From positions 80,008,862 to 80,072,861 of the forward strand of contig NC_080584.1 in assembly GCF_029962835.1 (NCBI RefSeq): a DNA stretch of 64,000 nucleotides. The letters are read 5' to 3'. Both the position numbers and the translations under genes were made by a program. Origin of the DNA: Magnolia sinica (taxonomy: Eukaryota; Streptophyta; Magnoliopsida; Magnoliales; Magnoliaceae). Under the pieces are notes generated by a model. The model did no database searches, was not told where the DNA came from, and was given only the letters and a program-made list of their open reading frames with translations. Shown piece after piece: positions 1-64,000 of this stretch. Position 1 is the stretch's first letter, and every line of letters starts with the position of its first letter.

Positions 1-1203
1 ACTCTCATTGTCTTAAAGGTCCACGTATAAAATCCATTTCCACTCATTGGGAGATGAATAATAGCCTTTTACTTTTTTTTTTTTTTCATTCTCTCTTTAT
101 TTTCTTTGTAGAATTCAAGTGCACTCCTCCCCACACGTGTCAAACGTGGGAGCAAGAGTGGCCCACAATGTAAATTCTCCAGCTCCACACTTCTCATCTG
201 TCAGGCCACTCAAGCATGTCATTGTGTCTGACCCATCCATTTCATTTGTAAATGAGCAGCCCAGAGAAAGAATGGACGGCCCAACTTTTTCCATATAGAA
301 TCTGCAAATAGAGAATTAGCTAATCAACGGATCGGATCTTGCAACACGTGTGGGATGAAGTTAACATTTGCTAAGAGCAATCGCGCGTGTGAGATTAAGA
401 GAGCTCTCTCTTCTTTTTCAGAGTTTATATGTATACTTTTCAAGCATGGGTTTTTTCAGATGCCTCTCGCAGTAATTCATGCAGAAATGCTCCCACTTTT
501 ACCCTCCAAAAATCAGAAGGGAAATCGCACGCTTGGATTGATATGACTATTCTCATTATGGTGCTTGCGCGTGTATGTTAGTTTAGAGAGGGGGGTTGCA
601 TGAGTGCATGGAAATGCATGCTGCACGCCTTACACCCCATGCAGATAACAACATCATTTCTACACTATCAAGTGGACCATTATACTATATGGTACCAAAA
701 GAAATCTTACCGTAATTTGTAATGATGATTTGGGACCATTGAAGACACGTGTGAGAAGTGGGAGGAGGGGCTTTTATGAGTAGGAGGACTAATATGGTGT
801 TGACCGTTGATCCTCATCACATGTATAGTTGGCTACGGTGGATGATTTCACATGTATAGTTAGTAGATCCTAACCGTTCAATAGTGAAAAGATGGTTGAA
901 TTAGTTAGAAAGGAGGCCCCATAAGGTTTCAATGGTGGGCGGGCAATCACCACTTTTTTCAATGGTGTGGCCCACAGAGTTTAATTTACAGGTCCTTGGA
1001 ACTTGTAGGGCAGGCCTATTCAAATATTTTATTGGCTTAGCACGGATTTGGTCCATTGAAAGGCCCAATCAAGGCCCGTTGCTGGTTACGCCAAGCCACC
1101 AACACGTAGCGGCCCCTTCTAACACACGTTCTGGCCCACGAGCAAACTGGCCCAGTGGGCTTGGGCTAGAGAATCAGGCTCGAGGGCTGGGTTCGGGCCT
1201 AAA
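1..1203. other. Non-genic sequence, no feature recognised
   Basis: Short open frames here have no recognisable domain, splice context or codon pattern. The stretch contains a poly-T run near 66-86. From about 1000 onward it becomes rich in GGCCCA/GGGCTT words, leading into the hAT-type element. I see no gene. Confidence 0.5.
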
Positions 1204-1211
1204 CTTCCAAT

Positions 1212-1876
1212 TAGGGCTGAAAATCGGGCGGGTCAGGTCTGGTTGGCGCTCAACCCCAGCCCAACCCAATGTTCATATTCCTTAATCCTAACCCAATTCA
1301 ACCCAACTTCGGGTTGGGAATTCTCAACCCAAGCCCAACCCAAGTGGGCTTAGTCGGGTTGGTCAGGTAGATATATGCTAATATTGTCATTATTACATTA
1401 GTCTATTATATTTTCAATATATGTCTATTTTTTGTACCTATAATTTTATTAATTATATATGTAATTATTTATTGTAAAGATACTCATTTTTTTAAAACAA
1501 ACAAGCTAAAATATAAGACAATTACTTCTTTAAAAGTCATATTGTGTACCAAGCAATCTATTTGGGAGAGAGAAATCTGGCGTATCTTGTTAGCTTGAGT
1601 CATTGGAAATTACGTGGACCAATGAAACTTGACGGTATTGGAATTTCATGTGCCTTCAACACATATGATCCGCACTCAATTATAATTAATTTATAAGGAA
1701 TTTATATATTGATCAAGTTTAGGTTGGATCGGGCAACATGAGACCTCAACTCAAGCCCAACCCAAGTTTTAACAGGGTGGTGTTTGTATGGCTCAAGCCC
1801 GAGACCAAACCCTATACATCCTGCCAAAGCCCAACCTGATGTCAGGTTGGTCGAACCTGCCCAACTTTCAGCCCTA
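1212..1876. mobile_element. Non-autonomous hAT-type element (GGGTTGGG-rich)
   Basis: The left end begins TAGGGCTGAAAATCGGGC and the right end is its near inverse, closing CAGCCCTA. The flanks are CTTCCAAT (1204-1211) and TTTCCAAC (1877-1884), a decayed 8-bp target duplication with 6 of 8 bases equal. The TAGGGCTG-like terminus and 8-bp duplication are those of the hAT superfamily. Both arms are built of GGGTTGGG / CCCAACCC words in inverted order, so the whole unit can fold back. The interior is AT-rich and shows no transposase. The open frames at 932-1285 and 1788-2084 cross its ends and are accidental. Confidence 0.75.
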
Positions 1877-2099
1877 TTTCCAACCCTTATTTAAGTGGGA
1901 CAGGCTTGGATCAGCTGTCTTAAGGCCGAGTAGCCCAGCCCACCCGGATACTTCTTCAAAACATAAAATCCATCCCTTTGAAAACTTTCTCCTTCTTAAT
2001 AATTTAAAAATCAACTTTCTTCTTATTGAAAATCAATTTTCTTCTGCCTATGACAAAAAGCCTAACTCAAAAGTAGAGCTATAATCTAACTGTTGTTTA

Positions 2100-2990
2100 T
2101 GATGGATTGATGTTGCAAGGTTTTGTGGGCTCCACCATTATGTATTTATGATATCCACACTGCCCATTTTCTAAGATCATTTTAGAGCATGAGCCCAAAA
2201 ATAAGGTAGGTCCAAAGCTCAAGTGGACTATATGACAAAAAACAGTAGGATGAATGCATACCATTGAAATTTCTTGGGCTATAAAAGTTTTGTATCAAGC
2301 TGAGCAGGTCCCTCTGATCTTATGGATAGGTTGGATGGCAAATAAACATCATGGTAGGACCTAGGAAGGTTTCAAGGGAGGGCGTCTTTGTTCCCATTAC
2401 TCTATAATATAGTCCACTTGAGCTTTGAATCTGCCTCATTTTTCAAATCATGGCCTAAAATGATCTCTTCAAATGAATGAACGGTGTGGATATTATACAT
2501 ACATCATGTTGGTCCCACATAACTTTGCCATGTCAAACACCACAACTTTGACAGCCCTACACACTTCCGTAAGCTTTCGATCTACCTAGTTTTTAGATCA
2601 TGGTCTAAATTGATCTCTCTAAATTAATGAACGGTGTGGATGTTATGCGTACATTATGGTGGGGCCACAAAAGTTTCCCACGTCAAACACGAAATCCCCC
2701 ATATAACTTTGACAGCCCTACGCACTTCTCTAATTCCAAACCTACTACTTACCAATCTTAAATCACGGACCTGATTGCCTTTCCTACAATGGTAAGCTAG
2801 GTGGGCCCACCACGATTTTGTAAAAGAAATCTACCCCATTCATCCTTTTTTTTTCCAGATCGTCTCAACACATGGTCTAAAAATGAAGCAGATCCAAAAT
2901 CAAGTGGGCAAATGAATGGATGACTTGGACATACAACACGTACATCAAGGTGGGCCCATGGTCAGGGCCTCAACCAGAAAGCTGTTACCC
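2100..2990. repeat. Cluster of GGGCCCACC fold-back elements
   Basis: A first unit (about 2115-2535) runs from GTGGGCTCCACCATTATG to the inverse motif near 2515. It carries the usual internal words of the family (ATGAGCCCAAAAATAAGG, AAATAAACATCATGG). Two shorter partial units follow: a right half around 2570-2690, and one from GGTGGGCCCACC near 2801 to its inverse near 2955. No open frame of interest. Confidence 0.65.
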
Positions 2991-3099
2991 TTGCATCATC
3001 TAATCCGGCACCTATTCCCGTCCAATCACTTCGACTTTCAATGCATAATTTATGTTGATAAATGGAAAAGAGATAAATGAATAAAAGGTTTTCCGGCCC

Positions 3100-4090
3100 G
3101 GCCGGGTGGACCTCGCCATGGTATTTATGTGAAATCCACTCTCACCACCAAGCGTGTCACCTAATGTTAGGCCCGCGTACTAAAACTCAGCCTCACAGGT
3201 ATTTCAAGTGGACCACATCATTGGAAAAGTGTACAGGGCAAAACTCACTCCCCAAATCATTTTCCTTCATATGGCCCACCTGAATAACGGATGGGAATGA
3301 TGTTAGGGACCCAAGCATAAGTTTTCTTATGGTATCTAATGATTAGAAGGGGTTCTTTTATAATCATCACGATGGACCTATAAATATCAAGGGTGGACGT
3401 CACTCTCCCAAATGTTTCACTTGGTGTGACCCACCTGAATCACGGGTCAGCTTAGTTTTTTGGGTATGGGTCTAACTTAGGATTACACATCTAATGGTCG
3501 GATTGAATCTCACATGCAAATCAAGGTGGGTTTTCAAAAATAAAGGGGAGTGCTGAGGAGAGTTACTCCTGGTACATATCTACATGCACGTCTCACACAT
3601 CACAAGTGAGAGGATGCTTTTTTTAGAAAATAGATTTGGGAGCTTGGGTGGGCCCCCACCTTGGTGTTGATTTGCAATCCACCCTGTCCATTAAGTGTGT
3701 CACACGATGCTAGGTCCATGGCAAAAAAATCAACCTCATTCACAATTCAAGCCGCCCACACGATTGGTAAGAGTATATTGGGCATCCTTGGAACTCTTTC
3801 CCTTGGTGTGGTGCACGGAACTGCAGATTAGACTGAATTTTGTGATCCATACATAATTATTGTTGTGGCATCTAATGGTTGGGGTGGATTTTATTAATCA
3901 CCACGATGGTCCCTCTAATAATCAGGGGCCGACATCTCTCTTGCTACTCTTTCCTTTGGTGTGGCCGATTTGAATCACAGGTAAGGGTGATCTTTTCTCT
4001 CTTGACTTAGCATGGGATCACACATCTAATGGTCGGAGTAGATCTCAAACGTACATCATGATGGGTCCCTTAAAAAGTCAAGGGTGTTTG
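3100..4090. repeat. Two direct copies of a second fold-back-like repeat
   Basis: Copy 1 (about 3107-3540) and copy 2 (about 3650-4085) share a series of words in the same order: ATCCACTCTCACC / ATCCACCCTGTCC, GTGTCACC.AATG.TAGG, CTTTCCCTTGGTGTGG, ACACATCTAATGGTCGGA. They differ from the main GGGCCCACC family in the core but have the same style, with inverted GGTGGGCCC ends and a purine/pyrimidine-balanced interior. The high divergence between copies suggests old insertions or an old tandem duplication. Confidence 0.6.
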
Positions 4091-4293
4091 TCCATTTACA
4101 AAATTTAATGGGCGTGTTCAAGCCGGGTCGAGCTTGGACCGGGCCTCTATAAAAATTCCAAGTTGGGTTTGAGTTGTACATTTTTGGCCCGTCATGGGCC
4201 ACGCTGAATTCGGGTTTAGGTTCTACTAATAATTTAGATTGTACTAACGAGGGTAGCCCATCCTTTAGGTTCTACAAACAATTTGGATTGTGT

Positions 4294-4660
4294 TGTTGGA
4301 TATAGGCCCAACGGGCCTACTTGTAAGCAATCACTTATAGGTGGTCCCATACAAGATTCCCCGGGAGGCTCACTTGACTTATAGGTGGTCCTACCCGAGA
4401 TTTCCTTTAAATCATTTTTTAAAAAAATGTTTTCTCTTTGGAGTTCAAAATTGAATTTTAAATTCAAAAATGAATAAAATAAATGACACGATAAGAAAGA
4501 GGTATAGATTGCGTGAGATGGGTTAACCCTTGCCCCATTCAAATTTTCTTGATCCCTCGTGTATAAAAAGGAAATGCGTCATTCATTCACTTTCTTAAAA
4601 ATCCTAAGAAATGAAAGTATCCTAGGGAAAAAAATATATATATTTTTGTCCACTTAGCAT
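4294..4660 (+). mobile_element. Diverged LTR remnant, copia-like
   Basis: The stretch opens TGTTGGATATAGGCCCAA and continues with AGCAATCACTTATAGGTGG, a TTCAAA-rich segment and TATAAAAAGGAAATGCG. This is the same order of words as in the LTRs of the copia element at 54847-63939 (TGTTGGACGTAGGCC, AGCAATCACTAGTGGGTG, TATAAAAAGGGATGCG). It is read as an old, partial LTR of a related family; no internal region accompanies it. Confidence 0.5.
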
Positions 4661-5407
4661 GTCTCTACACGTGTTAAGTCATTGATTGTAATTCAGAGGC
4701 CATCTTAACCATAGAATTAGATGGGTGATTAGATCATCTCCACTCCTATAGTGGTTGGGTGGGTCCATGCCATTTTCGATTTTATGGGAAAGGTCCCTAG
4801 ATTATGTAGACCATTAGATCCTGCAGGCCCACCCATCCAAACTAGTCTGTTAGTGACATCAGAGCAACTATGACAATGATCAATTGTCTGTTTATAATCA
4901 AGGAAAGTATTATTTTCTTTTTAATATACAATTTTATTATTTGCAATGCCTTTTTTTTATTTTTGCATATTGGTTATCATATTTTATTTTTCTAATCATA
5001 ACCCGATTACTATATGAGCCAGAGTAAGGAATAGAAATTGGAGTGGGAAGATTGAATTGAGGGAATGAAAAAAGGGGATTAAAGAGATTGAGGAGCTAGC
5101 CCCAACCTCCGAGCCGAGGCAGTGGTAGCCACTTCTTAGCCATCATAGTAGTGGCAGAGGCCCTAGCCATCGTCGACCATCTCTCACTTCTTTGTCTTTT
5201 TATATCCTCCTGATCTCCTTCTTCCCTTTATTCTTCTCTGATCGGCTAGCCCAAGCTAGCAACAACGGCAAATACAGCGGCCACTATTAGCATCAATAGC
5301 AGTAGGGCCCGCTCTCGCCAGCACCTACAGTTGTCAACGCCTTCCTTCTCCACCCAATATATTTCCTCTCTTTCTCCTCTCTTATGCAGTGGCAGCAACC
5401 ATGACCA

Positions 5408-5410
<3 letters not shown>

Positions 5411-5463
<53 letters not shown>
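5411..5463. repeat. (CT)n microsatellite
   Basis: Uninterrupted CT dinucleotide run of about 26 units. Confidence 0.95.
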
Positions 5464-5468
<5 letters not shown>

Positions 5469-6098
5469 TGCACTATAGCTGCTAACAGCAGTTGAGGCTC
5501 GAAGAAGTAACGATAGTCTAAATTACCCTATTACGTGAAGAAGAGATCGAAGGGGGGGAGATTTTATAGAGAGGTTTTTCTATAAAACCTAGTGAAGAAG
5601 AAGAAAAGAGCGAGATGAGACTCGATTTAGGGCTTGGTTTGCTTGACACAATTTTGGGCCTGAAGTAGTGAGTAATAAGTCCATTCTTTGGGGAAAAAAA
5701 TGTTGTAAATCATGGGCCCCACCCAATGAAATTTATAGACATTGTTGCTCATTATTTAAATGTTGTCCATAGTCCCTTTAATCATGTAGGCCCAAATTTG
5801 GACTCTAGCCCATTAAACAATTAATGATATTTTTTAATAGTTTTATTGATATCGTTAATTTTCTATCTTTGTATCATAATATATGTCCATCATATGTTAT
5901 CTATTATGGACAATAGATGTGGAGCCCATATTTGTGCATATAACGAGGTTAGCTTGAATCTAAGCCTATAGTCTTTCTAATAGTTAAAATTAAGTGAATC
6001 ATATTGAGGGCCTTAATCCGCTTGAAATACCATTGACCCTTGAATCAATATAAGGGGCATTTTCTACCATTCGAAAGGAGGTTCTGGGGAGGAGAAGC

Positions 6099-6100
<2 letters not shown>

Positions 6101-6140
<40 letters not shown>
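6101..6140. repeat. (AG)n microsatellite
   Basis: Uninterrupted AG run of 20 units. It creates the serine/leucine-repeat open frame on the other strand at 6045-6233, which is not a gene. Confidence 0.95.
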
Positions 6141-6142
<2 letters not shown>

Positions 6143-6334
6143 GGGGATGCCAGGAGAGTTTAAGAGAAGCAAAGTATATGAAGGCTAGTTTGAGGTTCCG
6201 ATATGTTTGGAAAATGTCTAGTAGTGCTAACATGCTGCTTGACTCAGGTGATAAAATAGTCTATTGAAAAAGCCACTAAAGCCAAGAGTGAGGCTCAAAT
6301 TAAGGATATTTGACCGTTCCTTTTGTAGAAAAAA

Positions 6335-6610
6335 GAGTGTTTATGTTAATGCATTTATTTGTTCATCTGTTTTGTCAATCATGTGAGTTCATGTGTCATG
6401 TAGTCGGTTAAGTCCTTGAAAGCTGAAAACGAAAAACACAAGAGGACATGGAGCATTAATTGCTGAAAAATAGGTAAATGAGGTACCTTAGCGACCCTAA
6501 CTTTAAACCCAAAATATCATAAACCTCTAGATTATTCTAACCTTAATAGGTAAACCTTCATTTGATCATCCTCTAAAGGACATGGAGCATCATAGAACCA
6601 TACCTATTTA
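6335..6610 (+). mobile_element. LTR-like repeat fragment shared with petC intron 2
   Basis: The segment begins TGTTAATGCATTTATTTG and contains TCAATCATGTGAGTTCATG, AAGAGGACATGGAGCATTAA and CCTCTAGATTATTCTAACC. The reverse complement of 26930-27176 has the same words in the same order, starting TGTTAGTGCATTAATTTG. Two copies in opposite orientations, beginning TGTTA, suggest the 5' end of an LTR or another interspersed repeat. The 3' limit of this copy is not clear. Confidence 0.55.
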
Positions 6611-7915
6611 GACACTCACAAGTATCGAAAGCAAACTAGGACAAAAATGAAGTAATGGGCAAAAAAAAAAAAAAGAAGGAAAAAGAATACCTCTAGTAGC
6701 AGACGAAAACTTATAATGGAGTGGCTCTTCCCTCGACTAGTTATATCAAGGCCAATGTACAAATGTGCTGGTAGGGCGCTCCCCTAGTTGAATTCAATCA
6801 AAAAATCAAGATTGGACAAAAAAGAGAAACTGCAAGATCGGCCTGCCATTTCTCCAAAACTGTAATCAACAAGTTATTACTCGTGGAACTCATCCTAATT
6901 GTTAGCAAGCAACTAAAAGGAGAGTAGACCAATACCGCCTAGAGTAGCATGTATGAAGGTTTAACTCAGTCATTCAATTGCACCCACAAGTTGGTTAAAC
7001 AAAATCAAGGAGCAATAACACATGTGTTGGGGGATAATAGTCGGATCATCATCCCTAGAAAGTGTAGCAGGGCAAGGAACCTCGAGACTCATGTAACTTA
7101 GTATAATCCACCATTCATCAAATCAATCATTGGGAAAACTCTTTATTGGTAGATTGAGCTATACCGTGTTCACTTTATTTTGAACCACACGATCATCATA
7201 AGATAGTCACGAATCCATCTAAACGACATTTACCCTTATCTATCCGTGATTCTAAACCATTCATCCTACTCCTAATCTACTAAAGAATATTTTTCATTGT
7301 TAAATTCAAATTCTAATGACTATAAATATACCTATTAATCATATATAGATTTTCATGGTATACACTTCCCTACCCTTACACCACTCTAAAAAATATAATT
7401 GTATATGTCCGATTGAAATGAAAATTTAACAAAATGTTAATTATAATAATTGAACCACACGCTCTTAATCTCTCCACTTAGATCACAATATCTAACTGTC
7501 CATCAGAATTTCATCAGATCTGCTAGATAGCCCATCCAAATATCATACAAAAACTATCGCTACGGTCCTTCTATTTTTTCAAGTGAATATACCAAATTGA
7601 TTTTAGCATTGAGCCACATTTAGGCTCATTTTCAAAGCTCACAAGATTTAGGAAGAATCTTTTGGTTGTATAAGTTTCTAAAACTAAAAATGTTTTAGAT
7701 ATACACCCATATCCTACTCCATACACTTGTTGCCCCGCATATCAATGCAGGATGATAGATCTATAAAACCGTTTATTAACACCGACATGCATCAGTAGAC
7801 TTAGTGAACGATTCTTTTCACATTCTAAAAGTATCTGATCATTCATTTCAAAATCAATCTCTTTCAACTATTCGATAAAAATAGTCAATTAGAATTGTTC
7901 CATTAACAATTCAAG
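6611..7915. other. Non-genic AT-rich sequence
   Basis: Apart from an A-run near 6661-6675 no structure stands out. The first part may be a diverged continuation of the preceding LTR-like repeat. No coding signal is seen. Confidence 0.35.
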
Positions 7916-8617
7916 TGACGCAGGGATAAACTTGATGAGGATAACTACTCCGAATCCACGGAGCTTCTCTGGACTCCTCACAGAGACTTCTCGAATCCAC
8001 GAGGAAAGAAAGCAGAAAATAGAAATAAATTCTAATAAATTCAAAATTAATTAATTGATGCATAAAAATGAGTTCACATCCCTTTAAATAGGGATACTAA
8101 GCAATGGGAAAGAAATCAGAATCAAACTACAACTACAACTCCTAGAATCTTTGACTTACTATAAATAGTAAACTTACTATTTATAGACGGTAATGATGTC
8201 TACTAGTGCGCAAGGTTTTCGGCCAAAAATATTAAGTGTCCTATTTGGCTTTACCAAACTGTTCTCCTAATTATTCTAAGCTCTTTTCACATTGGGCACA
8301 ACTCCTAAAGCCCGACGGATGAAGAGTTATAATCAAACTAAAACTTATTATTTATAGTAAAAACGAAATTAAAACAGGGAAACGACCGTCGATCCAGGGG
8401 TTTTTCGCAATTCCGGATTACGCAACCCGGCGTAGCGGGTTGGTTGGCTAAAGTAGCTCGTTCTACCCTAAAATCATATATTTTACATCAGATAACTCAT
8501 TCCGGATTACGAGATATGCCCGATCTAAGGTCTGACGGACCGGATCACTTCTGTCGTCGACCGGGCCTTTTCTGATCTAGCTTGGCCATGAAACTATCCG
8601 CGACCCGTTCTACATCA
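7916..8617 (+). mobile_element. Solo LTR, family S1, copy 1
   Basis: 702-bp unit starting TGACGCAGGG and ending TCTACATCA, that is TG...CA. It is flanked by a perfect 5-bp direct repeat TCAAG (7911-7915 and 8618-8622). Two more copies lie at 11901-12611 and 48381-49106, each with its own flanking 5-bp repeat. No primer-binding site, polypurine tract or coding domain is visible between the ends, so it is read as a solo LTR left by recombination rather than a whole element. The parent family could not be named from the sequence alone. Confidence 0.85.
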
Positions 8618-8622
8618 TCAAG

Positions 8623-9560
8623 CCATTCATTAAATCGACCACTAAAGATAATAATTTGTTATTAACATATAGTCCTCAATTCTAACCATCCACATGTGTG
8701 CAACCTGAACCAAAGCAAGCAACAAGAAGCATGTTGCATGCGTTGCCATGAAACACTAGTCACTTTCGAACTCGACCCAACTTCTTCTCCTTCAACATCG
8801 GATATGTGTAGCGTCAGCCCTCAAATCAATACCATTTGATCCTTACCATTCATACCATACTTAACACATATAAGGGAAAGAAAAAATGAGTCAGTGTGCG
8901 AAATCCATCGAATCATCTCCGCCATTTTTGCGAAACTTAAAACGCACATCTTTTTCAATCGTGACAATGTTGTTCTTGCACTAAGCTTTCGAAATCCTTA
9001 ATCTAGACCATCCAAGTTGTGGAATCTCGTTTCTCGATCTGTCTTCACATTTTGATCAACTTATGAGAGAACCAGTTGTGTTGGAATCTCTAGTTTTCTC
9101 TCCTCTAGTAGCATGAGGCAGTAAGAGAATACAACTCTAGCACCCATCAAACTGAACTCATCTAGACAATGAGAAATCATTGATCCTAGGCATCATCATA
9201 CCAATCCAAACTATCCAATGAAATCATTATACTAAGATTTGTCCAGTGTAAAGATGTGTCATCAAAATTGATCATTTTTTAAATCGAAAAACTCAATCCA
9301 TAAATTTTTAAACAACCATCTATCTAAAGATCTAAACCACCCATTGCATGGACCCTTAGAAAGTATGTGTGATAAACGGTTACCTAAGATCGTATCATAC
9401 CTCATGTGTCCAACCCATTTAAACAAATCTAAATAGTAAAAAAAATTTTGAGGAATTTTGAAATCCAAATAATGAAATTCTAGGAGGTTACACACTTACA
9501 CTACACAAATTATTTTTTTTCCAGAAATAAGTATCTAACTGTGAATCTGTTTCTTCCGTC
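8623..9560. other. Non-genic AT-rich sequence
   Basis: No coding domain, inverted termini or tandem structure was recognised. The minus-strand frame at 9262-9495 has no known motif and no splice context. Confidence 0.35.
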
Positions 9561-9564
9561 TCTT

Positions 9565-10190
9565 TGACAGATTAATGATGCCCTACAAAAAAATATCACC
9601 GTGGTTCCAGATTTTATATGGCATATGACAATTGGTATGCAAATGAAAGTTGAAAAGTACTGGGACAAATGTCATTTGTTGATGGGCTTAACAGTTGTTC
9701 TTGATCCGCATTGCAATATACACTTGGTTAAGTTTATTTTTTATGAAGATTTATTTTGTTGAAAGGGCGATAATGAAAACCTCCAAGGCTAATCACGCAC
9801 TAGAAGAATTGTATAATTCGTACATTACAAGTTTACCCATAGTAGGCGTTAAAGAAGTTAGGGCTACGAGTGTTTCTATAAGCGATGATGATGTGCTCAA
9901 TATATACATGTCTTACTTAATATAAAAATAAAATAAAGAATTCAAACAAAAAAAATCAAAGCTAGAATTGTATCTGAAAGAGACAATCGTAAATTGTTCG
10001 GACTTTGATATTTTAGAATGGTAGAAGATGAAAGTTAGTGAATCAAAATACCATACATTATCTGTATTGGCATGGGACATTATCGGTACCAATTTTAGCA
10101 GTGATATCAGAATCCGCTTTTAACACGAGGAGTAGGGTTGTGAACAAGCATCGAAGTTTACTTCATAAAAAACAGTCGAAACATTAATTT
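9565..10190 (+). pseudogene. hAT transposase remnant, C-terminal part
   Basis: Translation of the + strand gives DFIWHMTIGMQMKVEKYW (about 9609-9663) followed by LLMGLTVVLDPHCNIHLV. These match the hAT pattern K..KYW....L....A.VLDP. Downstream, ALEELYNSYI occurs in a shifted frame. After that come YHTLSVLAWDII and, from 10086, VPILAVISESAFNTRSRVVN, the hAT C-terminal dimerisation block (usually VPISTVASESAFSTGGRV). At least two frameshifts and an in-frame stop separate the blocks, so the gene is dead. Family members cut and paste hAT elements in the nucleus. Terminal inverted repeats for this copy were not found. Confidence 0.8.
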
Positions 10191-10509
10191 GTACAGAAGA
10201 TTGGTTGCGTCCGATATAAAGAGGTAATATTTATGATGACAAAGAGGAAGAGATTAAGAGTCAAAATGAGACTACACATGCAATGACAGTTATATGAAGG
10301 CGGTTATAAATTATTTTTATTCTTTTAAAACTTGAATGTGATATAATGTTACTTGAGTTAAAAGTTATATAATTTAACTTTTATTCGTTATTGTTTATTT
10401 GCTTTTATTCATTATATTACTTTTATTTAGCTCTTATATCAAGTTATTCATTTCTAGTTTCTATTTATTTTTATAAATTCTGAACATACTATTTTTAAAA
10501 AATTAAGTG

Positions 10510-10850
10510 TAGATATGTCATCATCCCACCTATCGACCAACATTTGGGACTACGTTTATCTAATTGAATTGCCAAGGTCTGGAAGAATAAAAATTGTGTG
10601 GAGTAAAATTTGTTCACAAAACTAATCGGCTTCTGTTATACCTAGCTTGTTGGGGTGGCGATGTAAAACCATATCCTAAAGCCTCAAAGGAGGTTCAAAT
10701 TCTTTTTCAGGCCATTCTAAATTCAAATAAAAAACCTTCTACTCCATCTAAATTTTCTGGTATATAGAGAACTACTAAGGAAGAGGCAGAGGAAGAAGTC
10801 AGATTAAGAGCTTTCGAATAGGAGCAACTCTAACTCTCCTTAAAATGTTG
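10510..10850 (+). pseudogene. hAT transposase remnant, N-terminal zinc-finger region
   Basis: Translation from 10516 gives MSSSHLSTNIWDYVYLIE. After a damaged stretch a shifted frame reads GGDVKPYPKASKEVQILFQ. The second block recalls the plant hAT N-terminal zinc-finger region, where GGxxNVxxCPKAPxEV follows the finger. The cysteine-containing part is degraded (KICSQN where a CxxC is expected). It lies downstream of a C-terminal remnant on the same strand, so it belongs to a different insertion or a rearranged one. This is clearly non-functional. Confidence 0.6.
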
Positions 10851-11069
10851 TCCTCCGAGATAACATGATTCTTAAGCAGGATCAAGCATGAGCAATAAAA
10901 AGAACAAGAATAACAAATTCACGTTTCTTGCCCCATCTTGGAGAATGTTATAAAGTGTTAGGTAAAACCTACAAATCTTCTTACAAAGAAAGTTTAAAAA
11001 ATCTAGTTCAGACTATAATAGAGTACGAAGGAAACCTCTCTTCACTTCTGATTCAGGAGAGGTGAACCT

Positions 11070-11070
11070 C

Positions 11071-11097
<27 letters not shown>
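11070..11097. repeat. (TA)n microsatellite
   Basis: About 14 TA units. Confidence 0.95.
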
Positions 11098-11101
<4 letters not shown>

Positions 11102-11224
11102 AATTAAATGACAACTCTAATGGATCGAATGACAATGCAGGAGTCTATAACTATATGCCAGGAAGGCACTCCTATGGAAGATATTAGATAATATTGTGAA
11201 CAATGTAATTATAATAGATTATAA

Positions 11225-11590
11225 TTATACTTTATACATTTTAGTTTTATGTTTAAATTCAAAATCAAATTTGAAATCAAATTCAAACTCAACTCAAACT
11301 CAATAAATCGAACTCGAACTCATCTCGAAAGCATGAACTCGGATCAAAATGACAAACTTGAATTCAGCTTGGAAGCTCGAGCTCGAGCTCGAACTCAGTT
11401 CGAAAGCTTGAGCTTGATGTCGATCTGTGCTCGAACTCGAATTGAATTGGTCCAAGATGCTAACTAAACTGGGCTGAGTTGGACAACCAAGTTTGATGAC
11501 CAAGCTAAGTGGAGTCCAAGGTTGGGTTGGCTACTGATCGAGCTGAGCCGAGCTTGGCCCAGCTCGACTCGATTTGATTCATGTACATCT
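11225..11590. repeat. TCGAGCTCGA-rich fold-back repeat
   Basis: The segment is dense in CTCGAACTC / GAGCTCGAG words in both orientations and ends with a GGGTTGGG / CCCAGCTCGA block, a style seen in non-autonomous hAT elements. Exact termini and target duplication were not resolved. The overlapping open frames on both strands (11249-11467, 11300-11503) are by-products of this palindromic composition. Confidence 0.45.
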
Positions 11591-11900
11591 CTAATCAGGA
11601 CCTTATTGTGTGAGGCCCACTTTGATAATTGTTCTCTTATATCCACAACGTCCATTCATTTTTCCAGCTCATTTTAAGATGTGATCCCAAAACTTAAGCA
11701 TAACTAAATCTTAGGTGGACCACAACATTGGAAATAATGGCGAATGACCATTAAAAACTTATTGTGGGCCACAAGCTTTGGATCAAGCTTATATTTATAT
11801 TTTCCTATCATCTAGGCTGGTTGGCCATCAATGGGTTGGATGGAAAGGAAACATTATAGTGGGCTTATATTTATATTTTCCTATCATATAGGTCGGTTGG

Positions 11901-12611
11901 TGACGCAGGGGAGGACGTGAGGTCGAGCACCGTCTTCCTCAAGAGGATAACTATTCCGAATCCACGGAACTTCTCTGGACTCCTCACAGAGACTTCTCGA
12001 ATCCACGAGGAAAGAAAGCAGAAAATAGAAATAAATTCTAATAAATTCAAAATTGATTGATGAATTATCAAAAACGAGTTCACAACCCTTTAAATAAGGT
12101 TACCAAGCAATGGGAAAGAAATTAGAATCAAACTACAACTCAAACTCCTAGAATCCATGACTTACTATTACTATTTATAGACGGTCGTGATGTCTACTAG
12201 TGCGCGAGGTTTTCGGCCAAAAATAGTAAGTGTCCTATTTGGCTTCACCAAACCGTTCTCCTAATTATTCTAAGCTCTTTTCACGTTGGGCGCAACTCCT
12301 AAAGCCTGACGGATGAAGAGTTATAATCAAACTAAAACTTACTATTTATAGTAAAAACAAAATTAAAACAGGGAAACGACCATCGATTAAGGGGTTTTTC
12401 GCAATTCCGGGCTGCGCAACCCGATGTAGCGGGTTGGTTGGCTAAAGTAGCTCGTTCTACCCCAAAATCATATATTTTACGTCAGATAACTCATTCTGGA
12501 TTGCAAGATACGCCCGATCTAAGGTCCGATGGTCCGGATCACTTCTATCGTCGACCGGGCCTTTTCTGATCCATCTTGGCCATGAAACTGTCTGCGACCC
12601 GCTCTACATCA
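11901..12611 (+). mobile_element. Solo LTR, family S1, copy 2
   Basis: 711-bp unit from TGACGCAGGG to TCTACATCA, closely similar throughout to the copy at 7916-8617. Flanks are GTTGG (11896-11900) and CTTGG (12612-12616), a 5-bp target duplication with one mismatch. The interrupted sequence TTGGCCATCAATGGGTTGG is present unbroken at about 11820, showing what the empty site looked like. Confidence 0.85.
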
Positions 12612-12830
12612 CTTGGCCATCAATGGGTTGGATGGAAAGGAAACATTATGGTGGGCATTAGTGCGGGCCCCAGGAAGTTTTTAATGGTGGGCATTCAATT
12701 ACCACTATTTTTGGTGGTGTGGTCCACTTGAGATTTGGATTTGTTTTAAGACCACGTTCTAACATGGGCTAGAAAAATGGATGGATGACATGGATAAACA
12801 ATATGTCATTAAACTGTTCGCCCATACTAA

Positions 12831-13461
12831 GGGGTCGTTTGGCACCATAGATTTGGGGGGATTTGAGGAGATTTTAAATCTCCCGGTTGTTTGGCACCAT
12901 AAAATAACTGGGGTTTCAGATCCAGGTGGTTTCAAATCCCCTCAAAAAGGGAGTTTGAAATCCATGGTGAGAGCTTGGATTACATCTAAAATCCTTTCAA
13001 GAGTTGCATATGTAAGATGTATGTCACCAAACTATTGTTCTATTAGGCATATGGCCCACTAATGATATCCTGAAATAATTAGATTATCAATTGCATCACT
13101 ATAATTACTTTAATATGATGATCAAAACCATCCAAACATTGTCCATCTAAATCAACAGTTAACAATAGTTGGTTAGTCACTCGGACATGATCTTGTGCTT
13201 ATGGCTCATCCGAGACTTGGAATTTCATCATTTTCAAGCAAAGCATATATTTCAGTGGGCTCATTACAACCATGGTGTCAAACATTACACAAGTCACATA
13301 TTAGATATATTATAGTTGTTTTAGTAATTAAATTCAAACCCTGGTAAATATGTCATGCATGGCTACTTTTGGATTATAGTTGATTCCCAATCCAGGGTGC
13401 CAAACACAATTGGAGGATTTCAAATACAGGGCGTTCAAAATCCAAGCTCCCAAACAGGCTC
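12831..13461. mobile_element. Tourist-like (PIF/Harbinger) MITE
   Basis: The left end GGGGTCGTTTGGCACC and the right end CCAAACAGGCTC form imperfect inverted termini. The unit is flanked by TAA on both sides (12828-12830, 13462-13464). The 3-bp TAA duplication and G-rich ...TTTGG terminus are typical of Tourist MITEs. The interior is AT-rich with repeated ATTTCAAATCC-like words in both orientations. No transposase is present; the open frame at 12781-13062 crosses the left end and is spurious. Confidence 0.75.
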
Positions 13462-13499
13462 TAAGGTGTTACTCGGGTAACACCTAATCTGCTCTCTTA

Positions 13500-14060
13500 A
13501 CTAGAGATAGAGGGTCTAATCAGGGGCTTTGTGGAGCCCACGGTGATGTATATGTTTTATCCACACCGTGATGTATATGTTTTATCCACACGTCCATCTC
13601 ATTTTGACAGATCGTTTTACGTACCCATGAGCTCTGAAAGGAGGTAGATCGGAGGTTCAAATGGACCACACCACAGGAAACAATGTGGATTAATGAAAGC
13701 TTATGGTTGAAAATTTTCTAGGTCCACTGATGTTTTGGATCAAGCTGATATTTATGTTTTCCCTCCATCCAGGTCTACGTGAGTTTGTGACCTTATGGAC
13801 ACGTTGATGGCAAATAAACATAACCACGGCCCCAGGAAGTTATAAAATGTAGGAGTTCAATTCCCAATGCTTCACGTGGTGTGGTTCAATAGAGTCTTGA
13901 TGTGCACCTTTTTAAGTTCATGCCCTCAAATGATCTTGCAAAAATAAAATAAAATGGATTGCGTGGATAAATCATATATATCACTGCGCGCCCACAAAGC
14001 CCCTGAATGGACTGTACATTTCTAGCTAAGGTCCTGATTGGGGTGGTACCCAATCTGCCC
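13500..14060. repeat. GGGCCCACC fold-back element
   Basis: The left arm has GGGGCTTTGTGGAGCCCAC followed by GTGATGTATATGTTTTATCC twice in tandem (about 13541-13590). The right arm ends GCGCCCACAAAGCCCC and continues GGTCCTGATTGGGGTGGTAC. The arms are inverted copies, including the copy-specific GGGGCTTTGTGG / CCACAAAGCCCC segment. Confidence 0.7.
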
Positions 14061-14670
14061 CTATGGTCCACTGTGATGTGTGCTTGACATTCAATCCATT
14101 CATAATGCACGCCCTTTCATCTTCTCCTCGCCACCCAAAAATCAGGCCATTCAACTTAGGTGGGCAAGACCGTGTAAAACCATTTATCCAGTGTGGCCCA
14201 CCTAAGTTTTGGAACGGCATAAATTTTTAGGAGTCCATTAATCCTCAGGAGTAGCACCGTGGGAATGGATTAGATGGCATATGCAAAAGACGGTAGATCC
14301 CCTCACAATCTGGAAGGTTTTTGATGGTAGGGTCCCCATCCCAGCTCCATGTGTTGTGGCCCACCAGAGTTATTTAGATCCATCTGAATTTGAAGCACCA
14401 AGGAGAACATGCAGTGAAGCATGCGATGATCGGATGTCATGTACACATCACGATGGCCCCACTCATTGCATTATAGGTTAATTGACAAAGCATTCTAATG
14501 GATAAGTGGCATCAAAATGGACAACCCAAGTCTTTGTTATTTTTAAATAAAGAAGTAGCCCATTTATATGCCACTAAACTCAAGGGTGAGGATCGTGTGA
14601 TCAATACACATTTGCATTGTGGCCCAGTGAGCGTAGATTGTGTGGGGTACTACTTGGGGTGTTCATTCAG
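14035..14670. repeat. GGGCCCACC fold-back element, diverged core
   Basis: Inverted ends GGGGTGGTACCCAATCTGCC (14040) and TGTGGGGTACTACTTGGGG (14640) enclose a core with TGGCCCACCTAAGTTTTGG and a right-arm ATCAATACACATTTGC. It abuts the preceding and following units, so the outer ends are partly shared. Confidence 0.55.
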
Positions 14671-15024
14671 GGAGCAGATCTCTATGCCCAGAGCTGTGTG
14701 GGGCCACAGAAATGTCCATGAAAAATCCTCTCTGGCCATCTGTTTTTAAAGACCATAATAGGATTCTAAAACTAAGGTAGATCCAAAACTCATGCGGGCC
14801 ATACCATATGAAACAGTGGGGATCAAACACCTGGCCACAAAAGACTTTTTGTATCAGGATAGTAGTGGTAATAATTCTATGAACGGTTTGGATGACTATA
14901 CACATCATGGTCAGCGCCAGGGGTTTCCATGGTGGACGTTGTTGTTTTCACTTTTTTGTTAGGATGGCCCACTTGAGATTTGTATCTTCCTGATTTTTAG
15001 AATCATATCCTACTGTGGTCTTTT

Positions 15025-16068
15025 TGTTAGCGCAAATTGCAAATTTTACACTTTCTGTAAAAATAATTAAAGAAACTGAAAATATAAAGACAGCCTGAAG
15101 TATATGTGATCATGCTATCCTTAAAACATTATTCGCCACTTTTCAAAATTATTGAGAATGCTGATAGGTTTCAGGCAAACAGCTTCTAGGATACAACGAG
15201 CCTAGGTGTGGTTCAATGTTCAACAAATACGAATAACCACAAATAGAATACTTTATACATAAATTTTCTGACATATAAATAAAAGAAAAAAAACCTCAAT
15301 TTTAGAAAGCAGATTAGAAAAATCTAGACCACAGCATTGCTCTGTTTCTTGAGGTCTTTTGGCTAATAGTTGAGGTCTTTTGGCTAAAAGTTCGTAAGAA
15401 CCTTGCTAACTGATTAGAGTATACAATTGCTTTTCTGGTTAGATTATAAGTGAGAATGGTTTGAGTGCTGGTGATTGTCTGTTGAATTATTCAGGCATTG
15501 TTTATATAAGCTAGCTAGGGTGGCTGACCATTTTGTTCTAGGGTCATAACTTAATATGATCGTTATTTGACTATTGATGAGAAACTAGCTATTATTGGCA
15601 GTTTCTGACCATGTGGGATTATTGTTGTTGCATGCTGGCCTTTAAGACTCACTAATTATATATTTTATAACCGTTATATGATCATTGTGTGATCATTTTA
15701 TGACCGTTGTGCATGCTGAATTAATGTTGCATGAGGAGTTACACTTCACTCCAATGGCTATTTTTCAGCCTTCATAAAAGCCACACCAATCTCATTCAGA
15801 TCACTTGTTCATTCCAACTATCTGATCCATATTCCCTATCGCAAGTGCAAAATACGCCACTAGCATCTCTATAACCACTCAAGAAAATAAGGTACTCCAC
15901 ACCTTACATATAAACATTATTTTTTCTTATCTCCTTTTGAATATGGGACTATTCCCAAAAATGTCAAAACGCAAGTATTTCAAACAAAAATAATAATAAT
16001 AATAATAATAATAACTTATATATTTATATATTTCATTTATTATATTTTTAATCAATATTTTTACAACA
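15025..16068 (+). mobile_element. Solo LTR, family S2
   Basis: 1044-bp unit TGTTAGCGCAAATTGC ... TTTTTACAACA, with a short inverted TGTT/AACA terminus. It is flanked by CTTTT (15020-15024) and CTTTC (16069-16073). It interrupts a fold-back element whose other arm predicts the uninterrupted sequence. It contains an ATA-type trinucleotide run near 15990 and no coding domain. Family not determined. Confidence 0.75.
15990..16014. repeat. (TAA)n microsatellite
   Basis: About eight TAA units inside the solo LTR. Confidence 0.9.
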
Positions 16069-16214
16069 CTTTCAACACAGATAGCCAGATTGGATTTGTC
16101 AAGGAAATCTCCATGGACCCACACTACTGTGGGAACAGATTTCTCACTGTGCCCCCGTGTCAAGGCAATAAATAGGCTCTCTTCCATTCACGTACCTCAC
16201 CTCATATGGGAATT

Positions 16215-16715
16215 AGCCGCTGTGGCTTTATTAGCTATTGAAGTGACGTCACTAAGTTGGACCCTTATCCACACCAACTATCCATTTGGTGAGATCATTT
16301 CAGGACATGAGCCTAAAAATGAGGAGATCCAAAGCTCAAGTGGACCCATTAGGAAAAAAAAAAACAAAGACGCTGATGCCGACCATTGATTAAACCTTAC
16401 TAGGGCACATCATGTTGTTTATTTAAGATTCAATTTATTCATAAGTTCACGCAGACACGGATACAGGGAAAACACAAATATCAGCTTGATCGATAACTTA
16501 TGTGACCATGAAGAAGTTTTTAATGATAGGCATTCAATCTCCACTTTTCTACGTTCACTTGAGCTTTGGATCTGCTTCATTCTTTGGCCCACGCCATAGA
16601 TGGAAGGTGTAGATACAATATATACATCAAACACATACACTATGGTGGGCCCACATAACTCGGTGACGTCACTTTATATAACTAATGAAGCCGTCAGTAG
16701 CTAATCCGCGTCCCG
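16215..16715. repeat. GGGCCCACC fold-back element just upstream of the PPR gene
   Basis: Outer arms AAGTGACGTCACTAAGTTGG (about 16240) and CTCGGTGACGTCACTTTAT (about 16656) are inverted copies. The right end continues CAGTAGCTAATCCGCGTCCC, the outer terminus common to the family. The element lies about 110 bp upstream of the PPR start codon, so it probably overlaps the PPR promoter or 5' leader. Both arms contain the palindrome TGACGTCA, identical to the consensus site of CRE/bZIP-type factors; any regulatory role is speculative. Confidence 0.7.
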
Positions 16716-16827
16716 TTACCTCATTCCATATATATGGTCAATCCCCTCTCTCTCACATGCAACCGTTGCGAAATGGGCCCTGGTTCTTGATGAGGCGCAC
16801 GTAAAACTAAAATCAGAGGATTACAAG

Positions 16828-18405
16828 ATGCACTGCTTGTTAAGGCCCACCTACCCGATCAAACCCAAATCAATCCCATATTTCCCGGCTAAATCCATAC
16901 ACATTCCACGCCTAAACCCCACTTCTCTCTCTTCTTATCTGCAAGATCACATCAATTCAAATTCCCCTTCAAACGGGCAAAAGATCCACTCTCACATCCT
17001 AAAAATCGGATTCAAACCCAACACCAACATCTCCATCAAACTCCTTATTCTACATCTTAAATCAGGTTGCCTATCCTATGCACGCCGCGTGTTCGATGAG
17101 ATGCCCAAACCAACCACATCTGCTTATAACTATATGTTAGCTGGCTACTCCAAGCACGGCCAAGAGCAAGAATCCCTTGATCTAATCCGAAAAATGGCTG
17201 CTTCGACAGAAAAACCAGATGGGTTCTCGTTTTCGATGATGCTAAAGCTCTCTGCGTCGTTACTCTTGCTGGATCTTGGGAAATCAGTTCATACCCAAAT
17301 AACGAAACTGGATTTCGAGTCGGATGATGTTCTCTTCACTGCTCTTGTCGATTCTTATGCGAAGAATGGGAAGATTGATTATGCAAGAAGGGTGTATGAT
17401 AAAATGTCTGAGAGAAACGTGATCTGTTCTACTGCAATGATTTCCGGATACATGAAACATGGATCTGTTACAATTGCTGAAGAGATTTTTGAGAAAACGA
17501 TCGAGAAAGATACAGTGGTCTTTAATGCAATGATAGAAGGTTATAGCAAAACGATCGAAACTGCCAATAGAGCTCTAGAAGTCTATATAGATATGCAGCG
17601 GTTAGATTTTCGGCCAACAATCTCAACCTTCTCAAGCATCATTGGTGCTTGCTCTATCTTGTCAGCATTTGAAATCGGTCAACAAGTTCACAGTCAACTC
17701 ATGAAGACTGATAGTTTCAGCGATGTGAAGCTGGGAAGTGCGCTTGTAGACATGTATTCAAAATGTGGGAGAATTGTGGATGCGCGGAGGATCTTCAACC
17801 ACATGCCAGAAAGGAATGTTGTCTCGTGGACTTCCATGATTGACGGGTACGGCAAGAATGGGAGTCCAAGTGACGCACTCCAACTCTTTGACAAGATGCG
17901 TAGGGAGAACAAAACCAAACCCAATTATGTTACTTTCCTTAGCGCTCTATCGGCTTGCGGACACTCTGGATTGATATCGACCGGATGGGAGATTTTCAAT
18001 AGCATGGAGAGGGACTACTCACTCAAACCGAGGATGGAGCACTATGCTTGCATGGTTGATCTTCTGGGACGTGCGGGGAGCTTGCATCAAGCACTGGATT
18101 TCATTACGAAAATGCCAGAGAGGCCGGACTCTGACGTATGGGGGGCATTGCTCAGCGCTTGTAGGTTGCATGGGGATGTGGAGATGGCAGGATTGGCAGC
18201 GAATGAGCTTTTTAAGCTGAGTAGAGATGGGAGGCCAGGGGCTTATGTTGCTCTGTCTAATACATTTGCAGCTGCTGGGAGATGGGAAGGTGTTAGTCAA
18301 GTGAGGGGATTAATGAAGGAGAGGGGAGTTTCTAAAGATGCTGGGTGCAGCTGGGTTGGGACTGATAGTGGTTTGTGTGGTTTTCATGTTGGCAAAGGAA
18401 TGTGA
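16828..18405 (+). CDS. Pentatricopeptide repeat (PLS/E-type) protein, At1g28690-like
   Basis: Intronless gene for a 525-aa PPR protein. PPR proteins bind organellar RNA one base per repeat and act in editing, splicing or stabilisation. About ten PPR-like units run from residue ~45 (GQKIHSHILKIGFKPN) to ~500, with typical signatures ALVDMYSKCGRIVDARRIF, NVVSWTSMIDGYGKNG, YVTFLSALSACGHSGL and MEHYACMVDLLGRAGSLHQA. After the last repeats comes an E-like tail (DSDVWGALLSACRLHGDVEM, then PGAYVALSNTFAAAGRWEGV). No DYW deaminase domain follows, so it is probably not an editing enzyme by itself. From memory the order and wording fit Arabidopsis At1g28690, annotated as mitochondrial. The N-terminus is basic and proline/serine-rich, compatible with a targeting peptide. 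The start is the first ATG of the frame. No neighbouring gene is linked functionally. Confidence 0.93.
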   Translation: MHCLLRPTYPIKPKSIPYFPAKSIHIPRLNPTSLSSYLQDHINSNSPSNGQKIHSHILKIGFKPNTNISIKLLILHLKSGCLSYARRVFDEMPKPTTSAYNYMLAGYSKHGQEQESLDLIRKMAASTEKPDGFSFSMMLKLSASLLLLDLGKSVHTQITKLDFESDDVLFTALVDSYAKNGKIDYARRVYDKMSERNVICSTAMISGYMKHGSVTIAEEIFEKTIEKDTVVFNAMIEGYSKTIETANRALEVYIDMQRLDFRPTISTFSSIIGACSILSAFEIGQQVHSQLMKTDSFSDVKLGSALVDMYSKCGRIVDARRIFNHMPERNVVSWTSMIDGYGKNGSPSDALQLFDKMRRENKTKPNYVTFLSALSACGHSGLISTGWEIFNSMERDYSLKPRMEHYACMVDLLGRAGSLHQALDFITKMPERPDSDVWGALLSACRLHGDVEMAGLAANELFKLSRDGRPGAYVALSNTFAAAGRWEGVSQVRGLMKERGVSKDAGCSWVGTDSGLCGFHVGKGM

Positions 18406-18414
18406 AAACGATTT

Positions 18415-18625
18415 GGTGTACGCTTGGTTTTTTGACTCGGTGACTTGGACTGATTCGTTCAGTCTTGACTCGAATCATGACTTGGATGAGTCAGGGGATT
18501 AGTTGGACAAGTTGGGCTGAGTCATCCTCTATTCTTGATACTGACTCACTCATGGCGCTGAACCGAATCGGCCTTGACCGAGTCTGAGTCGACTTGGCAT
18601 GAGTTGCATCCAACTTGGCTGAGTG
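18415..18625. repeat. GACTCGGT-rich repeat directly after the PPR stop
   Basis: Dense in GACTTGG, GAGTCAG, TGACTCG and CCAAGTT words in both orientations, the style of non-autonomous hAT elements seen elsewhere in the window. Termini are not resolved. It begins about 10 bp after the stop codon, so it probably forms part of the PPR 3' UTR. Confidence 0.4.
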
Positions 18626-21055
18626 GTCAATCCATGTACAAGAAGAGTGAGATGTGAGTCAGTCCTATTGCTTGTATGCATCGTAAATATTTCTTTTCTG
18701 ATTTATAACAAAAATTTGTTAAAAGAGAGTCCACAGGGCTAAAGAGAACGAAGATCGATCAAGGCAATAATAAGAGTCTCCTGTCAAAGAGAAGATCTAT
18801 AGAGTCCATGGGCAAGAGAATCAGTGTTACAATTAGCCTCTCCAGGAATATGATGGAAGTTATTGCTCAGAGGGTGAGCACACATCCTTAGACTGTTATA
18901 GCTAAAAGCTAAAAGCTAATATGCAAAGGGCGAGCACAAGTTTTTGTACGTATTGTGAATTTTTGTTTGAATGTGTATCTGATCTTGAAAGTAAGTTATG
19001 GGTTTACTTGGGTAGCGTTTGGCTGTCCCAAAATGGGGGTTGGCTGAACTTCCTAAGGCTGCATTTGGGTGCACTGGTGAATTTAATTGCAAAGAATTGG
19101 TTTGATTGACAGGGAACGACCAGAATCAATGATATTTTCCGGTAAGTAGCCCTCCAATTGAAGTTATGATCCTTTCATTGCCTCCTTGATTGTATTGTGT
19201 TGCGATTTGAAGCCCAAACCTCAACATAGGAAAATTCAGATTTTATTGTCTCCACTTTTTTAGACTAATAATTGCAATTCAATTTGATAGTGCATCCAAA
19301 TGCACCTCAAGAGCCATTAGAGGAAGTTGCTGTTTGGTGTGGCAGGGGAAACACAACCTGCATCAAGTGGGCTAGTATTCTCCAGCTTTTTTCCTGCCTC
19401 AAAGCTTGGTTGTGATAGCAGGAAGGTATTGATCTTTTCTCACTCACAATGTGACACTCCTGCATCCTGCTCTGGCTGAGAACCATGAATGTCCAAATGC
19501 ATGTCTGGTTGCCAAAAAACGTATGAATGAATATTCGAGTTTGTGTATATCTTTATAAACTATGCTGCTAATCCCATGTCGAAACACTCTAGCCACCAGT
19601 TTGGGTTTGGGCTCATGTTTTTGGTCCCCGAGGCTATGCCGTAGTTACCAATGTTTTAAAACCCTGATCAGAGTTCAACCTGTTTCTGTGGGAACTTCGG
19701 TCGGGCCAAACAGTAATCCCTTTCTATCCTGGAAATCTGCTGTAAAGTATTACTGGTAAACAAAGATTGAAAATCAGTTTCAGTGGCACCACTGAAAAAC
19801 CAGGTGGCTTTGCCTTGTATCAGGCTATTTTGGTTGCACTGGGTAGGGTGTCTAATTGCTAGATGGGTGTCATATGTTCGAGCTCAACCATGACATGCAA
19901 TGGGATAGTCACATCCATATTCACATCCTAGATATCCAGGAAACCCTATGTTTTCGGGTGTAATCTGGTCTGTGGATTTAATGTTTTATTCATTTGATCT
20001 CATTTTGTTAGGAACTGCAAACAATGAATAATACAAATCACATACCAAGTAATAATCTTTCATTTGTTTCAAAACCCTTTCCTTAATTGTTGGATTACAA
20101 ATCCAGACAAACCTTTACTGTTAGATTAGTTCTAGTTTGTGCTCATCATTCTATACGGATTCAATCTCGGTCTGACCAAGTTATTACGATATCGCAACCC
20201 TGCTCTTGGGGTTATCAACCTTTGGGTTCGATCACCAACTGGTCATGACCTTGAGTAACTACTAAGTAAGAACTTAAGGATTTGGTATCCAATAACAAAG
20301 TCGTGGATGAAGAGCTAAATTCATTTTGACTTGTTGCAGCTATGCGCTCGACAAAAGTGGATGAAAGTAAACTAAAGCTATGCTAATCGATTTGTACTTG
20401 TTATAGCATTGCGTTGGACAGAAGCAGAGAGGTTAAACTAGTCTAAGCTAAGATAGGTTTCCATATGAGACAAAAAGATTGGATAGGCAATGTTAAACTG
20501 AATAAGAGATTTGTGTTTTTAGATTGGCGAGGGCCTGTTGCTCTTCACTCTTTGGTACCTTTTAAGACTTTGATAGGTGGTCGTCTTATGTATGGCCTCC
20601 TTTGGCCTCCTTGGCTTACTAGATCAATTGATTGAAAGGTTACTGGTCTTGTCTTATTACGATTCTAATTCAGGATGAGGCCAACTATTAATTAAGCATG
20701 TTGCCATTTTTATTTTTATTTGTATTTCTATTTCGTGACAAGTCCTCTTCTTACCGCCTCACTGACATGCTTTCATATGCATATGGACAACCATATATGT
20801 CCATGTGTCAGTGTGCATCACCGCCTTAATGTTACGTTAGATTACATGTGCTCTTTAGAGGCTCTACATATACATGGCCTATATCCTTCAGCTATATGTC
20901 GTTGGAAGAATGACTGCAGCTAGGGTCAGCTAGGGTTTCGGTCATGTGTGCTTCTCTAGGTGCTACAGGACTCTTGGTGTAGCATATGCATGCATCTGAT
21001 GAAGATGTCCTTTGGGTCTTTATGATACCTCCCTGCCGTTTCATGAGTACATTTT
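18626..21055. other. Non-genic stretch between PPR gene and fold-back elements
   Basis: No coding domain recognised. It holds the small MITE at about 19057-19307. The rest is unique-looking AT-rich DNA; the first few hundred bases may be 3' UTR of the PPR gene. Confidence 0.4.
19057..19307. mobile_element. Small MITE, Tourist-like
   Basis: Imperfect inverted ends GGCTGCATTTGGGTGCAC and GTGCATCCAAATGCACC. The subterminal AATTGCAA / ATTGCAATT words are also inverted. The left flank is TAA and the right flank TCAA, so a 3-bp duplication is possible but not exact. About 250 bp, no coding capacity. Confidence 0.55.
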
Positions 21056-21059
21056 TCTA

Positions 21060-21510
21060 ATATCCTATATAAGGCTGCCAACATGGAGCAAAGTTCCGTT
21101 TATTAGGACTATCCCTCCATTTTGAAAAATCGTTTCAGGAAATGAGCCTAAAACTGAGGTAGATGGAATGCTCAAGCAGAGCACACCAAAGGAAACAGTG
21201 AGGATTGAATGCCGCACAGAAGTTTTGGATCAAGCTGATATTTATGTTTTCCTTTATCCAATATGGCAAATAAACATCATGGTGGGCCCTGGGAAGGTTC
21301 CAACGGTGGAGATCATTGTCACTATTGCTTACTGTTGTGTGGTCCATTTGAGCCTTTCATCTGCCTCCTTGTTGGGCTCACACCTTAAAATAGTCTTTCG
21401 AAATGGAAGGACGGCTTGGATAAAAACAATATATCACGTTGGGCTCCACAGAGCCCCTGACAGGACCGTCCGTATCGTGGTGTGGTGGGGGTAGTACCCA
21501 ATCCGCGCCC
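21060..21510. repeat. GGGCCCACC fold-back element (left end eroded)
   Basis: The core words TTCAGGAAATGAGCC, TTTGGATCAAGCTGATATTT and AAATAAACATCATGGTGGGC are followed by the right arm ATATCACGTTGGGCTCCACA and the terminus GTAGTACCCAATCCGCGCC (about 21493-21511). The left arm is mostly missing. Confidence 0.65.
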
Positions 21511-21529
21511 CATTTTCAGACTCATTTCC

Positions 21530-22110
21530 TGCTTGAGGAAGCAAAGCTGATGGACGGAGTGGATGTCAGGCACGCACCCCAGTGCGGGATAGGTGCGACA
21601 GACCAGCCATGTGTATGCCCTGACCATAGGCCCACCTTGATGTATGTTTTGTATATCCACACCTTCCATCGGTTTCGTCAGCTCATTTTAAGCATGGTCT
21701 CAAAAAATGAAACAGATACAAATCTCAAGTGGACCACACAGTAGGGATTGAATTCTCACCATTAAAAACTTATGGGGGCCACAATTTTTGGATCAAGCAG
21801 CTGCTACCTGCCTTTTCTCTCCATCAAGGTCAGTGTTACCTCATCAACGGGTTGGATGGAAAATAAACATTACGGTGAGCCCTAAGAAAATTTTAATGGT
21901 GGGCGTTCAGTGACCACTGTTTCCAGTGGTATGGTCCACCGGAGATTTTTATCTGCTTCATTTTTTGAACCATTTCCTAAAGTGATCTGCCAAAACGGAT
22001 GAACGGCCTGGATATACAACACATACATCGAGGTGGGCCTCACGGTCAGGGGCACACCGACCTAGCAGGATCCGGGGTCACATAATCCGCGTTGGTATAC
22101 ACTTGTTTCC
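21530..22110. repeat. GGGCCCACC fold-back element
   Basis: The left arm CCCTGACCATAGGCCCACC, then TTGATGTATGTTTTG, matches the inverse of the right arm ACACATACATCGAGG, GGGCCTCACGGTCAGGG. The full set of internal family words is present, and the right end reads CACATAATCCGCG. The open frames at 21385-21744 on both strands follow from the arms. Confidence 0.75.
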
Positions 22111-22479
22111 AATACTGACAGGTGGGCCCAATGGTTCGATATTCCAGACCATTCATCCGAATTGATGGATCATCGTCCAAAAACCTCCTAGATCTGGAGA
22201 TTCCAGTCACCAACTTCATGGTCTTCTTCATTTGAATATGAACCGTTGCGATATTTCTACTCTCAACCGTCCATTTGTAACCGAAATGTCAAAAGCTCTG
22301 ATTATCCTACCATTGGCATAATCCATCCATGGAAAACATAACATATGAATGGTCGAGATTCCTCAATCATGGGACTCATTTCTCATAACTAAAAACACGT
22401 GTTCACCCTGCAAAGGTGAGGGATACACGTAGCATTTCACCAGAAAAAAGAGTCATAATCTCGGGCGGCGCGGCTTCAG

Positions 22480-22965
22480 TGGATCCCCGGATCCCTGAGT
22501 GTGGAGCCCACGATGATATATATTACTTAAATCTACTCCGTACATCACGTTTAGAAGTTCATTTTATATCATCCAGAAAAAAATGAAGAAGATCTAAATC
22601 TCAGGTAGACCATACCATAGGAATCAGTGGTGATTGAGTGCCTAACCATTAACAATTCCAAAGGGCCCATCTCAAGGTTTTCATAATTTTTATTTTCCAT
22701 CCAACATGTTAATAATGTCAAGAAGATCTATATGAATTTAAAATACAAATATCGGCCCACAAAAGATTTTAATAGTCATTAATCACTATTTATAGTGGTG
22801 TGGTCTACTTTATATTTATATCTTATTAAATTTTGGTATTAAGTCCTAAAGTAAGATGTAAAAACAGATGGACAGCGTGGATTTGAAATAATTACATTAA
22901 TGTAGGCCCCGTACTGTTAAGGTAACTCCCACTAAGATGTAACCCGGGTAAAAGCTAATCCACTC
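22480..22965. repeat. GGGCCCACC fold-back element upstream of petC
   Basis: The left arm begins near GTGGAGCCCACGATGATAT (22501) and the inverse lies near TACATTAATGTAGGCCCC (22889). Internal words (AAATCTCAGGTAGACCATACC, CAGTGGTGATTGA) are typical but diverged. It ends about 190 bp before the petC start codon, so it lies within the likely promoter region. Confidence 0.65.
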
Positions 22966-23151
22966 CCAGAATCCCCAACATGTGGCTGTACGTATCCAAT
23001 CATTCTCCATCAAACACTACTACCCTTATCTCCTCCACCCAAGTACCATATCTCATCTTCTCCTCTTCTTTCTTCATTTCTCTTCATCAAAAAGACTGAA
23101 AAACAGAGCCCGTCTTTTGAAAATTCGACCCCATTTCTCTGCTTCACGAGC

Positions 23152-31726
<8,575 letters not shown>

Positions 31727-32344
31727 ACTCCCCTCGAAACCATTCTCCACATTCAAGTTGAGTGTGTCTTTCGCTTCTCAGTATGATGTGACCTTGAAAG
31801 ACCAAACTCTTCTTTTTTCTCCCAATGCATATAGCTTTGTATCAAAGAGTAATCTGGACATTGGATTTATAAGTTGTAATGATAACCCAAATTGGAGTTG
31901 GCATTGCATTTAGCTTTTGTCCTAATAATTTCATGGGTATTTTCGATGTGTATTCAAATCGGACCGTCAACTGCATCAGTCTATTACTTTCGACTTGTTC
32001 ACTCTCAAATGCCATTTTTGCTTGAAATTAGATGTTCATCTCCATGCCTAATATAACTACTAATGATATGAATAAAGATGAGGACAACCATGTGACTCCT
32101 TTTATTGGACCAAGTTGTATTACTGGTACCGATGTGACTCGTCTGATTCCATGCAAGTTGCCTACTCAGAAACACCACCGGTGAGTGAATTATTTGTCAC
32201 TCCCCACTTATAGAGCTTACAGGCATCCAAACGACCACTTGTGTTTCTTGGTGGTTGGACAGGTGAAGACCATTAGTTGAAGCAAGTGTAAAATGGTTCA
32301 AACTGAATTGAACCAAGCTGAATGATGCAGGGACATGTGATGAC
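31727..32344 (+). other. petC 3' UTR and flank
   Basis: Follows the TGA stop. No canonical AATAAA was found within the first 200 bp; AATAATTTC near 31923 is a weak candidate polyadenylation signal. The remainder shows no feature. Confidence 0.45.
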
Positions 32345-32640
32345 ACAGATTTTAGACATTTCAGACGTTTGGTAACAAACGGGTTGTTTCAAATTCGATA
32401 CTTAATTTTCAGACTTCAACAATAGTTATCAAACAAGTTTTTCTACTTCAGATTTATGCCCTGTTTGTTATATCTGAAATCTGAAGCCTAAATTTGAAAT
32501 CTGAAGCCTGAATCTGAAATCCATAGTCAAAAAACTTGTTTGATAATTATGGCTGAAGTCTGAAAATTGAGTACTGAATTTGAAACAACCTGGTTGTTAA
32601 CAAACATCTGAAATGTCTGAAATATGTTAATTTGACACAT
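32345..32640. mobile_element. Fold-back MITE (AACAAAC / CTGAAATC type)
   Basis: The left arm CATTTCAGACGTTTGGTAAC continues through TTTTCAGACTTCAACAATAG and ATCAAACAAGTTTTT. It is the inverse of the right arm AAAACTTGTTTGATAATTAT, GTCTGAAAATTGAGTACTG and ACAAACATCTGAAATGTC. The middle is a set of short TCTGAAATCTGAAGCC repeats. The family is related in wording to the repeat at 38860-44010. Confidence 0.75.
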
Positions 32641-32859
32641 TTGCCCTTATCTCCCATTTGGAAATGTTTTAAATTATAAAGAAATTATTTTTTATTAAAT
32701 GAAAATAAAATTATTATATTTAATTTAAGTAAACTAAAATATCATTATTCATAAGTCCCTCAATTCCTCTTAGTGGGAAGATTGTCACTGTGTGTTGTGT
32801 AGGCTTGAGCAACTAGTAGCAACAAAACCTTCAAATAAGGCCCGCGGAACTGGTGAGAC

Positions 32860-33265
32860 AATGGTGACTACCTCGGGTGCATTCTTGCGAAAGCTCCTGC
32901 ATTGGGAACCTATGTGGGGGCCCACCATGATGTTTTTGATAAATCCACCGTGTCCATCTGTGTAAAAATGTGAGAATTGAACGTCCCACATAATTTTTGA
33001 ATCAGGTTAGTATATTTGTTTTCAGTTCATCCCATTATGAATGGTATAAATGGCATGTAACCATCAATGTCGACCCTTGGGAGTTTTCAACGGTAGGAAT
33101 TTCCCTACCCACCTTTTCCTTTACTGTGGCACACTTAAGTCTTGGATCTGGCTTATTTTTGGTCTCTTATCCTAAAATGAGCTCAAAAAGCAGAAGGATG
33201 TTGTGGATTTATCAAAAACATCATGGTGGGCCCCACAATGGTTCCCAGCGCAGGAAATTACTGCT
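32860..33265. repeat. GGGCCCACC fold-back element, short interior
   Basis: The arms GGGGGCCCACCATGATGTTT (32916) and AACATCATGGTGGGCCCCAC (33218) are inverted, with the copy-specific GCATTGGGAACC segment matching GGTTCCCAGCGC on the right. The interior retains GTTTTCAACGGTAGG-type words. Confidence 0.7.
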
Positions 33266-33274
33266 AAAGCGTGA

Positions 33275-33835
33275 AATCCGCGTCCGATTGGGTATTACGG
33301 ACGCTGATTTCCTTCTAAAAGCCTTCCACAAGGAGTTTCTGCGCAAGGATGTTGGGTGGGATCCACTGGAATGTATGTGAGAAATCCATTCCGTCCATCC
33401 ATTTTTCGAGCTCATTTTAGGACATTCAAAAAAAAATGAGGTGGATACAAAACTCAAATGGATCACACGAGGGAAAATTAAGAAAAAAAAGTTCATACAG
33501 TTGAAACTTTGTTAGGCTCCACCTTGATGTTTATATGCTATCCAAACCCTTTATAAGGTTATTACCAATTGGATGAAGTGAAAACACCTAAAATATAGCT
33601 TGATACAAAACTTTTATGGTCATAAAATGCTTCAACGGTGCTCACTGAATGCCCAATGTTTCCTCTTATGGCACACTAAAGTGTTTGATAAACTTCAACT
33701 TTAGTCATTCGTCCCTAAATGACCTCACAAAATGGATAGACCGGGTGGATTTCTCAAAAACATCTCGATGGACCCCACCCAAGATCATTGGGTAGGATGT
33801 TGGTGCGAAAGGCTTCCGTAGGACGCGGATTTGCT
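33275..33835. repeat. GGGCCCACC fold-back element
   Basis: The left arm, with GGATGTTGGGTGGGATCCAC (33348), pairs with the right-arm ATCTCGATGGACCCCACCC and ATTGGGTAGGATGTTG near 33760-33800. Outer segments TTACGGACGC and TTCCGTAGGACGC are related. Copy-specific arm words again agree left to right. Confidence 0.6.
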
Positions 33836-34435
33836 ATGACAGGTTGGGTAGCAAGCGCGGATTAGATATGACAGGTTGAGTAGCGAGACTGGCTGCTAAA
33901 GTGACGTCACCAAGTTCCATGGGCCCCACCATGGTATATGTTTTCGTATCTACACCTTCCATCCATTTAGAGACATCATTTTAGGGAAATATCCGAAGAA
34001 TGAGTTAAATCCAGAGCTCCAGTGGACCCCAGCACAGAAAACAGTGTGGATAGTGATGCCTACCATTAAAAACTTCTAAAGGCCACAAAAGTTTTAGATC
34101 AAGCTGATATTTGTGTTTTCTCTTATTTCATGTCTTTTTAAACTTTTGAACATGTTAGATTTTAAATAAACATTATGGTGGGCCTTAAGATAGTTTCAAC
34201 GGTGGGAATCACTCTCCCCACTGATTTCTGTGGTGGGGTCCATTATAGATTTTTATCTGCCTCATTCTTTGGCTCATGACTTAAAATGATGTCTCAAAAT
34301 GGATGGACGATGTGGATAAAACACATACATCATAGTGGGGCCCACAGAACCTGGTGACGTCACTTGAGTAGTCGACTCGCTACTCTCGACTACTCAACTT
34401 GTCAGTATCTAATTTGCGTCCGGAACTGACAAGGT
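33830..34435. repeat. GGGCCCACC fold-back element, well preserved
   Basis: The left end GGACGCGGATTTGCTATGAC is followed by a near-duplicate GCGCGGATTAGATATGACAG and GTTGAGTAGCGAG. The right end is the inverse: CTCGCTACTCTCGACTACTC, then AACTTGTCAGTATC and TAATTTGCGTCC. Inner arms TGACGTCACCAAGTTCCATG and CAGAACCTGGTGACGTCAC also pair. This is the clearest copy for defining the family terminus. Confidence 0.8.
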
Positions 34436-34687
34436 AGTGAGATTCTAGTGAAGTGACGCCACCAAGTTCTATGGGCTCACTGTGTAGAGCTAGGCATTTC
34501 ATACTCGAACTAGTGGATTCCGCCCAATCAGACCCGATTCGAACAAAACCGATGGTCAGGATCGGTCAAGATTGGATAGCATAATCCAAATCTGAATGAT
34601 TTTCGGTTTGAATCTGGATAGGCCCTGTTTCGAACCGACCCGATTTGATTTGGATCCGATTCGGACCATATATATATATATATATAT

Positions 34688-35236
34688 GGGAAAAGGTACT
34701 ATGCGCTTGACCTCATGATAAGCTCCCGTGAGGTCGAGCTGTGTGGGCCCTATTGTGATGTGTGTCGACCATCAACACCGTGCATTTGATGGGTCCCCTC
34801 TAATTTATGGGATATCCCAAAAATCAGCCATATACGGAACTCAGGTGGGCCATACCATCTAAAATCACGTGAAGACACCGTTAAAACATATAAAAGCACT
34901 TGGTGGGGCCCACATGAGTTTTGAATGGTGCTGAAACTTGGTCTGAACCCTCATCCAAGTGGGACACACATAATGGATGGGCTGGATTTGCAAACCACAT
35001 CTCGGTGGGCCCAAAAAATGATTATGAATGTTTTAATGGTGCATGGCCCCTCCCCACTTCTGTATGTGGTGTGGCCCACACAAGTCACGGATTGACTTGA
35101 TTTTTGAGAACTAGGCCCACGATGGAATGGTGCATTTGACTGATGGGGTAGATGTTTGAAATGCATTACGGTGGGACTCACACAGCTCGACCTCATGGGA
35201 CGGACTCGTGAGGTTGAGCGCATAGTACCTTTTCCC
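34688..35236. mobile_element. Non-autonomous element with GGGAAAAGGTACTATGCGC termini
   Basis: 31-bp inverted termini: GGGAAAAGGTACTATGCGCT on the left and its inverse AGCGCATAGTACCTTTTCCC on the right. The subterminal TTGACCTCATGA / TCGTGAGGTTGA pair extends the match. The interior has fold-back type words (GTGGGGCCCACATGAGTTTT). It sits in a TA microsatellite, so the target duplication (TA or longer) cannot be read. 549 bp, no transposase. Confidence 0.8.
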
Positions 35237-35309
35237 TATATATATACCTGAGCCTGTCAACTCTATCTTTTTATCTCTCTATATCTGTATCTCTCTCTTT
35301 ATATCTGTC

Positions 35310-35430
35310 TCTCCCTGTCTATTGAAGAAGAATCTCTCTCCCTGTCTATTGAAGAAGAAGGAATATTTGTCTTTCCCTGTCGGTTGAAGAAGAATCTATC
35401 TCTCCCTGTCCGTTGAAGAAGAAGGAGGTA
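35310..35430. repeat. ~31-bp minisatellite
   Basis: Four variants of CTCTCCCTGTCTATTGAAGA followed by AGAAGG/AGAATC lie in tandem. Confidence 0.75.
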
Positions 35431-35639
35431 GAAAGCTAACTAGATATCTTGCGGTAGATCAAATTCCTCATTTTCTACCGTTTGGGTTCTGGAGCTTTAT
35501 GGGATTTCTCTAGTGGAGAGAGATATACATCTAGAAATAGTATATAGTTGTATATGAAAGAGAGAAAGACAGATAGTTGTAGTAGGCATTAGCATAAAGC
35601 TGTTTACAGGCTATCGTCTTCACAGTCAGGCCCCAAAGT

Positions 35640-36120
35640 TAGACGGAAGCGAATTGGCTGGTGTAATGTTAACAAGTTCTGTGGGTCTTATCACGAGGTA
35701 TATATGTGTTATATCCAAACCGTCCATCTATTTGGCAATATCGTATTAAGGCTTGAGACAAAAAATAAGACAAATTTAAAAGTGGACCACACTATGGAAA
35801 GCGGTGGGGTATTGAACATTTACCATTGAAACCCTTTTTGGGTTCACAGAAGTTTTGGATCTATATGAAATTTGTAATTCCTCTTCATTCAGGTCTTTGT
35901 GACCTTATGATCGAAAATAAACATTATGATGGGCCTTACAAATTGTTTAATGGTGAAAATCATTATCTCCATTGCTATTTATGGTGTGGTTTAGATGATC
36001 TTTGTACATAATTCATTTTTTTGGATAATATTCTAAAATGATCTCTAAACATAGATAAACGGTGCAGATATAATAAATACATCACTGTGGGGCCATAAAA
36101 CTTTGATCTCGTTTGAACCG
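35640..36120. repeat. GGGCCCACC fold-back element, diverged
   Basis: The left arm ACCGTCCATCTATTTGGCAA and the right arm ATAGATAAACGGTGCAG pair weakly. Internal words AAGTTTTGGATCTATATG and AAATAAACATTATGATGGGC identify the family. The frame 35826-36011 is internal to it. Confidence 0.55.
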
Positions 36121-37190
36121 TTGATACAACTCAGAGCTTGAGGAGCGTTAGTGCGTGTGTGAGATTTGAGAGAGAGCGAGAGTTTGGTGGACACGCGCCT
36201 TTCACCTCGGGAGATGGGTCCACCTGTTTTTTAAAAAAGTAACATGTAGGTGGCTGTGAGCTACACGTGTGTTGGTGAACAAGTATAGTGGTGTGGATTT
36301 TGCTAACGTGGATGGAAATATTGAGTGTGTGAGATCTAGACTTTCCATCACGTCGGTCAGACTTTGTTTTACCTTTACCTCATATTTTTATTACCATAAA
36401 ATGATCTAGAAAATAGGTGGATAGCATGAATGAAATGAATATATCGCAGTGGGGCCTACAGCACACCGACAACCAGCATTGGCTAGTGGCACGGGGAGCA
36501 ACGAATCCGTCTTCTTACCGACTACGTTCCACTGCCTCGAGCAGTGAGCTCGCTAACACCGGCGGATTTTAAGGGAAAGCCTTTCACGCGAGCGCGAGAT
36601 GCTATGTGGGTCCCACCGTAATGTTTGTGATAAATCCATACCGTTCATCCGTTTTAGGAGATTATTTTAGGACATGCGTAAGTTTCCATTTCTATTTCCG
36701 TACCCCAGATGCCATTGATGAATATGTGGAGGAGCCACGTCGACTCTTGAAACGGTGGGATACTCGTAAATGGCACCCGTCATTTCCGGATAAGTGGAGC
36801 AAATACGTTATTTGTCCTTCCTAAAGCCGCATCTCCACCATACGCATTTTCAATTTGCCACTGATATGAGGCAGCACAAAAAAAAAAAAAAAAAGGTTTT
36901 GCCATGAGCATGTCTTTGAAGACCATTGATCAGGTGGTGACTGTGTTTAGAGTGTGTTCTATGATTTTCAGAAGATTTACACTGGACCCTCTAATTTAGA
37001 CGGTTTGGATTGGAATACACATATGACATATGCACATCGGCATAGTGCATGCGTACAATTATTTATACTCCGCCGGTGTATCAAAGAACTCCTTTAATAG
37101 GTTTTGAATCATCCCATTGCATGTCGCAGAAAATATTGAAAAAATCTATACGTTATTATATTGTCAGATGCACCACGCACCAGCTCAGCT
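36121..37190. other. Non-genic, fold-back fragments
   Basis: Contains isolated fold-back words (GTGGGTCCCACCGTAATG at about 36605, GTGGGGCCTACAGCACACCG at about 36451) and an A-run at 36877-36894. No gene. The frame at 36606-36824 starts inside such a fragment. Confidence 0.4.
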
Positions 37191-37590
37191 GGTTCCGGGT
37201 GTTGCCGTCAGCAAGTTCTTTGGGTCCATCATGAGGTATGTATCATATCTAAACGTACATCCACTTGGCGGGCTCGTCTTAAGGCTTGAGCTGAAAAATA
37301 AGATAAATTTAAGTATCAAGTGGACTATACTGCAAAAAGCAGCTGGGATTGAAAGTCTACCATTGAAACTCTTTTAGGGTCAAGACGGTTTTATCCGAAC
37401 CCTATGTGACCCGATTTGACTCGGTTTTTGTGATCAAGTCGGGTATGGTTTGGGTCAGGCCAGCAGTACAACAGGTCGGGTCGAGTTAGAGGACCTGGAC
37501 ACGGTCCCGGATTCGATCAAGTTCGGCCAGGCATTGAGAAGTTCGGACCAAGTCGAGTAGGGGCCAATCCGGTCCGACTCGACTCGATGC
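37190..37590. repeat. Partial fold-back element plus GGTCGGGTC-rich repeat
   Basis: 37195-37375 is a left half only (AAGTTCTTTGGGTCCATCAT, then the usual GGCTTGAGCTGAAAAATAAG). 37380-37590 is rich in GGTCGGGTC / GACTCGG words, like the hAT-type repeats. The frame 37117-37377 is spurious. Confidence 0.45.
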
Positions 37591-37594
37591 CCAC

Positions 37595-38100
37595 CTCTAT
37601 CACTATGATGTATGTGGGCCCCACTATAATGTATGTGCTTTATCTACACTGTTTATCTATTTGGAGATATAATTTTAGGGCATGAGTTAAAGAATAATGC
37701 AGATCCAAATATGTAGTTGACCCACTACGGAACAACCAGTGGAGAGATTGATGCCCACCGTTGAAACCTTCCTAAGGCTCACCATGATTTTTATTTGAAA
37801 TCCAACCCATTCACAAGTTAACACCAACACAAAAGAAGGGAAAAAACAAATATCAGATTGATCAAATACTTTTGTGGCCTATGTAAGTTTTTAATGGTGG
37901 GCGTCACTCTACCCACTGTTTTATGTGGTGAGGTCCACTAGAGCTTTGGATTATTTAAAATTATCGTTCCAAACGGTTGGATGACATGGATACAAAACAT
38001 ACATCATGATGGGGCCCATAGAACTTGGTGACGTCACTTCAGTAGCGTTGCTCAACCTGTCACCACTCAACCTTCAGTATCCAATCCACGTCTGCGGAAA
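37595..38100. repeat. GGGCCCACC fold-back element
   Basis: The left arm GATGTATGTGGGCCCCACTA appears next to a partial repeat of itself. The right arm ACATACATCATGATGGGGCC is followed by CTTGGTGACGTCACTTCAGT and the terminus CAGTATCCAATCCACGTC. The interior has the complete family word set. Confidence 0.7.
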
Positions 38101-38580
38101 TGAATTGGCTACTCCCTGTCGGTGCTCCATGGGCCCATCATGATGTATGTGTTTCATCCATGCCGTCCATTTATGTTTTTAGATCATTTTATGATATGAG
38201 ATCATAAATGAGGTATATCTCAATCTCAAGTGAACCACATTACAGGAAAACAGTGTTGAATGAACGTCAACCATTAAAAACATTTTGGGGGCCATAAAAG
38301 TTTTGGATTAAGCTGATCTTTGTTTTTTCCATTCATCTGGGTCTATACGGCCTAATCAACAAATTGAATGCCAAATAAACAATACATTGGGCCTTAGGAG
38401 AATTTTAATGGTGGATATCCACTCACTATTGTTTTCCTGTGGTGTGGTCCACCTGAGATTTATATTCCTCTTATTTTTGGCATCAAGCCTAAAATGATCT
38501 TTAAAAAAGGATGAATGGAATGGATGAAACACATACATTATGGTGGGCTCAAAGAAGTGGCTCATGTTAAAAGTTGGGAT
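38100..38580. repeat. GGGCCCACC fold-back element
   Basis: Left arm GGGCCCATCATGATGTATG (38132) and right arm ACACATACATTATGGTGGGC (38529), with an interior typical of the family. It abuts the previous copy. Confidence 0.65.
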
Positions 38581-38659
38581 GTGTTTAATGTAAGGGAGAA
38601 AATCTCTCTCGCAAAGGATAATTTTGAATTAAAAAAAATAATAATAGAGCATTCTTCAT

Positions 38660-38790
38660 TCCTTCTTCACAGAAAATTTCAATATAAAATGGTAGCTTCC
38701 CATCACAGAAAATTTTCAAGTAAATTCCCATCACTGAAAATTTTCAACATAAAGGATTCCCATCACGGAAAAATTTCAACATAAAATGAT
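38660..38790. repeat. ~35-bp tandem repeat
   Basis: Four variants of TTCCCATCACAGAAAATTTT followed by CAA.ATAAA lie in tandem. The open frame 38515-38784 runs through them. Confidence 0.7.
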
Positions 38791-39023
38791 GGAGCGCTTT
38801 CCTTCTTCTGTGTTAACAAACACCACTAAACATGGAACATTTTCCAAATTCAGCATTAACAAACAGGCCCTTAGATTTCGTGTTCAGATTTTAAATTCAG
38901 GCTTTAGAATTTAGATTTAACAAACGGGGCCTTCTTGTTTAGATTTTAGATTCAGGCTTCATATTTCAAATTCAGGCTTTAGACTTCAAATTTAACAAAC
39001 AGGGCTTTTACGTTTAGATTTTA

Positions 39024-41815
39024 TGTCATGCCCCGAAATTTGGATACAGAGTGTGCACCATCAAACTCGAGTTTCAGTTCGTAACTCGTACACAAAGTGT
39101 ACTAATTTAATTCCTTAATTAGTTTAATCAGAGATGATAATTACATTCGTTCTAAGTTCTACCATAATCTCAAACACACATACATAACACTTAGTACCAA
39201 TCAACCAGGCATATATAAATCTTGACAACTCTTAAAATAAAATAAACCTTAAAAATCGGTCAGGCTTAATGAAATAACCCAGCATAGTTTATAATCATAA
39301 CAATTAAAATAATACAAAAATGTATATATAATGATATGGATGCAAATAGTGTATGAATGCATCAGATGGGAAGATCGTCCATCTACTTGGGTTGAAGGTC
39401 ATCAACCCACATCCACTTGTTAGGTAGGCTTCCACCTTTTGGTAGGCTTGGGCATAACCCGTATCTGGTAATGCTCTATTAGGATGGACATTTCTTTCAG
39501 GGAGAGCCCTTAGTATCGACCATACATTATATAAATGTAATGAATGATGGATGAAATGTAAATATATATTTTTCATATTTGAAATAGTTGTCTTGATCAG
39601 AATATTCACATATGAATTTAACGTACAATTACCATAACAAAATACTTAAATCAGTATATCAATCAATCAAACAATTACAAACGATTTATTTTGATTTCCA
39701 TGAATCATGAAATAAGTTGGGTTACTCACCTGTACTTGGTAGAGGTAAATCCATTGAAAATTATATATGTCTATATCTATAATCACTAATGAATAATGTA
39801 AACAAAATCATGAATTGATCTAATCCACAGTCTATTTATATGGTATAGATCAGATCTGATGCACCAAAAAAATTTATTGATTAGTAAATATAATGACCGC
39901 GATTTAATTTGATGGGTGTGGCCCACCCAGTGGTTAAATCACTCAAAAATTTTGAGGCCTTGCTATATCTTAGCATTAAGAATCATATGGTCAACATGGA
40001 TCTAATCTAATTAAACCAGGCGATCCCACACCAATCTCTATAGCAAGAGATTTCACCTAAGATTTACTATTTTTATCATATGCACCAATAGGCCGATGCG
40101 ATGAACGTGTAGTCAATCCAACTCGTTCATTGCATAGATCTTAAAGAATAATTCTAAATTATAAGAAAATAAAATTAAAATACCCATCACTAACCTGTAT
40201 GAAAGGTGACTTAAGGTTTCCTCATTTCTCTCTTGTCTTTCCCCTAAGAAGCATTTTGAAAAAGGGAGGTTTTTTAAAAAACTTCAGATTTAATTTTGAA
40301 AATTTCATTAACAACCAAAGATATGGCTTGAATTTGATGATTTCGAGTGGTTAAGATTCAACTCTTCCAAGTACGATTCCAAGTTCTTGCTCAAAACAAC
40401 CCACCAAATAGAAAACATACGTAAAAACTACTTAAGGATGTATGTTGATTTAATTAGGGTCCAGAGATGATGTAGAACATCTCATATGGATGGTTGAGAT
40501 TTGATGAATGAGTTTAATCAAATAGACAGTTATGATTAACTAATGAATGGCTCAGATTAAACAACAAGAGTATTTTCGAAAGATAAAGGAGAGTCGATCT
40601 TGAATAGGGAGGAAAAATAGGTAGTTTCCATTTCAAACTTTGCTTGTGATGGATAAAACTATTTTTTAGGGAATTGTTTCAAAGGAATTCTTTCATATAT
40701 ACATGTGCCTTTCAGTTGATGACATTCACTAACATGTTATGAGAAATCCACTCCGCTCATTTACTTTGCCTTGTTATGTTAGTATATGGGTCCAAAAATG
40801 AAGTAGAACTAGTACTCGAGTGGCCCGCTTCATGGACGGTTTGGATGATAAGATAGAATGTTTTTAAGAATCAGTGGCTGATAATGTTAGTGATGAAGAT
40901 GAGTTGGTTTTAATGGCAAATTTTGTCTAGGGACATTTATTTGAGTTGTTTCTTGTGGATGTCTTGGATCATCCACAAATCAAAGGTCAATGATGGTTGG
41001 CTTGGTGGGTTCACGGAAGATTCGTTTCGGGTGGTTTTTATGCTATGCCTCAATGGGTCGAGAAAATAGGATATTAAGATTGCTATAATTGGTTTTATAA
41101 TGTGCGTTGGGATTTGTTAATTATATGGAGGTTACAGGAAGGATTTGTATTGATGATTCATGATCTTTAGTTTCAAATTTCAGTTTGTACATGAAAGCGA
41201 AATGAGATAATGTTACATGTGGTCATTCTCCCCACATGAACATTGATCCCTAGCTGAGATCAGCGTGGATAGTTGGGATCATATAAGAAATCTTCTATAT
41301 GATTCAAGGAAGAATCCCGATGGAGTACTAGGAATGAATATTTCCGTTTTGGTGAGGGAATATGGAACTTTGTTTAGAACATAATTGGTGCGGCTAGTTG
41401 CCTCGGGTTGTTTGATCATGTAGGGTCCACCGTGGTGGTTTTTGGTAAAATCATATATGTCCATGTGATTTGTTGAGTCTTGTTAGGATAAAGTTTAAGA
41501 AATGGAGCAAATCAATTATCCGTATGGTCTGCATGATAGGATAGGAAATCGTGAAGATTAAATATGGCTTGTTGACGGTTTCTTGGCTATCAGGTGAATG
41601 GCCCAGATCATGTATGTGTTGGCTTCACAAATGGTGTACGGTGATGGATAGGTTGACGTAATCTAGGGGTGAAAATTACTTTCTATGGTTTGGATTCAAG
41701 TTGAACTACAGATAGATTGATAAAATTAATGGAACTATAAGTGTAGAGTTGAACAAGTGTAACCATTCATTCTTACATAAGGGTAAACTCGCACACAAAA
41801 ATTTGGGTTGTTATA
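39024..41815 (+). mobile_element. Long solo LTR, family S4, copy A
   Basis: 2792-bp unit beginning TGTCATGCCCCGAAATTTGG and ending AATTTGGGTTGTTATA. It is flanked by TTTTA on both sides (39019-39023, 41816-41820). The empty target TTTAGATTTTAGATTCAGG is seen intact at about 38943. It shares its head and much of its first 700 bp with copy B. LTRs of this size and head are known from Ty3/gypsy chromoviruses such as the Tekay/Del lineage; that assignment is a guess from the ends. No coding domain seen. Confidence 0.7.
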
Positions 41816-41847
41816 TTTTAGATTCAGGCTTCAAATTTCAGATTTAG

Positions 41848-43627
41848 TGTCACGCCCTGAAATCCGGGTATAGAGTGTGCACCCTCAGACCCGAGTTTCA
41901 GTTTGTAACTCGTACACAAAGTGTACTAATTTAATTCCTTAATCAGTTTAATTAGAGATGATAATTATATTCAGTTTAAGTTTTACCATAATCTCAATCA
42001 CACATACATAACACTTAGCACCAAACAACAAGGCATATATAAATCTTGACAACCCTTAAAATAAAATAAACCTTAAAAATCATTCATTTATTATATCATC
42101 GTACTATAATTATGTTTATTCCATACTAACATTGTTTCAATAAAATAAATCTAAATAATTTTTTAAAATCTCAAAATCAATAGCGATATACATTATACGT
42201 TAATCAAACTATGCTAGCAAATAAATCAAGTAATCAGAAATGGTTTAATGCCGCCATTTCATCTTCAGATAAGTATGGTCATGTTTCACATGGATCGTGT
42301 TCAGGTATGGTGGATCCTTCTGGCTCTTGTGCAATGACTCATTTGTACGATTTTTCCGTCAATAAAAAGGTAAGTTGGTTAGACTTAATGAAATAACCTA
42401 ACATGGTTCATAATCATAGCAATTAAAATAATTTAAATAAATATATATATAATGATATGGATACAAATGATGTATGAATGCATCAGATAGGATGATTGTC
42501 CATCTGTTTGGGTTGGAGGTCGTCAACCCGCATCCACTCGTTGGGTAGGCTTCCATCTTTTAGTAGGCTTGGGCATAGCCCGCATCTGGTAACGCTCTAC
42601 TAGGATCGACATTTTTTCCAGAGAGGGCCCCTAGGATCGACCATGCATTATATAAATGTAATAAATGATGGATGATATGTAAATGCATATTTTTCATATT
42701 TAGCATAGTTGTCTTGATCAGAATATTCACATATGAATTTAGCATACAATTATCATAACAAAATACTTAAATCAGTATATTAATCAATCAAATAATCACA
42801 AATGATTTATTTTAATTTTAATGAATTATGAAACAAGTAGGGTTACTCACTTGAGTCTGGTAGTATAGAATCCACAAGGTAATTAGGTTAGTTTGAATTC
42901 AGAGATCTTATCAATTATATCAACAACATTATTATTCATCTAGTTATTTTATATGGTGGGGCCCACCTTTGATATACATTATAAGTGGCCAAATCCTAAA
43001 TGATCAAATAATTAAAATTATATGTTTATGTAAATTTAATTATCAAGATTTAAATTTTCTTTTTAAGATCCTGAAATTGAATGTCAAATAATTAATCGGC
43101 GTGGGCCACCGAATGATTAGATCATATAGATTCTTGAGGTATTACCATGTTTTGCCTCTACACATTAGATGAATGGTGCGAATCTAACCATACATACATC
43201 GATGACCCATCTCGACCTTCTCCGCCAAGTGATACTAACACTTGCGTAAAAATCTAAGATTCCTTTATTAAATACTTCTAGATCTGACTAATGTGGCCCA
43301 TCTGATAGTCAGATTGATCTGAAAATTAGGGCCCTTATATATTTTGGCCTTAGGGATCATATGATCCATACATATTTATCTTAACACAATTAGATTCCAT
43401 CCATTCAAGTTATTCATAAAATATTATTAACCAGATCTGAAATCATAAAACCATCACTTTATTAAAATTGTCTCTACACACTTATACAATGATCGTGTGG
43501 ATGATCCACACCATCCATTGTATAATTCAAGAAGAAATTAACAACATAAAAAAAAAATTAAAAAGATCTAAGGGTTGAAACTTACCTGCAAGCCCTCTTA
43601 GAATCTCATCTCCCTTTTTCTTTAGGG

Positions 43628-43676
<49 letters not shown>

Positions 43677-43969
43677 AAATTTAAAATTTTTTTTTTTTAA
43701 TTCAAAAACCTCTCCGTATCCCTTTTTAAAGAAAATTCTTATAAAAATATGATGAGAACATCCTCCCTTATCTTGAATTTAAATTTTTTATGACATTTGA
43801 TAAAATTTTATTATTATTACTCCAAGAATTGATCCCTAAACCTGTCTCTCAACTAAGAATATATCTACTAACTCAACTATTAACTTATTTTTATTTTTTA
43901 TTTAAAAATAAAATCTGTAAATACTTATTTTAATTTTTTTTTAATGCACCAAAATTTAGGATTGTTACA
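41848..43969 (+). mobile_element. Long solo LTR, family S4, copy B
   Basis: 2122-bp unit beginning TGTCACGCCCTGAAATCCGG and ending AAATTTAGGATTGTTACA. It is flanked by TTTAG (41843-41847) and TTCAG (43970-43974). Head and subterminal parts (GAGTGTGCACC, AACTCGTACACAAAGTGTAC, GGTAGGCTTCCA.CTTTT.GT) match copy A in order. The two copies differ in length through block insertions or deletions. A CT microsatellite lies at 43630-43674. Confidence 0.7.
43630..43674. repeat. (CT)n microsatellite
   Basis: About 22 CT units inside solo LTR copy B. Confidence 0.95.
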
Positions 43970-44159
43970 TTCAGTCTTTAGACTTTAGATTTAACAAATG
44001 GTGCCTTTCTCTGAGTTTCAAGAGTTCGGAAGGGAAGAGAAGAATGGTTTTTGCTGTAGAGGATGTTTTATAAGGAAAGAGAGTGAAAAGCATGCCCTAA
44101 TTTTGGCACGTGACTTTGCCATATGGTTGTGGCACATGTGACAGCATGACACTTGTGTA

Positions 44160-45060
44160 TGAGCCATCTCGTTTTAGGACGTGAACTTGAGAGTGGAGGG
44201 GATCCAGGACTCGAGTGGGCCATGCATCACAGGAAACATACAAATGGGATTTCGCAGGAAGTTCATGTGTTGGTAAGCTAGGTGGGGCCCACTGTGATGT
44301 TTGTGATTAATCCACTCCATTCATCTTCTTTGCCTGCTCATCTTAAGGAATAAGTGGGAAGGGAAATTCCTACAGTTGAAATTTTCCTAAGGTCCACCTT
44401 AATATTTATATGCCATCTATACTGTTTTCAAGGTCATTTCTACTGCCACAATGAGCTGAGATTGGAAAAAAAAAAAAAAAGAACAGAAAAAAAATACGGA
44501 TGCTAAACTTCCGTGGGCATGTTTCAACAGTAGTCGCTCAATCTCCATTGTTTTCTTGTATGACCCTATCAACCCTTAATTTGTTTCATTTTTTGTCTTG
44601 ATTTCTAAAATTAGCAGGCAAAATGGATGGATGGAGTAGATTGATCACAAAAATCACGGTAGGCCCCACCTAACTTCTGATAGAGTAATTTCCTTGGAAA
44701 GCGAACCTGCCTCTGGTACTAAATTCGATTTCGTTTGCCATATGCTGTTCTAGCCAGGTGCATGTGTTTTATCGATGCCTACCATCCATTTTTTTAGTTC
44801 ATTTTGGGCATGAGCCCAAAAAATGAAGGACAACTAGACCCACATTCAGTTCATGTAGACCACCGAATGCAATGGTGGTGCTTTGAGATTTTTTTGGGGC
44901 CATAGAAGTTTTGAATTAAGCGATATTTGTGTTTTTCCTTCATCTAGATATGCTTCGTCCATGTATATGTTGCTTTATCAATAAGCTCCATGATACATAA
45001 ACACAAATATTTGTGTTCTACCTTCATTCATGTATGTGTAACTTTATCAACAAGCTGGGT
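44160..45060. repeat. Two GGGCCCACC fold-back elements, diverged
   Basis: The first (about 44270-44690) has arms GCTAGGTGGGGCCCACTGTG and AATCACGGTAGGCCCCACCT. The second (about 44750-45060) has TGTGTTTTATCGATGCCTAC and family core words, but its right arm is replaced after CTTTATCAACAAGCTGGGTT by the SINE-like sequence. An A-run lies at 44466-44480. Confidence 0.55.
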
Positions 45061-45130
45061 TCTTCCTCTTACTTCGGTGGTAGACTCTCAAGAGTTTCAA
45101 CACCTAGTCAAGGATCTCCAATTATACTGA
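45061..45130 (+). mobile_element. SINE fragment (tRNA-like head)
   Basis: GGTGGTAGACTCTCAAGAGT followed by TTCAACACCTAGTCAAGGATC matches the inverse of the SINE at 54531-54640. The 3' part is lost or unrecognisable. Confidence 0.45.
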
Positions 45131-45880
45131 CTTTAGGACACCAAAAACTAGTGAGGAGTAAGCTTGAGACACTTGCATTGTTGGATCGCTAGATCCGATT
45201 GTGGGAGTGCCAATAACGGGCACATAGAACCCTATTAAAGATTTATCAAGCCATCCATCCATTGATTTCCAAATCAATTAGTAATATCGGACCCTTATAG
45301 AATCACCATCCACTCAATCTACAACTAACATGGAGTGGTCTAACACTTGAACACAATAATTGAATAATCTTATCTATATGGATGATATGGAGGCTCATCT
45401 AAGCTAGACTATGAACCCTTATGGCATTAAGATCGAACTAGGAAGCTATATGACCGTCGGATGGATGGAAATCATAGTTTGAACCCAAAAACAAACGTTG
45501 TGTAACCCATTTGGTTAAAATAACATCAGTTTAAAATAAATAGTGGCCCTGGGTGGCTCACTAGTTAGATGAACAGTTCTTATCACGAGAGTGGACCACA
45601 TACCACCTTGAATCGATGATAACTAGCACTTAATGACCATAATTCAAATGATATGGCCCACCTAAGTCATGGATTTGCCTCAGCCTTTAGGCTGGGTCCT
45701 TAATCGAGCTAACACAAAAAATGAATGGAGTGGATTTGTTAGGACCACCTCTGTGGGCCCCACCTTGATGCATGTGCACGTGGAGTGTGTGCACTCACTA
45801 TGCACTGGACCAGGAAACTTGGTCAATCGGATTTGACTCGATGAAAATGGCAAAAACAGCATAGGCTTTTACCGCCCGCG
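45131..45880. other. Non-genic sequence with a fold-back fragment
   Basis: No gene. 45640-45800 carries words of the second fold-back type (TGGCCCACCTAAGTCATGG, CTGTGGGCCCCACCTTGATG). Confidence 0.4.
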
Positions 45881-45889
45881 TCCGGACGA

Positions 45890-46186
45890 ATGGACAATGT
45901 CTGTTTGGGAGGATCGTGGCCCATCATCATGGCCTATATTCATGATCTAACCGTCCACTTCACTGGGAAGTTATGGACGACCATAAGGATGGTCGATCCA
46001 CCCGTTGGATCACGCATGTGTGCATGCAAACTCAAGCGCAATAGCGTTGTGCATGGACAGATCTTCCGAAAACGGAAAAATATGTTCTTCTTGCCATTCC
46101 ATGATGGCAATCTGCACGAAACCTACTCCTCAGATCCTAGCGATCCATTCGAGCAGATCTTAGCCCTCTATGCTAGGGCTTCTTAG
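45890..46186 (+). CDS. Orphan open frame, 98 aa, unrecognised
   Basis: The stretch has a more even base composition than its surroundings, and the frame runs unbroken. The predicted product ends FFLPFHDGNLHETYSSDPSD, then PFEQILALYARAS. I do not recognise a family. It could be a decayed exon, a captured gene fragment or chance. There is no splice model, and the frame's start overlaps a GGACGAATGGAC-type fold-back word. It is immediately followed by the left end of a MITE (46186 on). Low confidence that it is a gene. Confidence 0.15.
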   Translation: MDNVCLGGSWPIIMAYIHDLTVHFTGKLWTTIRMVDPPVGSRMCACKLKRNSVVHGQIFRKRKNMFFLPFHDGNLHETYSSDPSDPFEQILALYARAS

Positions 46187-46890
46187 GGCCCTATTTGATT
46201 TTTCATGCGATAGGTAGTTACTTGGTAAATGAGTAATAATTACTTACCCAAGTAATTACAGCATTGGAAACAATGCAGATGTGACTGCTTAACTTTTGGG
46301 CACTAGAACAGAGGATGGTTGCCAAATGAATGTAGGGCCCACTATGATGTATGTGGCTTATCCACACCGTTCATCCTATATGTCAACCTCATTTAGTATA
46401 CGAACCCAAAAATGAGGTGGATCCAAAGCTCAAGTGGACCACACCACTGGAAACTATGATAAATCATTCATCCATCGTTAAATACTTCATGAGACTCCTA
46501 GATACTTTAGATGAAGCTGATATTTGTGTTTTCCTCTTATCGCTTGTATGACGTTATGAAGGGTTCAGATGACAAATAAACTCCGATGTGGGCCTGGTGA
46601 AAGAAATAGCTTTCAATGGTGGATGTTTCATCGACACTATTTCCTTTGGTGTGGGCCAATTGAGCGTTGGATGCCTCTGTTTTCAGCTGATGCCCCAAAA
46701 TGTTCATCTAAAATGGATAAATGGCATGGATATGTCAAATATATCAAAGTGCGGCCCACAAATTTCAGTCACCTTTTTTGTACGATTTTACAAAGCAAAA
46801 ATACAACCTAGCTATCAAACACGTTCAATAGTAATAATTAGTCAATTACCATGTATTTACCATTACAATGGAAAATCAAACAGCCCTAGT
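46186..46890. mobile_element. MITE with GGGCCCTATTTGATTTTT ends, split by a fold-back element
   Basis: The left end TTAGGGCCCTATTTGATTTT (about 46187) and right end GAAAATCAAACAGCCCTAG (about 46870) are inverted. Subterminal TAATAATTACTTACC / GTAATAATTAGTCAATTACC also pair roughly. Between them sits the fold-back element 46330-46770, so the MITE is the host. Confidence 0.6.
46330..46770. repeat. GGGCCCACC fold-back element
   Basis: Left arm GTAGGGCCCACTATGATGTA (46333) and right arm GTCAAATATATCAAAGTGCG, GCCCACAAATTT. Interior with GAGGTGGATCCAAAGCTCAA and AGCTGATATTTGTGTTTTCC. Confidence 0.65.
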
Positions 46891-47392
46891 AGCCAAACCA
46901 AGTTACACCGGCTACCACTGTTGAAGCCAAACAATTAAGAGATGTTAATGGTCGTCCATTTGGTGGGTTCCACAAGTCCCTAGAGGCTAATCCGGGCTTT
47001 TCAAACATTCCATGTCAGGTGATGAACCGTCTAATGAGAAACCACCATGGATGGGTCCATCATCAAATAAATCACAGTGCAGCCCACAAATTTAAGTCAC
47101 CTTTTTTGTACGATTTTACAAAGCAGAAATACAACCTGGTTATCAAACATGTTCAATAGTAATAATTAGTCATTTACCGTGTATTTACCATTACAATGGA
47201 AAATCAAATAGGCCCTAGTAGCCAAAGCAAGTTACACCCGCTACCACTGTTGAAGCCAAACAATTAAGAGATGTTAATGGTCTCCATTTGGTGGGTTCCA
47301 CAAGTCCCTAGGGACTAATCCGGGCCTTTCTAACATTCCATGTCAGGTGATGAACCATCTAATGAGAAACCACCATGGATGGGTCCATCGTC
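46751..47392. repeat. 328-bp tandem duplication
   Basis: Copy 1 (46751-47078) and copy 2 (47079 to about 47392) begin GCGGCCCACAAATTTCAGTC and GCAGCCCACAAATTTAAGTC. They stay nearly identical through TTTTTTGTACGATTTTACAA, the MITE right end, GGTGGGTTCCACAAGTCCCT and ACCACCATGGATGGGTCCAT. The low divergence implies a recent duplication that includes the right end of the preceding MITE. Confidence 0.9.
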
Positions 47393-48380
47393 TTACTCGT
47401 TTGAACGAGAAACCCATCATCGCATTGTGGGGCCCATTTGCTAATTTGGGTCATTCAAACGATGGCTAAGATTACCAAAAACCAGCCCATGTGATCGGAT
47501 TACAATGATGCAAGTTTAAGTGGCCGAAATCAACCAATTTTGGTAACAAAAATCTCAAAGCTAAGCCCAGAATTAACTCCCGATCTCGTAACTAATCTTT
47601 GATTAGTTTGATTCAAAACTACTTACACTAGGGGCGATAGAGCCTATAAGAAGGCTTGTTAGTGCAACCCATTCAAAAAAAAAGAAGAAAGAAAGAAAAA
47701 AAGGGAATGAGAAGTAGAGTCGCGGTGCCGTTCTCCTCGCTGTCGCACTAGGGTGACTCGGACTGAGTTTAGTTTGAATGCACAACCTGTTTGGTCGTCA
47801 GAGAAGCAGTAAGAAGGAAGGAGGAATAGGCAATGAGAGAGAAGAAGAAAGAAAAATGAGAGAGAGGTAGAGGGATGCTGCTACTGCTGCCGCACTAGCT
47901 CGACTCGAGCTGAGTCTTGTGTTGGGTCCAGTCATTGCTGGAAACAGCAGAGGAAGAGGAAAAAAGCAAGTAAGGAGGAAGCAGAAGAGAAGGGAAAAAG
48001 GGGTGCTGGTTTGGTTTGGGTTGCTGCCTGAGTTGCCACCCATTAACTCGCTAGGCCTGGGTCGCCGGCTAGGTGCCGATTGAGTAGAGAAGTAGAGGGA
48101 AAGCGAGAAAGAGATAGATGGAAGGAAGATAGAAGAGATAAAGTGAAAGGAGGGAAAGAAGAAGGAAGAGAATCGGGGAGGAAAATAAGAGGACAAGTGT
48201 CACGCCCAAACTCGAGAACCAGGCTCACAAAATTCCTGACTACCAAATCTGAGGCCGATAGCCTCTGTAGTACCCCATTCTTGGCTCTCAGCTCCCATGC
48301 GCCAGCTTCCAATCTGGGATCTTACAAGGAGGATTATCAAGGTAATTTTCTTTTATAAAGGAGTATAATCACAAGTGTAC
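47393..48380. other. Non-genic purine-rich block
   Basis: 47650-48190 is dominated by GAAGAAGGA/GAGAGAG words, with interspersed GCTGCTACTGCTGCCGC and ACTCGAGCTGAGTC. Similar style to 5.1-5.6 kb. The serine/phenylalanine-rich frames on the minus strand (47798-48312) and the arginine/lysine-rich frame on the plus strand (48080-48358) come from this composition and carry no domain. Confidence 0.45.
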
Positions 48381-49106
48381 TAATGCAGGGAAGGACGTGA
48401 GGTCGAGCACCGTCTTCTGCAAGAGGATAACTATTCCAAATCCGCAGAACTTCTCTGGACTCCTCACAACGACTTCTTGAATTCACGAGGAAAGAAAGCA
48501 GAAAATAGAAATAAATTCTAATAAATTCAAAATTGATTGATGAATGAATAAAAATGAGTTCACAACCCTTTAAATATAGGGGTACCAAGCAATGAGAAAG
48601 AAATCAAAATTAAACTACAACTAAAACTCTTAGAGTTCACAACTTACTATAAATAGTAAACTTACTATTTATAGACGGCTGTGATGTTTACTAGTGCGCA
48701 AGGTTTTCGGCCAAAAATAGTAAGCATCCTATTTGGCTTCACCAAACCGTTCTCCTAATTTTTCTAAGCTCTTTTCACGTTGGACGCAACTCCTAACGCC
48801 TAACGGATGAAGAGTTATAATCAAACTAAAACTTATTATTTATAGTAAAAACGAAATTAAAATAGGGAAACGACCGTCGATCTAGCGGTATTTCGTAAAT
48901 CTGGCTTGGGTAACCTGGTGTAGCGGGGTTGGTTGGCTAAAGTAGCTCGTTCTACCCCAAAATCATATATTTTACGTCAAATAACTCATTCCGGATTGCG
49001 AGATATGCTCGATTTAAGGTCCGATGGTGTAGATCACTTCTGTCGTCGGCCGAGCCTTTTTTGATCCATCTTGGCCATGTAACTGTTTGTGACCCACTCT
49101 ACATCA
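48381..49106 (+). mobile_element. Solo LTR, family S1, copy 3
   Basis: 726-bp unit corresponding end to end to 7916-8617 and 11901-12611, closing CTCTACATCA. It is flanked by a perfect 5-bp repeat TGTAC (48376-48380, 49107-49111). No internal region. Confidence 0.85.
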
Positions 49107-49111
49107 TGTAC

Positions 49112-49500
49112 CTAAGTCACCAAAACATCATCACTACATATTCAATAATATAATATTTGAGCACAGTGTTGAAAGAAAAATACATAATATAACAAAGCTT
49201 CAAAAGATCGGGCACATGCTCCTATCTCAATGCTGCTACGATCTAACATGACCTACATGTAATGAACGTGCATAAGCTTATTATGAAGTTTAAAGAGTGT
49301 GTACATGTGTGCGCAATGCATGTGTCAAGCATATAAATGTAAGAGTAAGCGAAATGATATAACTGACAAGTCCATAAATACCATCGGCTCTATCCAGGCT
49401 ATGCGAAGCAAAGACACACTAGGTCAAATGTCATATACTAAATATGTGATGTAATATGTAAATCCTAACAATTCCATCAATACCATCAGCCCTATCCAGG
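49112..49500. other. Non-genic sequence
   Basis: No structure except CATCGGCTCTATCCAGGCTA and a second CATCAGCCCTATCCAGGCTA about 105 bp later (near 49382 and 49486), a diverged direct repeat. Confidence 0.4.
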
Positions 49501-49865
49501 CTATGCGATGTAATCGCAAGTAGATCACATCACATAAAACAATGTTGATTGAACACGTACCATTAAAAACTACCTAAGGCCCACTGGAATTTTTATTAGC
49601 CATCCAAGTTGTTGATTAGGTCACACATCCCTTGATAAAGGAAAAACGCAAATATCAACTTCATCCAAAAAATTTGTGGCCCCCACAAGTTTTTAATGAA
49701 GCCGATCAATCACCACGACTTCCTGTGTCCAATTGAAATTTCGATCTCCCTCGGCTTTTGACTCTACCTAAAATAATAGCAAAATGAATGGATGGTACAG
49801 ATAAAACACATACATTATAGTGGGCCCATCGCGTGCCATCCAATTACTGACGGCCTTAATAGGCA
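49500..49865. repeat. GGGCCCACC fold-back element, left arm missing
   Basis: Core words (AACAATGTTGATTGAACACG, AAAAACGCAAATATCAACTT) lead to the right arm ACATACATTATAGTGGGCCC and the terminus GGCAATCCACGTCCC. Confidence 0.55.
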
Positions 49866-49869
49866 ATCC

Positions 49870-50345
49870 ACGTCCCTCATAGAGCATATTAGACACTGGC
49901 CTCGCCCAAGATGGTGTGGCCCTTACCGCTGGGTTACGGTGGACCCCACCTTGATGTATGTATTTTTCAGATTATTTTAGAGCATTATCAGAAAAATAAA
50001 GCATATCAAATTATCAGGTCGACCATACCATTAGAAACAATGGTGATTGACTGGTAATGAGCTTCAAAAGTTTTGGATGAAGCAGATTTTCTTTGTCCCT
50101 TCATCCAAGCTTACCTGACCATATCAATAGATTGGATGATAAATAAACAGTACTAAAATATTAAAGTGTGCCCTAAGAAGTTTTTAATGGTAGGATGGTC
50201 AATCACAACTGTTTCTTATGGTAAGGTCCACCTAATAATTTGATCTGCTTCATTTTTGGAAAAATGCCCAGAAATGATAACTGTTGAACTGCGTGGATAC
50301 ATGATACGTACATCAACGTGAGCCCTGCAGTAACCTTTGAGAGTG
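49870..50345. repeat. GGGCCCACC fold-back element, CTGGCCTCGC subtype
   Basis: The left arm CTGGCCTCGCCCAAGATGGT leads to GTGGACCCCACCTTGATGTA. The right arm GATACGTACATCAACGTGAG is followed by CCCTGCAGTAACCTTTGAG. The next copy follows without a gap. Confidence 0.65.
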
Positions 50346-50885
50346 GATCAAGTGAGACCCTGGCCTCACTCAGGACAGTGCAGCACTTACCGTGGGGCCC
50401 ACCTTGGTGTATGTATTTTATATCAGCACTGTTCATCCATTTTTTAGGATCTTTTTAGGATACAATCTCAAAACTGAAGCAGATCCAATTATCAGGTGAA
50501 CCATTTCATTGAAAACAATGGTGATTGACCATTAATGGACCACAAAATTTTTGGATCAAATTGATATTTTATTTTTCCCTTCATCCAAGCTTATGTGATC
50601 TTATCAACAAATTAGATGCAAAATAAACACAACGAAAACATTAAGGTGTGCCCTAAGAAATTTTTAATGATAAGGTGTTCAATCACCACCATTTCATATG
50701 GTATGGTCCAACTGAGAATTGGATCTGCATCATTTTTGGGATAATAACCTAAAATCATACAGAGAAACAGATGAGCAATGTGAATACAAAATAAATACAT
50801 TGGCATGAGTCGCACGGCAAGCCTGCACTGTCTTGAGTGGGGCCGGAGTCTCGCACCACCGCGCATGCGAGCGGATTAGGTACTA
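50345..50885. repeat. GGGCCCACC fold-back element, CTGGCCTCAC subtype
   Basis: The left arm GAGACCCTGGCCTCACTCAG leads to CTTACCGTGGGGCCCACC. The right arm AAGCCTGCACTGTCTTGAGT, GGGGCCGGAGTCTCGCACC is its inverse, including the copy-specific ACAGTGCAG / CTGCACTGT segment. The right end GCGGATTAGGTACTATCCC is the family terminus. Confidence 0.7.
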
Positions 50886-51480
50886 TCCCTGCCTGTTTGG
50901 AGCTCGGTCCATGGAGGTTTCAAGGGCCACTGAGCTGCCACTGTGATGTATGAACTTTATCCACACCGTCCATCCATTTTTTTCATGTTATTTTAGATTA
51001 TTATAACAAAAATAGAGAAGATTCAAGTCTCAAATGGGACACACGGTCAGAATTAAATTCCTACCATTGAAAAATTCTTAGGGACCACTAAAGTTTTGGA
51101 TCAGGATGGTATTTGTTTTTTCACTTCATCCTGGTGTATATGACCATGTCAACAGGTTGGATGGAAAATAAATGACATAGTAGTCCTAAGAAGGTTTCAA
51201 TGGTAGGCGTCCTTAGCAACTATGCTTCCTATGGTGTGGTCCATCTGAGCCATGGATCTGTCTTATTTTTGGTCTAATACTCTATAATGATATAGAAAAA
51301 GGGACGGACTGGATCTGTCTTATTTTTGGTCTAATACTCGATGATGATATAGAAAAAGGGACGGACAGTGTGAATAAAAATAAAACATCACGGTGGCTCC
51401 TCAGTGGCCCTCAGAGTCTCCTCCTGTCCCAAGCTTGGACAGCGGGTTAGTACCTAATCCACGCCGGGAGTATTAGGCGC
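50885..51480. repeat. GGGCCCACC fold-back element with 57-bp duplication
   Basis: The left arm GGTTTCAAGGGCCACTGAGC pairs with the right arm GGTGGCTCCTCAGTGGCCC. The right end is GTACCTAATCCACGCC. GGATCTGTCTTATTTTTGGT occurs at 51254 and 51311, a 57-bp tandem duplication that reaches GGGACGGAC. Confidence 0.7.
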
Positions 51481-52000
51481 AGATTAAGTACCACAACCAT
51501 GTTCAAGGTGGGGACAGCAGGGGCTTAGAGGGGCCACTGTTATGTATAGCTTTTATCTTCATTGTTCATCCATTTTTACATGTTCACCACCAGAAAAAAA
51601 AGAAAAAAAGAGTTCATCAAAGTCTCGAAAGGTCCACACCACATAAAGCAGGAGTACTGAGGACATCCACCATTGAAACCTTCTTAAGGCCCACTGTGTT
51701 GTTTATTTTCTGTCCAACGCGATGAAGTGGAAAAACAAATATTATCTTGATCCAAAACTTCTATAGTCCAAAAGAGTTTTTCAACGCTAGGAATTTTATC
51801 CCCACTATGTGGTCCACTTGAGTCTTGTATTTTCATTATTTTTTAGATTATGATTTAAAATGATATGAACAAAATGAATGGACAGTGTGGATGAAATCCA
51901 AGCATCACAGTGGCCCCTAACAGCCTTTCTCTCCCGAGCTAGGAACATGCGAAGGATAGTACCTAATCCGCGCCCTGTGCCAAACAGAGGATCCAGATTC
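51480..52000. repeat. GGGCCCACC fold-back element, AGGGGCC subtype
   Basis: Left end GGCGCAGATTAAGTACCACA, arm CAGGGGCTTAGAGGGGCCAC; right arm CAGTGGCCCCTAACAGCC and end GTACCTAATCCGCGCC. The core motif GGGCCCACC is replaced in both arms by GGGGCCACTG. Confidence 0.7.
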
Positions 52001-52835
52001 CCCTTTCCTTGAGTTAATAAATGACACGTGTAATCTGCTTAGAGAATCAAATAACTTCCCTCGTTAAAAACAATCGCTTCGATTTCTGCAGATTCTCTTC
52101 CCAAACAGCTGCCTACATACGACCCTGGTTAATTGCAACGCTTCCCTGTAAACTTGGCTGTACCATCAGTGAATCCGGACCATTCAATATAAGGAATGAA
52201 TTGGTTGGAGGATTTTAGACTTCTAACTATGGATTTTCCGTTTAACTGAGGAGCAATAAACATTTCTAATCTTGCAATGGATAGATCCGATACCTAGCAC
52301 TACCCGATTGGCAAGTTTTCCTATCATAGGCCATCCATGGCTATAACCGTCAATTTATAATGGCCCATACATGATAGGGACCCACCTTGATGGACAAGCT
52401 GGTTCGTTGATTGTACAGCCACTTGTACGGCGACCGAAGGAAAAAACCAGGGAGCGTTCATCTCAACGAATCAAGTACACTTGCATGGTTGCTACATTAA
52501 AAATATAATGAGTTAATTTTTTATTTTTTTTTCCTACATTGGACTCCGGTTGTCCACCATATGTCGCCTCTGTGGGGCCCACGTGGTAAGATCGTCTGAT
52601 GATCCAGCTGTCCATCTTCTTGATGCTCGGCTATGATTTATGAAAGTTACACTGACCTTGTGACTCCTACCATTGCCATGTGTAGATAATGCAGAATGAT
52701 GAAAAATAAATTTTCAATGGCTCATATTTAAAACTTCAGAAACCAATGTTTACGATTTCAATTGTTATGTCCAACAAGATGGACAGTTCCAAATATCGAA
52801 TTATATCTGCATGTGTGCCTCATGTGATAATACAT
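52000..52835. other. Non-genic sequence
   Basis: No gene or repeat terminus recognised. The frame 52021-52218 lacks a known motif. Confidence 0.4.
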
Positions 52836-52839
52836 GGTG

Positions 52840-53445
52840 CTGATTCTGGGACGCTGATTGACCACCGACCCTGCCACTAGCCAATGGTTAGTGGTCGGTG
52901 CTCTGTGGGCCCCATCATGATATGTTTCATCCATGCGGTCCAACCGTTTTTCCAGATCATTTTATGGTATGAACCTAAAAATGAGGTATATTGAAATCTC
53001 AAGTGGACCACATCTCAGGAAAACGTGTTGATTGAAAGCTCACCGTTAAAAGGTTCTTTGGGCATAGAAGTTTTGGATCAAGCTGATATTTGTTTTTGTT
53101 TTTTTTCCCTTCATCCTGGTCTTTATGACCTAATCAACAGGTTAGATGTGAAATAAACATTACAGTGGGCATAATCACTAGGTTAGATGTGAAATAAACA
53201 TTACAGTGGGCAGTATAAGGATTTTAATGGTGGACATTCAGTCACCACTGTTTTCCTACGGTGTGGTTCGCCTGAGATTTAGATCTGGGTCATTTTTTGG
53301 ATTAAGAATTAAAATGATATTTAAAAATGGATGGACGGCGTGGATATAACAATAAATAATGGTGGGGCCCACAGAGCACCGACCACTCAGTAGCCACCTG
53401 GCTAGTGGCAGGGTCACTAGTCAAACCGCGCGCCTGGTTCGGAGT
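52840..53445. repeat. GGGCCCACC fold-back element, TGCCACTAGCC subtype
   Basis: Left end GGGACGCTGATTGACCACCG, ACCCTGCCACTAGCC, GTGGTCGGTGCTCTGTGGGC. The right side is the inverse: CCCACAGAGCACCGACCACT, GGCTAGTGGCAGGGTCACTA, GTCAAACCGCGCGCC. A 41-bp tandem duplication (GGTTAGATGTGAAATAAACA at 53140 and 53181) lies in the interior. Confidence 0.8.
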
Positions 53446-54148
53446 CGTGACGTGCAGAAACGGCGAAACGAATTCAAGTAAAAAAAAAAAAAAAAAAACT
53501 GGTTGTTTCTTTCTTTTTGCTTTGGAAGTCAGAAGAATCTCCACCACTCTTCCAAGTGAGCTTTTTCTCTCTTTTTCGCTCTCATTTCTCTGCAATCTTC
53601 AAATCCCATATGAATTATGTAATGATTCTTTCCGTATGAAAATTCAGGTTTCTTCTGTTCGGGGAAGAGATTTCTCATTTTCTTAATTCAGGTTTCTTCT
53701 GTTTGGGGAAGAGATTTCTCATTTTCTTCTCTTTTTATTTTTATTTTTATTTTTTAAATTTTGTTTCTCTGAAAATGGTTTCTCTGTTGTTGGGTGTTTT
53801 CTTTGGAAGTATTCCATTTTTTCCTATCAGAGAAAGAAATAGATTTGGATGGTGAAATGACGAAAATGCCCTTTGGAAATTTGTTTTCCTAAAAATTTGG
53901 AGCGAGAAATGTGGGGCCCACAAGGTGCGTGTATGAAATCCAACCCGTCCAACAGTCGCGCCTTGCCATGAATTTCCCATTTGGCTGGTCGGCCTAATTT
54001 TTTTTTGGGTCATCTGATTACCATGGCAGTGTGCTTCATTTGGACGGTTTGGATTTCATATGCTCACCACTTGGGTCTCTCATGATTCTCGAACAAAGGT
54101 GAAGGGTATTTTGGTCATTTCATTCTTCAAAAAGCATCCTTTGGACGG
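53446..54148. other. Non-genic stretch with a 44-bp tandem duplication
   Basis: AATTCAGGTTTCTTCTGTTC starts a 44-bp unit at 53641 that is repeated at 53685 with one visible change. An A-run lies at 53480-53498 and a T-run at 53998-54006. No supported gene; the frames crossing here are low-complexity. Confidence 0.5.
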
Positions 54149-54846
54149 TAATAATGGTGGATTGGGTGAGACCCCGGACTCACCCTCAGACGGTGTGGCC
54201 ACTACCGTGGGGCTTACCTTGATGTATGTATTCTCTATCCGCACCGTCCATTAGTTTTTCCATATCATTTTATGGATTTATCCAAAAAATTAAGAAGATC
54301 CATTTGTTAGGTGGACCATACCATAGGAAAGAGTGGTGATTGAATGCTTTACCGTTAAAAACTTCTTAGGGCGACCTTTAATGTTTCTGCAGTGTTTGTT
54401 TGCCATCCAATCTGTTGACAGGGTCACGTAAGCGTGGATGAAGGGAACGACCTTTAATGTTTCTGCAGTGTTTGTTTGCCATCCAATCTGTTGATAGGGT
54501 CACGTAAGCGTGGATGAAGGGAAAAAAAAATATCACGCACACACACCCCTACACACTCAGGCCGTAGTGGGATTTCACCACCTATGGTACTCGAACCCTC
54601 GACCAGGTGTTGAAACTCCCGAGACTCTACAACTGGAGTACAAACAAATATCAGCTTGATACAAAATTTTTGTTGCTTATTAATGGTCAATCACCCCTGT
54701 ACGATATGACATGGTGCATCTGATAATTGGATCTGCTTCATTTTTTGAGATAACGACGTAAAATGATCTGAAATAAAGGATGGACTACGTGCATATAGAA
54801 TACACACATCAAAGTGGGGTCATGGTAAGGGTCGTACCTACTCGAG
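54149..54846. repeat. GGGCCCACC fold-back element, larger part; right end displaced to 63940-63985
   Basis: Left end GGATTGGGTGAGACCCCGGA, CTCACCCTCAGACGGTGTGG, CCGTGGGGCTTACC. The right arm runs to GGTAAGGGTCGTACCTACTC, where the copia element begins. The missing inverse of the left end (GGGTGAGTCCGGGGTCTTAC, CTAATCCGCC) is found beyond the 3' LTR. A 76-bp tandem duplication (CGACCTTTAATGTTTCTGC at 54372 and 54448) and a SINE lie inside. Confidence 0.75.
54531..54640 (-). mobile_element. tRNA-derived SINE
   Basis: On the minus strand: CTCCAGTTGTAGAGTCTCGG, GAGTTTCAACACCTGGTCGA, GGGTTCGAGTACC. The last contains a good RNA polymerase III B box (GGTTCGAGTNC). The unit ends in a GT-rich tail, GGGTGTGTGTGCGTGAT. 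It sits next to an A-run in the interior of a fold-back element whose own sequence (AACAAATATCAGCTTGAT) continues on the far side. A related fragment lies at 45061-45130. Confidence 0.6.
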
Positions 54847-55341
54847 TGTTGGACGTAGGCCAGTGGGGCCCACTGGTGAGCAATCACTAGTGGGTGAGTC
54901 CCACGTGTTAAGGCTTTCTCCGGCTTTCTTTTTCATTCGGTTGAGATTTCAAATTCAACTTTGAATTTGAAATATGATAAGAGATAGAGATTTGACCGGA
55001 TAATATGGTTTCATCCTATTTCATCCGATCTCTCCCTCATTTCCTATAAAAAGGGATGCGTTCTCTCTCTCGCATTACATAATTATACGAAATACCGAGA
55101 GTATATAGAGAGATATAGTGTGCATGGTAGTCTGTCCATCTTAGCTTGTCCTTGGGACGATTTGATCCATAGATCGCAATCCGGGACTACTATATACCGT
55201 AGGATCAGAGGTGTGAATAGTTCCATCTGCTCCAGTAGTAGATAGGCGGGCCGTTGGAACGTCAATCTTCTGCTTTATAAAGGTTCCCAACATCGTGTAG
55301 ACCGTCAGATCTTGAGGGCTCACCTTCCGCGCTTCCTAACA
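54847..55341 (+). repeat. Copia 5' LTR
   Basis: Starts TGTTGGACGTAGGCCAGTGG and ends GCGCTTCCTAACA. Contains a TATA-like TATAAAAAGGGATGCG at about 55045, the likely transcription start region of the family. Confidence 0.93.
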
Positions 55342-55342
55342 G

Positions 55343-55354
55343 TGGTATCAAAGC
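55343..55354 (+). other. Copia primer-binding site
   Basis: TGGTATCAAAGC lies two bases after the LTR and matches the usual initiator-tRNA-Met site TGGTATCAGAGC except at one position. Confidence 0.85.
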
Positions 55355-55362
55355 ATATTTAA

Positions 55363-56318
55363 CGGCGGATCTCCGATTATATTCATCTAAAAAGGTAAGT
55401 AACCCATCCTTTTTTTTGGATTGGAATCCATGTTTTACGAATGGTATCAAATCAGCATGTGTACGGTGGATTAGTTTTTTGTATACACATATGCCATGTG
55501 CATGTAAGCCCGATTATGATGGACCAAGATGATCATGTAGATTTTTATGATTCCACACATCTTAATGTACAACATGTAATTGGTTTATGGAATAGTCCAC
55601 ATATTGTACCCCATGCGTGTACATCATATCCACCAATAGTTGTTTAATAGAAATACATCAACTAATAGTTATTATATTGAACTACACCACTTAAAGGCAT
55701 GCTCACCTACGCACCTTTACTCACGTGTCATTGGTGTCGAATCCGAATGGTCAATAAGATGCGGAATCCCATGAAACCTCAGGAGGTGAATTTTTACACT
55801 GATCTAAGATTCTAGTAGGCCATAGCAAAGAGAAATTCAACGGTAGATCTCCGATTATATTCATCTAAAAAGGTAAGTAACCCATCCTTTTTTTTTGGAT
55901 TGGAATTCATGTTTTACGAATGGTATCAAATCAGCATGTGTACGGTGGATTAGTTTTTTGTATACACATATGCCATGTGCATGTAAGCCCGATTATGATG
56001 GACCAAGATGATCATGTAGATCTTTATGATTCCATACATCTTAATGTACAACATGTAATTGGTTTATGGAATGGTCCACATATTGTACCCCATGCGTGTA
56101 CATCATATCCACCAATAGTTGTTTAATAGAAATACATCCACTAATAGTTGTTGTATTGAACTACACCACTTAAAGGCATGCTCACCTACGCACCTTTACT
56201 CACGTGTCATTGGTGTCGAATCCGAATGGTCAATAAGATGCGGAATCCCATGAAACCTCAGGAGGTGAATTTTCACACTGATCTAAGATTCTAGTGGGCC
56301 ATAGCAAAGAGAAATTCA
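55363..56318. repeat. 478-bp tandem duplication in the copia leader
   Basis: Copy 1 (55363-55840) and copy 2 (55841 to about 56318) are nearly identical from CGGCGGATCTCCGATTATAT to GCCATAGCAAAGAGAAATTC. The 68-aa frames at 55441-55647 and 55920-56126 are the same chance frame in both copies. Confidence 0.9.
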
Positions 56319-56499
56319 AATTGAGGGAAGAAAATGTTTGAATTTGTAATGGCCCACCAAAGTTTTGGTTCAAAGTAAAAATTGGTACCAGGGGATTTCA
56401 TGAGGTTCTGCTTCATGTGGAACGTTCAGATTTATAAGACTCATCAGATGTGATGAGTTATTAAAAAAAATTAAAAAAAAATTAAAAAAAATAGCTTAT

Positions 56500-57590
56500 C
56501 TGCAATAGCTAATGTTGTACACGTGTTGTACACGTGTTATTTAGCTACTATATGGATGTTATATCAGAGCAAATTACTGTTGTACACGCGTTATTTAACA
56601 AATTATATATGTTGTACACGTGTTATACAAGTTAGCTACTGTATACATGTTGTACAAGTTAGCTACTGTATACATGTTGTACACGTGTTGTACACATACA
56701 AGTTAACACGTGCTGTACATGAGCACCATTCTAATCTACATTAGCTGCTGTACATGTGTACACGTGTTGGCTACCATACATGTGTTAGCCACTGTACATG
56801 TGTTAGCTGCTGTACGTGCATTAGCTGCTGTACATGTGTACACGTGTTGGCTACCATACATGTGTTAGCCACTGTACATGTGTTAGCTGCTGTACGTGCA
56901 TTAGCTGCTGTACATGTGTACACGTGTTGGCTACCATACATGTGTTAGCCACTGTACATGTGTTAGCTGCTGTACGTGCATTAGCTGCTGTACATGTGTA
57001 CACGTGTTGGCTATCATACATGTGTTAGCCACCGTACATGTGTTAGCTACGGTACGTGCATTAGCTGCTGTACATGTGTACACGTGTTGCCTACCATACA
57101 TGTGTTAGCTACTGTACATGTGTTGTAATCTGCATTAGCTAATGTATACAATATACACGTACAAGTTAACTATACAAGTTGTAATCTGCATTAGCTATTG
57201 TATACATGTATACACATGTTGTAATCTGCATTAGCTGCTGTACGTGCTGTACATGAGAACCGTTCTAATCTGCATTTACACGTGTTGGCTTACGTGTTGG
57301 CTTCCACGTACAAGTTAGCTACTGCATACATGTCTAATAGAATCTGCTATACACATGTGTACACGTGTTGTACACGTGTTAACTGATGTACACGTGTTGG
57401 CTTACACTATACAAGTTAGCTACTGTACACATACTATATACCAGTTAATGTGGGCATACATGTGTAATAGCTTCTGCTATACACATGTGTACACGTGTTG
57501 TACACGTGTTAACTGATGTACACGTGTTGGCTTATGTACACATGGCTTTTGTACACATGTTAGCACATATACACATATCAGCTAATTCGT
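56500..57590. repeat. TGTACACGTGT minisatellite region in the copia leader
   Basis: The core is an 80-bp unit repeated from about 56749 to 57120 (4.6 copies), containing CTGTACATGTGTACACGTGT and CATACATGTGTTAGCCACTG. It is flanked by less regular TGTACACGTGTTGTACACG words up to 57590. It is dense in the palindromes ACATGT, TGTACA and CACGTG. The cysteine/histidine-rich frames at 56754-57108 are products of the repeat. Confidence 0.9.
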
Positions 57591-58280
57591 AGCAATTTTT
57601 TTTTTTTTTGTGTTTTTCTAATTCTTCATGAGTAGATCTGTTGAAGGATGATGGACTCATATCAAAAATATAGTTTCCTTTATAATATCTTCTTCATTGT
57701 TGATCTATTGCTCATTAGTGAACGAAACGATCATCAACCATGATGATCAATGTTGATGAAAGGATCCATCATCAACAATGATCATTATCGGTAATGATCG
57801 GATCCATCACTAATAGTCATGATCACAGGTGAAGATTGTACTCTCTTTATATCTAAGCACTTAATTTTTCCTTTCTGATGATGATGTTAATATGCATGAA
57901 AGTATTCGGCTTGATGTGTTTAGATCAAAGCCCCCTTATTTTTCATTGGAAAATATAGAAAAACTTAGTACTTAGGTACTCCCTATACACAAATAAAGGT
58001 TGTGCATAACCTGAGTGGGAGTTTATTCTCCTACACCAAATGATGCATGTAACCATGTAATGGAAGGTTGCACGTTATATAAATTTATTCTTATAAAAGC
58101 ATTAAATCTCATTTTAATTAGAGAACTTGATTGTTCTACACCGCCCATTCGGGTATATGGACTTTCAGATCTCATTAAGATGTGTTAACTGCTTTTATAC
58201 TTTGAAATTTTATATAATACGTAGAAATGCTGATGATTAGTGTCAATACCTTAGATCATAGCTAAGTAGTGATACTCATG
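57591..58280 (+). other. Copia leader, remainder
   Basis: T-run at 57597-57609, then AT-rich DNA with GATCCATCATCAACAATGAT-like partial palindromes. No domain recognised. Confidence 0.5.
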
Positions 58281-58283
58281 CAA

Positions 58284-59150
58284 TGTAGAGATGACCACCA
58301 TAGCGTTAATCGCTGAACAACTAAAATGATAACATTTCGACGGCAACAACTATGAAGACTGATCCCGAGCAGTGCGATGCCTTCTGGACGAAGACGACAT
58401 ATCTCACACACTCGATGTAGTTCAAGAGGAACCCATCCTGGCTGAAAACGGAAATTTACAAGAACATAGGGTTGCGATGACTCGCTATAATAAGTGGCGA
58501 AAATAAAATCGTTCAGCCCGTAATGTTCTTCTTAGCACTATGCACAAAGAACTCATACCTACGTATGAAGTGCATGAAACCGCTAAGGGAATCTGGGAAG
58601 CACTGACAGATGCCTATGCGCAGAAGTCAGATGCGAGAGTTAGGGCAATGGAATTGGAATTCCAGGAGTAAGGATGCCTGTCGGCTATCCCATCAAAGAT
58701 CATATTCATAAGATGGAGCAAATGATAGGTGCCCTTAGGAATGTTGGGTGCAAATTGACTGAAAATCAGAAGATTATAGCCATGCACCGTTCCTTGCCTG
58801 AATCTTGGGCCCAAATTAAAAGAATTCTGAACCATACTGATTCAATTACTACGTTCAGAGACTTTTGTGGCCACTTGGTATGTGAGGTTGATATGAATGC
58901 AATTTAGCCAGGTTCGGCCAAGGCCTTTGTAGCAGAGTCCCATAAGCGAAAAGCTAATAATAAACGGTTCAAAGCTCATAAGAAGGCGAAGAAGAATAAT
59001 CAAGAACAGAAGACCACAACACCTGCTCCAAATCTCAAGAAGGGGAATGGAAAGAAGAAGCAGAAAAAGACAAAAATAATCTGCTTTGTTTGTGGAAATT
59101 CCGGCCATTATGCTCGGCAGTGTGCCCACAAAAAGACGGTAATTTCTTAG
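58284..59150 (+). mobile_element. Copia gag region
   Basis: Encodes blocks of a copia-type capsid polyprotein (ISHTLDVVQEEP, IWEALTDAYAQKSDARV, DHIHKMEQMIGALRN), a lysine-rich stretch and a CX2CX4HX4C zinc knuckle (about 59082-59123). Fossil copy, not intact. Confidence 0.85.
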
Positions 59151-59159
59151 TCATAAGAT

Positions 59160-62100
59160 ACTTTGTATGTAGGCGTTTGTTCTGAAATCCTTTCCGTTGA
59201 TTCTATATCTAACGAGTGGATTTTGGATTCAGGCGCAACAAAGCACGTGACACAGAGTCATCGAGGACTCGAGGAATTTCAGCCTGTAGCCAAAGGAAGT
59301 TACAAGCTGTACATGGGCAATAACGCTGTTGAAGACATACTAGGGATTGGCGTTCTCCATCTCCGTACGCGCATAGGGCAAACAATAATCCTTCATGATA
59401 CTCTTTTTGCACCGGGGATGCGTCGGAATTTAATTTCTATTTCTAGGTTATTATTTGATGGTTTTGATATTCGATTTTCTGGGACTAGAGTTTCTTTGAG
59501 ACAGAATAACCTCATCTTTGCATGGAGAAATTTAATTTCAGATTTATTTATTCTAGACGTAGATTGTGATAATGCCCATCTTGCTTTATCTACTATGTCG
59601 AATAAAAATGTAGTATCTGAATCTCAAAAATGGCACGCGAGGTTAGGTCACATCGGAAAAGATCGTATGACAAGACTAGTACGTTTTGGTCTGTTAGACT
59701 CCTTATCTAAAGTTGATTTGCCATTTTGTGAACATTGTGTGTCCGGGAAGACATCGAAGAAACCATTTCCCAAAGCGGCTAAGTCTAAGGGCACACTAGA
59801 GATAATCCATTCAGATATCTGTGGACCCTTTAATGTACATGCCAGAAACGGATGTCAATACTTTGTCACTTTCATTGACGATTACTCGCGCTATGGATAT
59901 GTGTATCTCATCTCACACAAATCTAAGGTTTTTGATTATTTTCTTAAATATAAAGCTGAGGTAGAAAATCAGCTTGAGAAAAAGATTAAAACCCTTCGAT
60001 CTGATAGAGGTGGCGAGTATACATCTGAAACGTTTAAATCATATTATGAAAACGTTAGAATTGTTCGGCAGTACACAATGGCTTACACTCCACAACAAAA
60101 CGGTGTTGCAGAGAGAAGGAATAGGACACTATTGGACATGGTTAGATTGATAATGGCACAAGCCAATCTCTCTACCATATTCTGGGAAGACGCACTGTTA
60201 ATAGCCGTCTACGTCCTTAATAGAGTCCCATCCAAATCCATTCCTAAGACTCCATATGAGATGTGGTCTAGGAGGCCTCCTTCTTTAGCCCACATACGCC
60301 CTTGGGGATCATTGGCATATGTTTTGCTACCTACTCAACATAGAGGTAAACTTGATAGTAAAACCATTGAATGCGGTTCATTAGGTACCCTATGCATTCA
60401 AAGGGATACGTTCTAATTTATGAGAACCATGGACGATGAATTGAGATAGAATCCCGAGACGTGACCTTCGTTGAAGATAGATATTCAAGCTGAATGAAGC
60501 AAAAGGTTCCAATAGAATTTTTTGAAATACCCGATGTATCTTAGGAGAGTAGGAGTTCTGCTCCTCAAGATGAAGATGCTCCTATAGTTCACCAGGACAG
60601 TGGGAGGACATCTCAGCAGGCTCCTGAGTTACGTCGAAGCGAAAGAGGATTGATTCCCCGAATATACTTCAATATTGAGGGACAAACATTCTCTTGCGTT
60701 GCAGTTGATGATGATGAACCTGATTCATATCAGGATGCATTATTATCTTCTAATTCGGCCGATTGGGTAAATGCTATGGACGAAGAGATCGCCTTCATAG
60801 AGAAGAATAAAGTCTGGGAACTTGTTGATCTGCCTTCCAATCGCAAAGCGATAGGTAATAAATGGGTACTTAAGATCAAAAGAAAGGCAGATGGTACAGT
60901 GGACAAGTATAAAGCACGATTAGTTGCTAAAGGTTTTACACAGCAAGAAGGCATTGATTACGAGGAGACCTTTTCACCTGTTGCAAAGTTCTCCTCAATC
61001 CGCATGATCTTGTCCATTGTCGCAAGTTTAAACTTAGAGTTATATCAGATGGATGTAAAGACCGCATTCTTAAATGGTGACTTGGATGAAGAGATATACA
61101 TGCAACAGCCCATGGGTTATGTGGACAAAAAGCATCCAAAGAAAGTCTGCAAGTTGTTAAAATCTATCTATGGGCTAAAGCAATCTTCAAGACAGTGGTA
61201 CATGAGGTTCCACTTGGCCATCACCACTTTTGGATTCACGATGAGTGAAGAAGATCATTGTGTATACATAAAACGGTCTGGAAGATCTTTTCTAATACTA
61301 TCTCTATATATAGACGATATCCTGTTAGCTGGTAATGACATGTAATTGTTAATATTGACTAAAGATTGGCTATTCTCGAACTTTGAGATGAAAGACCTCG
61401 GTGAAGCCAACTTTATTCTTGGGGTAAAAATCATCAGGGATCGCCCTAAGAAATTTTTAGGCTTGTCTCAAGCAACCTATATACAAAAGATCTTAGAGCG
61501 GTTCAGGATGGAAAATTCAAAAGCTGTTGAAACCCCTATGGATAAAGCTACCAAGCTAGACAGGAAATCGTGTCCCCAGACTGAAGCCGAGAAATTGGCT
61601 ATGTCCTCAGTACCTTATGCAAGTGCAGTAGGGAGCTTAATGTATGCTATGCTTTGCACCAGACCGGATATTAGCTATGCAGTTGGCATAGTCAGCCGTT
61701 ATCAGAGTAACCCGGGACAGTCTCATTGGCAAGCCGTCAAACGTATATTCCGCTATCTCAGAGAAACAAAAGACCTAATGTTATGTTATGAAGGAACAAG
61801 CCTCGAGCTCAATGGATATTCAGATGCTGCTTGGGGTAATGACGCCGACGAGGAAAAGTCTACTTCAGGATATGTATTCTTACTCGGAGGAGGAGCTATC
61901 TCATGGTCGAGTAAGAAACAGACATCCACAGCTCTTTCATCTATGGAGGCCGAGTACATTGCATGTTGTGTTGCAGTTCAGGAGTGTGTATGGGTTCGCA
62001 GATTTCTAATGAGTCTGGGTGTTGTACCGAGTGTTCGTCAGCCTATATCGCTGAAGATAGACAATACTTCTGCCATTGACTTGGCAAAGGACCCTAAACA

Positions 62101-62290
62101 CCACTAGAAATCTAAGCACATTGAGATCAAGTATCATTACGTCCGTGATCAAGTGAGAGATAAGAAGGTCGCCCTCAGCTACATTCCTACTAAGGAGATG
62201 ATGGCTGATCCCATGACGAAACCTATAGCTAGAGATCTATTTCAGGTTCACGTCAGGCAGATGGGATTGAGGAAAGCTTGACTGATGTAC
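59160..62290 (+). mobile_element. Copia pol region (PR-INT-RT-RH)
   Basis: Domains in order: aspartic protease with WILDSGATKHVT (about 59220-59420); GAG-pre-integrase with WHARLGHIGKDRM and CEHCVSGK (about 59630-59780); integrase core with HSDICGPF, FIDDYSRYGYVYL and YTPQQNGVAERRNR (about 59800-60330); reverse transcriptase with [19 protein letters not shown] and [11 protein letters not shown] (about 60800-61400); RNase H with GYSDAAWGNDADEEKSTSG and SSMEAEYIA (about 61800-62200). This order is diagnostic of Ty1/copia. Fossil copy, broken. Confidence 0.93.
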
Positions 62291-63476
62291 TTGTTTTGTA
62301 GTACCTTTGATCTTTCATTAATGAATATTATATTCCTTTTATTCAGTATTGAACACTAATATAACTAGGTATGAAGATCATCAGCATTTACCTTGAAATC
62401 ATGTAGGATTTCTATTTTTGTCGGCAGGCCGGTCACCCACTCGCACGGGTTGACCAACCTTGAATGTACAAGAGAGGTACATTTGGAGCTATGTTTATAC
62501 ATTGAGGTATGAACTTCCCTTTATTGTGAATAATAAAGGATGAGGATATGAGTGAGTCGTATCCGCCTACAATCTTATAAAGATTGAAGATGAGACTGAT
62601 AAAGTCGAATAATATAATCGCACCATTCCGTTACATGCAATCAATGTTATGGCCTAAAATTAAAGCCAGGTTATGAGGTTATGAGATGAGTCGTACCTTA
62701 TGTAGAATGACTTGCGTATTGTAGACCCGACATTCACCTAGTATTGTCTACTTTACGACGTGGATTGTAGCCACGTGTTGGGACCTATTACCTATAGATT
62801 GCTTTGATTCGATCTAATCATTGCAACGTGCGAGTAGCCAGTCCTGTAGGTGACTCTTTGTGTCCTTAGCTACCCTCCTCTTGTGTATATGAGGATGAGA
62901 TTGAGTGTTGCTACTTTAGTGTACTATGACGAAAGGTCCTTGATTGGCCAGACTTAGTTACGCTAGGAAAGTAGCTTGATTAATTTCAAATTACACATCT
63001 GCGTGGGGAAGATCCCGTGACAGCTACACCAAGTTTCTAGAACTATAAATACGCACTTGAAGACTTATCCGCCGGCAGTATCGAGTTGTTTTTATTAGAC
63101 TTTTGCAAACAGTATTTTTCTTAAAAAGCATATATATATAAGTATTGCTTTGAATTGGTTTTATTCGAAGTTTGTGAAAAATCAAGTTTTCATAATAACT
63201 CGATAAGTTGGATAAGTGCGCATGTTGGCCGATCACTCCAGGTCGGGAGTTAACTCTATCCGGTGTGGTCATGCGGACTAGGACAGGCATTGCAAAGCTT
63301 GGGTTATTGAGTACTAGTCAGGTGGTCACTTAGTACTTAAGCACCTGTGAGAAGATTATGGTGATCCAGCTGGTCCCACGCCTTTGATTCTTTTGATTGC
63401 GATATTTGATTTTTTGATTGTTATTAGGCAAGTTAGATGGACAAATTTTTTTGTGCATATCCCACAATGTGATTGA
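62290..63476 (+). other. Copia 3' non-coding region
   Basis: About 1.2 kb between the end of RNase H and the polypurine tract, with no protein domain and no antisense gene recognised. Confidence 0.6.
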
Positions 63477-63484
63477 GTGGGAGA
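63477..63484 (+). other. Copia polypurine tract
   Basis: GTGGGAGA lies directly before the 3' LTR, the expected plus-strand priming site. Confidence 0.8.
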
Positions 63485-63939
63485 TGTTGGACGTAGGCCA
63501 GTGGGGCCCACTGGTGAGCAATCACTAGTGGGTGGGTCCCACATGTTAAGGCTTTCTCCGGCCTTCTTTTCCATTCGGTTGAGATTTCAAATTCAACTTT
63601 GAATTTGAAATATGATAAGAGATAGGGATTTGACTCCTTTCCTATAAAAAGGGATGCGTTCTCTCTCTCGCATTAAACAATTATACGAAATACCGAGAGT
63701 ATACAGAGAGATATAGTGTGCACGGTAGTCTGTCCATCTTAGCTTGTCCTTGGGACGATCTGATCCATAGATCGCAATCCGGGGCCACTATATACCGTAG
63801 GATCAGAGGTGCGAATAGTTTCATCTGCTCCAGTAGTAGATAGGCGTGCCGTTGGAACGTCAATCTTCTGCTTTGTAAAGGTTCCCAACATCGTGTAGAC
63901 CGTCAGATCTTGAGGGCTCACCTTCCGCGCTTCCTAACA
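63485..63939 (+). repeat. Copia 3' LTR
   Basis: Starts TGTTGGACGTAGGCCAGTGG and ends GCGCTTCCTAACA. 455 bp, about 40 bp shorter than the 5' LTR owing to one block difference upstream of the TATA-like motif. Confidence 0.93.
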
Positions 63940-63985
63940 TTGGGTGAGTCCGGGGTCTTACCTAATCCGCCCCCCCGTAACAGTG
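63940..63985. repeat. Displaced right end of the 54.1 kb fold-back element
   Basis: GGGTGAGTCCGGGGTCTTAC followed by CTAATCCGCC is the inverse of the left end near 54155-54182, so it completes the element interrupted by the copia insertion. Confidence 0.75.
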
Positions 63986-64000
63986 TGAAGTGTCTGTTCC

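What the first reader, a model, noticed from the sequence alone, without database searches (positions are those of the whole stretch)
33830..34435. Fold-back family in which the two arms match each other but differ between copies
Between a shared outer end (about GGACGCGGATTAGGTAC) and a shared core (GGGCCCACC.TGATGTATGTG), each copy has a subterminal segment that is inverted-identical left to right but not shared with most other copies. Examples: TGACAGGTTGAGTAG in 33.8-34.4 kb, TGCCACTAGCC plus GGTCGGTGCTCTG in 52.8-53.4 kb, ACAGTGCAG in 50.3-50.9 kb, GGGGCTTTGTGG in 13.5-14.1 kb. Independent decay would erase this pairing. It suggests that one arm is templated from the other, for example through a hairpin intermediate or arm-to-arm gene conversion. 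That mechanism is an inference.
Basis: partly seen in the sequence, partly recalled or inferred. Interest (0 to 1): 0.7.

Follow-up and report, generated by a model that had tools for sequence, protein, structure and literature searches.

The report
Ordinary subfamilies of a plant transposon
The matched arms that look private to each copy are the inherited ends of separate, multi-copy subfamilies of one plant foldback transposon; copies do not rewrite one arm from the other, although the arms were probably matched once when each subfamily was founded.

Summary
Outside a shared palindromic core, ten of 23 window copies carry outer arms (12-66 bp) that match left to right but differ from most other copies. 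The inference that each copy templates one arm from the other fails. All five elements searched genome-wide have at least 39 further hits. In four subfamilies, subterminal left-right identity within a copy equals that between copies; for one (52903) only once nearest siblings are compared. Of 455 variants private to one copy, one is in both arms. After insertion the arms decay independently. The elements look like MULE-type foldback MITEs with 9-bp target-site duplications; no transposase was linked. A founder-level effect remains: arms group by subfamily, not by side, and in the three subfamilies compared, reconstructed outer arms are 91-100% alike within and unrelated between subfamilies. 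So both outer arms were replaced or matched once per subfamily, as reported for Drosophila Galileo; the mechanism is unproven. A good ordinary explanation with one modest open question.

The parts
33821..34421 (+). Foldback element '33919' (the finding): outer arms about 33855-33918 and 34348-34421, palindromic core 33919-34347
   Evidence: 39 genome siblings at 87-90%
33821..33884 (+). 32-bp tandem duplication of the left terminal segment of element 33919
   Evidence: read; flanks
34420..34495 (+). Truncated further arm of the same subfamily abutting the right end of 33919
   Evidence: z 5-9 against five arms
13475..14062 (+). Element '13531' (GGGGCTTTGTGG arms); sibling arm at 21108R
16204..16713 (-). 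Element '16265', arms related to 33919
32879..33285 (.). Element '32917', short paired outer arm; orientation ambiguous
33299..33820 (-). Element '33356', weakly paired outer arms
34688..35236 (.). Element '34742', terminus GGGAAAAGGTAC, in a (TA)n tract; orientation ambiguous
37613..38093 (-). Element '37613', core and right outer arm are siblings of 33919; paired left arm not found
38096..38550 (+). Element '38131', core sibling of 52903; paired right outer arm not found
49880..50327 (+). Element '49937', left outer arm sibling of 50390; left end uncertain
50340..50866 (+). Element '50390' (ACAGTGCAG arms); ends uncertain by a few bases
50867..51466 (+). Element '50938', sibling of 51530
51475..51975 (-). 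Element '51530', sibling of 50938
52848..53434 (+). Element '52903' (TGCCACTAGCC / GGTCGGTGCTCTG arms)

Best explanation
These are non-autonomous, Mutator-like (MULE-like) foldback MITEs. One ancient palindromic core is shared, and many subfamilies each carry their own pair of outer arms. Each subfamily spread from a founder whose two outer arms already matched; every copy inherited that matched pair and has since decayed independently in each arm, so left-right pairing inside a copy is simple inheritance (shown for four subfamilies). The arms look private only because a 64-kb window holds few members of each subfamily. When a subfamily was founded, both outer arms were replaced or made alike once, most likely by copying one arm onto the other through the palindromic core (gene conversion, or gap repair with template switching) or by renewed inverted duplication, with transposase recognition keeping the ends alike (inferred).
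For: Subterminal identity, within-copy L-R / between-copy L-R / same-arm L-L and R-R: 33919, 40 of 40 copies.833 / .830 / .878 and .871; 50390, 28 copies (30 of 40 given, two dropped).790 / .791 / .793 and .792; 34742, 30 of 40.786 / .789 / .953 and .964; 52903, 36 of 40.784 within.780 cross and .842 same-arm against the four copies nearest by core. Private variants in both arms versus one arm, counted where the two arm consensuses agree: 1/166, 0/124, 0/39, 0/125. Diagnostic L/R differences: 33919, 985 of 1200 cells keep both types, 86 carry one type in both arms, longest run 2, 0 of 40 copies with a run of 3; 34742, 1898 of 1950 keep both, 21 carry one type, longest run 1 (many of its 65 sites lie in the inner part where the arms hardly align). 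In all seven window sibling pairs same-arm identity exceeds within-copy identity (better of same-arm and cross-arm above within in 868-995 of 1000 bootstraps; pairs were chosen for similarity). Window copies: subterminal L-R identity .72 is like that of the adjacent core.76. Founder level: left and right arms as two lineages rejected (AU p 1.3e-7), per-copy arm pairs rejected (p .0075), per-subfamily clades accepted (p .71). Consensus outer arms of three subfamilies .91-1.00 within.50-.54 (shuffle level) between; core 0-100 .57-.78 between. 9-bp target-site duplications.
Against: 52903: over all 36 copies within .784 exceeds cross .754 and even right-right .755 (left-left .822), and the first 17 copies gave .823 against .788 (0 of 2000). 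The excess vanishes in the main type (.807 against .805, 11 copies) but five copies of a second type gave .841 against .812. The window's own 52903 has within .90 against same-arm .88 and cross .84 to its nearest copies, and 10 of 36 copies have within above same-arm; it carries one type in both arms at 11 of 28 diagnostic sites, longest run 2, and L108 and the second type do likewise. I read these as nested sub-types, not per-copy events. 50390 has a slight excess of variants shared by both arms of a copy (68 against 54.4, 80 of 5000; without C>T/G>A 22 against 13.1, 30 of 5000) and over all columns within .757 against .751 (28 of 2000). The milder per-copy constraint on three sibling pairs is rejected by AU (.027) but not by SH (.377). 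Per-subfamily clades were not recovered for 38131+52903 or 13531+21108. No transposase was linked to the family.
Confidence: 0.87

Rival explanations
1. Each copy, or each transposition event, templates one arm from the other (hairpin intermediate or arm-to-arm conversion).
For: Strong L-R pairing inside copies with little similarity to most other copies in the window; a small excess of shared variants in 50390; the window's own 52903 pairs slightly better within than with its nearest copies.
Against: 454 of 455 private variants are in one arm only; fixed left/right differences are retained through transposition in 33919 and 34742; within-copy L-R equals cross-copy L-R in 33919, 50390 and 34742, and in 52903 against nearest copies.
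Confidence: 0.04
2. Founder arms match because selection by the transposase keeps both ends alike: each subfamily adopted the ends of a different autonomous partner, without direct arm-to-arm copying.
For: Outer arms are wholly different between three subfamilies and paired within, while a core is shared; MULE TIRs hold transposase binding sites (PMC3310237, introduction read).
Against: The L-R match in the 50390 consensus runs over about 189 bp with one mismatch, well into the core, and the excess of within-copy similarity in window copies reaches core position 120; selection on binding sites alone would not be expected to make that identical.
Confidence: 0.3
3. A single perfect palindrome gave rise to all copies in one burst, and all arms have simply decayed since, with no matching per subfamily.
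For: Between window copies left-left, right-right and left-right core identities are nearly equal (.582.598.584).
Against: Within-copy identity exceeds between-copy identity after per-arm rates are fitted (residual -0.154, 0 of 2000); outer arms are unrelated between subfamilies; quartets favour copy pairing in 127 of 153; subfamily clades are supported.
Confidence: 0.05

Closest known systems
MuTAnT, foldback MULE family of Medicago truncatula (PMC4486113, passages read)
   Same: Short non-autonomous foldback elements, two subfamilies, 9-nt TSD; like the 34742 subfamily here, inserted in TA microsatellites
   Different: Its autonomous mudrA-like partner is known; here none was linked. No sequence comparison was made.
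Galileo of Drosophila (PMC3573991 and PMC4168063, passages read)
   Same: Foldback-like; TIRs are the most variable part; copies with one central region but TIR pairs of another subfamily; a foreign element in one TIR that became part of both
   Different: P superfamily with 7-bp TSD; here 9 bp
ISWpi1 of Wolbachia (PMC3004938, passages read)
   Same: Conversion between the TIRs of one element was shown
   Different: Bacterial IS with 23-bp TIRs; there it happened in single insertions, whereas single insertions here show next to none
Plant MULEs with long or tandem TIRs (PMC3310237, introduction and passages read)
   Same: 9-11 bp TSD, long TIRs, several TIR families, tandem TIRs (compare the tandem terminal duplication at 33821-33884)
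   Different: Those families were not compared by sequence here

Membership tests
Mutator superfamily (MULE) | 9-11 bp target-site duplication | tested here: met
   50390: 14 of 25 listed copies (28 examined) have 8 or 9 of 9 matching, ends allowed to shift by 2, no null run for this set. 33919: the 9 of 39 copies with exact termini gave 5 at 9/9, 2 at 8/9, 1 at 7/9, 1 at 3/9; 68 of 72 mismatched pairs had 0-4. 34742: 19 of 30 at 9/9 but in TA tracts, so uninformative. Window copies alone were inconclusive.
Mutator superfamily (MULE) | Long terminal inverted repeats (typically 100-500 bp) | tested here: met
   About 189 bp with one mismatch in the 50390 consensus; 189 of 221 columns in 33919. 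In 34742 the good match covers only about 94 bp.
Mutator superfamily (MULE) | mudrA-like transposase moving the family | not tested
   The PF10551 search of the genome did not complete. Of the six window frames of 130 aa or more, four hold PPR or Ty1/copia domains and two have no Pfam match.
MITE / foldback element | Short, non-coding, nearly all inverted repeat, high copy number | tested here: met
   About 500-600 bp; the reported copy folds as one stem (z -17.8); no stop-to-stop frame of 130 aa lies inside a window copy; thousands of first-look candidates in the genome, candidates rather than confirmed copies.
P superfamily (Galileo) | 7-8 bp target-site duplication | tested here: not met
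   9-bp duplications.

The most novel reading that the evidence does not exclude
New subfamilies are born when one end of the element acquires a wholly new outer arm that is then copied to the other end through the palindromic core, so the transposon repeatedly changes both ends at once while keeping its core.
Probability: 0.4. Interest if true: 0.5.

Novelty: new member of a known kind. Interest (0 to 1): 0.28.

Why it matters
It shows that matched arms that look private in a short window need no per-copy mechanism, and gives a simple test (private variants in one or both arms; left/right diagnostic sites) that should work for other foldback families. The founder-level pattern makes the birth of new terminal repeats testable: with many subfamilies sharing one core, the order and direction of outer-arm replacement could be read from this genome and its relatives.

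Tried and rejected
Scans of viral contigs and genome contigs for the core pattern found nothing. Rfam at gathering threshold and ARAGORN found nothing in the window. TSDs from window copies alone were unconvincing. Rate heterogeneity as the cause of the within-copy excess was rejected by fitting per-arm branch lengths. A short conversion tract in the window copy 52903 was considered (11 of 28 diagnostic sites with one type in both arms) and not accepted: the longest run is 2, the copy looks intermediate between sub-types, and L108 and the second type show similar patterns; it is not excluded for this one copy. Literature: the MULE paper came from the listing, Galileo and MuTAnT, ISWpi1; in the listings (titles and starts of abstracts seen) I saw no further paper on paired, subfamily-specific arms of a shared-core plant foldback. 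FARE (PMC1461375) is not held. The hairpin model of MITE amplification (Angel elements) and the Mu1/MuDR TIR pattern are recalled, not read.

Full report
What was checked. The window is plant DNA (a PPR frame at 16705-18405 and Ty1/copia frames at 59157-62107) lying at C12:80008862-80072861 of an unnamed 1.84-Gb assembly. An iterated profile search from the core of the reported copy gave 100 hits over both strands. From these I chose 23 bodies with both core arms present and left out partial ones (for example 2570-2957, 11610-12804, 14698-15021, 36374-36677, 37222-37401, 49514-49827, 54205-54820). The core is itself palindromic and reads well on both strands; orientation was set from the asymmetric centre for 18 copies and stayed ambiguous for five (3648, 14065, 22501, 32917, 34742).

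The observation. Outside the core, left and right flanks pair inside copies. Over 80 bp the summed pairing score is 571 against 329 on average for shuffled partners, never reached in 20,000 shuffles; 10 of 23 copies score 20 or more and 13 score 14 or less. But several arms are already shared inside the window: 33919 with 37613R (.73-.78), with 16265 (.58-.68) and with a stub; 13531R with 21108R (.72); 50390L with 49937L (.64, while 50390R with 49937L is not significant); 50938 with 51530R (.69-.73). For 52903 only about 22 inner bases are shared with 38131L. In the window copies subterminal L-R identity (.72) is no stronger than that of the adjacent core (.76).

The genome search answered for five elements: 33919, 50390, 34742, 13531 and 52903. 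For 13531, sibling bodies match at 71-77%, mostly from about query base 95 on, and 18 listed plus-strand pieces match the outer left arm (about query 29-100) at or beside those copies; its copies could not be cut out and were not analysed further. In the 33919 subfamily (window copy plus 39 of 39) subterminal identity is .833 within copies.830 between the left arm of one copy and the right arm of another.878 left-left and .871 right-right. In 50390 (29 of 39 other hits fetched; L060 and the window copy dropped for want of a recognised terminus, 28 copies left) all four numbers are .79. In 34742 (30 of 40) they are .786.789.953 and .964. In 52903 (36 of 40) they are .784.754.822 and .755 over all pairs, and .784 within.780 cross and .842 same-arm against the four copies nearest by core. 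Left-right likeness inside a copy is thus what close relatives in the subfamily show across copies.

Two sharper tests. First, a variant private to one copy should appear in both arms if arms template each other. Counted where the two arm consensuses agree, and pooled over four subfamilies, it does so once (50390) and is in one arm 454 times: 1/166, 0/124, 0/39 and 0/125. An earlier run on 17 copies of 52903 counted one two-arm variant in L114 (against 95 in one arm), which is no longer private among 36 copies. Second, where founder arms differ, copies made by templating would carry one type on both sides. In 33919 the 30 such sites keep the difference in 985 of 1200 cells; 86 cells carry one type on both sides, at most two in a row. 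In 34742 1898 of 1950 cells keep it and 21 carry one type, never two in a row, though many of its 65 sites lie where the arms hardly align. Hence in these subfamilies neither copies nor transposition events template one arm from the other. In 50390 a step at each transposition would be invisible because the founder arms were identical.

Results that lean the other way. 50390 has a slight excess of shared, non-private variants (68 against 54.4, 80 of 5000 shuffles; without C>T/G>A 22 against 13.1, 30 of 5000) and of overall within-copy identity (.757 against .751, 28 of 2000). 52903 first showed excess pairing (.823 against .788, 0 of 2000), and over all 36 copies within .784 lies above cross .754 and level with or above right-right .755. 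Inside its main type the excess is gone (.807 against .805, 11 copies), while five copies of a second type gave .841 against .812. The window's own 52903 has within .90, same-arm .88 and cross .84 to its nearest copies, and 10 of 36 copies have within above same-arm; it carries one type on both sides at 11 of 28 diagnostic sites, longest run 2. I read these as nested sub-types, each with its own matched founder; a local event in that one copy is not excluded.

The deeper level. Between the 18 clearly oriented window copies left-left, right-right and left-right core identities are nearly equal (.582.598.584), yet within-copy likeness is higher after fitting a branch length per arm (residual -0.154 for 23 copies, 0 of 2000 shuffles), in core 0-120 but not in core 120-165. 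Quartets favour pairing by copy in 127 of 153, by side in 19 and crossed in 7. In the tree of 23 copies, arms of 33919+37613 and of 3106+3648 form exclusive clades (support 96 and 98) in which left groups with left and right with right (98/98 and 97/97; the orientation label of 3648 is uncertain); 49937+50390 and 50938+51530 form exclusive clades (92, 91) with less clear inner order; 38131+52903 and 13531+21108 do not. Approximately unbiased tests on 19 copies reject an all-left against all-right split (p 1.3e-7) and per-copy arm pairs (p .0075.027 when demanded only for three sibling pairs, which the SH test does not reject.377), and accept per-subfamily clades for four pairs (p .71). In all seven sibling pairs looked at, same-arm identity exceeds within-copy identity. 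Consensus outer arms of 33919, 50390 and 34742 are 91-100% alike within and 50-54% (shuffle level) between subfamilies, while core 0-100 is 57-78% alike between them. The 50390 consensus has about 189 bp of inverted repeat with one mismatch. So arms became alike after subfamilies split and before copies spread: once per founder. How is inferred: arm-to-arm copying or renewed inverted duplication is most likely, with selection for matched ends as a partner or rival.

What it is. The 9-bp target-site duplications, long TIRs and foldback form fit a Mutator-like MITE; PMC3310237 gives 9-11 bp TSD and long TIRs as the mark of MULEs (introduction read). No transposase was linked, so membership rests on structure. 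The closest parallel for the founder effect is Galileo: copies whose TIRs come from one subfamily and centre from another (PMC3573991, passages), and a foreign element first in one TIR and then in both (PMC4168063, passages). TIR-to-TIR conversion is on record for ISWpi1 (PMC3004938, passages).

Verdict. A correct observation with an ordinary main explanation: subfamily inheritance plus independent decay. The residual, per-founder matching of wholly replaced outer arms, is of moderate interest and has precedents. On re-checking, counts were mended and the 52903 results against my reading were written out; for that reason confidence in the best explanation went from 0.88 to 0.87 and that of per-copy templating from 0.03 to 0.04.

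Noticed in passing
33285-33299, 33820-33821, 34421, 38093-38096, 50866-50867, 51466-51475; also C2:29050028-29051040: Copies abut end to end with about 0-13 bp between their termini (some ends uncertain by a few bases), more often than scattered insertion would suggest (no formal test); several neighbours are from different subfamilies.
   Followed up: partly
34677-35246; L078-L107: The 34742 subfamily (40 of 40 scored places; 39 others at 95-96%) sits in TA microsatellites: 16 of 30 copies are TA-rich over 20 bp on both sides, and by eye each of the 30 has a TA run beside at least one end; a young, target-specific group.
   Followed up: partly
13463-13484: The left outer end of element 13531 forms a small hairpin of its own (AGGTGTTAC .. 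GTAACACCT), read.
   Followed up: no
assembly as a whole: Nineteen large contigs (C1-C19, lengths) make up nearly all of 1.84 Gb; with this core repeat so abundant this recalls magnoliid genomes. Recall, not a test.
   Followed up: no
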